The notes under the pieces were generated by a model that was not told the origin of the DNA, did no database searches, and was given only the letters and a program-made list of their open reading frames with translations. A stretch of DNA of 64,000 bases from Ensifer sp. BR816 (lineage in GTDB: Bacteria > Pseudomonadota > Alphaproteobacteria > Rhizobiales > Rhizobiaceae). Each line of letters opens with the position of its first letter. Position 1 is the stretch's first letter. The position numbers and the translations under genes were made by a program. The DNA lies in contig NZ_KB905370.1 of assembly GCF_000378985.1 (NCBI RefSeq), forward strand, positions 5,206,799 to 5,270,798. Direction: 5' to 3'. This document shows, in pieces, positions 1-64,000 of the stretch.

Positions 1-618
1 GATGTCGGGGCGACGATCGGCGCGGACGCGCAGCAGCTCATGGATTTCGCGCTGATGGGCGGCGCCATGGCCCGTGCCCTCTTCGAGGTCGAGCGCCCCT
101 CCGTCGGCCTGCTGAATGTCGGCGTCGAGGAGATCAAGGGCCAGGAAGAGGTCAAGGAGGCCGGCCGGCTCATCCGCGAGGCCAATATCGAGGGGATCGA
201 TTACTACGGTTTCGTCGAGGGTGACGATATCGGCCGCGGTACGGTCGACGTCGTCGTCACCGAAGGTTTTTCTGGGAATATCGCGCTGAAGGCGGCCGAA
301 GGCACCGCCCGCCAGATCGCCGAATATCTTCGCTCCGCGATGTCGCGCACCCTGCTTGCAAAGATCGGCTACATCTTCGCCAAGGGCGCCTTCGACCGAC
401 TGCGCGAGAAGATGGACCCCCGCAAGGTCAATGGCGGCGTCTTCCTCGGGCTCAACGGCGTGGTCATCAAGAGCCACGGCGGTACGGACGCGGAAGGCTT
501 CGCCGCCGCGATCGACGTCGGCTACGATATGGTGAAGAACGGCCTGAAGGCCAAGATCGAGGCCGACCTGGCACGTTATCACGGTGCCGAGCCGACCGAA
601 GCCCTGCCGCCGGCATGA
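1..618 (+). CDS. plsX: Phosphate acyltransferase PlsX (3' part, start outside window)
   Basis: PlsX converts acyl-ACP to acyl-phosphate, the first step of phospholipid synthesis in bacteria that use PlsY. Only the last 205 residues are present; the reading frame is open from base 1, beginning DVGATIGAD, so the internal ATG at 40 is not the start. Family features seen are [19 protein letters not shown], the ATP/phosphate-binding-like [17 protein letters not shown] and the C-terminal [14 protein letters not shown]. It lies 18 bases before fabH, the usual plsX-fabH pairing that couples phospholipid and fatty acid synthesis. Nothing looks broken. The family identification is secure. Confidence 0.96.
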
Positions 619-636
619 TTGAAGAGGTTTGATTAG

Positions 637-1608
637 ATGATCCGTTCTGTCGTTCGCGGCTTCGGCGCAGCGCTGCCGAAGCGAGTGATGACCAATAAGG
701 AAATGGAATCCAAGGTCGACACGTCCGACGAATGGATCGTGCAGCGGACCGGTATTCGTCAGCGCCACATCGCCGGCGAGGGCGAGACGACCGCCTCGCT
801 TGGTGAGGGCGCTGCGCGCGCCGCGCTCGAGAGGGCCGGCCTGACGGCCGATGACCTCGACCTGATCATCGTTGCGACCTCGACGCCCGACAACACTTTC
901 CCGGCGACGGCGGTCAATATCCAGAACCGTCTCGGCATGCGCCACGGAGCAGCCTTCGACCTGCAGGCGGTCTGTTCCGGCTTCGTCTATGCGGTCGCGA
1001 CTGCCGATGCCTATATCCGCGGCGGTCTCGCCAAGCGCGCTTTGGTCATCGGCGCCGAGACCTTCTCGCGCATTCTCGACTGGTCGGACCGCACGACCTG
1101 CGTGCTCTTCGGCGACGGCGCCGGCGCCATCGTCCTCGAAGCGCAGCAGGGCGAAGGCACCACTGCCGATCGCGGCGTGCTGACGGCGCAGTTACGGTCC
1201 GACGGCATCCATGGCGACAAGCTCTATGTCGACGGCGGCCCCTCGACGACCGGCACCGTCGGCCATCTCCGGATGGAGGGGCGCGAGGTCTTCAAGCATG
1301 CCGTCGGCATGATCACCGACGTGATTGAGGCAGCCTTCGAAGCTACGGGAACCTCGGCCGACGACGTCGACTGGCTGGTGCCGCACCAGGCCAATCGCCG
1401 CATCATCGACGGTTCCGCGAAGAAGTTGGGCATCCCGAACGAAAAGGTTGTGGTGACCGTCGACCTGCATGGCAATACGTCCGCCGCTTCGATTCCGCTC
1501 GCGCTTGAGGCAGCTGCCTCCGACGGGCGCATCAAGAAGGGCGACCTGGTGATGCTCGAAGCCATGGGCGGCGGCTTCACCTGGGGCTCCGTTCTCATCC
1601 GCTGGTAA
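637..1608 (+). CDS. fabH: 3-oxoacyl-ACP synthase III (KAS III)
   Basis: FabH condenses acetyl-CoA with malonyl-ACP to start fatty acid synthesis in the cytosol. The 323-residue length is normal. The catalytic triad is visible: Cys113 in AVCSGF, His250 in VPHQANRRI and Asn280 in HGNTSAAS. The glycine-rich ends ([21 protein letters not shown]) are typical. The ATG at 637 follows plsX closely and is preceded by GAAGAGG, so the two genes are probably one transcript, with ihfA on its own promoter downstream. No oddities. Confidence 0.97.
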
Positions 1609-1632
1609 AAATAATTGAATGACGGCAGGTGC

Positions 1633-1661
1633 TTGACCGAAAAAGGCAAGGGCAATAGTCT
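1633..1661 (+). promoter_or_regulatory. Putative housekeeping promoter of ihfA
   Basis: TTGACC at 1633-1638 and TAGTCT at 1656-1661 are separated by 17 bases, fitting the rhizobial primary sigma pattern with a relaxed -10. It lies 40 bases before the ihfA ATG, in the gap after fabH. Read by eye only. Confidence 0.45.
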
Positions 1662-1700
1662 TCCATCGCTGATCGGCATGCCAGACATCGGTGGGGGAAG

Positions 1701-2039
1701 ATGAGCGGAAAAACAGTAACGCGAGCAGACTTGGCTGAGTCGGTTTTTCGTAAGGTCGGTTTGTCTCGAACGGAGTCTGCCGAGCTGGTGGAGACCGTCA
1801 TCGACGAAATCTGCAACGCAATCGTGCGTGGCGAGAGCGTCAAGCTGTCTTCGTTCGCGACGTTCCAGGTCCGCGACAAGAACGAGCGCATCGGGCGAAA
1901 CCCCAAGACGGGCGAAGAAGTGCCGATCTCGCCGCGCCGGGTGATGACGTTCAAGGCGTCCAACGTGCTGAAACAGCGGGTCTTGAAGGCGCATCTCAGC
2001 CGAAAGGCCAAGCAGAAGCAGGCCGGTACGGCCTCCTGA
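1701..2039 (+). CDS. ihfA: Integration host factor subunit alpha
   Basis: This DNA-bending protein forms the IHF heterodimer with IhfB and acts in nucleoid structure, recombination and sigma-54 promoter activation. The 112-residue protein shows the DNABII fold: an N-terminal helical part ([19 protein letters not shown]), the hinge [26 protein letters not shown] split over residues about 50-75 with the arm motif GRNPKTGEE, and [13 protein letters not shown]. The C-terminal extension rich in Lys is typical of rhizobial IhfA. The ATG is preceded by GTGGGGGAAG. HU-alpha is the main alternative, but the position between fabH and a MerR gene favours IHF alpha. Confidence 0.93.
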
Positions 2040-2174
2040 GGGAGGGCCGCAACCACAAATGTGGTTGAAAACCCATCCATAAGCCATTGAAATGGGTCCG
2101 ATTCGTGCGATCATCGCGCAATGATCCAGTCATTGCCGCACGTAGCTTCGCGTGACTATGGAAATGGGGACGAC

Positions 2175-2705
2175 ATGGAAAAAAGCCCGGACGCCTTCCG
2201 TACCATCAGCGAGGTCGCAGACGAACTGGACCTGCCCCAGCATGTGTTGCGGTTCTGGGAGACGCGCTTCCAGCAGATCAAGCCGATGAAGCGCGGCGGC
2301 GGCCGGCGCTACTACCGACCCGAAGACGTCGATCTGCTCAAGGGCATTCGACATCTCCTCTACGACCACGGCTACACGATCAAGGGCGTTCAGAAACTTC
2401 TGAAGGCGAATGGCAACAAGTTCGTCGCCGCGATCGCGAGCGGCGATCTCGCCACCGTCGAGGCGCTTGCGGCTTCCAGCCACGAAGAACCGCCGGCGCC
2501 GAAGGTCGGTGTTGCCGACGAGGACCAGATCGTCGGCCGCCCCAAAGCCCCGGCAAGTCGACGCTTCTTCTCTTTTGGCGGCAGCAGCGACGATGCAGAA
2601 ATCTCGATTGGCAAGACCTCGGTCAACAAGGAGGACAGGGCGTTGCTGCAGGAAGCTCTTTACGACCTTCTGGAGTGCAAGCGCCTGCTCGACCAGGTTC
2701 GGTAG
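2175..2705 (+). CDS. MerR family transcriptional regulator
   Basis: This 176-residue protein has an N-terminal MerR-type winged helix ([20 protein letters not shown] followed by WETRF, then [22 protein letters not shown]) and a C-terminal region without the cysteines of metal sensors, ending in a short amphipathic helix ([15 protein letters not shown]). The start at 2175 is preferred to an in-frame ATG at 2121 because GGAAATGGGGA precedes it and the homologous domain begins soon after. It follows ihfA, a pairing I recall as conserved in Rhizobiales. The regulated genes are unknown; a role in envelope or fatty acid control is only a guess from position. Confidence 0.88.
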
Positions 2706-3303
2706 CCAATAGGTGTTGCGCCTTTGACGCCGGGACAACCGGCGCATCGATCGTCGCCTGCATGAGGCGACCTTGTCGCAAACACGCGCCCCGCGGGCAA
2801 CTTCTGTGCTCAGGACCGCCTACGTGGCGGGCGCACGCCGGTTGAAACGTCCTCGCCCCGGCGTCCGGCGCCGGGAAGCCGAGGGCAAAGGGCATGATAT
2901 TGAGCATGCTTGCCAATGGCGCGTCTGACCTCCATCACGGCGAATCATCACCGCATATCGACACGAACGTCGAGGGCATCAAACTGCTGAAGAAAGCTCA
3001 GCGACGCTTCGACGCAGTCTCCAGTGCAGATTCCAGTAGTCGAACTGCACTGCAGCAAATGTATAATATCGACATCATAATATATTTTAAGTGCAATTGA
3101 TCCGTTTATCCGGGCAACTTTGAATTTCTAGTGTCTTAAAAGTGGGTAATTTCCGTCAAGAAACTGCAGCGTAATTGACAAAAATCAAGTCTATCTATGA
3201 AGAAAACATAGATCTGGCGAATTATTTGGAATCTCCCTTTATTTTTATATTCATCGCGCTAAGTTTGCCGAAAGGCGCGTGCGTTCGAGGTGGGAGTCGC
3301 AAA
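2706..3303. other. 598-base spacer: tandem GC hairpins, then AT-rich nap promoter region
   Basis: No convincing gene is seen. The first part holds four perfect stem-loops in a row: 2728-2744 (6-bp stem), 2753-2771 (7-bp stem, loop GCATG), 2816-2830 (5-bp stem) and 2857-2875 (7-bp stem). None has a long T run, so they are poor intrinsic terminators. From about 3030 to 3260 the sequence becomes clearly AT-rich, unlike its surroundings, and contains the FixK box that precedes napE. The change in composition may mark the edge of an inserted segment. Confidence 0.7.
3175..3188 (+). promoter_or_regulatory. FixK/FNR-type box upstream of napE
   Basis: The sequence TTGA-CAAAAA-TCAA is an exact match to the TTGA-N6-TCAA anaerobox used by FixK/FnrL-type regulators in rhizobia. 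A possible -10 (TAGATC, 3209-3214) sits where expected for a box centred about 41.5 bases upstream of transcription start, which would fall near 3222 and leave an 80-base leader before napE. This predicts induction of nap under low oxygen. Confidence 0.85.
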
Positions 3304-3489
3304 ATGCCTGACGTCGACCGGACCAACGCAGGTCCGTTGCGGTCGCAACGGAAGTCCGAATTTGTTACATTTCTCGTCTTGGCGTTCGGCATCTGGCCGA
3401 TCGTCGCCGTGGGCGTGGTCGGTGCCTACGGGTTTCTGGTTTGGATGTTCCAGATCGTCTATGGACCGCCCGGTCCGCCAGTGCATTGA
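3304..3489 (+). CDS. napE: Periplasmic nitrate reductase subunit NapE
   Basis: NapE is a small inner-membrane protein of unknown role that opens many alphaproteobacterial nap operons. The 61-residue product has a polar N-terminus (KSEFVTF) and one hydrophobic segment at about residues 22-45 (LVLAFGIWPIVAVGVVGAYG), then a short tail ending YGPPGPPVH. The ATG at 3304 is chosen over a TTG at 3175, which would lie inside the FixK box and give a long unrelated N-terminus; GAGGTGGGAG precedes it. Length and membrane segment fit the family. Confidence 0.9.
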   Translation: MPDVDRTNAGPLRSQRKSEFVTFLVLAFGIWPIVAVGVVGAYGFLVWMFQIVYGPPGPPVH

Positions 3490-3497
3490 GGGCGCGC

Positions 3498-3998
3498 ATG
3501 GGTGAGGGAACCGACATAGCAAGGCGGAATTTTCTGCGTGGTCGGTACGAGGGGTGGCGCGAACGTGTCCGTCCTCCCGGCACAACCGCCGCGAGCCTTG
3601 AGGCCTGTACGGGGTGCGGACGATGCGTCGACGCCTGTCCGACGCACATCATCCGGCTGATCGCAGATCGCCCCGCGCTCGATTTCTCCGTCGCGGAATG
3701 CACCTTCTGCGGCCAATGCGCGGATCTCTGTCCGGAGCCGGTCTTCACCGGCCGGCCACAATCCTTTCTCCATGTCGCGATCGTCGGCGAGAACTGTCTC
3801 GCCAGGAACGGCACCGATTGCCAGGCCTGTCGCGATGCCTGTCCGACGGAGGCGATCCGCTTCCGTCCGCGCGCCGGCGGTCCGTTCCTGCCCGAGCTCG
3901 CCGAGGAGGCCTGCACCGGCTGCGGCGCCTGTCTTGCCGTCTGCCCCGTCGCTGCCATCGGCCTCCGTGAAGTCACAAGGGAGAGCCTGCATGTCTGA
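3498..3998 (+). CDS. napF: Ferredoxin-type protein NapF
   Basis: NapF is a cytoplasmic iron-sulfur protein thought to help mature NapA. The 166-residue protein carries four cysteine clusters: C37-C40-C43-C47, C68-C71-C74-C78, C100/C108-C111-C115 (an atypical set) and C139-C142-C145-C149, each of the last three cysteines of a set followed by Pro. The N-terminal ARRNFLRG motif is usual for NapF. The ATG at 3498, after GAGGGCGCGC, is used instead of an upstream TTG at 3441. It overlaps napD by 8 bases, indicating translational coupling. Confidence 0.95.
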   Translation: MGEGTDIARRNFLRGRYEGWRERVRPPGTTAASLEACTGCGRCVDACPTHIIRLIADRPALDFSVAECTFCGQCADLCPEPVFTGRPQSFLHVAIVGENCLARNGTDCQACRDACPTEAIRFRPRAGGPFLPELAEEACTGCGACLAVCPVAAIGLREVTRESLHV

Positions 3999-4239
3999 TC
4001 CAGACGCGCCCTATCACGTCTCGAGCGCCGTCGTCGTCGCGATGCCGCATATGCAGGAGCGCGTCATCGCTCAACTTGCCGAGATGCCGAACGTCGAGGT
4101 CTACGCGCATGAAGCGGGAAAGATCGTCGTCGTGATTGAGGGAACGAGCACAGGAATGCTCGGCGAAATCCTGTCGCGCATCTCGCTGATCGAGGGCGTG
4201 GTGGCAGCCAATATGGTGTTTGAGCATGTCGAAGCTTAG
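3991..4239 (+). CDS. napD: NapA signal-peptide chaperone NapD
   Basis: NapD binds the twin-arginine signal peptide of NapA and holds export until the molybdenum cofactor is inserted. The 82-residue size is typical, and the sequence has the NapD pattern of HVSSAVVVA near the N-terminus, [17 protein letters not shown] in the middle and [20 protein letters not shown] at the end. The ATG overlaps the napF stop. The gene precedes napA, its client, by 13 bases. No oddities. Confidence 0.94.
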
Positions 4240-4252
4240 GGAGACGACCGCA

Positions 4253-6757
4253 ATGACTGGCGAACTGACGCGGCGCGAAATCTTGAAGGCGCATGCCGCC
4301 GGCATCGCCGCAGCCACTGCGGGCATCGCGCTTCCGGCCGCGGCGCAGCCCGTGCCGGGCGGTGTGGAAGCGTTGCAGATCAAATGGGCCAAGGCGCCGT
4401 GCCGCTTCTGCGGAACCGGCTGCGGCGTCATGGTCGGCGTCAAGGAGGGGCAGGTAGTCGCCACCCACGGCGACATGCAGGCCGAGGTCAACCGCGGCCT
4501 CAACTGCATCAAGGGCTATTTCCTTTCCAAGATCATGTACGGCGCCGACCGTCTGAAAACGCCCCTGATGCGCAAGCGCAATGGTGCCTACGCCAAGGAC
4601 GGCGAGTTCGAGCCGGTAAGCTGGGACGAAGCCTTCGACGTCATGGCAGCGCAGGCGAAGAGGGTGTTGAAGGAGAAGGGACCGACCGCCGTCGGAATGT
4701 TCGGCTCGGGGCAATGGACGATCTTCGAGGGCTATGCGGCCACGAAGCTAATGCGCGCCGGCTTCCGCTCCAACAATCTCGATCCCAATGCCCGCCACTG
4801 CATGGCCTCTGCCGCTGTAGCCTTCATGCGCACCTTCGGCATGGACGAGCCGATGGGGTGCTACGACGACTTCGAGCATGCCGACGCCTTCGTGCTCTGG
4901 GGCTCGAACATGGCGGAGATGCACCCGATCCTCTGGACGCGTCTCGCCGACCGAAGGCTCGGGCATGAGCATGTGAAGGTGGCGGTGCTCTCCACCTTCA
5001 CCCATCGCAGCATGGATCTCGCCGACATTCCGATCGTCTTCAAGCCCGGCACCGATCTGGCGATCCTCAACTATATCGCCAATCACATCATCCAGACGGG
5101 CCGGGTGAACGAGGACTTCGTCAAGAAGCACACGACCTTCATGGTTGGCGCGACCGACATCGGCTACGGCCTAAGGCCGGACAATCCGCTCGAGCTCAAG
5201 GCGAAGAATGCCAAGGATGCGGCGAAGATGACGCCGAGCGACTTCGAGGCGTTCAAGGCGTTCGTTTCGGAATACACGCTCGACAAGACCGTCGAATTGA
5301 CCGGCGTCGAGGCCGGCTTCCTCGAACAACTGGCCGATCTCTATGCCGATCCCAACCGCAAGGTGATGTCGCTCTGGACCATGGGGTTCAACCAGCACGT
5401 GCGCGGTGTCTGGGTGAACCAGATGGTCTACAACCTCCATCTCCTGACCGGAAAGATCTCCGAGCCTGGCAACAGCCCGTTCTCGCTGACCGGCCAGCCT
5501 TCGGCCTGCGGCACGGCACGCGAGGTCGGTACCTTCGCCCACCGACTGCCGGCGGATATGACCGTCACCAACCCGGAGCACCGCAAGCACGCCGAGGAAA
5601 TCTGGCGCATTCCCCATGGCCTCATTCCGGAAAAGCCCGGCTACCACGCCGTCGAGCAGGACCGGATGCTGAAGGACGGCAAGCTCAATTTCTATTGGGT
5701 TCAGGTCAACAACAACGTCCAGGCGGCGCCGAACACGAGCAACGAGACCTATCAGGGTTACCGAAATCCGGACAATTTCATCGTCGTCTCCGATGTCTAT
5801 CCGACGATCACGGCGATGAGCGCCGACCTCATCCTTCCCGCCGCCATGTGGGTGGAGAAGGAAGGCGCCTATGGCAATGCCGAGCGCCGGACCCATGTCT
5901 GGCATCAGCTCGTCGATGCGCCCGGCGAGGCGCGTTCCGATCTTTGGCAGATGGTGGAATTCTCGAAGCGCTTCATCACCGACGAGGTTTGGCCACCCGC
6001 CATTCTCGATGCCAATCCCGGCTATCGCGGCAAGACCCTCTACGACGTGCTCTTCAAGAACGGCAATGTCGACCGCTTTCCGGCAAGCGAAATCAACCGG
6101 GAATACGCCAATCGGGAGGCCGAGGCTTTCGGCTTCTACATCCAGAAGGGGTTGTTCGAGGAATATGCCTCCTTCGGGCGCGGGCACGGGCATGACCTGG
6201 CGCCGTACGACCGCTACCACGAGGAACGGGGGCTCCGCTGGCCCGTCGTCGATGGCAAGGAAACGCTTTGGCGCTACCGGGAAGGCTATGATCCCTATGT
6301 GAAGCCGGGGGAGGGCGTGAAGTTCTATGGCCGTCCGGACGGCAGGGCGGTGATCCTTGCCGTTCCCTACGAACCGCCGGCGGAATCTCCTGACGACGAA
6401 TACAATGTCTGGCTGGTGACGGGCCGCGTCCTCGAGCATTGGCACTCTGGCTCGATGACGATGCGGGTGCCGGAACTCTACAAGGCGTTTCCCGGTGCAG
6501 TCTGCTTCATGAATGCCGGCGACGCGCGCGATCGCGGCATCAACCAGGGCGCCGAGGTGCGCATCGTTTCCCGGCGCGGCGAGATTCGTGCCCGCGTCGA
6601 GACGCGCGGCCGCAACCGCATGCCGCCGGGCGTCATCTTCGTTCCCTGGTTCGACGCCAGCAAGCTGATCAACAAGGTGACGCTCGACGCAACCGATCCC
6701 ATCTCCAAACAGACGGATTTCAAGAAATGCGCGGTCAAAATCGTCTCTGTCGCATGA
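4253..6757 (+). CDS. napA: Periplasmic nitrate reductase catalytic subunit NapA
   Basis: NapA reduces nitrate to nitrite in the periplasm with a molybdo-bis(MGD) centre and one [4Fe-4S] cluster. The 834-residue length is normal. The N-terminus has a Tat-type signal ([10 protein letters not shown] followed by an Ala-rich stretch ending LPAAAQP). Cluster ligands are C50, C53, C57 and C85; C183 in NARHCMAS is the expected Mo ligand. The ATG at 4253 follows AGGGAG at good spacing; in-frame starts at 4220 and 4226 overlap napD and have poorer sites. The stop overlaps the napB start in ATGA. Export as a folded protein with NapD help is inferred from the family. Confidence 0.98.
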
Positions 6758-7230
6758 TAAAAAGCCCCGGAACGTGGCTCGGCGGGCTGCTGGCGATCCT
6801 GTTCGTTGCGACGGGAGCAATCGCCCAGATGGCTCCCGAAAGAGTCCCGGCCCTCTCCGGGCCGCCGCAGGAGATGGGTGAGGTGGAGGCGAAGCCGATC
6901 CCGAAATGGGTGGTGGACGACGCCCGCAAGGAGCGCGCCTATCCGGACCAGCCGCCGGTCATTCCGCATTCGATCGAGGGTTACCAGCTTTCGGTCAATA
7001 CCAACCGCTGCCTTTCCTGCCACAAGCGCGAACTCACCCAGGAATCGGGTGCGCCGATGATCAGCGTCACCCACTACATGACGCGCGAAGGCCAGATGCT
7101 CGCCGATGTCTCGCCGCGGCGTTATTTCTGCACGGCCTGCCATGTCCCGCAGGCCGATGTGCGTCCGCTCGTCAACAACACCTTCAAGGACATGAGCGAC
7201 ATGGGCGTCAAGCAGGCGGGGAGCGAGTAG
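6754..7230 (+). CDS. napB: Nitrate reductase cytochrome c subunit NapB
   Basis: NapB is the periplasmic diheme cytochrome c that passes electrons from NapC to NapA. The 158-residue precursor has an N-terminal signal peptide (residues 1-24, cleavage probably after AIA-Q) and two heme motifs, CLSCH at 86-90 and CTACH at 126-130, plus the histidines of PHSIEGY and VTHYMT expected as axial ligands. Its ATG overlaps the napA stop by four bases, and napC begins three bases after its end. Length and spacing of the hemes match the family. Confidence 0.97.
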
Positions 7231-7233
7231 GCC

Positions 7234-7935
7234 ATGGCTCGGATAAAGCGCGTCCTGCTCTGGGTGTGGAAGCTTCTCACCACCCCGGCCGCAACCCTCA
7301 GCCTTGCCTTCCTGACGCTCGGCGGCTTCGTCGGCGGCGTCGTCTTCTGGGGCGCATTCAACACCGCGCTGGAGCTCACCAATACGGAAACCTTCTGCAT
7401 CTCCTGTCACGAGATGCGGAACAACGTCTACGAGGAACTGACGCGCACCATCCATTTCTCCAACCGCTCGGGGGTGAGGGCATCCTGCCCCGACTGCCAT
7501 GTGCCGCATGAATGGACTGACAAGATCGCCCGCAAGATGCAGGCCTCCAAGGAAGTCTGGGGCAAGATCTTCGGGACCATCAACACGCGCGAGAAATTCC
7601 TCGACCACCGCCTCGAACTCGCCAAGCATGAATGGGCGAGGCTCAAGGCCAATGACAGCCTCGAGTGCCGCAACTGTCACTCGTCGGCGGCGATGGATCT
7701 TTCCAAGCAGACGCAGCGCGCCGCCGAGATCCATACACGCTATCTGCTGCCGGGAAAGGCCACCTGCATCGATTGCCACAAGGGCATTGCCCACGAGCTG
7801 CCGAACATGCAGGGCGTTGAGCCCGGATGGAAGCTGCCGCCCGAACTCGAGGGAGAGACGCTGCCCTCCACATCCGCGATCGACGATCTGAAGCGCGCCA
7901 TGAACGACATCCACAGGGCGGCCCTGGAAAACTAG
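7234..7935 (+). CDS. napC: Membrane tetraheme cytochrome c NapC
   Basis: NapC oxidises quinol at the inner membrane and reduces NapB. The 233-residue protein has one N-terminal membrane anchor (about residues 18-42) and four heme motifs at 55-59 (CISCH), 85-89 (CPDCH), 145-149 (CRNCH) and 178-182 (CIDCH), the pattern of the NapC/NirT family. It is the last gene of napEFDABC; no napG or napH is present, which is usual in rhizobia. After its stop lies a structured repeat-like element, so transcription may end there. Confidence 0.97.
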
Positions 7936-7990
7936 GGCAAGGTGAAGACCCGGCCCCGGTCGCCTCATCTCCTTCATCAACAGGGCGAAG

Positions 7991-8090
7991 GACGCTACAG
8001 CGCCGCGTGTGGCATCAGACACGCAAACGGCGCCGAAGCGCCTTGATTTGCTGCATGCTTTTCGGTTCCAATTCAAGGAAGCGGCAGTCG
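7991..8090. repeat. Probable copy of a rhizobial intergenic repeat with nested hairpin
   Basis: After napC, arms 8000-8005 (GCGCCG) and 8028-8033 (CGGCGC) enclose a second perfect stem, 8006-8010 (CGTGT) with 8019-8023 (ACACG). This is followed by TTGATTTGCTGCATGCTTTT. From memory, many Rhizobiaceae intergenic regions carry a family with CTACAGCGCC, a CGCGT/ACGCG stem and TTTGAATTGCTGCATG; this looks like a diverged copy. No second copy was noticed in the window. Function unknown; it may also end nap transcription. Confidence 0.45.
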
Positions 8091-8124
8091 CTCGTTTCGT
8101 CAGGCCCTGGCAAGGAGAAGTCAG

Positions 8125-8499
8125 TTGAACCTTTCCATGCGCCTTCTTCTTCTCGGGCTCGGCTGGATCATGGTCGGCATCGGCATAGCCGGCATATTCC
8201 TGCCGCTTCTGCCGACGACCCCCTTCCTGCTCCTGGCCGCATGGCTCTTTGCCCGGTCTTCCCCTCGTCTCGAACAATGGCTTTTCGAGCATCCCTTGTT
8301 CGGAGCACCGTTGCGCGACTGGCGGGAGGACGGTTCGATATCGCGGGGCGCCAAGATTTACGCGCTGTCGCTGATGGCTCTGGGCTTCGCATTCTTCTGG
8401 CTCCGCCTGCACCCCTCCTTGCTGACAGCATCGATCGTCGCCTCGATCATGCTGGTGGTCAGCGCCTTCATTGTTTCCCGGCCCGAACCGAGGAAGTGA
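8125..8499 (+). CDS. DUF454 (YbaN-like) inner-membrane protein
   Basis: This 124-residue protein has the DUF454 signature: an N-terminal membrane helix with GIAGIFLPLLPTTPFLLLAA (residues about 20-39), then FARSSPRLEQWLFEHPLFG, DWREDGSISRGAKI, and two more hydrophobic segments near residues 77-90 and 98-115. The start is given as the TTG at 8125 because AAGGAG lies 7 bases before it, while the in-frame ATG at 8137 is 19 bases from that site. The family is widespread and uncharacterised. It stands alone between nap and an unrelated orphan gene, so context gives little help. Confidence 0.85.
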   Translation: MNLSMRLLLLGLGWIMVGIGIAGIFLPLLPTTPFLLLAAWLFARSSPRLEQWLFEHPLFGAPLRDWREDGSISRGAKIYALSLMALGFAFFWLRLHPSLLTASIVASIMLVVSAFIVSRPEPRK

Positions 8500-8572
8500 G
8501 CGCGCGACCTGGAGCGGGACAGCGTTCCTGATGTAACAGGCAAAGCGCACAACCTATGGCAAAAATAGTCTG

Positions 8573-8585
8573 GGTCAGTCTGACC
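8573..8585. promoter_or_regulatory. Perfect palindrome upstream of the orphan gene
   Basis: GGTCAG-T-CTGACC is a perfect inverted repeat of two 6-base arms around one base, 53 bases before the ATG at 8639. It looks like a dimeric regulator operator. No regulator gene lies next to it, so the binding protein is unknown. Confidence 0.4.
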
Positions 8586-8638
8586 TCTTGATTGGTGGAG
8601 GCGGACCGGCGCCGACATTCGCAACCATGGAGGAAGCT

Positions 8639-9721
8639 ATGCAAATAGCAGACCATATCGAACGGACGAGGACCGATCGGTCGACGCCCGAGGTTCTGGA
8701 TCGGCTTCAGGCGATCTATCAGCGTCGGCAGAAGGATGAGTGGCGCGCCACGGTGGATAAGCTGGATGCTTTGCGCCAATCGTTCGGCGAAGAGCGGCGG
8801 CAGGTCTTTCCACCCGCATTGCGCGACGAGATTGCCAGTGCTGCGCGGGGCGGCCGACGCGATGATCCCCGCGGTCCCGGACTAAGATACAAGTCGCTGA
8901 TCGAAGCCAGAAACGCCGAAGTTGACCTGAAGAGGGTCAAAGGTCTGCACGACCGTGCCTATGACAAGTTCGGTCAACTCGTGAAGGGCTACAGCGCCTT
9001 TCATTTTCATGAATCGGTGGTCGGTAGCCTCGCCGACGCCCTGGTGCAGCCGCCGATCGTCTACGTCGCCCCCGATCCGGACAAGGAAAAGCTGTTCTAC
9101 CCGCATTATGGCGGCTGCTGGGACCGGCTCGATCAGAACCAGGCGACCGGCGACGGGGCCATCGTCGAGAACAAGTCCTATCTTGATTGCGCCGCCCGCA
9201 TGGGATCCAAGCTGGTCGCCCGCAACGATGATGCGTCCGACGTCGACCTGCTCTGCGCCTATCGGGAGAACGGTTATCTCGTTCCCTTCAAGACGCTTCG
9301 CACCGGCATATTGCAGGTCAAGGCCGATCTGACGGCCCTCCTTTGCCGCCATCATATCTCGACCTATGACGAGTTCGGATGGTCCGACTTCCATGCCACG
9401 ACGCGCGGCAGGCTGGTGATGGCCGTCTTCTGGAACTGGGACGACGTCGATCCGGCCAACGAGGTGAGCGACCAATGGTTCATCTCGGGCCTCGACTGCC
9501 GCGGCGACGGCGAGAGCTTCCCCGGCACGAGCGTCCAGGCGGTCCCCGGTGAAAGAAGAATCATCAACCTGTTCACGGAGATGGCCTTCCCCGCCGGCCG
9601 CGAACTCTGGGTCTATGTCGGCGTTGCCGATCGCATCTGGGCACTGCTCAACGACGTCAGCATCGATATCTCAATCGATTCGGCCTGGCTGCTGAACTCG
9701 CTGGCGATCCGTTCGATCTGA
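8639..9721 (+). CDS. Hypothetical protein of unknown family, 360 aa
   Basis: I do not recognise this protein. Residues about 1-110 are charged and helical (repeated Arg/Glu/Asp with LDRLQAIYQRR and VDKLDALRQSFGEERR), possibly a coiled coil. The rest is richer in aromatics and glycine, with YPHYGGCWDRLDQNQATGD, FGWSDFHATTRGRL and FWNWDDVDP, and ends LLNSLAIRSI. No signal peptide or membrane segment is seen. The ATG at 8639 is chosen for GGAGG five bases before it; ATG 8627 and TTG 8588 are in frame. It sits alone, between a palindrome and a tRNA-Pro gene on the other strand, a common site for strain-specific genes. Base use looks like its neighbours. Confidence 0.75.
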   Translation: MQIADHIERTRTDRSTPEVLDRLQAIYQRRQKDEWRATVDKLDALRQSFGEERRQVFPPALRDEIASAARGGRRDDPRGPGLRYKSLIEARNAEVDLKRVKGLHDRAYDKFGQLVKGYSAFHFHESVVGSLADALVQPPIVYVAPDPDKEKLFYPHYGGCWDRLDQNQATGDGAIVENKSYLDCAARMGSKLVARNDDASDVDLLCAYRENGYLVPFKTLRTGILQVKADLTALLCRHHISTYDEFGWSDFHATTRGRLVMAVFWNWDDVDPANEVSDQWFISGLDCRGDGESFPGTSVQAVPGERRIINLFTEMAFPAGRELWVYVGVADRIWALLNDVSIDISIDSAWLLNSLAIRSI

Positions 9722-9791
9722 GGAGCTTGACGACGAGGGAATGCCCTGCCACCGGTGGGGCAGGATAAACCTTGATTTTCAAGGAGTTAAA

Positions 9792-9868
<77 letters not shown>

Positions 9869-9892
9869 ACCCGCTTGTTTACAAGCCCGCTC

Positions 9893-9921
9893 TCATTAGT
9901 CGGAACATACGCGTGGCGCAA
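9893..9921 (-). promoter_or_regulatory. Putative promoter of tRNA-Pro
   Basis: On the minus strand TTGCGC (9916-9921) and TAATGA (9893-9898) are 17 bases apart, about 25 bases before the mature tRNA 5' end. A small inverted repeat GCTTGT-TT-ACAAGC (9873-9886) lies in the leader. Confidence 0.45.
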
Positions 9922-10061
9922 GGGGAAAATGGATCCCCGCCGCCCCTTCCGCAGCTTTGGAAGGCCGGAGTGGCACGGGGAGCACGGGGGCGAACGGTTT
10001 TGTGATTTGGTCGGCGGCGGCGGCGCGGCTACACTGCACCCGCAACAACAGGAGAAGCCCT

Positions 10062-10277
10062 ATGAAGCGCATCCTCGTAATTGCAGCTGCCCTCGCGCTT
10101 TCCGCGACGGCGGCATCAGCCGCCTGCCTCGGCCACAACGACACCACGGTCTCGACGGATCCGGTGGACAAGGAGATCACGACGGCCAGCGTGACGAAGA
10201 CCGAACAGTCCGCGCCAGCCGACGAACTTCTCCTGCAGCAGAAACTGCAGCAAGAAGAACCGACCGCCGAAGACTAA
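10062..10277 (+). CDS. Small exported hypothetical protein, 71 aa
   Basis: The protein has a clear Sec signal peptide (MKRILVIAAALALSATAASA, cleavage near residue 20) and a short mature part of about 50 residues, rich in Thr, Glu and Gln, with one Cys close to the mature N-terminus and LLLQQKLQQEEP near the end. The ATG at 10062 follows GGAG by 7 bases; upstream ATG 9957 would remove the signal character. Probably periplasmic. No function can be assigned. Confidence 0.72.
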   Translation: MKRILVIAAALALSATAASAACLGHNDTTVSTDPVDKEITTASVTKTEQSAPADELLLQQKLQQEEPTAED

Positions 10278-10389
10278 GCCGGGAGAGCGGCGAATGCGGG
10301 TCTCGCCGGGCGTCAATGGCGCCTTCGAGGCCCGCTTTCCGCATGTAGTCAACGCGCGAGCGTCCAGTCTGTCTATAGGACTTCGGGCT

Positions 10390-11562
10390 TCAGGGGCGCC
10401 GGCGCTTCGCGAGCTCACGGTAGACCACTTCAGTCTCATCCAGCATCCGCTCCAGCGTGAAGCGGTCCTTGCGGGCATGGGCCGCTGCGGCAAGCTTCTC
10501 ATGAACCTCCGGTTGCGCGGCTGAAATCATGGCCCTGGCGAGATCCGAGATATCGTCGCTGTTGGCGACGATGAAGCCGTTCTGGGTACTGTCGACGGCG
10601 GTCCTTGCGCCGCCAACGTCGGAAATGATGATCGGCCGCGCCGCTGCCGCTGCCTCGAGCATGACGTAGGACATCGCCTCATATCGGCTCGGCATAACGA
10701 GCACGTCGAAAGCGGCAACCGCCTGCGGCCCGCCGAAGGCGGAGGTCAGGTGGATACGGCTTTGCAGGCCGCTTTCCTCAATGCCTCGGCGAAGCTCGCC
10801 TTCCAGCTCGCCGGAACCGACCATCACCAGATGACTGTTCCTGATGACTGCAGCGGCGCTCCTGAAGGCATCGAGCAGCCGTTCGGGCGCTTTCTGAGCG
10901 CAGAGGCGGCCGATGAAGCCGTAGACGAAGGCGTCGGCCGGGATGCCGAAGCGCGCGCGGACCGTTCGCGCCATATCGCGGGAGGGGGTTTCGACCCCAT
11001 TGGTGACGACGGACATCCGTCCGCTCGGGACGCGCAGCGACAGCGCGTGCGCGCGTTCATCCTCCGAAACGGCAATGAGGTGATCGGTGAAGAACCAGGC
11101 GAGCGCCGACTCGATCGCGCCGTAGACGAGCCGGCCCGTGCGGCCGAGTGCAGGATCCATGGTCCTGAAAGCGTGCGGCGTGTAGACGCGCGGCACGTGC
11201 CGCCCCGGCAATCTCAGCCGGGTAAGAGCCCCGGCTTTCGAACTGTGGCCGTGGATGACGTCGAAGCGACCCTGCTCGCGGGCGATGCGGCCGATAGTGC
11301 GCAGGGCCTTGAGATCGGAAGGGCCTGGCGCGCGACGCATGTCGACCGCATGGACCGCCGGCAGACCCAATGCCTCGAGCTCGCGCACGAAGCCGTCTTC
11401 GGCGCGCACCGGCGAGTAGATCGCCTCCACATGGTGGCCGCGCGCCAACATGCCGCGGCACAGATCGAGGAAATGCCGCCCAGAGCCGCCGCCGCTTGGT
11501 TCGAGGACTTGCAGGAGACGCAACGGAACGGCTGCCGACCCGTTGCCGACGGGCGGTGTCAT
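10390..11562 (-). CDS. Glycosyltransferase family 4
   Basis: A 390-residue GT-B enzyme. The N-terminal acceptor domain begins LRLLQVLEPSGGGSGRHFLD (the Gly-rich loop) and includes DVIHGHSSKAGAL. The C-terminal nucleotide-sugar domain has GFIGRLCAQKAPERLLDAF, HLVMVGSGELEGEL and the donor motif PSRYEAMSYVMLEAAAAARP with E-x7-E spacing. The start at 11562 overlaps the stop of the upstream ligase-like gene in ATGA. It belongs to the polysaccharide operon read toward lower coordinates from 15597 or further. Sugar and linkage are unknown. Confidence 0.9.
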   Translation of the reverse strand: MTPPVGNGSAAVPLRLLQVLEPSGGGSGRHFLDLCRGMLARGHHVEAIYSPVRAEDGFVRELEALGLPAVHAVDMRRAPGPSDLKALRTIGRIAREQGRFDVIHGHSSKAGALTRLRLPGRHVPRVYTPHAFRTMDPALGRTGRLVYGAIESALAWFFTDHLIAVSEDERAHALSLRVPSGRMSVVTNGVETPSRDMARTVRARFGIPADAFVYGFIGRLCAQKAPERLLDAFRSAAAVIRNSHLVMVGSGELEGELRRGIEESGLQSRIHLTSAFGGPQAVAAFDVLVMPSRYEAMSYVMLEAAAAARPIIISDVGGARTAVDSTQNGFIVANSDDISDLARAMISAAQPEVHEKLAAAAHARKDRFTLERMLDETEVVYRELAKRRRP

Positions 11563-12809
11563 GGCGAAGCGAGCCTTGCGCCGCGGGCCTCCCGCCGATT
11601 GCGGTATTCGAGCGCGGCGCATCCCCAGACGATGCCGAGCAGCAGATAGAAATGACGCCAGTGATCGGTGTCGATGACATTGCCGATGCCGACATGACCG
11701 ATCAGTGTCACCCACGCAATCATCAGGCATGGCTGCCATGGACGGTCGAGCAGCAGGAACCGGAAGCCGAGCGTCAGCGTCCATGCAATCAGGGTTAGAT
11801 AGGCGACAAAGCCCAGCCAGCCGTAGGACGTCAGGCTCTTCAGCCAGACATTGTGCTCGTCCTCCGGAAACATGGTGCTGAAGACCATCGGCCCGATGCC
11901 GAACGGCTTTTCCATCGACATCAGAAAGCCGATCCGGTGTCGGTCGAAACGCCCGAGATGCCCGCCGTCGTAGTCCTGCACGAGCTGCGAGCGGCTCGAA
12001 AACAGCGCGGACACCTGCTCCGACTGCAGCGCGGCAGCAAGCGCGGCCGTGACGAAAAGGGCGCCGCAGAGGGCGAGCACGAGGATCCTCAAGCGGAACA
12101 GGCCGCTGCGCTCCTTCAGCAGCATGACGAAGATCAGCGCGACGACGCAAAAAAGATTGAGGGCCCAGGCCGCGCGGGAAAAGGAAAGGAATACGCCGAG
12201 GGTGAGCGCGAGCAGACCGGTGATTTTCAGCGGAGCGCGCCGGATCGGCTGCGTGAGCAGGCCGTGCATCAGATAGCACACCGGCGCGGCGAGAAACGGC
12301 CCGAAGACGTTGGGATCCTGGAATGCGCCCTTGGCGCGGTCATAGAGGGTGAAGTTTGCCGCCCCCGGAATTGCGCCGAAATAGCCGAGAACGCCGAGAA
12401 GGCTCGTGATGACGGCAGCGGCAACCCAGGCATCGAAGATGAGCCGCAGTCGCTGGTGCCGATCTTCGATGATCGCAGCGAAGAAGACTGCCGTCAGCGC
12501 CAGAAAGCCGGAGACGGCCATGTACATGGGCGCGGTCGCGAGTTCGGCCATCACCGTCAGCGACAGGATGCCGCCGACCATGAAGAGGAGGAGCAGGGCG
12601 AGCAGGGGCGCGATGGCGCGCGAAATCCTCAACCCGAAGAGCGACCAGAGGCCGATGAGGCCGGCCATGAAGACTTCATAGGGTGCGGGCTCGGCAATCA
12701 CGAAGCCCGACAGGAAAACGCCCATCGCCACAAGGCCGGATCCGATGATTGAAACCGCCGCGAGCTGGGGCCGGAGGATGGCGGACTGAGGGGCGTTGAC
12801 GGCGATCAA
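11559..12809 (-). CDS. O-antigen ligase/polymerase-like membrane protein
   Basis: The 416-residue protein is hydrophobic, with about ten or more membrane segments, and has a longer periplasmic loop containing the Wzy_C-type pattern: FSRAAWALNLF, RFDRHRIGFLMSMEKPFGIG and EDEHNVWLKSLTSYGWLGFV. This is the O-antigen ligase/polymerase family, which either polymerises repeat units or transfers glycan to an acceptor. It overlaps both neighbours by four bases, so it is co-translated with the sugar transferase and glycosyltransferase. Whether it polymerises or ligates cannot be told from sequence. Confidence 0.85.
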   Translation of the reverse strand: MIAVNAPQSAILRPQLAAVSIIGSGLVAMGVFLSGFVIAEPAPYEVFMAGLIGLWSLFGLRISRAIAPLLALLLLFMVGGILSLTVMAELATAPMYMAVSGFLALTAVFFAAIIEDRHQRLRLIFDAWVAAAVITSLLGVLGYFGAIPGAANFTLYDRAKGAFQDPNVFGPFLAAPVCYLMHGLLTQPIRRAPLKITGLLALTLGVFLSFSRAAWALNLFCVVALIFVMLLKERSGLFRLRILVLALCGALFVTAALAAALQSEQVSALFSSRSQLVQDYDGGHLGRFDRHRIGFLMSMEKPFGIGPMVFSTMFPEDEHNVWLKSLTSYGWLGFVAYLTLIAWTLTLGFRFLLLDRPWQPCLMIAWVTLIGHVGIGNVIDTDHWRHFYLLLGIVWGCAALEYRNRREARGARLASP

Positions 12810-14368
12810 TAGGCGTTTTCCGTATTGAGCAGCCGGATCGGTGTCAGAAACAGGATCTTCAGGTCGAGGAGCAGCGACCAGTTCTCGATGTAGTAGAGGT
12901 CGAAGGCGGTACGGAAACGGATCTTTTCGTCATTGTCGATCTCGCCGCGCCAGCCGTTGATCTGCGCCCAGCCGGTGACGCCGGGCTTGACCCGGTGGCG
13001 GGCGAAATAGCCCTCCACGACATCCGAATAGGTGCGGTTCTGGGTTTGGGCGAGAACGGCATGCGGGCGCGGTCCGACAAGCGAGAGCTCGCCTTTCAGC
13101 ACGTTGAAGATCTGCGGCAGCTCGTCGATCGAGGATTTGCGCAGGAAGCGGCCGACGGGCGTGACGCGGGGGTCGCGCTTGGTCACCGCGTTGCGGGCCG
13201 TCGGATCGCTCAGATGCGTGTACATCGAGCGGAACTTGTAGACTTCGATGATCTCGTTGTTGAAGCCGTGGCGGTGCTGCTTGAAGATGATCGGGCCGGG
13301 GGAGGTGACCTTGACCGCGATCGCCGCGACCAGCATCACCGGCCAGAGCAGGACGAGCGCCACGATGCTGAAGAAGATGTCGAAGCAGCGTTTGGCGACC
13401 GAGTCCCAATCAGCGATCGGCTTGTCGAAGATGTCGAGCATCGGCACCTGGCCGACGTGAGAGTAGCTGCGCGGCCGGAAACGCAGATTGTTGGCATGGG
13501 CGGCGAGGCGAATGTCGAGCGGCAGCACCCAGAGCTTCCTCAGAAGTTCGAGGATGCGCCTTTCCGCCGTCAGGGGCAGCGAGAAGATCAGCATGTCGAT
13601 CCGGGCGAGTCGCGCGAATTCGACGAGTTCGTCCACGGTCCCGAGCTTCGGGTAGCCTGCGATCACATGCGGCGAGCGCCGTTCGTCGCGGTCGTCGAAG
13701 ATGCCGCAAATGCGGATGTCGTTGTCTGGCTGGTGCTCGATGGTTCGGATAAGGTCTCTCGCGGGCGCGCCGCCGCCGACGATCACGGCGCGGCGCTCCA
13801 TCGTGCCGTTGCGCGACCAATGCCGGATCGAATAGGCGATGAAGGCGCGTTCGGCGACAAGGAAGAGAGCGCCGGCGACGAACCAGCCGCCGACCCAGAC
13901 GCGTGAATAGAGATGGCCCGATTTCAGGAAGAAGAGAGCGAGCGCGATCATGCCGAAGGTCGCCACCCAGGCGGCCAGAATGCGGGGCGTCATCCTGAGC
14001 CACGCCCTGAGTGCGGGCACCTGGTAGGTGTCGGCCAACTGCATGGCGATCACGGCGAGCGCGGAACCGAGGGCGAGAATGGCGAGGTAGACCGGCAGGT
14101 CCTCGAGCGCGGGACGGACGTATTGCGTATTGATGGCATAGCCGATCGCAAACAGTGCGCAGAGGTCGAGCAGCCGGACGAGGCCGGTGATCATCGAAGG
14201 AGAATAGGTATCGGCCCGGAACTGGTGCGCAATCTGGCGGGCGAGCGGATTGAGCGGCGTCGGACTCCTCTCGGCCTGCTTGTCGTCCGGAGAAAGCGCT
14301 CGGATCTCGGAGACCTTCTTGCGAAGCGCCTCGGCATCGAAGGTCTCGGGCCTGTCAAACTGGTTCAT
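12806..14368 (-). CDS. Polyprenyl-phosphate sugar-1-phosphate transferase (WbaP/WcaJ/ExoY-like)
   Basis: This 520-residue enzyme probably starts repeat-unit synthesis by placing a hexose-1-phosphate on undecaprenyl phosphate. It has an N-terminal four- or five-helix membrane region (about residues 45-165), a CoA-binding-like Rossmann part (AVIVGGGAPARDLIRTIEHQ) and the C-terminal sugar transferase domain from about residue 320: KRCFDIFFSIVALVL, PGPIIFKQHRHGFN, YKFRSMY, LRKSSIDELPQIFNVLKGE and LVGPRPH. The start at 14368 has GGAAAG as ribosome site, buried in a 9-bp hairpin (see 14370-14414). Glucose is the likeliest sugar but this is inferred. Confidence 0.93.
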   Translation of the reverse strand: MNQFDRPETFDAEALRKKVSEIRALSPDDKQAERSPTPLNPLARQIAHQFRADTYSPSMITGLVRLLDLCALFAIGYAINTQYVRPALEDLPVYLAILALGSALAVIAMQLADTYQVPALRAWLRMTPRILAAWVATFGMIALALFFLKSGHLYSRVWVGGWFVAGALFLVAERAFIAYSIRHWSRNGTMERRAVIVGGGAPARDLIRTIEHQPDNDIRICGIFDDRDERRSPHVIAGYPKLGTVDELVEFARLARIDMLIFSLPLTAERRILELLRKLWVLPLDIRLAAHANNLRFRPRSYSHVGQVPMLDIFDKPIADWDSVAKRCFDIFFSIVALVLLWPVMLVAAIAVKVTSPGPIIFKQHRHGFNNEIIEVYKFRSMYTHLSDPTARNAVTKRDPRVTPVGRFLRKSSIDELPQIFNVLKGELSLVGPRPHAVLAQTQNRTYSDVVEGYFARHRVKPGVTGWAQINGWRGEIDNDEKIRFRTAFDLYYIENWSLLLDLKILFLTPIRLLNTENAY

Positions 14369-14369
14369 G

Positions 14370-14414
14370 GTGGCTTTCCGGCGCTGTCCCTTCGCCTCGA
14401 TAGCAGAAAGCCAC
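14370..14414 (-). promoter_or_regulatory. Inverted repeat covering the ribosome site of the sugar transferase gene
   Basis: In the minus-strand mRNA GTGGCTTTC (14406-14414) can pair perfectly with GAAAGCCAC (14370-14378), loop 27 bases. The 3' arm contains most of the presumed Shine-Dalgarno GGAAAG and ends two bases before the ATG at 14368. This would hide the start, so translational control or coupling is possible. Confidence 0.5.
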
Positions 14415-14424
14415 TAAGAAACGC

Positions 14425-15597
14425 TTACGTTGTACGAAGGCGCGCCTCGGCGAAAAGCGATTCTTCCGTGAGTTCGCGATAGAGTTGCATGACGCGCCTG
14501 GTCATCACGGCGGCCGAGAAGCCTGACCTGAAGCGCTCCGCATCGGGCATCGTCCGGGCAGCCCAACTCTCGTCGAGGGCGGCGGCCGCCATGACCGCTG
14601 CGAGTGCCTTTGCATTGGCCGGATCGACGAGCGCTCCGCTGTCGGCACCAAGCACTTCCGGCATGCCACCGACACGGGACGCGATGACCGGCTTTCCGGC
14701 GGCGAGCGCTTCCAGAAGGATATAGGGCATCGATTCTGCCCGCGAGGGGATGACGACGGTGCGCGCGAGCGCGAACGCGTCGCGGGCCTTCATCGCCGGA
14801 AGCATCCCGAGGCGACTGCCGAGCCCCATGCGGGCTATCATCTCTTCATATTGGGATTGCTGCGGACCGTCGCCGATCATCAGGCCGGAGAGCGGTCGTC
14901 CGGCAAGAGCCTCTGCCTTTGCGAAGCCTTCGACAAAAAGATCGGGACCCTTCAGGTCGCGCATCATTCCGATATAGAGAAAATCGACCGCATCTGGCCG
15001 GGCAGCGATCGGTGCGAACTCCGTGTCGCTGATACCGTTATGGATCAGCTCGTTGCGCCCCGCAGGCCGTCCGACCTTGGCGAAATAGGTCTGCCGCTCG
15101 AAATCGCAGACGAAGACGAGCGCGTCGGTGAGACGCTCCTGCAGCCGCTCCATCCGGAAGATGGCGCTGCCGACCAAGGACTCTCGGTCATAGTGGAGGC
15201 TGCCCCCATGGGGCGAATAGAGGCGGGCTACGCGATACTTGTTGACCCGCAGGGCTGAACCGATGATGCGCGCGAGCACGCCGCCCTTGGCGCCGTGCCC
15301 GTGCAGCACATCCGGTTGCAAGCTTCTGATTTGCTTGTAGCTGCGCCAGAGCGCGCCAATGTCCGATGGCCCGATCGTGCGATGGATCGGCGTGCGGACG
15401 ATGCCGAGCGCCAGGAAGGGGCGGACCTCGTCGAAGAGCGCGTCTTCATAGGACCCGCCCGTGGTGCTGTCGCAGAGAATTCCCACCTGATGGCCGGCTT
15501 CCGCATGGGCCTCTGCCAGATCCCGGACATGGCGGAAAATGCCGCCGATCGGCGATCTGAAGCAATGCAGGATGCGCAAGGGACGGTCATGCGCCAT
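14425..15597 (-). CDS. Glycosyltransferase family 4
   Basis: A 390-residue GT-B protein distinct from the one at 10390. Motifs are HCFRSPIGGIFRHVRDLAEAH at the N-terminus (split here as HCFRSPIGG and FRHVRDLAEAH), DVLHGHGAKGGVLAR, FLYIGMMRDLKGPDLFVEGF, LMIGDGPQQ and the donor site IPSRAESMPYILLEALAAGKPV. The ATG at 15597 is four bases after the stop of the export-protein gene, so both are probably one transcript. It most likely acts on the growing lipid-linked oligosaccharide at the inner face of the membrane. Confidence 0.9.
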   Translation of the reverse strand: MAHDRPLRILHCFRSPIGGIFRHVRDLAEAHAEAGHQVGILCDSTTGGSYEDALFDEVRPFLALGIVRTPIHRTIGPSDIGALWRSYKQIRSLQPDVLHGHGAKGGVLARIIGSALRVNKYRVARLYSPHGGSLHYDRESLVGSAIFRMERLQERLTDALVFVCDFERQTYFAKVGRPAGRNELIHNGISDTEFAPIAARPDAVDFLYIGMMRDLKGPDLFVEGFAKAEALAGRPLSGLMIGDGPQQSQYEEMIARMGLGSRLGMLPAMKARDAFALARTVVIPSRAESMPYILLEALAAGKPVIASRVGGMPEVLGADSGALVDPANAKALAAVMAAAALDESWAARTMPDAERFRSGFSAAVMTRRVMQLYRELTEESLFAEARLRTT

Positions 15598-15601
15598 GGC
15601 T

Positions 15602-16177
15602 TCAGAACAGCCGTTCGCGAACATAGATCGTGTCGCCCGCAAGCACCGGATCGGTGATCGGGACGCGACCCGTTATGATCCGGCCGTTGACCTTGCGGGT
15701 AATGTCGGCATTCGCCTGGTTTGCCCGGGGGCTGAAGCCGCCGGCGACCGCAATGGCGTTCTGCACGGTCATTCCCGGGACGTAGCTGTATTGGCCAGAC
15801 TGGCCCACTTCGCCCATGATGAAGACCGAACGGTAGCGGTCGACTTCGATTGTCACGTCGGGATCGCGCAGGAAGCCTTCACGCAGCTTGGCCGCGATCA
15901 TCCCCTCCAGTTCCGGAAGCGTATGGCCGCGGGACGGCACCGCTCCAACCAGCGGGAAAGCCACGTAGCCTGCCTGGTCGACAGTGTAGGTTCCGCTGAG
16001 GGCCGGCTGTTCGAAAACGGTGACACGAAGGCGGTCGCCGCTGTCCAGCCTGTAGGGCTGGATCGTCGCCTCGCTGAACCCCTTGGGAGCCGGCTGGTAG
16101 CTTGTGCAACCGCTGGCGAGCGCCGACATTATTGCCACGGCGAAAGCGCGTGCTGTCTTTGTGCCTGCGATCGACAT
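15602..16177 (-). CDS. Polysaccharide export lipoprotein, Wza/ExoF-like
   Basis: The precursor of 191 residues has a lipoprotein signal with lipobox LASGC (Cys near residue 24) and a mature part with the polysaccharide export domain (YRLDSGDRLRVTVFEQPALS, then GYVAFPLVGAVPSRGHTL) and an SLBB-like region (VFIMGEVGQSGQYSYVPG, MTVQNAIAVAGGF). It is shorter than enterobacterial Wza, which is normal for the rhizobial type. A GTG at 16207 would add ten residues; ATG 16177 gives the better signal peptide. It is divergent from the co-polymerase gene at 16388, its expected partner. Confidence 0.9.
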   Translation of the reverse strand: MSIAGTKTARAFAVAIMSALASGCTSYQPAPKGFSEATIQPYRLDSGDRLRVTVFEQPALSGTYTVDQAGYVAFPLVGAVPSRGHTLPELEGMIAAKLREGFLRDPDVTIEVDRYRSVFIMGEVGQSGQYSYVPGMTVQNAIAVAGGFSPRANQANADITRKVNGRIITGRVPITDPVLAGDTIYVRERLF

Positions 16178-16387
16178 GCGGGTTCTCGTTGGCTCCGGAA
16201 TGAACACCTTTCTGCGATGTTATCGATCCGTTAGGGTTAATAGCCGGTAAACTCCCGGTGGAATTTGCCGGCTGCGATCCGTGCCCTGCAAAGCACAAAC
16301 ATCTCACAGTTGTGTCCGCAATTAACACTTGCGTTACCATGTTCCTTTACCTTCCGGCTGAATTGCGGAAGCTTTTGGGGTAGAGAC
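16178..16387. promoter_or_regulatory. Divergent promoter region of the polysaccharide locus
   Basis: The 210-base spacer separates the export lipoprotein (minus) and the co-polymerase (plus) and must hold promoters for both. It is less GC-rich than the genes. A perfect hairpin, CTTCCG (16351-16356) with CGGAAG (16366-16371) followed by CTTTTG, lies in the leader 17 bases before the co-polymerase ATG. No -10/-35 pair is convincing by eye. Confidence 0.5.
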
Positions 16388-18520
16388 ATGTCGGGCGTCG
16401 GCGGTCAGCAGGATGTGGATATCGATCTCGGCGGGCTCTTTCGCGCCATCTGGCAGCGTCGCGCCCGCGTCTTGCTCGCGACAGTCGGTGCAGCGGCGAT
16501 CGCCTTTGGTGCAGCGAAGATGATCGCGCCTGCTTACGAGAGCGAAACGCGCGTCCTGATCGAATCGCGCGAGCCGGAATTCAGCGGCCCGAACCAGCTT
16601 TCCCAGGCGGGATCGGAGCGCATTTTCGACGAATCCGGTATCGCCAGCCAGGTGCAGGTGCTGCGCTCCGCCGACCTCATCAAGCAGGTCGCTCGCAATA
16701 TGAAGCTGCACGAGCTGGAGGAGTTCGATCCGTCGGCGCAGCCGTCTGCGGTCTCCGATCTCCTGGTCATGCTTGGTTTCAAGAAGAACCCGCTCGAATT
16801 GCCGCCGGAAGAGCGGGTACTGAAAGAGTTCAATTCGAAGCTGCAGGTCTACCAGGTCGAGAAGTCGCGCGTCATCGCCATTGCGTTCACGTCGCAGGAT
16901 CCGAAGCTCGCCGCCGCCGTTCCGGACGAGATGGCCAAGGTCTATCTCTCGCTGCAGAGCGGTGCGAAGCTCGACTCCAACTCGGAAGCCAGCCGCTGGC
17001 TGGAGCCGGAAATCGCCAATCTGCGGGAAAAGGTTCGCGAGGCGGAGGCCAAGGTCGCCGCCTATCGTGCCGAATCCGGCTTGCTTCCGACTGGCGAAAC
17101 CGAGAACTTCGCGACCCGGCAGCTCACCGATATTTCAACCGAGTTGGCGCGGGTCCGCGCGGAAAGGGCGAATGCGGCGGCGCGTGCCGAAGGCGTGCGT
17201 GCAGCGCTTGCCGATGGCCGGTCGGTCGATACGCTCACCGACATCGTCGGCTCGCCGATGATCCAGCGGCTGAAGGAGAGTCAGGCCAGCCTGCAGGCAC
17301 AGATCGCCGATCTGTCCACGGCGCTGCTCGACGGTCATCCCCGATTGAAGGGGCTGAAATCACAGCTCGAAGGCATCCAATCACAGATTCGTGCGGAGAC
17401 GCGCAAAATACTCTCCAGCCTCGAGAACGAGGCGAAGGTAGGCCAGCTGCGCGAACAGCAATTGCTTCAGCAGTTGAACGCGCTGAAGGCCCAGTCGGCG
17501 CAGGCGGGCGAGGAAGAGGTGGGGCTCCGTGCGCTGGAGCGCGAGGCGGCGGCCCAGCGCCAGCTTCTGGAAACCTATCTTGCCCGCTACCGGGAAGCGA
17601 CATCGCGAAGCGTCGCGAACGCGACCCCCGCCGATGCCCGCGTCATCTCCAATGCCGTCGTGCCGACCACGGCGAGTTTCCCCAAGGTGATGCCGATCAC
17701 CATCGTCGCAGCCCTTGCAAGCCTTCTGATCACCTGCGTCGTCATTATGCTCGGCGAACTCTTCAGTGGCAGGGCGCTGCGGCCGGTGTCGGAAACAGGA
17801 ACGACACCGGAGGCCGCGGCTCCGGAACCGTCTCTTGTCGCGGACGAGGCGCCGACACCCGTTCCGGCGGTCGAAGTATCCGCCGAGCAGGAACGGGAGG
17901 AGCATGAGGCAGACATTCCTGCCGAGCATGATTTCTCGATCGAGTCGGTTGCCGAGCATCTGCTTGGCAACGGTATCCGGGTCGCCGTTTCAGTCTCGCC
18001 GGGCGGCGACGAGGGGTCGACGGCAACGGTGATGCTGGCGCGTCTGCTTGCCGAAGAGGAGCACAAGGTTGTGCTCATCGACCTTTCCGGCTCGGCCTGC
18101 CCGACGCGGCTGATGGCCCAGTCGCTGCATCTGCCTGGAATTACCAACCTGCTGTCTGGCGAGGTCGCTTTCACCGAGACAATCCATGCGGACAGGTTTT
18201 CCGAGGCGCATATCGTCCCGCATGGCGACGCGGACCCGCATTCGGCGATGCGCGGCATCGAGCGCTTGCAGATCATCATCGACGCGCTGAAGAGCGCCTA
18301 CGACCTCGTGCTGGTCGAATGCGGTGCGGCGGACGCGGCCTCCATCGCCAAGGTGGCTCGGAGCGAGGAGGTCGAGATCATCCTTTCGGCGCCTTCAGTG
18401 AGCGAGGAAAAGATCATCGAGGAACTGACGAGCTTCGGCGAGGCCGGCTACCGGGACATCGTCTTGATGACCGGCAGCGGCGGCGGTAGCCCTGAGCTTC
18501 CCAACCGCCGCGCGGCCTGA
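16388..18520 (+). CDS. Wzz/GumC/ExoP-like polysaccharide co-polymerase with degenerate C-terminal kinase domain
   Basis: The 710-residue inner-membrane protein has an N-terminal Wzz domain with the first membrane helix near residues 25-48, a long periplasmic coiled-coil part (about 150-420), and a second helix near 435-460 after the Pro-containing VVPTTASFPKVMP. A Pro/Glu-rich linker leads to a cytoplasmic domain placed like the BY-kinase of ExoP. That domain lacks a P-loop GK[ST] (SPGGDEGSTATV instead), the A' motif is LIDLSGSACP and the Walker B region is VLVECGAA; no terminal Tyr cluster exists. It probably controls chain length and export with the Wza-like protein but is unlikely to be an active kinase. 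ATG 16388 is preferred to upstream in-frame starts because the Wzz domain follows directly. Confidence 0.88.
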   Translation: MSGVGGQQDVDIDLGGLFRAIWQRRARVLLATVGAAAIAFGAAKMIAPAYESETRVLIESREPEFSGPNQLSQAGSERIFDESGIASQVQVLRSADLIKQVARNMKLHELEEFDPSAQPSAVSDLLVMLGFKKNPLELPPEERVLKEFNSKLQVYQVEKSRVIAIAFTSQDPKLAAAVPDEMAKVYLSLQSGAKLDSNSEASRWLEPEIANLREKVREAEAKVAAYRAESGLLPTGETENFATRQLTDISTELARVRAERANAAARAEGVRAALADGRSVDTLTDIVGSPMIQRLKESQASLQAQIADLSTALLDGHPRLKGLKSQLEGIQSQIRAETRKILSSLENEAKVGQLREQQLLQQLNALKAQSAQAGEEEVGLRALEREAAAQRQLLETYLARYREATSRSVANATPADARVISNAVVPTTASFPKVMPITIVAALASLLITCVVIMLGELFSGRALRPVSETGTTPEAAAPEPSLVADEAPTPVPAVEVSAEQEREEHEADIPAEHDFSIESVAEHLLGNGIRVAVSVSPGGDEGSTATVMLARLLAEEEHKVVLIDLSGSACPTRLMAQSLHLPGITNLLSGEVAFTETIHADRFSEAHIVPHGDADPHSAMRGIERLQIIIDALKSAYDLVLVECGAADAASIAKVARSEEVEIILSAPSVSEEKIIEELTSFGEAGYRDIVLMTGSGGGSPELPNRRAA

Positions 18521-18568
18521 GGCGGGCGGCAGTTGGGGCGGCTCCAGTAGGTCCGGCTTAGCCTGGTC

Positions 18569-19816
18569 TCAGTCTTCGGCGATTTCTGCAGTGGCCCGCA
18601 CCAGCTGGCGCCGCCGCCTCTGCACGAATGCATAAAGCGTCCTGTTCGCCTTGATGGCGCGCTTGGCGCGGACGACAGCGCGATGCAGGCCGGCTGCCGC
18701 ATATCCGCGTAAAGTCAGCGGCAGGGTGATGTCGCGCAGGGGCGTTTCCACCGTGCACCATGATCGCTTGTAGGGCTGGTCGCCGATCCCGAAGTCGAAG
18801 AGTGCGACGCCTTCGCCGCAGAGACGTTCGATCACCCGGTAGAACAGCAACTCGCCCGGACTGCTGTCGGCGGCAATCGCGTCCTCGATCGAACCAAACT
18901 GGCAGATGACGTGGTCGCCTTTTCGCGACAGGCCGGTCACGGCGATGATCCGGCCCTGATGTTCCCCCTTGAGGCGGATCGCATGGAGTTCGAGTAGCCT
19001 GTCGCCGGCGCCTTGCCGATCGATCAACAGGCGAAAGAAGGCGCGCGTCTCCGCGTTGTCGAAGACGTCCGGCAGGCCCTGGGCTTCCAGCCGCGCAGCT
19101 TTCTGCCGGAAGAACGTCTCCAGCAGCGCATGCGCTTCCGCCGGCTCGTCGGCAATCACATAGTCGTAGCCGCCGAGTTCCGCGAGCCGCCTTTCGGAGA
19201 GGCGCATCTTCTTGCGCCGGCGCTTTGCGTTGAGCTGGGCGAGCGTGCGCTCCATGTCGCCGGCAAGCCCGAGCTGGAAAGAGGCGTTCGGATTGGAGAT
19301 CCCGGGCAGGGCGGCGAGGGGATGGGGCCGGCCACGCCAAGAGCCCGGTGTCTTTTCAAGCGCAACGACATCGGCGTAGGCGCGAAGCGCGCGGCGAAGT
19401 CCTACGGTCAGCGGCCGGATGAGTTCGTTCTGCGGCGCGCGCTCGATCTCGGCCGCAAAAAGCCCGGTGTTGAGATTGCTGTGCCCGGTAGCGATCACCC
19501 GGGCGGTGCGGAACAAGCGACCCCGCTCGACCTCGAACGGCAGGAGGAACAGCACTTGCCCGCCAACGGCACCGCGCACGACCAGCAATTCGCTCTCATG
19601 GGCGACTTTCCAGGCGGCGCACCAGTCGAAGCTCTGATGCAGGGAGTTCAGCGTGTTGGCATCGAGCATACGCCAATCCGCCTCGAGTTCCGTCATATCG
19701 CAATGGACGGAAAGCGTGATCCGCTCCGCCTGGCAACTTTCGGAAGCCGGACGCATTGGACTGGCGAGTGCCGATTTTTTGCTCGGCGAGGCAAGGGTGA
19801 AATAGGATTGGGCCAT
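18569..19816 (-). CDS. GNAT-fold acyltransferase, BioF2/CelD-like
   Basis: This 415-residue protein belongs to the GNAT_acetyltr_6 (CelD/BioF2-like) family often found in exopolysaccharide loci. Signs are the N-terminal DMTELEADWRMLDANTLNSL and HQSFDWCAAW, the Lys/Arg block LNAKRRRKKMRLSERRLAE, and the C-terminal acyl-CoA half with YRVIERLCGEGVALFDFGIG and DQPYKRSWCTVETPLRDI. No signal or membrane segment is seen, so it is cytosolic. It is convergent with the co-polymerase gene and probably adds an acyl group to a sugar precursor or lipid-linked unit; the substrate is unknown. Confidence 0.82.
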   Translation of the reverse strand: MAQSYFTLASPSKKSALASPMRPASESCQAERITLSVHCDMTELEADWRMLDANTLNSLHQSFDWCAAWKVAHESELLVVRGAVGGQVLFLLPFEVERGRLFRTARVIATGHSNLNTGLFAAEIERAPQNELIRPLTVGLRRALRAYADVVALEKTPGSWRGRPHPLAALPGISNPNASFQLGLAGDMERTLAQLNAKRRRKKMRLSERRLAELGGYDYVIADEPAEAHALLETFFRQKAARLEAQGLPDVFDNAETRAFFRLLIDRQGAGDRLLELHAIRLKGEHQGRIIAVTGLSRKGDHVICQFGSIEDAIAADSSPGELLFYRVIERLCGEGVALFDFGIGDQPYKRSWCTVETPLRDITLPLTLRGYAAAGLHRAVVRAKRAIKANRTLYAFVQRRRRQLVRATAEIAED

Positions 19817-20027
19817 CTCTCGGATCGTTCGGCATGCGTGGTGTCGCGATTGGACGGCAAAAATCGCTACATCCCCTTAATGCCGCCGTCGGCTTGGCCG
19901 CGACCGGTCAATGCAGTTAGCAAAGCATGAAACGTGCGGTTCATGGTCGGCTTGGAATTCGTCGCTGAGGCGTTACATCACCCAGCCGATAGGAACGTGC
20001 CGAAGAACTCCAATTGTGGACCTGCCG

Positions 20028-20678
20028 ATGATGCCGAGCCATGCTCTGCCGGATCCCGACGCCAAGTTTCCGGTCGCCGATTTCCCCCGGATCGGATTTC
20101 TCAAGAACGTCGTGCGGTCGCCGCTGATCGAGGCCGGCGAGTATAGCTACTACGACGATCCGGATGGGCCCGAGCGTTTCGAAGAAAAATGCGTCCTCTA
20201 CCACTATGACTTCGTCGGCGATCGGCTGCTGATCGGTCGGTTCTGCGCGCTCGCGACGGGCATACAATTCATCATGAACGGTGCCAACCACGCGCTTGGC
20301 GGTTTTTCGACCTTTCCATTCGGCATTTTTCCCGGTGCCTGGCGTGAGGGCTTCGATCCGGCCGTTTACGCGACGGGCCATCGCGGCGACACGATCGTCG
20401 GCAATGACGTCTGGATCGGCATGGAGGCGACGATCCTGCCGGGTGTCGCCATCGGCGACGGCGCAATCGTGGCGGCGAAAGCGGTGGTGACGAAGGACGT
20501 TCCCGCCTACGCGATCGTTGCCGGCAACCCGGCAAGGATCGTCAGGCTGCGCTTTGCGGAAGCGACCGTCGAGCGACTACTGGCGGTTGCCTGGTGGAAT
20601 TGGCCGATCGACAAGGTGACGCGCAACATCGCAGCGATCACCGGCGCCGACATCGAGGCGCTGGAAAACGCAGGATAA
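20028..20678 (+). CDS. Hexapeptide-repeat O-acetyltransferase (Vat/CatB-related family)
   Basis: The 216-residue protein is a left-handed beta-helix acetyltransferase. It shows the xenobiotic/CatB-type N-terminal motif YSYYDDPDG, the loop [18 protein letters not shown] with the catalytic His of NHAL, and hexapeptide turns in [20 protein letters not shown] and [20 protein letters not shown], ending [11 protein letters not shown]. The start is one of two adjacent ATGs (20028 or 20031) after GTGGA. Next to a polysaccharide locus it more likely decorates a sugar than inactivates an antibiotic, but streptogramin or chloramphenicol acetylation cannot be excluded from sequence. Confidence 0.86.
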
Positions 20679-20680
20679 CT

Positions 20681-21421
20681 TCAAGCGAGAAAGCCGGTCG
20701 CGAGCGCGCTCTCCCATTCCGGTCGGTTGCGCTCGGCGGCGAGGCGCGACATCGCCATATGGTCGTAGCGCACGCAGCGGAAGCTGACGGTCCAGCCCTC
20801 CGCGGCCCGTTCGACGACGGTGTAGCGCGCATCGGGCGAGCCAGTTTCGACCTTGTGCGCCACGGGGTGATCGTCGTCGTAGCCGGGGCAGCCAACGCTG
20901 CCCGGATTGACGAGGAGGCGTCCATCCGCCAGCCGCACGGCCCGCGGAATGTGCGTATGGCCGCAGAGGATCACCGGGTAGTCGATAGCTTCGGCGAAGC
21001 TTTCGATCGCCTTGCGCGCCGCCATGTGGACGACCCCATCGGCCGTCAACGCCTCCATCCAGTAGGTCTCGTCGCTCGTGGGCGTGCCGTGGCACAGAAA
21101 GAACGTGTCGCGATAAACGAGGGTCTCCGGCAGGGCCGCCAGCCATTCCTTGTGGTGCGGCTCGAGCTCGTTATGGGCCGCGCGGTCGGACAGTCCCATC
21201 TTGGCCGGGTCAAGCGTCAGGAGGTAGCGGTCATGGTTGCCGCGGATCGCCGGCATTTCGCGGCTGATCAGGATATCGGCCGTGCGGGCGGCATTGAGCG
21301 GGCCGCTCAGATGGTCGCCCAGATTGACGATCTCGTCGATATCCTGGGCACTGATATCTGCGAGCACCGCCTCGAGCGCCCGGTCGTTGCCGTGAATATC
21401 GGAGATGACGGCGATCTTCAT
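20681..21421 (-). CDS. Metallophosphoesterase (YfcE/MJ0936-like)
   Basis: The 246-residue protein is a calcineurin-like phosphoesterase. Metal-binding motifs are in order: SDIHGN (residues about 7-12), GDHLSG, GNHDR and, further on, CGHTHIPRA. This arrangement fits the DUF2051/YfcE-type phosphodiesterases acting on small substrates. The ATG at 21421 has GAGG before it, and the N-terminus MKIAVISDIHGN is exactly the family start. The end of the gene nearly touches the end of the acetyltransferase (convergent, two bases apart). Substrate unknown. Confidence 0.88.
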   Translation of the reverse strand: MKIAVISDIHGNDRALEAVLADISAQDIDEIVNLGDHLSGPLNAARTADILISREMPAIRGNHDRYLLTLDPAKMGLSDRAAHNELEPHHKEWLAALPETLVYRDTFFLCHGTPTSDETYWMEALTADGVVHMAARKAIESFAEAIDYPVILCGHTHIPRAVRLADGRLLVNPGSVGCPGYDDDHPVAHKVETGSPDARYTVVERAAEGWTVSFRCVRYDHMAMSRLAAERNRPEWESALATGFLA

Positions 21422-21438
21422 TTGGAGACCTCGGATAG

Positions 21439-21651
21439 TCAGCGATTCTTGGCAGGCTTTTCCATCCATTTGATGATCAGCATCGCAGGAAGGATCCACA
21501 AGAGTCCGGTGAAGAAGAAATAGAGGAGATGCACCCACCACGGCGATGCGCCGAGGAGGAGGGAGGCGAACGTGACCGCCGCCAGCGCATAGACGATGAC
21601 GAGAATGATGATGAGGACGGTGCCGATCAGTTTTCTGAGGCGTACGGGCAT
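21439..21651 (-). CDS. DUF2842 family small membrane protein, 70 aa
   Basis: This short protein has two hydrophobic segments (about residues 9-32 and 40-61) with the sequence ASPWWVHLLYFFFTGLLWIL and a basic end (KWMEKPAKNR), as in the alphaproteobacterial DUF2842 family. The start at 21651 gives the known family length; longer readings upstream are not supported. It is followed 17 bases later by the phosphoesterase gene on the same strand, probably one transcript. Its divergent partner is ctaA; a link to oxidase assembly is only positional. Confidence 0.8.
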   Translation of the reverse strand: MPVRLRKLIGTVLIIILVIVYALAAVTFASLLLGASPWWVHLLYFFFTGLLWILPAMLIIKWMEKPAKNR

Positions 21652-21864
21652 CGGGCTTCTTTCGGATGGCGGTATCGAGCGGGATAAGGAAAGCGTGCGC
21701 GGTTCCGCCCGCGTCCCGCCTTTTTTGAATCGGCCGCGACGGCATGCCGCAAAGGCTTCGGCCTTGTTTTGCACGGCGCTCTGGTGCAAATCAACGGCTT
21801 TCGGACCGGCTTGGCCGGCAACCCGTACTTTGCGAGGTTGCAGCCGACAAACGAGGAAGACGTC

Positions 21865-22968
21865 ATGGCGCATGCCGACTGGGCAACGGAACAGACGCTG
21901 CGGAGCGAGATCGACAGAACCGAGCGTAATCGCCGGCAGATCCGCCGCTGGCTCGCGGTCGTCCTGTTTGCCCTGTTTGGCTTGGTGATTGTCGGCGGTG
22001 CGACACGTTTGACCGAGTCCGGACTGTCGATCACCGAATGGAAGCCGATCCACGGCGTCATCCCGCCCCTGACCGCGCAGGAATGGGAGGAGGAATTTCG
22101 GCTTTACCAGCGCATCCCGCAATATGAGCAGCTCAACAAGGACATGACCGTCGGGGAGTTCAAGACGATCTTCTGGTGGGAGTGGGCGCACCGTCTGCTG
22201 GCCCGCTCCATCGGCGTGATATACGCCCTGCCGCTTCTCTTCTTCTGGCTGACCGGGCGGGTCGAGCGGCGTCTGCGGCTGCCGCTTCTCGGCATCCTGG
22301 CGCTCGGCGGTTTCCAGGGTTTCATCGGCTGGTGGATGGTCTCTTCCGGTCTCGTCGAACGCACTGAAGTCAGCCAATACCGGCTCGCGACGCACCTGGT
22401 CATCGCCTGTCTGATCTTTGCCGCCTGCATGTGGATTTACCGCGGCCTTTGTCCGCATTCCGGCGACGCGGCGCCGACAGAAAGATCGCAAAGGATGGCC
22501 GGCATCATCGCCGCGGTAAGCCTGTTCCAGATTTACCTTGGCGCTCTTGTCGCCGGCCTCGATGCCGGCTTGAGCTACAACACCTGGCCGCTGATGGATG
22601 GCGCCATCGTGCCGGGGGATCTCTTCGTGCAGCAGCCTTTCTGGATCAACCTCTTCGAAAATCCGAAGACGGTGCAATTCCTGCACCGAGCCGGCGCCTA
22701 TCTGCTATTTGCCCTGGTGCTCGTGCACATGGTCGCGTCACTGCGGGCCGCGCCGGGCACCACGCATACACGCCGTTCGGTGCTTCTCTTCGCGCTGGTC
22801 ACCGTCCAGGCAGCGATCGGGATCACCACGCTTCTGTTGCAGGTGCCGATTGGCTGGGGCGTGCTGCACCAGGCGGGTGCGCTCGTGGTGCTCGGCTTTG
22901 CGATCGCCCATTGGCGCGGTTTCACAGGCGAATATCCGAGCCCGACCGCCATCGAAGTTCGCGACTGA
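21865..22968 (+). CDS. ctaA: Heme A synthase CtaA (COX15 type 2)
   Basis: CtaA oxidises the C8 methyl of heme O to make heme A for aa3-type cytochrome oxidase. The 367-residue inner-membrane protein has eight predicted helices and the conserved histidines in [32 protein letters not shown] and [11 protein letters not shown], with [18 protein letters not shown] near the first helix, which marks the alphaproteobacterial/mitochondrial type. ATG 21865 follows GAGGAAGA. An inverted repeat TTTGCAC-N9-GTGCAAA (21768-21790) lies in the upstream region. The gene ends at a strong terminator facing argC. Confidence 0.95.
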
Positions 22969-22990
22969 TCAGTCCTTTGCGTGAACAAAC

Positions 22991-23021
22991 AAAACCCCGG
23001 CAGAGGTGACTGCCGGGTTTC
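22991..23021. terminator. Bidirectional terminator between ctaA and argC
   Basis: CCCGGCAG (22996-23003) pairs with CTGCCGGG (23010-23017) around a 6-base loop, flanked by AAAAC on the left and TTTCG on the right. It can end both ctaA (plus) and argC (minus). Confidence 0.8.
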
Positions 23022-23038
23022 GCTTTCTTGAGCTTGCG

Positions 23039-23971
23039 TCAGGCCGACAGCATCAGATCCATGTTCTGGACGGCTGCGCCCGAGGCGCCCTTGCCGAGAT
23101 TGTCGAGCAGGGCAACAAGATTCACATGCGCGCCACCCGGGGCGCCGAAGACGAAAAGCTTCATCGAATCCTTGCCGGCGAGCTCCGTCGCGTCGATCCG
23201 CGCAAGCTTTGCGCTCTCGGCAAGCGGAACGACCTCGACGATCGACTGGCCGGCATAGTGCTCGGCGAGCGCGGCATGGATGCTTTCCAGCGTCGCTCCG
23301 GCGGCGAGGTCATCGAGATAGAGCGGCACCTGGACGATCATGCCCTGGGGGAATTTGCCGACAGACGGAGCAAAGATCGGCGCACGCTCGAGCAGGCCGT
23401 GCATCTTCATTTCCGGGACATGCTTGTGCTTGAGTGGCAGGCCGTAGAGGAAGTGCGGCGCGCTGATGCGGTCGGCGTGGTTCTCGTCCTCGATCTGCGC
23501 GATCATCTGCTTGCCGCCGCCGGTGTAGCCGGAGACAGCGTTGACGGTCACCGGGTAGCCATCCGGCAGGATGCCCGCCTGGCGCAGCGGCCGGATAACA
23601 CTGATGGCGCCGGTCGGATAGCAGCCGGGATTCGAAACGTGGCGCGCATCACGGATCTTTGCGGGCTGCGCCTTGTCCATCTCGGCAAAGCCATAGGCCC
23701 AGTCGGGCGCAACGCGATGCGCTGTCGACGTGTCGATAATCCGCACCCGGTTGTTGCCGGCGACCATGGCGACCGCTTCGCGCGAAGCGTCGTCCGGCAG
23801 GCAGAGGATGGCGATGTCGGCGCCATTCAACAGGTCTTCGCGCATCGCCGCGTTGCGGCGTTCCGCCTCCGGGATCGACAGGAGCTCGACATCCGAGCGA
23901 CCAGCCATGCGCGCACGGATCTGCAGGCCCGTCGTGCCGTGTTCGCCATCGATGAAGATCTTCGGTTTCAT
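23039..23971 (-). CDS. argC: N-acetyl-gamma-glutamyl-phosphate reductase, type 2
   Basis: ArgC makes N-acetylglutamate semialdehyde in arginine synthesis, with NADPH. The 310-residue length and the N-terminus [19 protein letters not shown] identify the shorter type 2 form common in Alphaproteobacteria. The active-site Cys117 lies in [10 protein letters not shown], and the substrate loop is GYTGGGKQM. The ATG at 23971 begins the Rossmann fold directly. It follows rplM-rpsI and an agmatinase-like gene on the same strand; an rpsI-argC-agmatinase neighbourhood is one I recall from rhizobia. Confidence 0.95.
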
Positions 23972-24051
23972 GATTTTCCTGCTCCCGCAGACGGTTACGG
24001 AGTTTTCCGGAATCAATCTGGCATAGAATTGAGTCGATTTCTTAACGGCCA

Positions 24052-25008
24052 CTAGCCGCGTCGTTCGGCAAGCCATTCGGCCCGCAGGCCCAGCATATAC
24101 ATGGCGATGGTTGAGGCAGCAATGGCGGTCATGTCGGCATGGTCATAGGCCGGCGCCACTTCGACGACATCGCTTCCAGCTATGTGGAGCGCACCGAGTT
24201 TGCGCAGCACTGAGAGGATTTTGGCGCTGGATGGACCGCCGGCGACAGGGGTGCCGGTGCCCGGTGCGAAGGCCGGGTCGAGGCAATCGATGTCGAAGGT
24301 CAGGTAGGCCGAATGGCTGCCGACATGCCGAACGATCGTATCGGCGATTTCCTGGGCGCGCATTTCCTCGACTTCGTCGCCATAGACGATCCGGATGCCG
24401 CAGTCGTCCGGCGCGTGCGTGCGAATGCCGATCTGAATCGAACGCTCGGTATCGATCAGGCCCTCGCGCGCGGCCCGGCCGACGAAGGAGCCGTGGTCGA
24501 TGCGGCCTTTCTCGTCCGGCCAGGTATCCTGGTGGGCGTCGAACTGCACCAGGGCGAGGGGGCCGTGGCGCGCCGCATGGGCCTTGAGGATGGGATAGGT
24601 GACGAAGTGGTCGCCACCGAGCGTCAACAGGTAGGCGCCCGACTTCAGGATCTTCGCCGCCTCGCGCTCGATCGTAGCGGGCGTCCTGGCGTGGTTGCCG
24701 TAGTCGAGCAGGCAGTCGCCGAAGTCGATCGTCGCCATGTCGGCGAAGAGATCGCGCTGGAACGGATATTGCGGATCGTTATCGAAGATCGCCGAAGCCC
24801 GGCGGATCGCCTGTGGCCCGAAGCGGGCGCCGGGGCGGTTCGAGGTAGCGGCGTCGAATGGGATACCCCAGACGACGGCGTCCGCGCCCTTAAGCTGCTT
24901 GGTGTATTTCCGCCGCATGAAGGAGAGGACCCCGGCATGGGTGGGATCGGAGGCGGCCGATTTCAATGTCCTAGTGGTAATCGCGTGATCGATCGTCTTG
25001 TTTGCCAT
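24052..25008 (-). CDS. speB: Agmatinase / ureohydrolase
   Basis: The 318-residue enzyme is of the arginase-agmatinase family and would hydrolyse agmatine (or a related guanidino compound) to putrescine and urea. Manganese ligands are visible in [15 protein letters not shown] and [16 protein letters not shown]; the latter signature and the family match agmatinase better than arginase. The start at 25008 follows GGGGAG at 6-7 bases. It lies between argC and the rpsI terminator. Guanidinobutyrase is a real alternative; the gene symbol is given on family grounds only. Confidence 0.85.
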
Positions 25009-25102
25009 GCGCATCTCCCCGTCAGATCGGCGAGATCGTTGGACAATCGGCCTCGGCAAGGCAAGGCCCCGCCGCCAGAATCATGTGCATTGGCTCGGCA
25101 TG

Positions 25103-25130
25103 AAAAAAAGGCCGGGACATGCCCGGCCTT
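25103..25130 (-). terminator. Terminator of rplM-rpsI
   Basis: On the minus strand a 9-bp perfect stem (AAGGCCGGG / CCCGGCCTT, loop 5) is followed by a run of seven T (25103-25109). A strong intrinsic terminator, 23 bases after the rpsI stop. Confidence 0.9.
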
Positions 25131-25152
25131 CGAAAGTGCAGTCTGCAAGCGA

Positions 25153-25620
25153 TTAGCGCTTGGAGAACTGGAACGAACGGCGTGCCTTGGCACGGCCGTA
25201 CTTCTTGCGCTCGACGACGCGGCTGTCGCGGGTGAGGAAGCCGCCACGCTTCAGAACGGAGCGCAGGCCCGGTTCGAAGTAGGTGAGGGCCTTGGCGATG
25301 CCGTGACGAACGGCACCGGCCTGACCGGAGAGACCGCCGCCGGCAACGGTTGCGTCGACGTCGAACTGGCCGTCACGGGCAGCAGCGACGATCGGCTGCT
25401 GCAGGATCATCTGCAGAACCGGGCGGGCGAAGTAAGCCGAGAACGGCTTGCCGTTGACGGTGATCTTGCCGGAGCCGGCCTTGACCCAAACGCGGGCGAC
25501 GGCGTCCTTGCGCTTGCCGGTCGCGTAGGAGCGGCCCTGCGCGTCGACCTTCTTGACGTGAACCGGAGCGGCCGGTTCCGCGGTCGTGGCAATATCCTTG
25601 AGAGCGGAAAGGTCAGCCAT
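25153..25620 (-). CDS. rpsI: 30S ribosomal protein S9
   Basis: S9 binds the 30S head, with its C-terminal Arg tail reaching the P-site tRNA. The 155-residue protein has the alphaproteobacterial N-terminal extension, then [38 protein letters not shown] and the end [16 protein letters not shown]. It lies two bases after rplM, the universal rplM-rpsI pair, and ends before a strong terminator. Confidence 0.98.
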
Positions 25621-25622
25621 TA

Positions 25623-26087
25623 TCAGGCGCTCCTTGTGTTCTTGCTGTTCAGCTTGGCGACGTCGAGGACGGTCGGCTGCTGTGCTTCATGCGGGTGGTT
25701 CGTACCTGCGTAGACGCGCAGGTTCTTCATCTGGCGGCGGCCGAGCGGGCCACGCGGAACCATGCGCTCAACGGCCTTCTCGATGACGCGCTCCGGGAAG
25801 CGGCCTTCGATGATCTGGCGCGCGGTGCGCTCCTTGATGCCGCCGGGATAGCCGGTGTGCCAGTAGTACTTCTTGTCGGTGTACTTCTTGCCGGTGAGAA
25901 CGGCCTTCTCGGCGTTGATGACGATGACATTGTCGCCGTCGTCGACGTGGGGCGTGAAGGTGGCCTTATGCTTGCCGCGCAGGCGGTTGGCGATGAGGGA
26001 AGCGAGGCGACCGACAACGAGGCCTTCGGCGTCGATGAGGATCCACTTCTTCTCCACCTCTGCAGGCTTCTGAACGAAGGTTGCCAT
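25623..26087 (-). CDS. rplM: 50S ribosomal protein L13
   Basis: L13 is an early 50S assembly protein. The 154-residue length is normal; signatures are [36 protein letters not shown] and [20 protein letters not shown]. It heads the two-gene rplM-rpsI operon, about 115 bases downstream of a good promoter-like sequence, leaving a leader long enough for autoregulation, although no known L13 leader structure was identified. Confidence 0.98.
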
Positions 26088-26201
26088 ATCTAAACTCTTT
26101 CGTTGGACCCGGTGTCAGGCCGGGCGTTTCTTGTTGCTTGCTTTGGCCCGATGAGGGCCAAAAAAGAAGGCGGCCCGACTAGGACCGCGATCTGCGGCAG
26201 C

Positions 26202-26229
26202 TTATACGCAAGCGCGAAAACGAGGTCAA
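26202..26229 (-). promoter_or_regulatory. Putative rplM-rpsI promoter
   Basis: On the minus strand TTGACC (26224-26229) and TATAAG (26202-26207) are 16 bases apart, the best housekeeping promoter match seen in this part, about 115 bases upstream of the rplM start. Confidence 0.6.
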
Positions 26230-26284
26230 GAGCAGAGTTTCTTGCTCAGCCAAAGAAACTATAAGCAAATCAGTAGCTTAAAGA

Positions 26285-26304
26285 TGTGGTTTTTTGATAC
26301 CACA
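26285..26304 (-). terminator. Putative terminator of the thioesterase gene
   Basis: TGTGGT (26285-26290) and ACCACA (26299-26304) form a perfect 6-bp stem with an 8-base loop directly after the stop of the gene at 26307. The following T run is short (TCTTTAAG), so the call is moderate. Confidence 0.45.
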
Positions 26305-26306
26305 CA

Positions 26307-26738
26307 TTAGCGGGGCGGAATCGAGTAGGTCGCGGTCGCGTGAGCCACCAATGCGTCGCCTCCGACGGGCCTGATCGAAGCGTCGAGAATGGCGAGCCGC
26401 TTACCAAGCTTCAAAATCCGGCAGGTGCATTCGAGCGGTTCCGGCTCGGGTTTGCGCAGGAAGTTGATGTTGAGGTTCGTGGTGACCGCGAGCGCGACCG
26501 GACCGATATGCGCAATCAGGGCGATATAGGCCGAAACGTCGGCAAGGGCGAACAGCGTCGGCCCGGAAACGGTGCCGCCGGGGCGAATATGGCGTTCGTT
26601 CGGGTCGAGGCGCATCGTCGCAAAACCGGGACCGGTGTCGGTGACGGCGAAGATCTTGCCGTCCGTGTGCACCTGCGGGAAATCCGTGTCGAGAAACCGG
26701 TTGAGCTCCTCGACGGTCATGATCGGCTGCAAGGTCAT
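26307..26738 (-). CDS. PaaI-family hot-dog thioesterase
   Basis: The 143-residue protein has the single hot-dog fold of acyl-CoA thioesterases. The family pattern is seen in HIRPGGTVSGPTLFALADVS (helix with Gly and Asp for catalysis), AVTTNLNINFLRKPEP and CRILKLGKRLAILDASI. Start 26738 is preceded by GGAGGG; the upstream in-frame start adds an unrelated stretch. It is divergent from a crotonase-family gene, a frequent arrangement that hints at acyl-CoA turnover. Substrate unknown. Confidence 0.87.
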   Translation of the reverse strand: MTLQPIMTVEELNRFLDTDFPQVHTDGKIFAVTDTGPGFATMRLDPNERHIRPGGTVSGPTLFALADVSAYIALIAHIGPVALAVTTNLNINFLRKPEPEPLECTCRILKLGKRLAILDASIRPVGGDALVAHATATYSIPPR

Positions 26739-26884
26739 GCGCTTCCCTCCATTCTGACGGCCGTTACAGGACGTCTGCAACTGTCGCGCAAGCTGGAAAA
26801 TGGTCTTAGACGGGATGCCGCGCGGGGTTGAAAGACCGGTGGCGGCGGCGTACCACGGCTCGATACGGCGAACGGGAGAAGATT

Positions 26885-27706
26885 ATGGCGGATGTTGTTG
26901 CATTCAAGAAGGAAGAGCCGAACGGCCTGCTGCTGCGGGAGACGAACGGCCCGGTTTTGCGGCTGACGCTCAACAACCCTCCGGCCAATGCGCTCTCGAT
27001 GGCGCTCCTGCAGGCGCTCGCGGCCGAACTCGACGCCGTCGCCGGGACGAAGGAGATCAAGGTTGTCGTGCTGGCGGCCTCCGGCAAGGTCTTTTCCGCC
27101 GGTCACGACCTGAAGGAGATGACCTTGCATCGCGCCGACGAGGATGGCGGCAAGGCCTTCTTCGAACGCGCTATCCGCTTGGCGGCCGACATCATGCTGA
27201 AGATCACGAAGCTGCCGCAGGCGGTGATCGCCGAGATAGACGGCCTCGCGACGGCGGCCGGCTGCCAGCTGGTCGCGAGCTGCGATCTCGCCATCTGCAC
27301 CGACAGCTCGACCTTCTGCACGCCGGGCGTGAATATCGGCCTCTTCTGTTCGACGCCGATGGTGGCGCTGTCGCGCGCCGCCCATCGCAAGCAGGCGATG
27401 GAGATGCTGCTGACCGGCGAGACGATCGATGCCGGGACCGCCAAGGATTTCGGCCTCGTTAACCGGATCGTGCCGCAGCAATATCTGCGCCAGGTGGTCG
27501 ACAAATACGCTGCCGTCATCGCCTCCAAGTCGCCGCAGGCGCTGAAGATCGGCAAGGAAACTTTCTACCGCCAGGCCGAGATGCCGCTTGCCAACGCCTA
27601 TGACTATGCGGTCGGCGTGATGGTCGAGAACATGCTGGCACGCGATGCGCAGGAAGGGATCGGCGCGTTTATCGGCAAGCGCATGCCGGAATGGAAGGAA
27701 GATTAA
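26885..27706 (+). CDS. Enoyl-CoA hydratase/isomerase family protein, ECHDC3-like
   Basis: The 273-residue crotonase-fold protein keeps the CoA-site motif SAGHDLKEM and the second oxyanion region ATAAGCQLVASCDLAICTD, then FCTPGVNIGLFCSTPMVAL. In classical hydratases two Glu residues catalyse water addition; here the first position is Gln128 and the second region reads PGVN with Gly148 instead of PEIN. Both match the ECHDC3 subgroup, whose reaction is not settled. Start 26885 follows GGGAGAAG. The stop overlaps the stop of the convergent EamA gene within the same TTAA. Confidence 0.88.
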   Translation: MADVVAFKKEEPNGLLLRETNGPVLRLTLNNPPANALSMALLQALAAELDAVAGTKEIKVVVLAASGKVFSAGHDLKEMTLHRADEDGGKAFFERAIRLAADIMLKITKLPQAVIAEIDGLATAAGCQLVASCDLAICTDSSTFCTPGVNIGLFCSTPMVALSRAAHRKQAMEMLLTGETIDAGTAKDFGLVNRIVPQQYLRQVVDKYAAVIASKSPQALKIGKETFYRQAEMPLANAYDYAVGVMVENMLARDAQEGIGAFIGKRMPEWKED

Positions 27707-28539
27707 GCCAGTCTCAGCAGCAGCGCTCCGAGCGCAATGACGAAGGCCGCGGCAATCCGCCAGACGCTGACGCGCTCCTTGAGGAAGACGATAGAGATTA
27801 CGACGGCGAAGAAGATAGCGGTCTCGCGCAACGCCGCGACGGTCGCGACCGGAGCTTTGGTCATGGCCCAGAGCGCTAGGCCGTAGGCGCCGATCGAGCC
27901 TGCTCCGCCGATCAGCCCGCGCCACCAATGGTGACGGACGTGGCGCGAAACCGGCTTGATCCCGCGGGTCGCGAAAGCCCAGGCAAAGAGAAGGACGGGC
28001 GGCAGCAGCGCCATCCACAGCGTGTAGGAGATCGCATTGCCGGACACCCGCGCGCCGATGCCGTCGACGAAGGTGTAGCTGGCGATCACGCAGGCATTAC
28101 AGAGCGCCAGGCCGACGGCCTGCTTTCCACCCCTGCGCGACTCGAAGGCCAGCGTCAGAACGCCGGCCGAGATCGTCAGGATGCCGGCAAGCGCTCCACC
28201 GGTCAGGTGTTCGCCGACGACGATGCTGCTCGTGGCGGCGACAATGAGCGGCGCGACGCCGCGCATTAGCGGGTAGACGAGACCGATATCGCCGGCGCGG
28301 TAGGAGGCAGCCACGAGCTGGAAATAGGCGAACTGGAGGACCGCCGAAACGAGGATGTAGGGCCAGGCTGCGGCGTTGGGCAGCGGCAGGACGGGCAGGA
28401 AAGGCAGCGCTACGACCGCGGCGCCGAGCGCCACCATGGCGGCATCCAGCGACTTTTCCGAGCCCGCTTTGACAAGCGCGTTCCAGATCGCGTGCAGCAG
28501 CGCTCCGAAGAGCACAAGCGCGATGACATCAAGCGGCAA
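27703..28539 (-). CDS. EamA-family (DMT superfamily) transporter
   Basis: A 278-residue inner-membrane protein with ten predicted helices arranged as two EamA repeats; the first includes ALLHAIWNALVKAG and YRAGDIGLVYPLMRGVAPL, the second WRGLIGGAGSIGAYGLALWA and IVFLKERVSVWRIAAAFVI. Such permeases export or import metabolites or drugs; the substrate cannot be told. The start is proposed as TTG 28539 (MPLDVIALVLFGALLHAIWN) with GAGG six bases before it, since no ATG or GTG fits and longer readings give a hydrophilic unrelated N-terminus. Confidence 0.82.
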   Translation of the reverse strand: MPLDVIALVLFGALLHAIWNALVKAGSEKSLDAAMVALGAAVVALPFLPVLPLPNAAAWPYILVSAVLQFAYFQLVAASYRAGDIGLVYPLMRGVAPLIVAATSSIVVGEHLTGGALAGILTISAGVLTLAFESRRGGKQAVGLALCNACVIASYTFVDGIGARVSGNAISYTLWMALLPPVLLFAWAFATRGIKPVSRHVRHHWWRGLIGGAGSIGAYGLALWAMTKAPVATVAALRETAIFFAVVISIVFLKERVSVWRIAAAFVIALGALLLRLA

Positions 28540-28751
28540 GATGAACCTCAGCGGACGATCTGGAAGGAATTCTCTGCGTTTGTCGCTTTGCTTCGTTCGA
28601 AATGCAACCGGATTCGGTGGATCGGCGTTGAGATTGTGGCAACCGGCAACGAAACGGTGCAAATGCCCGGATGCGACCACAGGTTCGGTTGACTCGTTGC
28701 CACAGCACGCCAACTATCCGCGCCAACGATAACAAAGCCGGACGCGCAAGC
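28540..28751. promoter_or_regulatory. Divergent spacer with long inverted repeat
   Basis: Between the EamA gene (minus) and the CoA-binding gene (plus) TGTGGCAAC (28635-28643) and GTTGCCACA (28696-28704) form a perfect 9-base inverted repeat 52 bases apart, possibly two half-sites of a looping or dimeric regulator. No clear -10/-35 pair was chosen. Confidence 0.35.
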
Positions 28752-29180
28752 ATGAATCACGATGTCTACCCGGATCACTATCTCGCCGACATCCTGCGCC
28801 AGACTAAGACGATTGCTCTCGTCGGCGCATCGCCAAAGGCGGAGAGGCCGAGCCACCGCGTCATGACGTTCCTGCTGCGCAAGGGATACCGCGTCATTCC
28901 GGTCAATCCCGGCCATGCGGGCCGGACCATCCTCGACCAGGTCGTCGTGGCAAGGCTCGCTGACATCCGCGAGCCGATCGACATGGTCGACGTTTTTCGC
29001 GCCGCTCACGCCTTGCCTGCCCTGGTCGACGAGATCCTAGCGCTGCCGAACTTGCCCAAGGTGATCTGGGGGCAATTGTCGGTCCGCGACGACAAGGCGG
29101 CCGCCAGGGCCGAGGCCGCCGGCATCAACGTGGTTATGGACCGTTGCCCGGCAATCGAATATCCGCGCCTGATCGGCTGA
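28752..29180 (+). CDS. CoA-binding protein (YccU-like)
   Basis: This 142-residue Rossmann-fold protein has the CoA_binding_2 motifs: IALVGASPKAERPSHRVMTF near residue 20, GYRVIPVNPGHAG, REPIDMVDVFR and VIWGQLSVRDDKAAARAEAAG (split across residues about 100-122), ending MDRCPAIEYPRL. The ATG at 28752 has a weak ribosome site. It precedes metY by 23 bases on the same strand, and the two genes commonly occur together; a CoA-related role in sulfur amino acid synthesis is only inferred. Confidence 0.85.
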   Translation: MNHDVYPDHYLADILRQTKTIALVGASPKAERPSHRVMTFLLRKGYRVIPVNPGHAGRTILDQVVVARLADIREPIDMVDVFRAAHALPALVDEILALPNLPKVIWGQLSVRDDKAAARAEAAGINVVMDRCPAIEYPRLIG

Positions 29181-29203
29181 TCGACAAGGCCATGGAGGAA
29201 GGA

Positions 29204-30487
29204 ATGACCAAGGCAGGCCCGGGATTCAGCACGCTCGCCGTCCATGCGGGGGCCCAGCCCGACCCGACGACAGGGGCGCGGGCAACGCCGATCTATCAGA
29301 CGACGAGCTTCGTCTTCAACGACGCGGATCATGCCGCGGCCCTCTTCGGCGTGCAGCAGTTCGGCAACATCTACACCCGCATCATGAACCCGACCCAAGC
29401 CGTGCTGGAAGAGCGCATCGCCGCGCTCGAGGGCGGCACTGCGGCGCTGGCGGTTGCCTCCGGGCATGCGGCCCAGCTTCTCGTCTTCCATACGATCATG
29501 AGCCCCGGCGATAATTTCGTTGCCGCACGGCAGCTCTACGGTGGCTCCGTCAATCAGTTCGGCCAGGCTTTCAAATCCTTCGACTGGCAGGTTCGCTGGG
29601 CTGATTCCGCCGGGTCGGAAAGCTTCGAGGCACAGATCGACGAGAAAACCAAGGCGATCTTCATCGAAAGCCTCGCCAACCCCGGCGGGCTCTTCGTCGA
29701 TATTGCCGCCGTCGCCGAAGTCGCGCGCCGGCACGGGCTGCCGCTCATCGTCGACAACACGATGGCGACGCCCTATCTGGTGCGGCCGCTGGAGCACGGC
29801 GCCGATATCGTCGTCCATTCGCTCACCAAGTTCATCGGCGGCCACGGCAATTCGATGGGCGGGATCATTGTCGACGGCGGCACCTTCGACTGGTCGAAAT
29901 CCGGAAAATATCCGCTGCTGTCCGAGCCCAGACCGGAATATGGCGGGGTCGTGCTGCACCAGGCCTTCGGCAATTTCGCCTTTGCGATCGCCGCCCGCGT
30001 CCTGGGCCTTCGGGATTTCGGCCCGGCGATCTCGCCTTTCAACGCCTTCCTGATCCAAACCGGGGTCGAGACGCTGCCGCTCAGGATGCAGCGCCATTGC
30101 GACAATGCGCTCGCCGTCGCGACATGGCTGAAGGAACAGGAGAAAGTCTCCTGGGTCCGCTATGCCGGGCTCGCGGACGACCCGAACCATGCGCTTCAGC
30201 AGCGCTATTCGCCGAAAGGGGCGGGTGCGGTCTTCACCTTCGGTCTTGCGGGTGGATATGAGGCAGGAAAGCGCTTCGTCGAAGGTCTCGAGATGTTTTC
30301 GCATCTCGCGAATATCGGCGACACCCGCTCGCTGGTGATCCACCCCGCCTCGACCACCCATCGGCAGCTGACGCCCGAGCAGCAGGTCGCTGCGGGAGCA
30401 GGGCCCGATGTCGTGCGCCTGTCGATCGGCATCGAAGATGTCGACGACATCATCGCCGACCTGGAGCAGGCGCTTGCAAGAATTTGA
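29204..30487 (+). CDS. metY: O-acetylhomoserine sulfhydrylase (PLP enzyme)
   Basis: The 427-residue enzyme belongs to the Cys/Met metabolism PLP family and most likely joins sulfide or methanethiol to O-acetylhomoserine. The N-terminal substrate loop is FSTLAVHAGAQPDPTTGA, the cofactor region has ALAVASGHAAQLLVF, and the Schiff-base Lys lies in VVHSLTKFIGGHGNSMGG. The long form (over 420 residues) and the SVNQFGQAFKSFDW loop favour MetY over MetB/MetC. Start 29204 follows GGAGGAAGGA. It is probably co-transcribed with the CoA-binding gene. Confidence 0.9.
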   Translation: MTKAGPGFSTLAVHAGAQPDPTTGARATPIYQTTSFVFNDADHAAALFGVQQFGNIYTRIMNPTQAVLEERIAALEGGTAALAVASGHAAQLLVFHTIMSPGDNFVAARQLYGGSVNQFGQAFKSFDWQVRWADSAGSESFEAQIDEKTKAIFIESLANPGGLFVDIAAVAEVARRHGLPLIVDNTMATPYLVRPLEHGADIVVHSLTKFIGGHGNSMGGIIVDGGTFDWSKSGKYPLLSEPRPEYGGVVLHQAFGNFAFAIAARVLGLRDFGPAISPFNAFLIQTGVETLPLRMQRHCDNALAVATWLKEQEKVSWVRYAGLADDPNHALQQRYSPKGAGAVFTFGLAGGYEAGKRFVEGLEMFSHLANIGDTRSLVIHPASTTHRQLTPEQQVAAGAGPDVVRLSIGIEDVDDIIADLEQALARI

Positions 30488-30516
30488 TGAGGTCCATCGG
30501 CGACTAAGGGGACGAC

Positions 30517-30681
30517 ATGAGCGACGACAATATCGTTAAGTTCGAACGACGGAAACCAAAGCAGGAGCAGAGGACCGTCAGCCCAATGCAGCGGAAAGCT
30601 CTTACCTGGATGGCGGTTATAGCCGCGTTGGTCCTGGTGTGGGCCTATTATCAGTTCATCTCGCCGCCGAGCCTGCCATGA
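30517..30681 (+). CDS. Small single-span membrane protein, 54 aa
   Basis: A short ORF after metY encodes MSDDNIVKFERRKPKQEQ, a basic linker with PMQRKALTW, then one hydrophobic helix (about residues 31-46, ending VLVWAYYQF) and ISPPSLP. AGGGGA lies before the ATG. The charged cytoplasmic N-terminus with VKFERRKPK followed by a single C-terminal helix resembles small rhizobial membrane proteins, but no function is known. It starts 30 bases after metY and may be on the same transcript. Confidence 0.65.
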   Translation: MSDDNIVKFERRKPKQEQRTVSPMQRKALTWMAVIAALVLVWAYYQFISPPSLP

Positions 30682-30802
30682 GAGCAGGCGAGCAAAGCGT
30701 TTTCCTGATTTTGAATCCAAAGTCATAGGCTCGGGCTGCGCCGTATGCGACGAACTGCAATTTGAACCGGCGACGGACGCGCCGCTCCGACGGAGGTGCC
30801 TC

Positions 30803-31147
30803 ATGAGTCACGTGCTGAAATTCGACCTTGCTTCGGTTGAGCCGGAGATCGGTGCCCCGGCGCCCGACCGGCTGATTTCCGGGACCCCGGAGTTCCGCAC
30901 CTGGAATTTCGAAGAAGCGCCGGGCGGGCTCTATTCGGGTATCTGGGAGTCGACACCCGGGAAGTGGCGGATCGCCTATGACGAGTGGGAGTATTTTCAC
31001 GTTCTGTCCGGCCATTCGGTCGTCACCGAGGAAGGCGGAGAGCCGGTCCACCTCAAGGCCGGCGATAGCATGGTCCTGCGGCCGGGTTTTGCAGGGACTT
31101 GGGAGGTCGTCACGACCACCCGCAAGGACTATGTGATCCGGCTCTGA
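30803..31147 (+). CDS. Cupin-domain protein (DUF861, EutQ/GlxI-like)
   Basis: The 114-residue protein is a single cupin barrel of the DUF861 group: WESTPGKWRIAYDEWEYFHV contains the first motif with Glu and His, and GEPVHLKAGDSMVLRPGFAG the second. Proteins of this group include metal enzymes of (S)-ureidoglycine and related metabolism, but many are uncharacterised. GGAGG lies before the ATG. It stands between the small membrane protein and a convergent lipoprotein gene. Confidence 0.82.
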   Translation: MSHVLKFDLASVEPEIGAPAPDRLISGTPEFRTWNFEEAPGGLYSGIWESTPGKWRIAYDEWEYFHVLSGHSVVTEEGGEPVHLKAGDSMVLRPGFAGTWEVVTTTRKDYVIRL

Positions 31148-31169
31148 CGCCCCGCAGTTCTCGCTTCGT

Positions 31170-32357
31170 CTAATCGCCCGTCGCCGTGTTCGCGGCGATA
31201 TCGTTCGTCGGATCGTCGTTGCGGATGAGGCTTTCGGAGCCACCCTCGATCTTGTTGCTGCGCACCACATTGTTCTGCGCGAAATCGAGGTTGCTGGCGC
31301 TGCTGCCGAACGGATAGGCCGGATCCCTGAAACAATAGCTGCTGCTGCCGTTGCGTGAATTCAGCCAGACGGCTGGCTTCACGAGGAACGAGGACCCGTA
31401 GCGGAACGTATTGCCGACGATCTGATTGTATTGCGGCTTCTGGTGCCGGATAACCCCGCCTTCGCCGCAGTTGCGATAGACGAATATGCCGCCGTTGTCG
31501 GCGCGTTCGAAGGTGTTGTTGGTGATCCTGTTGTTCGCCGAACCGTCGATGGCGATCAGTTCCCGCTTCTCCGTCGAAATCCCGAAGACATTGTTGCTGA
31601 TCGTGTTGTTGGCGGACTCGGCATCGAGATAGATGGCAACGGCCGTCGACCGGCCGTTGACCTTCGAGTTGACCAAAGCCGTGTTGGTGACGCCCGGTCC
31701 GACATAGAAGGGGATGCCATCCGGTGCGTCGAAGGTGACGCTCTCGAGCCGCACGTTTTTCGGGGCCGACGCCTGAGCGAAGGCCGTGTGGTCGGGATTT
31801 CGCGACGACGCCTTCATCACTGCACCGTTGGCGTTCTCGCCGAGCCCGTAGATACGAACGAAGCCCTTGATCCTGCAATTGCGGATCGTGACGCTCGACG
31901 GCGCTTCCCAGGGGCCGGAGCCGGTTTTCCTGGAACGAACGACAACAGCGGTCTTCTCCTTGCGCGATCCTCCCGCGCTGACATCGAGCGTTCCGCCGCC
32001 GCAGTCGAGAACCGATCCGGAAGCGGCACTTCCCTCGAAGACCAGCGGATGGGTGATGACATCGGCAGAAGACAGGCGAAGGCTGCAGGCGAGCGTGATC
32101 GGATTGGTTCCGGGCGCCTTCAGCTTGGTCTGAACCTCCGCGTCGCAGCCCGGTTTCGCGTCGACATTCTCGACTGGGGGTGTGGACGGAACCGCCGGCG
32201 GGGGCTCGGTTGGCGTCGAGGGTGTCGTCGGTTGACCCGTGACAGTTTGGGTGACTGGATACCTGAAAGCTGCATCAGCCACCGTCGCCAGGTCGCTTTG
32301 GCAGCCGCTCAAGGCAAGGCCGATGAAAACCAGGCTTGTGAACTTGATCGGCAGCAT
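31170..32357 (-). CDS. Secreted lipoprotein with right-handed parallel beta-helix
   Basis: The 395-residue precursor has a lipoprotein signal (MLPIKFTSLVFIGLALSGC, lipobox ALSGC, Cys19), a Thr/Pro-rich linker (about residues 40-66) and a repeat-rich body with PbH1/NosD-like turns: NTISNNVFG, NRITNNTFERADNGGIFVYR, YNQIVGNTFRYGS, NVVRSNKIEGG. Cys pairs (GCDAEV, LACSLR, LDCGGG, IRNCRI) suggest disulfides. The fold is that of polysaccharide lyases, hydrolases or epimerases, yet no catalytic set is evident. The start at 32357 gives the lipoprotein signal; readings upstream are not supported. Confidence 0.8.
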   Translation of the reverse strand: MLPIKFTSLVFIGLALSGCQSDLATVADAAFRYPVTQTVTGQPTTPSTPTEPPPAVPSTPPVENVDAKPGCDAEVQTKLKAPGTNPITLACSLRLSSADVITHPLVFEGSAASGSVLDCGGGTLDVSAGGSRKEKTAVVVRSRKTGSGPWEAPSSVTIRNCRIKGFVRIYGLGENANGAVMKASSRNPDHTAFAQASAPKNVRLESVTFDAPDGIPFYVGPGVTNTALVNSKVNGRSTAVAIYLDAESANNTISNNVFGISTEKRELIAIDGSANNRITNNTFERADNGGIFVYRNCGEGGVIRHQKPQYNQIVGNTFRYGSSFLVKPAVWLNSRNGSSSYCFRDPAYPFGSSASNLDFAQNNVVRSNKIEGGSESLIRNDDPTNDIAANTATGD

Positions 32358-32434
32358 CGGTTGGCTCCTGTCGCGGTTCCGCTCAGACCCGAATAGGGCT
32401 TTATCCTTAACCGACTCTGAACGCCGGACCGCAG

Positions 32435-33682
32435 CTACCAGACGAGGTCCAGCCGCTCCAGTCCGTGAAAGTGGAAGCTGTCCTTGACCGGCGGCTCGCA
32501 CTTCAGCCGCAGGCCGGGCAGGCGCCGGAACAGGATCGGCAGGGAAAGGTTGAGTTCGAGCCGCGCAAGCGGCGCGCCGATGCAGAAGTGCAGGCCCGCG
32601 CCGAACGAAACATTGGCGCCCTCGTTGCGGTCCGGATTGAACGTACCAGGCGCGGTGAACTTGCGCGGATCGACGTTTGCCGCCCCGAGCATCAGGCCGA
32701 TCCTGTCGCCCTTCCTGAGCGCAATGCCGTCCTCCAGTTCGATATCCGACAGCGCATAGCGCTGGAAGATGTGGAGCGGCGCGGCGAAGCGCAAGCACTC
32801 TTCCACCGTTCGCGCCGTGGCTTCCTCGCCTGCGAAAATGGTGGCAGGGGAGAGGCCGGATTGCAGGATGGTGCTGACCGCATTGCCGATCTGGTGCACG
32901 GTCGCCTCGTGACCTGCGTTCAGAAGCAGCACCGTGGTCGAGATCAATTCGGCCTCCGTGAGGCGCTCGCCGTCCTTCTCGGAACCGATCATGTGGGTCA
33001 GCAAGTCGTCCGCCGGCCTGAGGCGCTTTTCGGCGATGATGTCCTTCAGGTATTCGGCAAATTCCGCGGAGGCCTGGTTGGCGTCGAGTTCCGTTTCGAA
33101 GCTCGGGTTGAAGACATACATCTTTACCATGCGGTGCGACCAGTCGAGAAGGCGAGGGGCGGCCTCCACCGGAATGCCGAGCATGCGGGCTATGATGGTG
33201 ACGGGGATCGTCTCGGCATAGGTCTTGAGGAGTTCGACCTCGCCGTCCTTCTCGAAGCCGTCGATGATCGCATCTGACAGCGCTTCGATATCCGGTCGAA
33301 GCTGTTCGATCTGTCGCGAAACGAAGGCGCGGTTGACGAGCGTGCGCAGCCGCGTGTGGGCCGGAGGCTCCAGTTCGAGCAGTGAATGGGCTTCCAGCGC
33401 GTCAAAGTCGTTGAGATGCGGCTTCGGCTCGGGCAGGCCGAGTTCCTCACGCGTCGCCACATGCAGGATCTGACGGCCGAAGCGGCGGTCGCGCAGAAGC
33501 CCGTTGACCTGCTCGTAGCCCGCGAAGAACCATTGCTGCGGCTCTTCCCAGAAGAAGGCCGGACATTGGGCATGGAGGGCGGCATAGGCCGGCAGCGGAC
33601 TGCGGAAGAAGTCAGGGTTGCGGACGTCGAGAGAAACGCGCCGGGCGGGGCCGTCTATGGTGATACCGGGAACTGCGGACAT
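32435..33682 (-). CDS. Cytochrome P450
   Basis: The 415-residue soluble bacterial P450 has all key motifs: I-helix AGHEAT at 256-261 (oxygen activation), E295-x-x-R298, the PERF-like region FNPDRNEG and the heme loop FGAGLHFCIGAPLARLE with Cys367. No membrane anchor, ferredoxin or reductase gene lies nearby, so electrons must come from general redox partners. The start 33682 (MSAVPGITIDG) has no strong ribosome site but longer readings are unrelated. Closest known groups are CYP107-like bacterial hydroxylases; substrate unknown. Confidence 0.93.
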   Translation of the reverse strand: MSAVPGITIDGPARRVSLDVRNPDFFRSPLPAYAALHAQCPAFFWEEPQQWFFAGYEQVNGLLRDRRFGRQILHVATREELGLPEPKPHLNDFDALEAHSLLELEPPAHTRLRTLVNRAFVSRQIEQLRPDIEALSDAIIDGFEKDGEVELLKTYAETIPVTIIARMLGIPVEAAPRLLDWSHRMVKMYVFNPSFETELDANQASAEFAEYLKDIIAEKRLRPADDLLTHMIGSEKDGERLTEAELISTTVLLLNAGHEATVHQIGNAVSTILQSGLSPATIFAGEEATARTVEECLRFAAPLHIFQRYALSDIELEDGIALRKGDRIGLMLGAANVDPRKFTAPGTFNPDRNEGANVSFGAGLHFCIGAPLARLELNLSLPILFRRLPGLRLKCEPPVKDSFHFHGLERLDLVW

Positions 33683-33863
33683 GATTTCGGCTCTTCGAAA
33701 GCTGGCAGTTTGACACTCCGACGCATCTCTATTGCGCCGGGTGCGGCTGCGGCAAGCGCAATCAATAAGGTATCGGCCGGAGGGAACAAGATCCGCAATG
33801 TCGACTTTTTCAGTGGCAATGATCGGCCTCTTTGAGCATGATGCGGCAGCAGCAGGGAGCGGC

Positions 33864-34712
33864 ATGGCAAAAACGCAAGGCAGTTTTTCCGCGGGCATCA
33901 TGGCCGCGATCCGAAAACGGCGGCCGACCGTGGTCAATCGCGACGCGGCCGTGAGCCGTGGCGATATCGTGATTGCCTCCTACAACATCCACAAATGCGT
34001 CGGCACCGACGGCCGGTTCGATCCGAGCCGCATCGCCCAGGTCATCGGCGAGATCGGCGCGGATATCGTCGCCCTGCAGGAGGCCGATCAGCGCTTTGGC
34101 GAACGCGCCGGGCTTCTCGATCTCGAGCATCTGCGGCGAGAGGCCCATCTTGTTTCGGTGCCGATTTCTCCTTTCTCGGAAAAAGGGCACGGATGGCACG
34201 GCAATGTTCTCCTGCTCAGGGAAGGCGCCGTGTCGGATGTCCGGCAGTTGAATCTCCCGGGCGTCGAGCCGCGCGGCGCGCTGGTCGTCGATCTCGACCT
34301 GAAAGTCGGGCCGCTGCGGATCATCGCCGCCCATCTGGGGCTGCTGCGCCACTCCCGGGCACGTCAGGCGGAGACTATTCTACGGATCGCCGCCGACGGC
34401 GCGGGGCGGCCGACACTGCTCATCGGGGACCTCAACGAGTGGCGCATGGGCAAGCGTTCTTCGCTGACCTTCCTTAGTCCTATCTTCGACCCGACCCATG
34501 CGACGGTTGCGAGCTTTCCGTCGCGCTTCCCGCTGTTCCCGCTCGATCGCGTGCTCGGCAATCCGCATCATCTGGTCACCTCGGTGGCGGTGCACGACAC
34601 CCCGCTCGCGCGGGTCGCCTCGGATCATCTTCCGGTCAAGGCCTCGATCGATCTGAAGGCCGCTCTCAAGCAAGGCGGCACGACCGGCTTGATTGATATG
34701 GAGCAGGCGTGA
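33864..34712 (+). CDS. Endonuclease/exonuclease/phosphatase (EEP) family protein
   Basis: The 282-residue protein has the EEP fold: VIASYNIHKCVGTDGRFDPS (Asn), DIVALQEAD (metal Glu), HLGLLRHSRARQ, LLIGDLNEW (Asp/Asn) and the last His in VASDHLPVKASI. The N-terminal 35 residues are basic (GIMAAIRKRRPTVV). The start 33864 follows GGGAG; several in-frame starts lie upstream to 33732. It precedes a phospholipase D family gene by 116 bases, suggesting joint action on phosphodiester or lipid substrates. DNA, inositol phosphate or lipid substrates are all possible. Confidence 0.83.
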   Translation: MAKTQGSFSAGIMAAIRKRRPTVVNRDAAVSRGDIVIASYNIHKCVGTDGRFDPSRIAQVIGEIGADIVALQEADQRFGERAGLLDLEHLRREAHLVSVPISPFSEKGHGWHGNVLLLREGAVSDVRQLNLPGVEPRGALVVDLDLKVGPLRIIAAHLGLLRHSRARQAETILRIAADGAGRPTLLIGDLNEWRMGKRSSLTFLSPIFDPTHATVASFPSRFPLFPLDRVLGNPHHLVTSVAVHDTPLARVASDHLPVKASIDLKAALKQGGTTGLIDMEQA

Positions 34713-34828
34713 CGGCTCATCTATGCAGCCCCTTAGATCGAAGCCGATTTTCAAGTAATATCGCGCATCAATTCAAGATGTTAAAGGAGCATCGGCACAT
34801 CTGAGGCCGATGCGATGGGACGGCGTGC

Positions 34829-36388
34829 ATGTTCTTCTGGATTGCGCTCTTTTTTGCCGCTCTCCTCGTTCTTGTCGTTGCCGCGACGCTGTATGTCTAC
34901 GGCGTCTTCGGGCGCCGTCCGCAGGCGCCGCCCTCCTTTGCCCTGCCGCTCACCGGGGAGGCGACGCCGATCGACGCCGAAGTTGCGTCGCTTCTTTTCG
35001 CCAACTCCGGCGACTGCGCCGTCGCCCTGATCTCGGACAATATCGAGGCGTTCGTTGCGCGCGCGCATTCGGCGCGCGCCGCCGGCCGCAGCCTCGACCT
35101 GCAATATTATTACTGGAAGGACGAACTGACGGGATTTCTGCTGACCCACGAAATCATCCGGGCCGCCGGGCGTGGTGTCCGCGTGCGGCTGCTGCTCGAC
35201 GACATCAATGCCGGCCTTCACGACCGACTATGCATCGCGCTGGATGCACATCCGAACATCGATGTGCGCCTCTTCAATCCCAGCCGCGCGCGGACCGACC
35301 GCTTCCGCCGCGGCTTCGAAATGGCAGTGCGCGCCTTGAGCGCCACGCGGCGGATGCACAACAAGCTGTGGATAGCCGACGGCCGCGTGGCGATCGCCGG
35401 CGGGCGCAACATCGGTGACGCCTATTTCGATGCCGCCGAACTTTCGAACTTCCGCGATCTCGATGTCTGGATGACGGGACCGGTCGTCGATCAGGCCACG
35501 GCCATGTTCGACCAATACTGGAACAGCGCATCCGTGTTGCCGATCGCGGCGCTGAGGACACCGCGCAAGCACTACCTGCCGGCGCTGCGCGAAACGCTCG
35601 ATGGCCTGGCGCGCACCGCGGCGGCGCGCTTCTACCTGGAGCGGGTGAGCGACGCGGAGGCCGGGGCGGGCCTCTATTGGGGCAACCGCAGGCTTCACCG
35701 AAGTGCCGGTGTCCGCCTGGCCTTCGATCCGCCGGAAAAGGCGCTGCTGCAGAAGCGGCAGAACTGGTTGCTGCGCGAGCTCTTCCCGCTGATCAATGGC
35801 GCCGAGCGCGACCTGCGCATCATGTCGCCCTATTTCATACCGGGCACAGAGGGAACGCGGCAGTTGACGGCGCTCGCGAGAAAGGGCGTGCGCGTGGCCG
35901 TGCTGACGAACTCGCTCGCGGCGACGGACGTCGCGGCCGTGCATGGCGGCTATATGAAATACCGCAAGGGCCTGCTTCAGGGCGGCGTCGATCTCTACGA
36001 GCTTAAGGAAGACGGCGATCTGATCGACCGCCATCGCATGTCGCTGTTCGGCGCACGCAACGCCAGCCTGCACACGAAGGCTTTCGTCATCGATGGCAGG
36101 TTCGGCTATGTGGGATCGATGAACTTCGACCCGCGTTCCGCCTCTCTCAATACCGAAATGGGGGTGATCTTCTCCGATCCGGCGCTGGCCATCGAACTCC
36201 AATCCATCTTCGACGAAGAAACGCTGCCTGAAAGGAGTTATCGGCTGGCCCTGGAAGGCGGAAGGCTGGTGTGGCGCGACCGGGCGAACGGCGCCACACG
36301 GCTGCTCGGGCGGGAGCCGGACGCCGGCGCCCACCGCCGGCTGATTGCCGGGGCGATCCGCTTCCTGCCGCTGGAATCCCAACTCTGA
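34829..36388 (+). CDS. Phospholipase D family protein, cardiolipin synthase-like
   Basis: The 519-residue protein has an N-terminal membrane helix (about residues 1-25) and two HKD motifs, H177-K179-D184 in HNKLWIADG and H415-K417-D422 in HTKAFVID, each followed by the GG/GS and N of the family (GGRNIGD, GSMNFDPRS). This fits ClsC-like cardiolipin synthases or membrane-bound phospholipase D. It would join or exchange phosphatidyl groups at the inner membrane. Together with the EEP gene it could form a two-gene lipid or phosphodiester unit. Not all such proteins make cardiolipin. Confidence 0.86.
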   Translation: MFFWIALFFAALLVLVVAATLYVYGVFGRRPQAPPSFALPLTGEATPIDAEVASLLFANSGDCAVALISDNIEAFVARAHSARAAGRSLDLQYYYWKDELTGFLLTHEIIRAAGRGVRVRLLLDDINAGLHDRLCIALDAHPNIDVRLFNPSRARTDRFRRGFEMAVRALSATRRMHNKLWIADGRVAIAGGRNIGDAYFDAAELSNFRDLDVWMTGPVVDQATAMFDQYWNSASVLPIAALRTPRKHYLPALRETLDGLARTAAARFYLERVSDAEAGAGLYWGNRRLHRSAGVRLAFDPPEKALLQKRQNWLLRELFPLINGAERDLRIMSPYFIPGTEGTRQLTALARKGVRVAVLTNSLAATDVAAVHGGYMKYRKGLLQGGVDLYELKEDGDLIDRHRMSLFGARNASLHTKAFVIDGRFGYVGSMNFDPRSASLNTEMGVIFSDPALAIELQSIFDEETLPERSYRLALEGGRLVWRDRANGATRLLGREPDAGAHRRLIAGAIRFLPLESQL

Positions 36389-36571
36389 TAGGAGGGGCTT
36401 CCGACTTTACGGATCGTTTACCGCGACGTCGCGAATGCCTGTGTGCAAGGCTGCAACGGCCACGCCAGCGGGCGGCAACCTTGGAAAAATGTTCTATCGG
36501 CAGGTCGCCGCGGTCGATGAAAAACGTTGGTCCGAAGTGCCGCGACCATTAAGCTTATCGAATGTTCGCGA

Positions 36572-36601
36572 CTTGAAGTGAAGGGCATTGACACTCTATG
36601 T
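36572..36601 (+). promoter_or_regulatory. Possible heat-shock-type promoter of clpP
   Basis: CTTGAA (36572-36577) is followed after 18 bases by CTATGT (36596-36601). The -35 matches the RpoH consensus, the -10 only partly; TTGACA at 36588 might belong to a second promoter. About 70 bases remain to the clpP ATG. Confidence 0.35.
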
Positions 36602-36670
36602 AAGGACTGAGGCTTATCCGATGATTCCCGGTCCGCGAAGGGATTGCGGGCCCGACTATGAAGGTTCGAT

Positions 36671-37303
36671 ATGAGAAATCCAGTTGATACGGCCATGGCG
36701 CTGGTGCCGATGGTTGTTGAGCAGACCAACCGCGGCGAACGGTCCTACGATATCTATTCGCGGCTGCTCAAGGAGCGCATCATCTTCCTTACGGGGCCTG
36801 TCGAAGACCACATGGCGACGCTTGTCTGCGCGCAATTGCTCTTCCTGGAAGCGGAAAATCCGAAGAAGGAAATCGCCCTTTACATCAACTCACCGGGCGG
36901 CGTGGTAACGGCCGGCATGGCGATCTACGACACCATGCAGTTCATCAAGCCGGCGGTGTCGACGCTCTGCATCGGCCAGGCGGCGTCGATGGGTTCGCTG
37001 CTGCTGGCCGCCGGCCACAAGGATATGCGCTTCGCGACGCCCAATGCGCGCATCATGGTGCACCAGCCCTCCGGCGGCTTCCAGGGGCAGGCCTCCGATA
37101 TCGAGCGGCATGCGAGAGACATTCTCAAGATGAAGCGCCGTCTGAACGAGGTCTACGTCAAGCACTGCGGCCGCACCTATGAGGAAGTCGACCAGACGCT
37201 CGATCGCGACCATTTCATGAGTGCCGACGAGGCGCTCGATTGGGGCTTGATCGACAAGGTGATCACGTCGCGGGAAGCCATCGAGGGCGCCGAACAGGGC
37301 TGA
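36671..37303 (+). CDS. clpP: ATP-dependent Clp protease proteolytic subunit
   Basis: ClpP forms the double-heptamer serine protease chamber served by ClpX or ClpA. The 210-residue sequence contains the catalytic triad Ser106 (GQAASMGS), His131 (MVHQPSGG) and Asp180 (LDRDHF), and the axial-loop region near [12 protein letters not shown]. No propeptide cleavage can be seen directly. It precedes clpX by 285 bases and both probably act together; each seems to have its own control. Confidence 0.98.
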
Positions 37304-37397
37304 AATCACACGCGTGTGTCGCCACGGACGTGATTGTGACACATTTGTAACGGCTGAGGGCTTTATCGGAAGGGCAAAGCCGTTAATATGAACCGCT

Positions 37398-37428
37398 AAT
37401 GCTATGCCGGTGTTTAGAGTATAGCATT
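37398..37428. promoter_or_regulatory. Inverted repeat in the clpP-clpX spacer
   Basis: AATGCTAT (37398-37405) and ATAGCATT (37421-37428) are perfect 8-base arms with a 15-base gap, in a locally AT-rich stretch 160 bases before clpX. A CACACGCGTGTG palindrome (37307-37318) follows the clpP stop. Operator, attenuator or weak terminator are all possible. Confidence 0.4.
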
Positions 37429-37588
37429 CGGATTTGACGGGAGAGTCGTTGCAACCGACATCAGGCATATGCCCTGAGGCGGTGAGTACTCCCAGGAACC
37501 CTGCGCGGCGGCTGGAGCGCGCGCAAGGCGAATTGACTGGTCCGCGATATCTTTCCGAAGGTGTCCGGCGTGCTGGAAGGAAGTGAAA

Positions 37589-38866
37589 ATGAGCAAGGTC
37601 AGCGGCAGCAACGGCGGTGACTCGAAGAATACCCTCTATTGTTCGTTTTGCGGCAAGAGCCAGCACGAAGTGCGCAAGCTGATTGCCGGTCCCACCGTGT
37701 TCATCTGCGATGAATGCGTCGAACTCTGCATGGATATCATCCGGGAAGAGAACAAGACCTCGATGGTCAAGTCCCGCGATGGCGTTCCCACCCCGCAGGA
37801 AATCATCAAGGTTCTCGACGAATACGTCATCGGTCAGCAGCAGGCCAAGCGCATCCTGTCCGTCGCCGTGCACAACCACTACAAGCGCCTTGCCCATGCG
37901 GCAAAGAGCAGCGACGTGGAACTGGCCAAGTCGAACATCATGCTTGTGGGGCCGACCGGCTGCGGCAAGACCTATCTGGCGCAGACGCTCGCCCGGATTA
38001 TCGACGTGCCCTTCACCATGGCCGATGCGACGACGCTGACGGAAGCGGGTTATGTCGGCGAGGACGTCGAGAACATCATTCTGAAGCTGCTTCAGGCCGC
38101 CGACTATAACGTCGAGCGCGCCCAGCGCGGCATCGTCTACATCGACGAGGTCGACAAGATCTCGCGCAAGTCGGACAATCCGTCGATCACCCGCGACGTC
38201 TCGGGCGAGGGCGTGCAGCAGGCGCTTCTGAAGATCATGGAAGGCACCGTGGCCTCCGTGCCTCCCCAGGGCGGCCGCAAGCATCCGCAGCAGGAATTCC
38301 TGCAGGTGGATACGACGAATATCCTCTTCATCTGCGGCGGCGCCTTCGCGGGCCTCGACAAGATCATCTCCGCCCGCGGCGAGAAGACCTCGATCGGCTT
38401 CGGTGCCACGGTTCGCGCGCCGGAAGATCGTCGGGTCGGCGAAGTGCTGCGTGACCTCGAACCGGAAGATCTGGTCAAGTTCGGTCTCATTCCGGAATTC
38501 ATCGGCCGTCTGCCGGTTCTCGCGACGCTCGAGGACCTCGACGAGGATGCTCTGATCCAGATTCTGTCGGAGCCGAAGAACGCGCTCGTCAAGCAGTACC
38601 AGAGGCTGTTCGAGATGGAGGACGTCGAACTGACCTTCCACGAGGACGCGCTGCGCGAAATCGCCCGCAGAGCCATCGTCCGCAAGACGGGTGCTCGAGG
38701 CCTGCGCTCGATCATGGAGAAGATCCTGCTCGATACCATGTTCGAACTGCCGACGCTCGAGGGCGTTCGTGAGGTGGTGATCTCGGACGAAGTGGTCAAG
38801 GGAACGGCCCGGCCGCTCTACATCTACTCGGATCGTTCCGAGGAGAAGACCAACGTTTCGGCCTGA
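37589..38866 (+). CDS. clpX: ATP-dependent Clp protease ATP-binding subunit ClpX
   Basis: ClpX unfolds tagged or specific substrates and feeds ClpP. The 425-residue length is the family standard. The N-terminal zinc domain uses C18, C21, C40 and C43; Walker A is GPTGCGKT at 121-128 and Walker [10 protein letters not shown] at about 182-190; the pore loop GYVGED follows at 154-159, and sensor motifs ([11 protein letters not shown]-like [10 protein letters not shown]) are intact. The ATG at 37589 (after GGAAGGAA) gives the right length; a GTG six bases upstream is ignored. A terminator follows. Confidence 0.98.
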
Positions 38867-38888
38867 GCCTCGGCGAGAGAATTGCAGA

Positions 38889-38914
38889 AGAAGCCCGCCT
38901 GAGTGCGGGCTTTT
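38889..38914 (+). terminator. Terminator of clpX
   Basis: AAGCCCGC (38891-38898) and GCGGGCTT (38905-38912) form an 8-bp stem with a 6-base loop, followed by TTTTG. It lies 22 bases after the clpX stop. Confidence 0.85.
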
Positions 38915-39199
38915 GCGTGAGCAGCCGGCCCTTCTTTGGGGTCGCGAAGATGTGAAGATGCCGGAGCACCACGTCCGGTCCGCCGGGCGCGATGATGAGC
39001 GTCAAGCTTGCGAACATTTTCGCCCCAAAATGATTGGGGTCAATCGAATCGAATATTGCGAAACCTCCGCAACAACGCGATGATACGACGATTCAATGAA
39101 TGCGTTTAAGCGCAGGCGTCGGGGAGCCACGTAAGGCCGGCGTCAGCCCGTCAGCGTAGAAAACAAGAATTGTCCACGGAGGCGGAGATTGCCCCCGGC
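38915..39199. other. Spacer between clpX terminator and lon promoter
   Basis: The clpX-lon gap is 442 bases. Beyond the terminator no gene is supported; a 68-base GC-rich stretch is followed by a perfect inverted repeat CCCCAA-AATGA-TTGGGG (39023-39039), then an AT-richer part with GCGAAACCTCCGCAACAACGCG. The heat-shock-type promoter of lon begins at 39200. Confidence 0.5.
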
Positions 39200-39228
39200 C
39201 TTGAAATGGCCCCTGTTGCACTCCACTT
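39200..39228 (+). promoter_or_regulatory. Putative RpoH (heat-shock) promoter of lon
   Basis: CTTGAA (39200-39205), exactly 17 bases, then CCACTT (39223-39228). This fits, with one -10 mismatch, the alphaproteobacterial RpoH pattern CTTGAA-N17-CCANAT as I recall it. Transcription would start near 39235, 75 bases before the lon ATG. Confidence 0.6.
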
Positions 39229-39308
39229 TCGTGAAGGAAATCTGACAGCCGGGAGTGCCGCTGAGGCTCCCGGGAACGGGCCCGAAATCGGGACGGAAAG
39301 GAAAAGAC

Positions 39309-41726
<2,418 letters not shown>

Positions 41727-41784
41727 CAACGGGTAAAGAGGGTCGGGACTGTGTCCCGCTTGCTCCCTTTGCCGAGAAAAACGG

Positions 41785-41814
41785 AAAAGACCGGTCATTT
41801 GCCGGTCTTTTCTG
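41785..41814 (+). terminator. Terminator of lon
   Basis: AAAAGACCGG (41785-41794) pairs with CCGGTCTTTT (41802-41811) around a 7-base loop and runs on into TCTGTTG. It lies 58 bases after the lon stop and could also work in reverse. Confidence 0.85.
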
Positions 41815-41944
41815 TTGTAAAGCACCCTCGAAGCCTTGCATTTCAAGGGATTCGGCGCAATTGGGAATGGCAAGACGTGGGCGTGCGCAAGCGGCCCCGG
41901 CTTAAGAGACAGTCGTTTCGAACCAATATGAAAGGGGTGGAAAC

Positions 41945-42217
41945 ATGAACAAAAATGAGCTCGTGTCTGCCGTTGCCGAGAAGGCCGGACTTTCCAAGGC
42001 CGATGCGTCTTCTGCTGTTGATGCAGTGTTTGAGACCATTCAGGGTGAACTGAAGAGCGGTGGCGACATTCGCCTCGTCGGCTTCGGCAACTTCTCCGTA
42101 ACTCGCCGCGAAGCGAGCAAGGGCCGCAACCCGTCGACGGGTGCGGAAGTTGACATCCCGGCACGCAACGTGCCGAAGTTCACGGCCGGCAAGGGCCTGA
42201 AGGACGCCGTCAACTAA
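41945..42217 (+). CDS. hupB: DNA-binding protein HU
   Basis: HU is the abundant nucleoid protein that bends DNA without sequence preference. The 90-residue protein starts MNKNELVSAVAEKAGLSKAD and has the DNA arm VGFGNFSVTRREASKGRNPS followed by TGAEVDIPARNVPKFTAGK. GAAAGGGGTGGAAAC precedes the ATG. It forms a conserved lon-hup neighbourhood. As rhizobia also carry IhfA/B (IhfA is at 1701), this one is HU by its shorter length and sequence. Confidence 0.96.
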   Translation: MNKNELVSAVAEKAGLSKADASSAVDAVFETIQGELKSGGDIRLVGFGNFSVTRREASKGRNPSTGAEVDIPARNVPKFTAGKGLKDAVN

Positions 42218-42524
42218 TCGGACACGTTAGGGTCCGAGAGGACCGGGACGATGCCCGTACGGCCTCTGTTCGGTGGCTACGCCACAGAGGCCGCAAACAG
42301 GTTCATGTTCCATCTGCCGCCTTCCTTCCTCTGGCAGGATCGTCGGCAGGTTGATTGGGGCCCGGTCGATCCGGGCCTCTTTTCATTTCAACCTTCTCTG
42401 TCATCGGGCTGTTACAGGACGGTTGCACAAGCCTCCCATCCGGAGGTGGACGAACTGTGATTCCGGATGCCACCGCGGTGTCGAAAGCCGGATCCCGGGG
42501 CGCGCGCCGCGACAGGAGGGATAA
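42218..42524. other. Spacer after hupB: tandem hairpins and terminator
   Basis: The 307 bases hold no supported gene. Stem-loops follow one another: GGTCC-GAGA-GGACC (42231-42244), CGGG/CCCG (42244-42257), a perfect 9-bp stem GGCCTCTGT/ACAGAGGCC (42261-42292), and CTGCCG (42314-42319), which can pair either with GGCAG at 42333 or with CGGCAG at 42344. The terminator at 42359 ends the set. This is either a long structured 3' UTR or a small RNA. The remainder leads to the phytase-like gene. Confidence 0.6.
42359..42384 (+). terminator. Terminator after hupB and its structured region
   Basis: GGCCCGG (42359-42365), loop TCGAT, CCGGGCC (42371-42377), then TCTTTTC. A strong intrinsic terminator 140 bases beyond the hupB stop. 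Confidence 0.85.
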
Positions 42525-44720
42525 ATGAGGGCTATTTCCATCACCGCCGCGTTGGCCGCGGCACTCGCCGCATCGACGGCGCCGGCCGCTCAGGCCGAAC
42601 AGGTCTTTAACCGCATTGCATCCTTTGCCGTCGCCGGCAACGTGCCAGATGGCACCGACCAAAAGGCGCCGACATCGGCGGAAATCATCACCGCTACTGA
42701 GGACGGCAATACGCTCATCTATACGGACAGCCCCGGCAAGCGTATCGGCTTCATCGACATCGCGGATGCGGGGACGCCAAAGGCCGGCGGCATCGTCTCC
42801 TTCGAGGGCGAGCCGACGTCGGTCGCCGTTGCCGGCGCGAAGGCACTGGTCGCCGTCAACACCCGCGAAAGCTTCACCAAGCCCTCGGGCCTGCTTGCCG
42901 TTGTCGATGTCGCGACGAAAAAGGTCGAGACCAGCTGCGATCTCGGTGGCCAGCCGGATTCTGTCACAGTCAACAAGGACCGGACGCTTGCGGCGATCGC
43001 CATTGAGAACGAGCGCGACGAGGACGTCAACGACGGGCAGATCCCACAGCTGCCGGCCGGCGATCTCGTGATCCTGTCGCTGAAGGACGGCGTCGCCGAT
43101 TGCGCGACGATCAGGCATGTGACGCTAACCGGCCTAGCCGAGGTCGCCGGCGACGATCCGGAACCAGAATTTGTCGCCTTCAACGGCAAGGACGAGATTG
43201 CGCTGACGCTGCAGGAAAACAATCACATCGTCATCATCGACGGCAAATCCGCGACCGTGAAGGCGCATTTTCCCGCCGGCACAGTGGATCTCAAGAATGT
43301 CGACGCGAAGCGTGACGGCACCATTTCGTTTGCGGGCGATCTGGCCAGCGTCAAGCGCGAGCCGGATGCCGTGAAGTGGCTCGACGACAGCCGTCTGGTC
43401 GTCGCCAATGAGGGCGACTACGAAGGCGGCTCCCGTGGCTTCACGATTTTCGACGCCGCCGGCAACGTGCTGTTCGAGTCCGGTGCAAGCCTGGAGCACG
43501 CCATCGCTGCAATTGGCCACTACCCGGAAAAGCGCTCTTCGGCGAAGGGCATCGAGCCGGAAGGCCTGGAAATGGCGCAGTACGGCGATGACAAACTGTT
43601 CTTCGTGCTCTCCGAGCGCGCCTCGATGGTTGGCGTCTACAAGGACACCGGCGCCGAGCCGCAACTGCTCCAGCTTCTGCCGTCCGGGATCTCGCCCGAG
43701 GGCGCGGTAGCCATTCCCGGCCGCAATCTGTTCGCCACCGCGAACGAGGTCGACCTCGTCGAGGACGGCGGTTCGCGGGCGCATGTGATGATCTATGAGC
43801 GCGGCGAAGGGGAGGCCGCCTACCCGCAGATTCGCTCCGCCGAAAAGGACGGTCTGCCGATCGGGTTCGGCGCGCTTTCCGGGCTTGCGGCCGTCGGCGA
43901 CAAGCCGGGCTTCCTGCGGGCGGTGAACGATTCCGTCCTTTCGTCGCAGCCGACGATTTTCACGATCGATGCCACGCAGAAGCCGGCGCTGATCACCGAG
44001 GCGCTGCCGATCACCCGCGATGGCGCAGCCGCGCAAAAGCTCGATATCGAAGGCATTGCCAATGATGGCGAGGGTGGCTTCTGGCTGGCGTCGGAGGGCG
44101 ATTCGGACAAGCTTTACAGCCACGCACTCCTCCGCGTGAACAAGAAGGGCGAAATCAAGCAGGAGATCGCGCTTCCGCCGGAGCTGCGCGCCAACGAAAT
44201 CCGCTCCGGCTTCGAGGGGATCTCGGCGGTCGGCGAAGGCGATCACCTGACGCTCTGGATGGCAGTCCAGCGCGAGTGGAAAGATGACGAGAAGGGCTTC
44301 GTCAAGCTCGTCTCCTACAAGCCGGCGACGAAAGAGTGGGGCGCGGTGCGCTATCCGCTCGACAAGTCCGAAGCCGGCTGGGTCGGCCTTTCGGAGATCT
44401 CCGTCCATGGCGATTATGCCTATCTGATCGAGCGCGACAATCTGATCGGCGAAGCCGCGAAGCTCAAGGCGCTCTATCGTGTGGCGCTCACCGAGCTGAA
44501 GCCCGCCGCGCTCGGCGGTGACCTGCCGGTCGTCAAGAAGGAAGAGGTGCGCGACCTCATCCCCGACCTGAAGTCGCTGAACGGCTACGTGGTCGACAAG
44601 GTGGAGGGCTTCACGGTCGACGCCGCTGGAAACGGCTATGTCGTCACCGACAATGACGGCGTCGACGACTCGTCCGGCGAGACCCTGTTCTTCTCCATTG
44701 GCGCGATCAACGCGATGTAA
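42525..44720 (+). CDS. Secreted esterase-like-phytase domain protein
   Basis: The 731-residue protein has a Sec signal (MRAISITAALAAALAASTAP, cleavage near AQA-E at residues 24-25) and a beta-propeller-like body, with an N-terminal YVTN/choice-of-anchor-like repeat part (FIDIADAGTPKAGGIVSFEG, LLAVVDVATKKVETS) and a C-terminal esterase-like phytase part (DIEGIANDGEGGFWLASEGD, GFEGISAVGEGDHL, VEGFTVDAAGNGYVVTDNDG). GACAGGAGGG precedes the ATG. Such proteins are periplasmic or extracellular; phytase or phosphodiesterase activity is possible but not shown for the family as a whole. A 15-bp-stem terminator follows. Confidence 0.82.
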   Translation: MRAISITAALAAALAASTAPAAQAEQVFNRIASFAVAGNVPDGTDQKAPTSAEIITATEDGNTLIYTDSPGKRIGFIDIADAGTPKAGGIVSFEGEPTSVAVAGAKALVAVNTRESFTKPSGLLAVVDVATKKVETSCDLGGQPDSVTVNKDRTLAAIAIENERDEDVNDGQIPQLPAGDLVILSLKDGVADCATIRHVTLTGLAEVAGDDPEPEFVAFNGKDEIALTLQENNHIVIIDGKSATVKAHFPAGTVDLKNVDAKRDGTISFAGDLASVKREPDAVKWLDDSRLVVANEGDYEGGSRGFTIFDAAGNVLFESGASLEHAIAAIGHYPEKRSSAKGIEPEGLEMAQYGDDKLFFVLSERASMVGVYKDTGAEPQLLQLLPSGISPEGAVAIPGRNLFATANEVDLVEDGGSRAHVMIYERGEGEAAYPQIRSAEKDGLPIGFGALSGLAAVGDKPGFLRAVNDSVLSSQPTIFTIDATQKPALITEALPITRDGAAAQKLDIEGIANDGEGGFWLASEGDSDKLYSHALLRVNKKGEIKQEIALPPELRANEIRSGFEGISAVGEGDHLTLWMAVQREWKDDEKGFVKLVSYKPATKEWGAVRYPLDKSEAGWVGLSEISVHGDYAYLIERDNLIGEAAKLKALYRVALTELKPAALGGDLPVVKKEEVRDLIPDLKSLNGYVVDKVEGFTVDAAGNGYVVTDNDGVDDSSGETLFFSIGAINAM

Positions 44721-44740
44721 GCGTCGGGCCAGGAGAAAAC

Positions 44741-44780
44741 GGAAGAGGCCGGGACATGACGTCCCGGCCTCTTCCTTTTG
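44741..44780 (+). terminator. Strong terminator of the phytase-like gene
   Basis: A perfect 15-bp stem (44741-44755 with 44761-44775, loop ATGAC) is followed by TTTTG. A direct repeat of TTGTACCAAG (44778-44797, two 10-base copies) overlaps its end, close to the stop of the convergent MarR gene. Confidence 0.9.
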
Positions 44781-44811
44781 TACCAAGTTGTACCAAGTTC
44801 GGTTGTGCCGG

Positions 44812-45285
44812 TTACCGCGCCGCAGCGATATCTGCCTCTTCGTCCGCTTCCTTGCGCTTGCGGATCTCGTCGGTCTTGTCGACGAGCCTGCTGACGATGT
44901 CGTAGAGCTGGTCGAGCTGCTCATCGTCGAGCGCCGAGAAGATTTCCTCGATGAGCTGCTTGCGCGGATGTTCCGCCGCCTGGAGGACGGCACGGCCCGT
45001 CTCGGTAATCGAGACGATCTTGGCGCGGCGGTCGTCCGGATCGGGCTTGCGCATCACCAGGCGATCGCGCTCCAGCCCGTCGATCGCCTCCGTCACCGTT
45101 CGGGGGGCAAAGTTCAAGGCGCAGGCGATGTCGGTGGAGCGGCAGGGGCCGAGCTTGCTCAGGAAGAACAGGAATTTGCTTCGGGCAAGCGACACACCCT
45201 CCTCGGTCATCGACTCGTTTACCAGGCGATGGACGCGATGGTAGAGTTCGAACAGTTTGTCGGAGACTTCGAATGTCGTCTTCAT
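44812..45285 (-). CDS. MarR-family transcriptional regulator
   Basis: The 157-residue protein has the MarR winged helix: LARSKFLFFLSKLGPCRSTD, IACALNFAPRTVTEAIDGLE (recognition helix), RDRLVMRKPDPDDRRAKIVS (wing) and a C-terminal dimer helix. The start 45285 (MKTTFEVSDKLFELY) is preferred; an in-frame ATG at 45315 would lie within a perfect palindrome that looks like its operator. The ribosome site is weak. It probably represses itself through that site; its ligand and other targets are unknown. Confidence 0.88.
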   Translation of the reverse strand: MKTTFEVSDKLFELYHRVHRLVNESMTEEGVSLARSKFLFFLSKLGPCRSTDIACALNFAPRTVTEAIDGLERDRLVMRKPDPDDRRAKIVSITETGRAVLQAAEHPRKQLIEEIFSALDDEQLDQLYDIVSRLVDKTDEIRKRKEADEEADIAAAR

Positions 45286-45696
45286 GAACACCGTTGAGAT
45301 ATGGTGAGGTGCCATGTCAAATGGCAGTCGCCCTATATTTAGTGACGATCACCGTATTTGTCGACAAAAACCTCCCAATTCTTACGGACACGGCCCTCGC
45401 GAAAAGAAACGGCCCTCGAATCCCAAGGCCTTTGGTCTTGCGAGGCGAAGAATTGCCGTCGGCGTGTCATCACGATGGCGCCAATACCGGATAACGAATC
45501 ACGTCGACGCTGCAAACGCCCAAGACGTTTCCAGCAGAAACACGACCGAGCAAGACCCTACAAAACCGCCAAATCGGGCGAGCCGGCGGAGCTGCCTGGG
45601 CGGTTTTGGACAAGCGCGTGCCTTTGCCCACAGCTGAGTTTGGGGTGTGGCCGCGAGCGTCATTGACGCGTGGGGAAGGGGCAGCCATGGTCGGCC
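45286..45696. other. Spacer between the marR-type gene and the nuclease pair
   Basis: The 411 bases contain the MarR palindrome (45310-45326) near the regulator, an AT-rich stretch (CCTATATTTAG, 45333-45343) likely to include the regulator promoter, and a perfect 10-base inverted repeat CAAAACCGCC (45561-45570) / GGCGGTTTTG (45599-45608) around a GC-rich 28-base loop. No gene is supported here. Confidence 0.6.
45310..45326. promoter_or_regulatory. Probable operator of the MarR-type regulator
   Basis: TGCCAT-GTCAA-ATGGCA is a perfect palindrome (two 6-base arms, 5-base centre) 24 bases upstream of the chosen start of the MarR gene. Size and symmetry fit a MarR dimer site, implying autorepression. 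Confidence 0.6.
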
Positions 45697-46977
45697 ATGG
45701 CCTTCCGATTTGTCCATACCGCAGACCTCCATCTCGATTCGCCCCTGCGAAGCCTGGCGCTGCGGAACGAGGAGCTTGCCGGGATCGTCCGGGGCGCCAC
45801 CCGCAATGCCCTGGTGCGTATCGTCGACCTCTGCATCTCCGAAAACGTCGATGCGCTCCTGATCGCCGGCGACCTCTATGACGGCAATCAGACCTCGATG
45901 AACACGGCACTTTTCCTCGCGGGCGAGCTGCGTCGTCTCGACGAGGCGGGTATCAGCACCTTCATCATCCGTGGCAACCACGACGCCCAGTCGCAGGTGA
46001 CGCGCGAGCTGACGTTGCCTGCGTCGGTCCATGTCTTTCCCGGGCGCGGCAAGCCGGTTCTTGCCAAGACGCTGGAGAACGGCAAAACCGTTCATGTCCA
46101 TGGGCTGAGCTTTGCCGACCCGCATGCGCCGGAAAGCCTGCTGCCGCATTTCCATCCGCCCGTTGCGGATGCCATCAACATCGGCATGCTGCACACGAGC
46201 CTCTCCGGCTCCGCCGGCCATGATCCCTACGCTCCCTGCAGCGTCGCCGATCTGGAGCGCCACGGCTACGACTATTGGGCACTCGGCCACGTTCATCAGC
46301 GGCAGGTCCATGGCGTCAGCCCCTGCATCGTCATGTCTGGCATGCCGCAGGGCCGCGATATCAACGAATCGGGGGTGAAGGGCGTGACGCTCGTCACGAT
46401 CGACGACGATGGGCAGGTGGCGCTCGAAGAGCGGCCCGTGGGCGCAGCGGTGTTCGAGCGCGCCTCGATCGACCTGACGGGGATCGCGGATTGGAGCCGC
46501 ATGCTCGAGACCGCCGGCCGGCAGCTCGCGCTGTTGCGCAAGGGCCTGCCGGAGGCCGATCTGATCCTGCGGATCACGCTGACGGGCATGACGCCGCTTG
46601 CCTGGCGCCTGCGGCGGGACTTCGACCTCCTGCAGGGGGAACTGGCGAATATCGCGGCCGGACTCGGCCGCTGCTGGGTCGAGAAAATCGAGACCCTTTT
46701 TGCAAGCTTCGACACGCATGCAAGCCGCATCGCCGTGGATCCGATCGGCGAACTGACGGCGCTCGTCGAGAACGAAGTGTTGTCGGCCTTTGCCTTCCGC
46801 GCAGACATGCGCGCCGTCGCGGAGGAGCTGCTGCCGCATCTGCCCGCCGAATTGCGGCACCTGCTCGCCGCGGACGAGGCGACACTCGACGATCTGGTGG
46901 AGAACGCCGCCCTTTCTGGAAGTGCCGATGTCCTGTCGCATCTCCATGGCCGCAGCGCCGTCGAGGGCATCGACTGA
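45697..46977 (+). CDS. DNA repair exonuclease, SbcD/YhaO-like
   Basis: The 426-residue protein is an Mre11-type metallophosphoesterase. Metal motifs appear in order: FVHTADLHLDSP (Asp10, His12), LLIAGDLYDGNQ, IRGNHDAQS, and GHVHQRQ after a His at HTSLSG. The C-terminal half is helical, as needed to dock to its ATPase partner. ATG 45697 gives the family start MAFRFVHTADLHLD. The stop overlaps the start of the SMC-like gene (TGATG), so subunits are made together. YhaO of Bacillus is the closest named relative. Confidence 0.9.
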   Translation: MAFRFVHTADLHLDSPLRSLALRNEELAGIVRGATRNALVRIVDLCISENVDALLIAGDLYDGNQTSMNTALFLAGELRRLDEAGISTFIIRGNHDAQSQVTRELTLPASVHVFPGRGKPVLAKTLENGKTVHVHGLSFADPHAPESLLPHFHPPVADAINIGMLHTSLSGSAGHDPYAPCSVADLERHGYDYWALGHVHQRQVHGVSPCIVMSGMPQGRDINESGVKGVTLVTIDDDGQVALEERPVGAAVFERASIDLTGIADWSRMLETAGRQLALLRKGLPEADLILRITLTGMTPLAWRLRRDFDLLQGELANIAAGLGRCWVEKIETLFASFDTHASRIAVDPIGELTALVENEVLSAFAFRADMRAVAEELLPHLPAELRHLLAADEATLDDLVENAALSGSADVLSHLHGRSAVEGID

Positions 46978-49900
46978 TGCGACTGCAACAGCTGGATCTC
47001 GTGCGCTACGGCAAGTTCACCGGGCGGAGCCTCGACTTCGGCGACGCCAGCCCGGGCGCGCCCGATTTCCATCTGATCTACGGCCCCAACGAGGCGGGCA
47101 AATCGACATTGTTCTCGGGCTTCCTCGATCTGCTCTTCGGCATCGAGCGTCTCAGCCCCTATGGCTTCCTGCATCCCTACCAGACGATGCGGATCGGCGG
47201 CATCGTGGAGGCCGGCGGCAGGAGCCATCACGCCTACCGGATCAAGCGCAACGCGAACAGCCTCGTGGGCCCGGACGAGCAGGCGCTGCCGGACAACCTC
47301 TTCTCCGCCGCCCTCGGGGCGATCGATCGCTCCACCTATCGCATGATGTTCTCGCTCGACGACGATAGCATCGAGGAAGGCGGGGAAGCGATCCTGAAGA
47401 GCGAGGGCGAACTGGGTTCGCTGCTGTTCTCGGCAAGCTCGGGCCTGCCGGATAGCGGTGTTGTGCTCGCCAATCTGCGCGCCGAAGCGGATGCCTTCTT
47501 CCGCCCCCAGGCGCGCAAGCATCAGCTGGCGGAATTGAAGGCGGAGTTGGACGCCCTCAAGTCCGAGCGCAAGGCTGTGGACATCAATGCGCGCGAATAT
47601 GCCGATCTTCGCAAGACGCTGGCGAAAGCCCGCGAACGCCACGATGCGGCGGCGCGGCAGCGCGCCGAACTGCGCGTCAGGCGGGACCGGCTGCGCGCCG
47701 AGCTCGAGGCCCTGCCGCTCATGGCAAGGCTGCGCACCACGCGGGAACAGCTTGCCGGCACGCCAGCCTTGCCGGTCCCGCCGCAGGAATGGTGGAACGA
47801 TCTGCCGGCGCTCCGCAGGCAGGAGGTGGAAATCGCCACCCGGATGCGGCAGCTGGAGGAGGAACTAGGGCAGCGCCGGGCCGGGCTCGAAGAACTGGCG
47901 CGCGACGAGCGGGCGCTTGCGCTCGCGGGGCGGTTCGAGACGCTGCGTGAATTGGCACTCGACGCCCGTTACCAGACCGCCGCCCGCGATATGCCGTCAC
48001 GGCTCGACGAACTGGCAAGGACGTCGGCTGAGATCCGCGCATGCCTGATCCGGCTCGGCGAAACGGACAGTCCCGATCCCGCTTCGCTGTTGCTGCCGAC
48101 CGCACGCGCTGCCCGCCTCCAGGAACTGGTTCGCCAGCATGCCGGGCTCTCGGAGAAGCTGGCATCGGCGCGCGAGGAGATCGACAGCGCGAGACGCGAT
48201 CACGCCCATTCGGGACGCGAGTTGGATCGGCTCAAGGACGGCATCGCCGATACCGGCGCCCTGGTCGAGCGGCTGCATGTGCTGCGTCAGAGCGATTGCC
48301 TGTTGCGTCAGCAGGCGGCGACCAAGGAGTTCGATCGGTTGGAGGCAGCGCTTGCCGATGCCATGGACAGCTTGCGGCCTTTCGCCGGCGATGCGGATGC
48401 GCTGGCGATGCTTCCGGTTCCTGCCACCGGCGTCGTCGCCATGTGGAGGGCGGAAGAAGCGGCTCTCTCCGAGCGGCGGTTGCGACTCGACGATCGGATC
48501 GGCGACGAGCGCGAGCGCCAGGCGGGGGACGAAGCCCGCCTCGCCGCATTCACTGCGGACGGCGCGGTTGTGGACGACGCGGCGGCGGGTGCACTGCGCA
48601 GGCGTCGCGCCCTTGCCTGGCAATCGCATCGCGCCAACCTCGACGAGGCGACGGCGAGCGCGTTCGAAGCGGCGCTGAAGGATGACGATGCCGCCGTGGC
48701 GCTCCGCCTGGCTCATGCCGAGCGGATGGCCGAGATGCGCGGTCTCACGATTGCCATTTCGGAAAGGCGTGCCCGCCTTCAGGCGCTCGATACGCAGAGA
48801 GCAGGCCTGTGCGAGGAAGGGGAACGGCTGGCCGCAATGGTGGGGGCGGCCGCGAGCGCAGGTGGCTTACCCAACGTGAAGCTGGTGCCGCAACTGGAAG
48901 CCTGGCTTGCCACGCGCGCCGCGGCACTGGAGTTGCGCGCCGATTTGCGTGCCGCGCGCCAGGCGCGCGACAGGGCCGCATCGGAAGAGAAGGCGGCAAT
49001 CGACGCGTTGCAGAATGAGTTGCTGCGGCTCGGCTTGACGAATCCTTTGCCGGACCGCCTCGATGAACTCCTGGTCACTGCGGAACAGATCGTCGCCCGT
49101 GCGCAAAGTGCCGCCGCGGCTCACAGCGCCGCTGTCGCGCAGCTCCGCCGCGCATCGGATGCCGTGGAAAACCGGGAGACGATCCTGGCCGCCGCCGAGG
49201 CGGCCATGGTCCGCTGGGAAGAGGAGTGGGCGCAGGCACTCGCCGCGACCTGGCTTGCCGGCCGCACCGATCGGCCGCTTCCGCACGAAATCGGTCCGGT
49301 GCTCGCCGTGCTTCAGGATTTCGACAAGCTTATGCAGAAGAAGAGCGAGCTCGACCATCGCATCGCCGGCATGCGGAAGGACCAGAAGAGCTTTACAGAG
49401 GCGATTGCGGATCTCGCCCGCGACTTGGCGGAAGCGGGAGAGGGCGATCCGCTCGCGCTCTACGCGTCGCTGCGCGATCGCATTGCCGCCGCGCATCGTC
49501 AGGAAGAGCGACGCCTCGAGGCGTCGGCCAGTATCATGCGCCTCGAGGAGGTCCTTCGCTCACTACGCAATGAAGAGCGGCAGCATCTGGCGATGAGGCA
49601 GGCGATCCTTGATTTCTTCGGGTGCGGGACGCTGGAGGAGGCCGGGCAGTGCCTAGAGGCGGTCCGCGAGCAGGACAGGCAAAGGCAGAGATCCGCCGAG
49701 CTCGAGAATGATCTGGTGACGCGGCTCGCCACCGCCACGAGCGAAGAAGCCGAGTCCATCCTTGCCGGTGTTGACGGGGCGGAACTCAGGCTCGAGCTCG
49801 CCCGGCTGGAGGAAGCGATCGATGTCGCCGATCGCGACGTCAGCGAGCTGCATTCTGAGGTGAGAAACAAGGAAAGGGCGCTTGCGGAGATCGAGGGCGG

Positions 49901-50438
49901 CGGCCGGGTGGCCGAAATCGAGCAGAAGCAGCGAACGATCCTGCTCGACATCGAGCACAAGGCGGTCGGCTATCTCAGGCTCAAGGCCGGCGTTTTCGCT
50001 GCCGAGCATGCGCTCAGGCTGTTTCGCGAGCGCCACCGCAGCGCCATGATGCAGCGCGCCTCGCGGACCTTTTCGCATATCAGCGGCGGCGAATATGCCG
50101 GCCTCTCGACGCAGGCGGAAAAGGGCCAGGAATTCCTGATCGCCAACACGGCCGCGGGCGGATCGAAGCTCGCCGGCGATCTCTCGAAGGGCACGCGCTT
50201 TCAGCTCTACCTCGCCTTGAGGATTGCCGGCTATTACGAGGTCGCAGCGGCCCGCGAGACACTGCCCTTCATCGCCGACGACATCATGGAGACATTCGAC
50301 GACAACCGCGCCGGCCGCGCCTTCGATCTGATGGCGGAGATGGCGCACGTCGGCCAGGTGATCTATCTGACGCACCACGAGCACCTCTGCGATATCGCCC
50401 GCAGCGCCTGCGCCGGCGTGACGATCCACAGGCTGTAG
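46977..50438 (+). CDS. SMC-like AAA ATPase, SbcC/YhaN-like
   Basis: The 1153-residue protein has an N-terminal Walker A (IYGPNEAGKST, residues about 36-46), long central coiled coils rich in Arg, Glu, Leu and Ala, and a C-terminal half with the signature LSKGTRFQLYLALRIAGYYE and Walker B/D-loop IADDIMETFDDNRAG, ending YLTHHEHL. This is the Rad50-like YhaN form. No clear CxxC zinc hook is seen in the middle, unlike classical SbcC. With the gene before it, it should form a nuclease complex that processes DNA ends or hairpins. Expression is coupled by the TGATG overlap. Confidence 0.9.
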   Translation: MRLQQLDLVRYGKFTGRSLDFGDASPGAPDFHLIYGPNEAGKSTLFSGFLDLLFGIERLSPYGFLHPYQTMRIGGIVEAGGRSHHAYRIKRNANSLVGPDEQALPDNLFSAALGAIDRSTYRMMFSLDDDSIEEGGEAILKSEGELGSLLFSASSGLPDSGVVLANLRAEADAFFRPQARKHQLAELKAELDALKSERKAVDINAREYADLRKTLAKARERHDAAARQRAELRVRRDRLRAELEALPLMARLRTTREQLAGTPALPVPPQEWWNDLPALRRQEVEIATRMRQLEEELGQRRAGLEELARDERALALAGRFETLRELALDARYQTAARDMPSRLDELARTSAEIRACLIRLGETDSPDPASLLLPTARAARLQELVRQHAGLSEKLASAREEIDSARRDHAHSGRELDRLKDGIADTGALVERLHVLRQSDCLLRQQAATKEFDRLEAALADAMDSLRPFAGDADALAMLPVPATGVVAMWRAEEAALSERRLRLDDRIGDERERQAGDEARLAAFTADGAVVDDAAAGALRRRRALAWQSHRANLDEATASAFEAALKDDDAAVALRLAHAERMAEMRGLTIAISERRARLQALDTQRAGLCEEGERLAAMVGAAASAGGLPNVKLVPQLEAWLATRAAALELRADLRAARQARDRAASEEKAAIDALQNELLRLGLTNPLPDRLDELLVTAEQIVARAQSAAAAHSAAVAQLRRASDAVENRETILAAAEAAMVRWEEEWAQALAATWLAGRTDRPLPHEIGPVLAVLQDFDKLMQKKSELDHRIAGMRKDQKSFTEAIADLARDLAEAGEGDPLALYASLRDRIAAAHRQEERRLEASASIMRLEEVLRSLRNEERQHLAMRQAILDFFGCGTLEEAGQCLEAVREQDRQRQRSAELENDLVTRLATATSEEAESILAGVDGAELRLELARLEEAIDVADRDVSELHSEVRNKERALAEIEGGGRVAEIEQKQRTILLDIEHKAVGYLRLKAGVFAAEHALRLFRERHRSAMMQRASRTFSHISGGEYAGLSTQAEKGQEFLIANTAAGGSKLAGDLSKGTRFQLYLALRIAGYYEVAAARETLPFIADDIMETFDDNRAGRAFDLMAEMAHVGQVIYLTHHEHLCDIARSACAGVTIHRL

Positions 50439-50516
50439 CAAACTGGCGGAAACAGCTAAGGTGCTCGTCCTTGCATCACTTACGTGTCTGGCGCGGTTTA
50501 CCAAGAGGAGGTTCGG

Positions 50517-50915
50517 ATGGAAATCTTTGAGTGTGGATCGAGACCCTCATCCCGCGGCCCGGCCGAGTATTTCCAGGGAGCCGTACGCATCGATCCGGCG
50601 TTCGAGGCGCCGGCGCCGGCGCGGGTGCGCGGAGCGACGGTCACCTTCGAACCCGGCGCGCGCACCGCCTGGCACGCGCATCCGCTCGGCCAGACGCTGA
50701 TCGTCACGGCCGGCCGCGGCCTCGCGCAAAGCTGGGGCGGAGAACTCCGCGAAATCCGCGCCGGCGACGTCGTCTGGTTCCCGCCGGGCGAGAAGCACTG
50801 GCATGGCGCGGCCGCGGATACGGGAATGACGCATATCGCCGTCCAGGAGGCACTCGACGGCAAGGTGGTCGATTGGCTGGAGCATGTGACGGACGAGCAG
50901 TACCGCGGCGGGTGA
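50517..50915 (+). CDS. Cupin-domain protein, 132 aa
   Basis: A single-domain cupin: motif 1 is [21 protein letters not shown] (metal His-x-His) and motif 2 [20 protein letters not shown]. It resembles the QdoI/YhaK-like and carboxymuconolactone-associated cupins that bind metal and act on small molecules. AAGAGGAGG lies before the ATG at 50517. It is alone, downstream of the nuclease pair and ahead of tRNA-Val on the other strand. Function unknown. Confidence 0.85.
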
Positions 50916-50974
50916 GGAACACCATAGGGCAACGATTGTAGCCACTTGCGGACAATTGCTAAAGCTGCGGAAAA

Positions 50975-51050
50975 TGGTGGGCGATGAGAGACTCGAACTC
51001 CCGACATCCTCGGTGTAAACGAGGCGCTCTACCAACTGAGCTAATCGCCC
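50975..51050 (-). tRNA. tRNA-Val (anticodon UAC)
   Basis: The minus strand has a 76-base cloverleaf starting GGGCGATTAGCTCAG, with anticodon arm CCTCG-TTTACAC-CGAGG (anticodon TAC), T arm GAGTTCGAGTC and an encoded CCA (50975-50977). Confidence 0.97.
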
Positions 51051-51090
51051 TTTCGCGTGTCGAACAGTTGTCCGCCGCGTCGGTGGGCGT

Positions 51091-51119
51091 GATCTATGCG
51101 CTGGCGGCGAAAACCGCAA
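51091..51119 (-). promoter_or_regulatory. Putative promoter of tRNA-Val
   Basis: On the minus strand TTGCGG (51114-51119) and TAGATC (51091-51096) are 17 bases apart, about 40 bases before the tRNA 5' end; the layout matches that of the tRNA-Pro promoter. Confidence 0.45.
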
Positions 51120-51351
51120 GAGCATTCGATCGATTTTTTTGATTTTTTTGTGAAGGCTCGTCCGGGTCGGAGAATGAGCGCTGACCGACACTGTGGACAA
51201 GGCCGATAGGGGAGGTCGAGGCGGCGATGGCGATCGTGCCGGTCCTGGATCGGAAGAGGGCAGCCGCGGCAGAGTTCGCATGCGTCGATTTTCGGCCTCG
51301 ACTGTGCTGTGGATCAAATTCGTACGGTCACGGATTTGTCTTCAAACACGC

Positions 51352-51380
51352 TTGACACCCCAAGGCGAACCGCTTAGTTA
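51352..51380 (+). promoter_or_regulatory. Promoter of the tRNA-Asp genes
   Basis: A full TTGACA (51352-51357), 17-base spacer and TAGTTA (51375-51380) lie 70 bases upstream of the first tRNA-Asp. It likely drives both copies. Confidence 0.65.
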
Positions 51381-51450
51381 GCCGCTCATCGAAACGGCAG
51401 GGCCGCTTTGATAAAGGGGTGCGCGAGCGCCCCGGCCAATCAAGGGGAAT

Positions 51451-51527
51451 GCGGGTGTAGCTCAGTCGGTTAGAGTGCCGGCCTGTCACGCCGGAGGTCG
51501 CGGGTTCGAGCCCCGTCACTCGCGCCA
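51451..51527 (+). tRNA. tRNA-Asp (anticodon GUC), copy 1
   Basis: A 77-base cloverleaf: acceptor GCGGGTG with CACTCGC, anticodon arm with loop CTGTCAC (GTC), T arm GGGTTCGAGCCC, discriminator G and encoded CCA (51525-51527). Confidence 0.97.
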
Positions 51528-51598
51528 CTCTTGAATGGCAATGCGGCATTCTCAAAAAGTGCCGATGATGAGATAATGGCCGTTCATGGCCATGATGC

Positions 51599-51675
51599 GC
51601 GGGTGTAGCTCAGTCGGTTAGAGTGCCGGCCTGTCACGCCGGAGGTCGCGGGTTCGAGCCCCGTCACTCGCGCCA
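51599..51675 (+). tRNA. tRNA-Asp (anticodon GUC), copy 2
   Basis: Identical over all 77 bases to the copy at 51451 and separated from it by 71 bases. It is followed by a run of seven T (51712-51718) that may end transcription. Confidence 0.97.
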
Positions 51676-51974
51676 CTTCTTCTCCTATAGGTTTCAGCGC
51701 CCAGCCGCCGATTTTTTTGCATTGCGGCAATGTGTCTCGGTCCGGGTTCTGGCGCCGGGATGGGCCGATCCCCGCGATTCCAAGCTCCGCTGTGTCAACG
51801 ATGCGAAAGTGCCGTTCAAACCTGCGGCGCGAACGGGTTTAAATGGCTGGTCTAGGCTTGCGCATGGGCGCGGGCTGCGCTAACCACTCTGGCGTTGCAA
51901 CATGATTTTCGGCCTGCGGCATTCGTTGTTCAAGCGCCTCTCCCGGTGCGCTTCGCAGGCAGGGACGGATAACA

Positions 51975-52340
51975 ATGACTGAACTTCTCGGTTCCTACGT
52001 TCCGATCGCGATTTTCATTGGAATCGCTCTTGTGATCGGCCTCGCACTGCTGATCGCTCCTTTCGCCGTCGCCTTCAAAGCGCCCGATTCGGAAAAGCTG
52101 TCGGCCTACGAGTGCGGCTTCAATGCGTTCGACGACGCCCGCATGAAGTTCGACATCCGCTTCTATCTCGTGTCGATCCTCTTCATCATCTTCGACCTGG
52201 AAGTCGCCTTCCTCTTCCCGTGGGCGGTTTCGTTCAAGGATGTGGGCTGGTTCGGCTTCTGGTCGATGATGGTCTTCCTCCTAGTCCTGACGGTCGGCTT
52301 TATCTATGAATGGAAAAAGGGAGCGCTGGAATGGAACTAG
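51975..52340 (+). CDS. nuoA: NADH-quinone oxidoreductase subunit A
   Basis: NuoA is a membrane subunit of complex I near the quinone site. The 121-residue protein has three helices (about 10-32, 65-85, 92-113) and the family loop [27 protein letters not shown] (split as [10 protein letters not shown] and MKFDIRFY). It begins the operon; a 299-base spacer after tRNA-Asp gives no clear promoter by eye. The stop overlaps the nuoB start. The rhizobial operon with this gene order is, as I recall, nuo1 of S. meliloti. Confidence 0.97.
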
Positions 52341-52909
52341 CATCCGGCACCACGCTCGTTGCGCCGCAGGCGAAGGGCATTGTCGATCCCTCGACCGGCA
52401 AGCCGATCGGCAGCAATGATGCATTCTTCGGCGAGATCAACAACGAGCTCGCCGACAAGGGCTTCCTCGTCACCTCGACCGATGAGCTGATCAACTGGGC
52501 CCGCACCGGCTCGCTGATGTGGATGACCTTCGGTCTCGCCTGCTGCGCCGTCGAAATGATGCAGATGTCGATGCCGCGCTACGACGCCGAGCGCTTCGGC
52601 TTCGCGCCGCGCGCCTCGCCGCGCCAGTCCGACGTCATGATCGTGGCCGGCACGCTGACCAACAAGATGGCGCCGGCGCTGCGCAAGGTCTACGACCAGA
52701 TGCCCGAGCCGCGCTACGTCATCTCGATGGGCTCCTGCGCCAATGGCGGCGGCTACTATCACTATTCCTATTCGGTCGTGCGCGGCTGCGACCGCGTCGT
52801 GCCCGTCGACATCTACGTGCCAGGCTGTCCTCCCACGGCAGAAGCGCTGCTCTACGGCGTGCTTCTGCTGCAGAAGAAGATCCGCCGGACCGGCACGATC
52901 GAGCGCTAA
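52331..52909 (+). CDS. nuoB: NADH-quinone oxidoreductase subunit B
   Basis: NuoB carries cluster N2, which hands electrons to quinone. The 192-residue protein shows the ligands in [10 protein letters not shown] (two adjacent Cys), [12 protein letters not shown] and [12 protein letters not shown]. The N-terminal 35 residues before [12 protein letters not shown] are the alphaproteobacterial extension. ATG 52331 follows GGGAG and overlaps nuoA; a start at 52310 is rejected as inside nuoA. nuoC is 18 bases later. Confidence 0.98.
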
Positions 52910-52927
52910 GGCAGGGGGTTCTTTTCA

Positions 52928-53533
52928 ATGAGTGAAGCCCTGAACGAGCTTGCGACCTATCTTCGCGAAGCGCGCGGATCGCTGATTGCCGATTCGGCGA
53001 TCAAGTACGGCGAGCTGACACTGACGGTGAAGGCCGAAAACCTTCTCGAATTCCTGACCTTCCTGCGCGACGATCCGCGCTGCGGCTTCGTGAGCTTTAT
53101 CGATGTCTGCGGCGTGGACTATCCGCAGCGGCCGGATCGCTTCGACGTCGTGTATCATTTCCTCTCGCCGCGCCAGAACCTGCGTGTTCGCGTCAAGGTC
53201 ACGACGGGTGAGGGCGAGCCCGTGCCCTCGGCGACCCCGGTCTATCCCGGCGCCGACTGGTTCGAGCGTGAAGCCTACGACATGTACGGCATTCTCTTCA
53301 CCGGCCATCCGGATCTGCGTCGCATTCTCACGGATTACGGCTTTGAAGGCTATCCGCTGCGCAAGGATTTCCCGACGACCGGCTTCGTCGAGGTTCGTTA
53401 CGACGACGAGGTCAAGCGGGTGGTCTATGAGCCCGTCGAACTGAGGCAGGAATTCCGCAATTTCGATTTTCTCTCGCCCTGGGAAGGAACGGAATACGTC
53501 CTGCCCGGCGACGAGAAGGCGAAGGCACGCTGA
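52928..53533 (+). CDS. nuoC: NADH-quinone oxidoreductase subunit C
   Basis: NuoC is a peripheral-arm subunit without cofactor, bound to NuoD. The 201-residue protein has the 30-kDa signature [20 protein letters not shown] followed by [17 protein letters not shown]. It is separate from nuoD, as in Alphaproteobacteria and unlike the enterobacterial fusion. GCAGGGGG precedes the ATG region. Normal length. Confidence 0.98.
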
Positions 53534-53589
53534 GACAAGTCGGTCCGTGGCGATCCCACGAGGACGCCATCTGGCCTGGAGCAATCGGT

Positions 53590-54780
53590 ATGACCGAACA
53601 TAACGTCCGCAACTTCAACATCAACTTCGGTCCGCAGCATCCGGCGGCGCACGGCGTTCTCCGGCTCGTGCTGGAGCTCGACGGCGAGATCGTCGAGCGC
53701 GTCGATCCGCATATCGGCCTCCTGCATCGCGGCACCGAGAAGCTGATCGAGACCAAGACCTACCTGCAGGCGGTGCCCTATTTCGACCGGCTCGACTATG
53801 TCGCGCCGATGAACCAGGAGCACGCTTTCGCGCTCGCCGTTGAACGGTTGACGGGCACGGAGGTGCCGATCCGCGGCCAGCTGATCCGCGTTCTCTATTC
53901 GGAAATCGGCCGAATCCTCTCGCATCTCCTCAACGTCACCACGCAGGCAATGGACGTTGGCGCGCTGACGCCGCCGCTGTGGGGCTTCGAGGAGCGCGAG
54001 AAGCTGATGGTGTTCTATGAGCGGGCCTGCGGCGCGCGCATGCACTCGGCCTATTTCCGTCCGGGCGGCGTGCATCAGGATCTGCCGCATGAACTGGTCG
54101 AGGATATCGGCAAGTGGATCGATCCGTTCCTGAAGACCGTCGATGACATCGACGAGCTCCTGACCGGCAACCGCATCTTCAAGCAGCGCAACGTCGATAT
54201 CGGCGTCGTCAAGCTGGACGACGCCTGGGCCTGGGGCTTCTCGGGCGTCATGGTGCGCGGTTCGGGTGCCGCCTGGGATCTGCGCCGTGCGCAGCCCTAC
54301 GAGTGCTATTCCGACCTTGAATTCGACATCCCGATTGGCAAGAACGGCGACTGCTACGACCGTTATCTCATCCGCATGATCGAGATGCGCCAGTCGGCGC
54401 TGATCATGCGCCAATGCGTCGATCGCCTGCTGGGCGACGCGAAGGTCGGGCCGGTCTCCTCGCTCGACGGCAAGATCGTGCCGCCGAAGCGCGGTGAGAT
54501 GAAGCGCTCGATGGAAGCGCTGATCCACCACTTCAAGCTCTATACCGAAGGCTATCACGTGCCGGCCGGGGAAGTTTACGCCGCCGTCGAGGCACCGAAG
54601 GGCGAGTTCGGCGTCTATCTCGTTTCCGACGGCACCAACAAGCCCTACCGCTGCAAGATCCGTGCGCCGGGCTACGCCCATCTGCAGGCCATGGATTTCC
54701 TCTGTCGCGGACACCAGCTCGCCGACGTCTCGGCGGTGCTGGGCTCCCTCGATATCGTGTTCGGCGAGGTGGATCGCTGA
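53590..54780 (+). CDS. nuoD: NADH-quinone oxidoreductase subunit D
   Basis: NuoD, the 49-kDa subunit, forms much of the quinone pocket. The 396-residue protein starts with [20 protein letters not shown] and has [30 protein letters not shown], and the end [22 protein letters not shown]-like ([19 protein letters not shown]). Length is normal. Its TGA shares a base with the ATG of the small gene at 54780, so expression of that gene is coupled. Confidence 0.98.
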
Positions 54781-55034
54781 TGCGTCTGGCGCCGATTGCC
54801 GTTCTCGGATTTCTGGCGTTTTGCCCGGCAGCCCTGGCTCAGGAGGATGTCGGCAGCACGTCCTCGTCGGGGCTACACGGCGGCTCCATGGCCGGGCTCC
54901 TGTCGAAGGGATACGAGATCAAGGCAGCCGTCGCCAATGGCACGCGCTACATCGTGTTTTTGCAGAAAGACCAGTCAGCCTATGCCTGCGAATTCGTCAC
55001 GCTGACGAAATCGCGGTGCGGCTCGATTAATTGA
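54780..55034 (+). CDS. Small exported protein inside the nuo operon, 84 aa
   Basis: The protein begins with a signal peptide ([20 protein letters not shown], cleavage before QED) and has a short mature part with [38 protein letters not shown] and a second Cys near the end (SRCGSIN), possibly a disulfide with the first. The ATG overlaps the nuoD stop and nuoE begins 16 bases after its end, so it is a true operon member. It is not a standard complex I subunit. A periplasmic role is inferred from the signal. Confidence 0.82.
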
Positions 55035-55050
55035 TAAGGTGTCCACTAGA

Positions 55051-55896
55051 ATGTCCGTTCGTCGACTAGCCGAAGACACTGTCCAGCCAGCGGCCTTTGC
55101 ATTCAGCAAGGAGAACGCCGCCTGGGCTGAGGCAACGATCAACAAGTATCCGAAGGGCCGCGAGCAGTCGGCGATCATTCCCTTGCTGATGCGCGCCCAG
55201 GAACAGGACGGGTGGGTGACGAGAGCGGCCATCGAGTCGATCGCCGACATGCTCGGCATGCCCTATATCCGCGCCCTCGAAGTGGCGACCTTCTACACGC
55301 AGTTCCAGCTGAAGCCGGTCGGTTCTCGCGCCCATGTGCAGGTCTGTGGCACGACGCCCTGCATGCTGCGCGGCGCGGAAGACCTGATCAAGGTCTGCAA
55401 GACGAAGATCGCCGCCGACCCCTTCACGCTGAACGGAAGCGGCACGCTCTCCTGGGAAGAGGTCGAATGTCAGGGCGCCTGCGTCAACGCGCCGATGGTG
55501 ATGATCTTCAAGGACACCTATGAGGACCTGACGCCCGAGCGTCTCGAGGAAATCATCGATAGCTTCGACGCAGGCAAGGGCACTGAAATCAACCCTGGCC
55601 CCCAGATCGACCGCGTCTATTCCGCCCCGGTCGGCGGCCTGACGACGCTGCAGCTCGTCGAAGCGCCTGTAAAGACGAAGGCGCCGGCCCGCGCAGCCAA
55701 GTCAAAGGATGACGGGAGCAAGGACGACAAGGCGGTCAGCGTGCCGCCATCGAATGCCGCCAAGCCGAAGACCTCCGCGGATGTCACCAATCCGGCGCTG
55801 AAGACCCCGGCGACCGCGAAGAAGGCGGCGGCGAAGAACGCCAAGGCCGAAGGCGAGACGGTCGACAAGTCCAAGCCGGCGAAGAAGCCGCGGTAA
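55051..55896 (+). CDS. nuoE: NADH-quinone oxidoreductase subunit E with long C-terminal tail
   Basis: NuoE binds the [2Fe-2S] cluster N1a through C99, C104, C140 and C144 (QVCGTTPC and CQGAC). The thioredoxin-like core ends near residue 190; the remaining 90 residues form an Ala/Lys/Pro-rich, low-complexity tail ([28 protein letters not shown]). Usual NuoE proteins are about 165-220 residues. The ATG at 55051 follows AAGGTG by 9 bases; GTG 55039 is less likely. In related bacteria the tail often ends in a helix-hairpin-helix domain, absent here but present in the gene at 57219. Confidence 0.95.
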
Positions 55897-55907
55897 AGAG
55901 GTGACCT

Positions 55908-57212
55908 ATGCTGAGAGATGAAGATCGCATCTTTACCAATATCTACGGCCTCAAGGACAAGTCGCTCAAGGGCGCGATGTCGCGCGGCCATTGGGATGGC
56001 ACCAAGGCGCTTCTCGAAAAGGGCCGCGACTGGATCATCAACGAGGTGAAGGCTTCGGGCCTTCGCGGCCGCGGCGGCGCCGGCTTCCCGACCGGCCTCA
56101 AGTGGTCCTTCATGCCGAAGGAAAGCGACGGGCGCCCGCACTACCTCGTCGTCAACGCCGACGAATCGGAGCCCGGCACCTGCAAGGACCGCGACATCAT
56201 GCGCCACGATCCGCACACGCTGATCGAGGGCTGCGTGATCGCCAGCTTCGCCATGGGCGCGCATGCGGCCTATATCTATGTGCGCGGCGAGTTCATCCGT
56301 GAACGCGAGGCGCTGCAGGCGGCAATCGACGAATGCTACGATTACGGCCTGCTCGGCAAGAACAACAAGCTCGGCTACGACATCGACGTCTTCGTCCATC
56401 ACGGCGCGGGCGCCTATATCTGCGGCGAGGAAACGGCGCTCTTGGAAAGCCTGGAGGGCAAGAAGGGCCAGCCGCGCCTGAAGCCGCCATTCCCGGCGAA
56501 TATGGGCCTTTATGGCTGCCCGACGACCGTGAACAACGTCGAGTCGATCGCCGTCACGCCGACCATTCTCAGGCGCGGTGCCGGCTGGTACACCAGCTTC
56601 GGCCGCCCCAACAATCACGGCACCAAGCTCTATTCGGTCTCGGGTCACGTCAATCGGCCCTGCACGGTCGAGGACGCGATGTCGATCCCGTTCCACGAGC
56701 TGATCGACAAGCACTGCGGCGGCATCCGCGGCGGCTGGGACAACCTGCTTGCGGTCATCCCCGGCGGCTCGTCCGTTCCCTGCGTGCCCGGTGCGCAGAT
56801 AAAGGACGCCATCATGGATTTTGACGGCCTGCGCGAGCTTGGTTCGGGTCTCGGAACGGCCGCCGTCATCGTCATGGACAAGTCGACCGACATCATCAAG
56901 GCGATCTGGCGGCTCTCCGCCTTCTACAAGCACGAAAGCTGCGGCCAGTGCACGCCGTGCCGCGAAGGCACCGGCTGGATGATGCGCGTCATGGAGCGCA
57001 TGGTGCAGGGCCGCGCCCAGAAGCGCGAGATCGACATGCTCTTCGACGTGACGAAGCAGGTCGAAGGCCACACGATCTGTGCGCTTGGCGACGCGGCCGC
57101 GTGGCCGATCCAGGGCCTGATCAAGCATTTCCGTCCGGAAATGGAAAAGCGGATCGACGAATATACGCGCAACGCCACCTCGCACGGCGCGGTATTGGAA
57201 GCAGCGGAGTAA
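55908..57212 (+). CDS. nuoF: NADH-quinone oxidoreductase subunit F
   Basis: NuoF binds NADH and FMN and carries cluster N3. The 434-residue protein shows the NAD-binding [13 protein letters not shown], the FMN region [24 protein letters not shown] and the cluster ligands [11 protein letters not shown] followed later by a fourth Cys in [13 protein letters not shown]. It lies 11 bases after nuoE. Normal length and composition. Confidence 0.98.
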
Positions 57213-57218
57213 CGAGCG

Positions 57219-57887
57219 ATGGCAGGGACGCGCAATGAAGGACAGGACATGAAAGCGACTGCAGTCATTCCTTTCGTGCGGCCCTTGGGCGCCGGCTCGA
57301 CCGATCCGTTCGGCATGGCCGAATGGATGAAGACCATGCCGCCTGTTCCGCTGATGGCCAATCCCGTGGCTGCCGTAGCGGCGGCGACCGCGCTCGGCTT
57401 CGGCCTGTCGAGCCACTTCGCAGGCGTCATGTTCGGCGCCATGCAGGGGGCTGCAAACGCCCTGCAGAAGAGCGCCGGCGCGGCCGAACCGGCGGAGATT
57501 GCCGAACCGGCGCCGGCGATCGAAAAGCCCGAGCCTGTAATTCAGCAGGCTTCGCCAGCGCCGGCAGCCCGCGAGTCCAACCCGGCTCCAGCCGCCCGCG
57601 AGGCTCGGCCCGCACCGGCTGCTGTCGCCAAGCCCAAGGCGCGCCCCGCCACGAAGCCCGTCACGGCGAAGCCGAAGGGCGGCGTCGCCGACAATCTGAA
57701 GCGGATTTCCGGGATCGGCCCCAAGCTTGAGCAGGTGCTGAACGGCAGGGGCCTTCGCCGGTTTGCCGACATCGCCGCTCTCAGCGAGAAGGATGTCGCG
57801 CGGATCGATGCCGAGTTCGCGCTCAACGGCCGCATCCTGCGGGACGATTGGATCGGCCAGGCAAAGACGCTGATCGGCAAGAAATAA
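57219..57887 (+). CDS. Helix-hairpin-helix protein between nuoF and nuoG
   Basis: This 222-residue protein is not a standard complex I subunit. Residues about 41-80 are hydrophobic (PVPLMANPVAAVAAATALGF), residues about 85-155 are Ala/Pro/Lys-rich, and residues 157-222 form a helix-hairpin-helix (VADNLKRISGIGPKLEQVLN, FADIAALSEKDVARID, DDWIGQAKTLIG). The last part is like the C-terminal domain fused to NuoE in other Alphaproteobacteria. Starts at 57219 (GGAG nine bases before) or 57249 are both possible. It may anchor or assist assembly of the NADH module; this is inference. Confidence 0.85.
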   Translation: MAGTRNEGQDMKATAVIPFVRPLGAGSTDPFGMAEWMKTMPPVPLMANPVAAVAAATALGFGLSSHFAGVMFGAMQGAANALQKSAGAAEPAEIAEPAPAIEKPEPVIQQASPAPAARESNPAPAAREARPAPAAVAKPKARPATKPVTAKPKGGVADNLKRISGIGPKLEQVLNGRGLRRFADIAALSEKDVARIDAEFALNGRILRDDWIGQAKTLIGKK

Positions 57888-57986
57888 CGTGACGGCTGTC
57901 CGGTCGTCACCACACCGGAAGAGCCGTGAAGGAATTGTCCGGCGCCGCAGAAGGCAGCCGGACGGAAGACAGGATTGAGTGCGAAG

Positions 57987-60065
57987 ATGGCAAAGCTGAA
58001 AGTCGACGGAAAAGAGATCGAGGTCCCGGATCATTTCACGCTGCTTCAGGCGTGCGAAGAGGCCGGCGCCGAGGTTCCGCGCTTCTGTTTCCATGAGCGG
58101 CTTTCGGTTGCCGGCAATTGCCGCATGTGTCTGATCGAGGTGAAGGGCGGCCCGCCGAAGCCCGCCGCCTCCTGCGCCATGGGCGTGCGCGATCTGCGCC
58201 CCGGCCCGAACGGCGAGGCGCCGGAAGTCTTCACGACCACGCCAATGGTCAAGAAGGCCCGCGAAGGCGTCATGGAATTCCTGCTGATCAACCATCCGCT
58301 CGACTGCCCGATCTGCGACCAGGGCGGCGAATGCGACCTGCAGGACCAGGCGATGGCCTTCGGCATCGACAGTTCGCGCTATCAGGAAAACAAGCGCGCC
58401 GTCGAAGACAAGTACATCGGCCCGCTCGTCAAGACGGTGATGAACCGCTGCATTCACTGCACGCGCTGCGTCCGCTTCACGACGGAGGTCGCGGGCATCG
58501 CCGAGCTCGGGCTGATCGGCCGCGGCGAAGATGCGGAGATCACTACCTATCTCGAACAGGCGATGACCTCGGAACTGCAGGGCAACGTCGTGGATTTGTG
58601 CCCGGTCGGCGCGCTGACCTCGAAGCCTTTCGCCTTCACCGCGCGCCCGTGGGAGCTCAACAAGAGCGAATCGATCGATGTCATGGACGCGGTCGGCTCG
58701 GCGATCCGCGTCGACACGCGCGGCCGCGAGGTGATGCGCGTCATGCCGCGTGTCAACGAGGAGATCAATGAAGAGTGGATCTCCGACAAGAGCCGCTTCA
58801 TCTGGGACGGGCTGAAGACGCAGCGTCTCGACCGGCCCTATGTGCGGAAGGACGGGCGGCTGCAGTCGGCGACCTGGAGCGAGGCCTTCCAGGCGATCAA
58901 GGCGGCCGTCGCCAACAGCTCCGGCGGCAAGATCGGCGCGATCGCCGGCGACCTCGCATCCGTCGAGGAAATGTACGCCCTGAAGGAACTCGTTGCTTCG
59001 CTCGGCTCCGAGAATATCGACTGCCGCCAGGACGGCGCAGCGCTCGATCCGTCACTCGGCCGCGCCAGCTACATTTTCAATCCGACGATCCAGGGGATCG
59101 AGAGTGCTGACGCGCTGCTCATCATCGGCTCCAACCCGCGCTTCGAGGCTTCCGTCCTCAACGCGCGCATCCGCAAGCGTTATCGCATGGGCAAGTTCCC
59201 GATCGCCGTCATCGGCGAAAATGGCGATCTGCGCTATGAATATCAGTATCTCGGCGCCGGTACCGAAACGCTTGGCGAACTCGTTTCCGGCAAGGGCAAG
59301 TTCTTCGAGACGCTGAAGAAGGCAGAACGGCCGCTGATCATCGTGGGCCAGGGCGCTCTCGCAGGCGAGGGCGGTGCTGCCGTTCTCGCCAGCGCGGCAA
59401 AGCTCGGCGTTGCTGTCGGCGCGGTCGGCACGGAGTGGAACGGCTTCGCCGTCCTGCACACGGCAGCCTCGCGCGTCGGCGGCCTGGACCTCGGTTTCGT
59501 CCCCAGCAACGGCGGCATGTCGGCGGCGCAGATGGTCGGCGGCGCGGACGTGCTGTTCCTGCTCGGCTCCGACGAGATCGATCTTTCGGCAAGGAAAGGC
59601 TTCACCGTTTACATTGGCTCGCACGGCGACAATGGCGCGCATGCGGCGGACGTCATCCTCCCAGGTGCCGCCTATACGGAAAAATCCGGGACCTGGGTCA
59701 ATACCGAAGGCCGTGTACAGGTCGGCAACCGCGCCGGCTTTGCACCGGGCGACGCACGCGAGGACTGGGCGATCATCCGCGCGCTTTCCGATGTGCTCGG
59801 CCGGAAGCTGCCGTTTGATTCGCTTGGCGAATTGCGTGCGAAGCTCCACGCGGCTCATCCGCATTTCGCAGAGGTCGACAGCATTGCTGCAGGAAGCAGC
59901 GACGAAATTGCCGCACTTGCGCAAAAAGCCGGTGAGATGGCCAAATCCGTGTTTGCGTCTCCGGTCAAAGACTTCTATTTGACGAACCCGATAGCGCGCG
60001 CATCCGCCGTCATGGCCGAATGCTCGGCTTTGGCGCGCAACAATTTCAAAGCTGCCGCGGAATGA
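57987..60065 (+). CDS. nuoG: NADH-quinone oxidoreductase subunit G
   Basis: NuoG, the 75-kDa subunit, holds clusters N1b, N4 and N5. In the 692-residue protein the N-terminal [2Fe-2S] ligands appear in RFCFHERLSVAGNCRMCLIE, the His/Cys cluster in HPLDCPICDQGGECDLQDQ and the next set in RCIHCTRCVRF; the rest is a molybdopterin-oxidoreductase-like domain without the Mo site. The ATG at 57987 gives the normal N-terminus MAKLKVDGKEIEVPD. A 99-base gap precedes it, longer than others in the operon. Confidence 0.97.
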   Translation: MAKLKVDGKEIEVPDHFTLLQACEEAGAEVPRFCFHERLSVAGNCRMCLIEVKGGPPKPAASCAMGVRDLRPGPNGEAPEVFTTTPMVKKAREGVMEFLLINHPLDCPICDQGGECDLQDQAMAFGIDSSRYQENKRAVEDKYIGPLVKTVMNRCIHCTRCVRFTTEVAGIAELGLIGRGEDAEITTYLEQAMTSELQGNVVDLCPVGALTSKPFAFTARPWELNKSESIDVMDAVGSAIRVDTRGREVMRVMPRVNEEINEEWISDKSRFIWDGLKTQRLDRPYVRKDGRLQSATWSEAFQAIKAAVANSSGGKIGAIAGDLASVEEMYALKELVASLGSENIDCRQDGAALDPSLGRASYIFNPTIQGIESADALLIIGSNPRFEASVLNARIRKRYRMGKFPIAVIGENGDLRYEYQYLGAGTETLGELVSGKGKFFETLKKAERPLIIVGQGALAGEGGAAVLASAAKLGVAVGAVGTEWNGFAVLHTAASRVGGLDLGFVPSNGGMSAAQMVGGADVLFLLGSDEIDLSARKGFTVYIGSHGDNGAHAADVILPGAAYTEKSGTWVNTEGRVQVGNRAGFAPGDAREDWAIIRALSDVLGRKLPFDSLGELRAKLHAAHPHFAEVDSIAAGSSDEIAALAQKAGEMAKSVFASPVKDFYLTNPIARASAVMAECSALARNNFKAAAE

Positions 60066-60085
60066 GCGCGAGGGAATAGAGCATC

Positions 60086-61129
60086 ATGGACGCTTTCATT
60101 TCGAGCTACGTCTGGCCAACGGCCATCATGATCGGCCAGTCGCTGCTGCTCCTGGTCGCACTGCTGGTCTTCATTGCCTATATCCTGCTCGCCGACCGCA
60201 AGATCTGGGCCGCCGTGCAGCTTCGCCGCGGTCCTAACGTGGTGGGTCCCTGGGGTCTTTTCCAGTCCTTCGCCGACCTTCTGAAATTCGTCTTCAAGGA
60301 GCCGGTCATTCCGGCCGGCGCCAACAAGACGATCTTCCTGCTCGCGCCGCTCGTCTCCGTGACGCTGGCGCTTGCCGCCTGGGCGGTCATTCCGCTCAAT
60401 GCGAACTGGGTGATCGCGAACATCAATGTCGGCATCCTCTTCGTCTTCGCCATATCTTCTCTCGAGGTTTATGGCATCATCATGGGCGGCTGGGCGTCGA
60501 ATTCGAAATATCCCTTCCTGGGCGCGCTGCGCTCCGCCGCGCAGATGGTGTCCTATGAAGTCTCGATCGGCTTCGTCATCGTCACCGTGCTGCTCTGCGT
60601 CGGCTCGCTCAACCTGACGGACATCGTCAATGCGCAGTCGGACGGTCTCGGAACGATGATCGGCCTGCCGGCCTCCTTCCTCGACTGGCATTGGCTGTCG
60701 CTCTTCCCGATGTTCATCGTGTTCTTCATCTCGGCGCTCGCCGAGACGAACCGCCCGCCTTTCGACCTGCCCGAAGCAGAATCCGAACTCGTCGCCGGCT
60801 TCATGGTCGAATACGGCTCGACCCCGTACATGATGTTCATGCTCGGCGAATACGCGGCGATCTGCCTGATGTGCGCGCTGACGACGATCCTGTTCCTCGG
60901 CGGCTGGCTACCGCCGGTCGATATCTGGATCCTCAACTGGGTACCGGGCATCATCTGGTTCGTGCTGAAAGCCTCGTTCGTGTTCTTCATGTTCGCGATG
61001 GTGAAGGCCTTCGTGCCGCGCTACCGCTACGACCAGCTGATGCGTCTCGGCTGGAAGGTCTTTCTGCCGTTGTCGCTGGCGATGGTCGTCATCGTCGCAT
61101 TCGTTCTGAAGCTCATGGGGTGGGCATGA
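60086..61129 (+). CDS. nuoH: NADH-quinone oxidoreductase subunit H
   Basis: NuoH is the membrane subunit that lines the quinone tunnel. The 347-residue protein has eight or more helices and the conserved loop [20 protein letters not shown] and the acidic loop [20 protein letters not shown]. Its stop overlaps a mini-ORF that leads to nuoI. Normal length. Confidence 0.98.
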
Positions 61130-61191
61130 TGGCCGCCCAAGCTTCGCTGCATACCGTCGGCTTCTCCCAGGCCGGCAAGTTTGGAGGTTAA
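61126..61191 (+). CDS. Possible 20-21-residue coupling mini-ORF between nuoH and nuoI
   Basis: Two in-frame ATGs (61126, 61129) overlap the nuoH stop (ATGATGG), and the reading frame of about 20 residues ([20 protein letters not shown]) ends in TAATGATG, which overlaps the nuoI starts. The nuoI ribosome site GGAGG lies inside its last codons. It could be a translation relay rather than a gene with a working product. Coding evidence is only the position of its stops and starts. Confidence 0.4.
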
Positions 61192-61193
61192 TG

Positions 61194-61685
61194 ATGGCCG
61201 GTCTGTCGCAAGCCGTCAGCTCACTGTTCCTCAAGGAATTCGTCGGCGCGTTCTTTCTGTCGATGCGCTATTTCTTCCGGCCGAAGGCGACCCTGAACTA
61301 TCCCTTCGAAAAAGGCCCGGTCAGCCCGCGCTTCCGCGGCGAGCATGCGCTGCGCCGCTATCCGAACGGCGAAGAGCGCTGCATCGCCTGCAAGCTTTGC
61401 GAGGCGATCTGTCCCGCCCAGGCCATCACCATCGAGGCCGGCCCGCGCCGCAACGACGGCACCCGCCGCACGGTGCGCTACGACATCGACATGGTGAAGT
61501 GCATCTATTGCGGCTTCTGCCAGGAAGCCTGTCCGGTCGATGCCATCGTCGAGGGGCCGAACTTCGAATTCGCCACCGAGACGCGCGAAGAGCTCTATTA
61601 CGACAAGGAAAAGCTACTCGCCAACGGCGACCGGTGGGAGCGGGAAATCGCGCGCAACATTGCAATGGACTCGCCCTACCGCTGA
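61194..61685 (+). CDS. nuoI: NADH-quinone oxidoreductase subunit I
   Basis: NuoI carries the two [4Fe-4S] clusters N6a and N6b. The 163-residue protein has [12 protein letters not shown] and [23 protein letters not shown] 61194 is six bases from GGAGG, while the ATG three bases earlier is too close. It follows nuoH by way of a short coupling frame. Normal length and no missing ligand. Confidence 0.97.
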
Positions 61686-61831
61686 GGCCATCTGCGTAAA
61701 CGCCGCATCGCGCCGCTCGCAAGGAGGCATGCGGAACAGGTTTGGGCACTGGCCGGACAGACGTCCGGCTTTGCCTCGTGGAGTGAGGGCAGCGCGCCGT
61801 CACGCCGAGCAAGACGAAAAAGGCACCGATC

Positions 61832-62446
61832 ATGGGTCTGCAGGCTCTTTTTTTCTATCTCTTCGCCTTCATCGCGGTGGCGTCGGCATTCATGGTCATC
61901 GCGGCAAAGAACCCGGTCTACTCGGTTCTGTTCCTGATCCTGACCTTCTTCAACGCGGCCGGGCTGTTCCTGCTGACGGGTGCCGAGTTCCTGGCGATGA
62001 TCCTGCTGGTGGTCTATGTCGGCGCGGTCGCGGTTCTCTTCCTTTTCGTGGTCATGATGCTCGACATCGACTTCGCCGAACTGCGCGCGGGCGTGCTTGA
62101 ATACGCGCCGGTCGGCGCGCTGATCGGTTTGATCCTCGCTGCCGAGCTGATCATCGTCGTCGGCGGTTCGACCTTCTCGCCGGAGATCGCCAAGGGCATC
62201 GCCATGCCGATCCCGGCCGTCACCGAGCGGACCAACACGGCCGCGCTCGGGGACGTGCTCTACACCCACTACATCTATTTCTTCCAGATCGCCGGGCTGG
62301 TGCTGCTCGTCGCCATGATCGGCGCCATCGTGCTCACCCTGCGTCATCGCGAAAACATCAAGCGTCAGAGCATTCCGCGCCAGGTTGCCCGCTCGCCCGA
62401 GACCGCCGTCGAGGTGGTCACGGTCAAGCCGGGTCAGGGCCTTTAA
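61832..62446 (+). CDS. nuoJ: NADH-quinone oxidoreductase subunit J
   Basis: NuoJ is a membrane subunit with five helices. The 204-residue sequence has the family pattern [52 protein letters not shown] and a later helix with [20 protein letters not shown]. The cytoplasmic tail after KRQSIPRQ is longer than in some relatives. The 146-base gap after nuoI contains no supported gene. Confidence 0.97.
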
Positions 62447-62475
62447 TCGGGACGCGAGGTCGAGGGATCAGACTT

Positions 62476-62784
62476 ATGGAAATCGGAATTTCCCACTATC
62501 TCACCGTCAGCGCCATTCTCTTCACGCTCGGCGTCTTCGGCATCTTCCTCAACCGGAAGAACGTCATCATCATCCTGATGTCGGTGGAGCTCATCCTGCT
62601 TGCGGTCAACATCAACATGGTCGCCTTCTCGGCGTTCCTGAACGACATCACCGGCCAGGTCTTCGCGCTGTTCATCCTGACAGTCGCGGCCGCCGAAGCC
62701 GCGATTGGACTTGCAATTCTCGTCGTCTTCTACCGCAACCGCGGTTCGATCGCCGTCGAAGACGTCAACATGATGAAGGGCTGA
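62476..62784 (+). CDS. nuoK: NADH-quinone oxidoreductase subunit K
   Basis: NuoK, an Mrp-antiporter MrpC-like subunit, has three helices with the essential membrane glutamates in [20 protein letters not shown] and [20 protein letters not shown]. The 102-residue length is normal. It lies 29 bases after nuoJ and 7 bases before nuoL. Confidence 0.98.
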
Positions 62785-62791
62785 CAGGGCC

Positions 62792-64000
62792 ATGGACACC
62801 ATTATCAAGGCTATCGTCTTTCTGCCTCTGATCGGCTTTCTGATCGCCGGCCTGCTTGGCACCCAGATCGGCGCCAAGGCATCAGAATATGTGACCAGCG
62901 GCCTGATGCTGATCGCGCTGGCGCTCTCCTGGTTCGTCTTCTTCGACGTCGCCCTCGGCCACGAGGAGATGATCAAGGTTTCGGTGCTGCATTGGATCCA
63001 GTCGGGCAGCTTCGACGTCGAATGGGCCTTCCGCGTCGACACGCTGACCGCCGTCATGTTCGTGGTCGTCAACACGGTCTCGACGCTGGTGCACATCTAT
63101 TCGATCGGTTATATGCACCACGATCCGCATCGTCCGCGCTTCTTCGGCTATCTGTCGCTCTTCACCTTCGCGATGCTGATGCTGATCACCTCGGACAACC
63201 TGCTGCAGATGTTCTTCGGCTGGGAAGGCGTGGGCCTGGCGTCGTATCTGCTGATCGGCTTCTGGTACAAGAAGCCCTCGGCCAATGCCGCGGCGATCAA
63301 GGCCTTCATCGTCAACCGTGTCGGCGACTTCGGCTTCTCGCTCGGCATCTTCTGCGTCTTCGTGCTGTTCGGCTCGATCAATCTCGAAACCGTCTTCGCC
63401 GCAGCCCAGAGCTACCTGCCGGCTGAAGGTGCAGAGGCAGGGGAGGCGGTGATCACGCTCTTCGGCATGCACCTCGACAAGGCTGATGCGCTGACGGCAA
63501 CCTGCCTGCTGCTCTTCATGGGCGCCATGGGCAAGTCGGCGCAGTTCCTGCTGCACACCTGGCTGCCGGACGCCATGGAAGGCCCGACGCCGGTTTCGGC
63601 CCTCATCCATGCCGCGACCATGGTGACCGCCGGCGTCTTCCTCGTCGCCCGCATGTCGCCGCTCTTCGAACTGTCGCCGGATGCGCTGACGGTCGTCACG
63701 CTGATCGGTGCGATCACCGCCTTCTTCGCTGCGACCGTCGGTCTCGTTCAGAACGACATCAAGCGCGTCATCGCCTATTCGACCTGTTCGCAGCTCGGCT
63801 ACATGTTCGTGGCACTCGGCGTCGGGGCTTACGGTGCCGCGATCTTCCACCTCTTCACGCACGCCTTCTTCAAGGCACTGCTGTTCCTTGGCGCCGGTTC
63901 GGTGATCCACGCCGTCGATGGCGAGCAGGACATGCGCTACATGGGCGGTTTGCGCACGCATATCCCCGTCACCTACTGGATGATGTTCATCGGCACGATC
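62792..64000 (+). CDS. nuoL: NADH-quinone oxidoreductase subunit L (5' part)
   Basis: NuoL is the distal proton-pumping, antiporter-like membrane subunit. The first 403 residues are present and the frame is open at the window edge. Visible family motifs are [40 protein letters not shown] (with the conserved Glu), [20 protein letters not shown] and the Lys/His-rich [19 protein letters not shown] and [20 protein letters not shown]. nuoM and nuoN are expected to follow outside the window. Confidence 0.97.

Follow-up and report, generated by a model that had tools for sequence, protein, structure and literature searches.

The nuo cluster of Ensifer sp. BR816 raises a simple question: what is the small gene between nuoF and nuoG, and what does a protein ending in an H3TH (helix-hairpin-helix) domain do at a locus for complex I? 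The window studied here, a stretch of 64,000 nucleotides, contains the rhizobial nuo cluster with the features collected in Table 1. An earlier note, made from the letters alone, had described a NuoE ending in an Ala/Lys/Pro tail without a terminal domain and, between nuoF and nuoG, a gene with a linker and a helix-hairpin-helix domain; the two were suspected to be parts of one split or duplicated module that could help the NADH-dehydrogenase part of complex I.

Table 1. Features of the nuo locus discussed in the text (positions refer to the window).
Feature	Position	Strand	Remarks
nuoE	55039..55896	+	285 aa, without H3TH domain
NuoE C-terminal tail, Ala/Lys/Pro-rich, residues 195-285	55621..55893	+	aligned with fused relatives
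NuoE in-frame deletion junction (H3TH removed)	55882..55887	+	~100 residues separate TVDKSKPAK from the final KPR in fused relatives, none in the window
nuoF	55908..57212	+	434 aa
nuo-locus H3TH protein ("F-G type")	57219..57887	+	222 aa
F-G protein, N-terminal signature segment, residues 49-87	57363..57479	+	AlphaFold2, composition, conservation, dN/dS 0.12
F-G protein, Ala/Pro-rich linker, residues 88-157	57480..57689	+	mostly low pLDDT
F-G protein, H3TH (helix-hairpin-helix) domain, residues 158-222	57690..57884	+	Pfam/NCBIfam matches, AlphaFold2, structure comparison
nuoG	57975..60065	+	frame counted from its first start codon; translation may truly begin at an ATG a few codons further on

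The description of the two proteins was borne out. The thioredoxin-like [2Fe-2S] domain of NuoE is formed by residues 31-176 (PF01257, 5.9e-49), and the Ala/Lys/Pro tail that follows gives no further Pfam match. NF009040, the 400-position NCBIfam model for long NuoE of the fused kind, covers the window protein only up to model position 287, and no H3TH match was obtained, so this NuoE is not of the fused type; the free protein, in turn, has no match to PF01257. Of the solved chains resembling NuoE, Paracoccus 8qby_E ranks first, with an alignment that spans NuoE residues 8-225. The available text of the paper on the Paracoccus complex I structure (PMC11522691) names NDUFS4, NDUFS6, NDUFA12 and a methyltransferase.

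The free protein (F-G protein hereafter) is a variant of an already known H3TH module. Its residues 83-219 match positions 241-384 in the C-terminal part of NF009040 with an E-value of 5.4e-23, the highest-ranking Pfam family is HHH_5 (E 2.4e-4; 22 bits, short of the curated 27), and its C-terminal part is also matched by the NCBIfam models of long L21, long S2 and PhaH. In the AlphaFold2 model (overall pTM 0.39) residues 161-220 are helical with pLDDT of 95-97, preceded by a short helix 33-39, a long helix 49-87 of low confidence and a low-confidence linker. Structure comparison places the C-terminal domain in the helix-hairpin-helix class. Its neighbours by VIA-align are the RadA N-terminus, DNA polymerase iota and NusA AR2 (Z 6-7.9); values in this range are common for small helical domains and therefore name a fold class, not a function. 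Foldseek gave no match below E 0.67. The window domain carries the motif of the H3TH tails, DLKxIxGhGPKxE...GRIxRDxWxxQA (~65-75 residues), read from column counts over 181 domains.

The F-G protein is the product of a real gene under purifying selection, which is strongest in the helix and in the H3TH domain. In 12 codon pairs of relatives picked by the analyst the dN/dS ratio is 0.12 in the helix and 0.16 in H3TH, against 0.28 in residues 1-48 and 0.39 in the linker. The gene follows nuoF after 6 bases and is itself followed by nuoG; no promoter 5' of it was found in a scan covering the sigma-70 type. A literature search, to which subscription journals were mostly closed, returned no description of a rhizobial protein encoded between nuoF and nuoG.

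Two further observations were made around this locus. A frame of 84 aa (54780-55034, plus strand), the start of which resembles a signal peptide, lies between nuoD and nuoE; similar frames occur in 17 of the 180 nuo loci, that of the window among them, with 62 matches among the frames of the 80 named loci described below. The genome of the window also contains a second NuoF-like match (G000 C1:213726-214886, minus strand, 52% identity, E 5e-124), perhaps of a formate dehydrogenase or of a second complex I.

The distribution of both forms was examined in 180 nuo loci, namely 80 from the family (window included), 42 from the order and 58 from the class, in which gene order was read with profiles around NuoF. 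A NuoF match was found in 79 of the 80 family genomes searched and all 79 were taken; 41 of 44 order genomes were taken; the 58 class loci come from 124 matching genomes (that of the window included) by a selection leaning to the best scores, with G036 and G070 counted under the order. Fusion of NuoE to such a domain in other Alphaproteobacteria, mentioned in the earlier note, is indeed frequent (91 of 180 loci, NuoE being out of view in two). The H3TH call was made at E 1e-3 with a profile built from the same loci, by which divergent tails may be missed and scored as unfused. The free protein stands between nuoF and nuoG in 45 loci, and in 36 of these NuoE is fused as well.

In the family, NuoE is fused without any free protein in 27 loci, fused with a free F-G protein in 34 and fused with free proteins on either side of nuoF in one; it is unfused with a free protein in 8, unfused without it in 9 and out of view in one. 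The order loci comprise 23 with fused NuoE alone, one fused with a free F-G protein, one fused with a free protein between nuoE and nuoF, 15 unfused, one unfused with a free F-G protein and one with NuoE out of view. Nearly all class loci (54 of 58) are unfused without a free protein; two are fused and two are fused with a free protein between nuoE and nuoF. A separate set of 80 named loci, chosen by similarity to the free protein and hence not a random sample, holds it between nuoF and nuoG in 80 of 80, with NuoE fused in 65, unfused in 14 and out of view in one. Matches to the free protein were obtained in 113 of 120 order genomes and 73 of 81 family genomes.

These counts bear directly on the assumption of a split module, according to which the F-G protein arose by fission of a fused NuoE and stands in, in trans, for the lost tail. 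In favour of fission, the two proteins share one domain family and the window NuoE lacks its H3TH; simple fission is nevertheless excluded by the 36 loci where fused NuoE and free protein stand together. The NuoE sequences of close relatives tell the same. In Ensifer sesbaniae (L273) and E. adhaerens (L271) the segment TVDKSKPAK is followed by ~100 residues including H3TH (exactly 100 in L273) and then by the terminal KPR, and in the window, S. meliloti 4H41, S. medicae and strain USDA 6670 TVDKSKPAK is joined directly to KPR. The stretch is also missing in a relative of the same genus (G300), with small changes around, and the domain is kept in L271, L273 and another strain named Sinorhizobium, 6-70. 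We read this, from the alignment, as one in-frame internal deletion in an ancestor common to the lineage of the window, S. meliloti, S. medicae and USDA 6670. The NuoE domain was lost by deletion, with the last residues of the protein still in place.

Compensation for the lost tail by the free protein was rejected too. On a tree of 119 rows (FastTree of NuoF, NuoG and NuoD) at least 23 changes are required for NuoE H3TH and 17 for the free protein, and loss of the former shows no association with presence of the latter (independent-pairs test on the same tree, median p = 1). So many changes without association mean that the NuoE tail is labile and that the free protein is no simple replacement for it. 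Help for the NADH-dehydrogenase part of complex I, as suggested in the earlier note, is possible on these data. Origin by fission is accordingly very improbable. Loss by deletion, together with coexistence with fused NuoE, makes the F-G protein a second H3TH carrier at complex I, and the split module of the earlier note has to be given up.

The duplication considered in the earlier note may or may not have taken place: so short a domain yields no firm tree, and identities and tree alike would fit a common origin with the NuoE tail or a separate one. The mean identity of the free F-G domain is 49% to all NuoE domains, 50% to L21 and 49% to S2, the classes L21, S2 and PHB depolymerase in this comparison being assigned from short motifs (Pfam confirmed the two L21, two S2 and two depolymerase proteins compared with it). 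Within the 35 family genomes that have both forms, the free domain is 52-53% identical to NuoE domains. For 43 of the 45 F-G domains the nearest neighbour at a different locus is again of the F-G type; in a FastTree of 181 domains the largest clade of at least 90% purity contains 21 of 45 F-G and 50 of 91 NuoE domains, and the F-G type is not united. Gene conversion between the two copies of one genome was tried as well and rejected, since identity is 0.529 within the same genome vs 0.525 between genomes, a value reached in 741 of 5000 permutations (35 family genomes).

What distinguishes the F-G protein is its N-terminal segment. Residues 49-87 are nearly uncharged (49-83 entirely so) and Ala/Gly-rich, P49 and the glycines (G60, G62, G69, G73, G77) are conserved, and one long helix is predicted with low confidence (pLDDT of 52-78 by block). 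The segment is nearly confined to the nuo locus, just past nuoF. Searched on its own in 77 family genomes, its profile gave 42 matches below 1e-4, one per genome, of which 41 lie on the same strand 32-763 bases 3' of nuoF, so that the placing of this protein within nuo, presumed in the earlier note, holds; the remaining one (G336) belongs to a genome in which no nuoF was found. Three weak matches (0.003-0.008) sit elsewhere. The profile misses 3 of 43 family F-G proteins (G268, G279, G334), and hence the segment is not uniform. Against solved structures it gave nothing below E 1.4.

Encoded in nuo, conserved and specific to this locus, the F-G protein is a candidate accessory protein of complex I. 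It is missing after nuoF in 37 of 80 family loci, and complex I does without it there. In one of these loci (L125, genome G320) the N-terminal part is retained in a nuo-locus protein of 124 aa, whose frame ends before H3TH; the neighbouring NuoE is fused.

The helix is a borderline candidate for a membrane helix. By the Kyte-Doolittle scale the window segment reaches 1.61, the median over 65 segments is 1.47 and 14 of the 65 reach at least 1.6, whereas the transmembrane types of the H3TH family lie above this, at 1.8-3.2.

A profile of the H3TH domain finds two strong chains among solved structures. One, 9wqv chain a, is named "NADH:ubiquinone oxidoreductase 41 kd complex i subunit"; the other is protein-O of Dinoroseobacter shibae (PDB 8yy9 chain O). 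In the available text of PMC12079452 the gene of protein-O is flanked by the genes of subunits E and F, the protein itself is resolved in RC-LH1, where its N-terminal transmembrane helix-turn-helix lies between RC and LH1, and its C-terminal domain is described as flexible and resembling the C-terminus of NuoE, with the function called unknown. Like the F-G protein, protein-O is a free H3TH protein from nuo with a helical N-terminal part and a long flexible linker; unlike it, protein-O is encoded between nuoE and nuoF, and it probably differs also in its N-terminal two-helix transmembrane hairpin. The window protein matches 8yy9_O over the linker and H3TH only (residues 91-218), with no match by sequence at the N-terminus. 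For this part AlphaFold2 gives the single low-confidence helix of borderline hydrophobicity described above. A full-length match to protein-O (7.5e-27) at the same nuoE-nuoF position is found in genome G134 (L213). Free H3TH proteins with hydrophobic N-termini lie between nuoE and nuoF in L160, L185 and L212 as well as in L213, the one compared with protein-O.

Protein-O is encoded in nuo and is yet a part of RC-LH1 (PMC12079452, available text), so a position in nuo is no proof of binding to complex I. By analogy, nuo could be merely the site of the gene, with the F-G protein serving another membrane complex. The restriction of the match to linker and H3TH speaks against this. The same holds for the distribution of the reaction-centre gene (PF00124), found in none of the six genomes searched, which include G015, G134, G233, G268 and that of the window; a control search gave 1 match in 14 (Synechococcus). 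RC-LH1 is therefore not the common partner, and with no PF00124 match in the four genomes whose nuoE and nuoF flank a free H3TH gene, genes of this kind cannot be there for RC-LH1 alone. We regard service to another complex as doubtful.

The H3TH domain is by no means limited to complex I. In a partner census drawn from best matches only, it ends L21, S2, L19, PHB depolymerase, cytochrome c1, a LivG-like and two Opp/Dpp-like ATPases, the partner domains being confirmed by Pfam for the examples tested. It also ends small single-helix membrane proteins (of six run against Pfam, five gave no match and one matched HHH-type and Cdd1 models only), and in one ABC ATPase it is near the N-terminus. Cytochrome c1 (PF02167) with a C-terminal H3TH in genome G295 is a second respiratory complex with the module, and H3TH tails are carried by L19, LivG-like and Opp/Dpp-like ABC ATPases and PHB depolymerases in L377, L366, L018, L352, L014 and L006. 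The fused NuoE (NF009040, PRK12373) resembles the F-G protein in its C-terminal H3TH after an Ala/Lys/Pro linker and in its nuo locus; the F-G protein differs from it in being encoded by a separate gene, with its own N-terminal helix and without the [2Fe-2S] domain. Tailed L21, S2 and L19 have the same C-terminal domain but a ribosomal N-terminal one. In the genome of the window no second H3TH was found: the profile search gave the F-G protein at 2.0e-29 and the next match at E 0.83.

The phasin PhaH of Caulobacter (NF045508) is the relative with a reported activity. In the available part of a review (PMC13052382) its HHH domain is described as binding DNA irrespective of sequence, and PHB granules as being positioned along the nucleoid by PhaH. 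The window protein shares its C-terminal HHH domain (3.3e-15, model positions 137-231); its own N-terminal part is left unmatched by the model, and it reaches 56.9 bits at a cut-off of 250. Identity with a phasin was rejected: at 1e-25 the PhaH model gave no match in 61 order genomes, that of the window included, with a control match in Caulobacter vibrioides, and Pfam Phasin matches 1 of 12 members, at E 0.33.

Binding to DNA in the manner of PhaH, by which the F-G protein would keep complex I or the membrane near the nucleoid, is possible rather than probable. The match to the PhaH model over the HHH part is consistent with it, as are the fold shared with RadA, DNA polymerase iota and NusA AR2, the 13 basic vs 9 acidic residues of the window domain and the basic tails (mean net charge +4) of cytochrome c1 and the Opp/Dpp-like ATPases. 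In most classes, however, the mean net charge is about zero or negative (F-G -0.7, NuoE -0.2, L21 -2.6, S2 -4.2, L19 -5), the strongly conserved residues include E171, W211 and Q214 besides R and K, which looks more like a specific partner than the DNA backbone, and similar folds bind proteins too (NusA AR2 with SuhB, by the title of the structure entry). With charge running from -5 to +4 and E, W and Q conserved, a shared docking partner is to be preferred, DNA being one option for it.

We therefore tentatively propose, with a probability of about 0.4, that the F-G protein is an adaptor dedicated to nuo. Its N-terminal Ala/Gly helix would anchor at complex I or at the adjoining membrane, the flexible linker would give reach to the C-terminal domain, and H3TH would dock on a partner that the F-G protein shares with the ribosome, cytochrome bc1, RC-LH1, ABC transporters and PHB proteins. 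A broader idea, which we consider unlikely as it stands, is that H3TH is a common docking tail on alphaproteobacterial machines for energy metabolism, translation and storage (complex I twice, cytochrome c1, RC-LH1, L21/S2/L19, PHB depolymerase and phasin, ABC ATPases), gathered by it at one cellular partner; the genome of the window would be down to a single carrier, with complex I as the last client.

The adaptor proposal brings together three separate reports, those of the long rhizobial NuoE, of protein-O, unexplained in its reaction centre, and of PhaH, a phasin with reported binding to DNA. With the split reading corrected, S. meliloti and other model rhizobia gain a candidate accessory protein of complex I. 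Should a single partner stand behind the shared tail, it might be identified by pull-down from a rhizobium poor in H3TH proteins, such as that of the window, in whose genome one was found.
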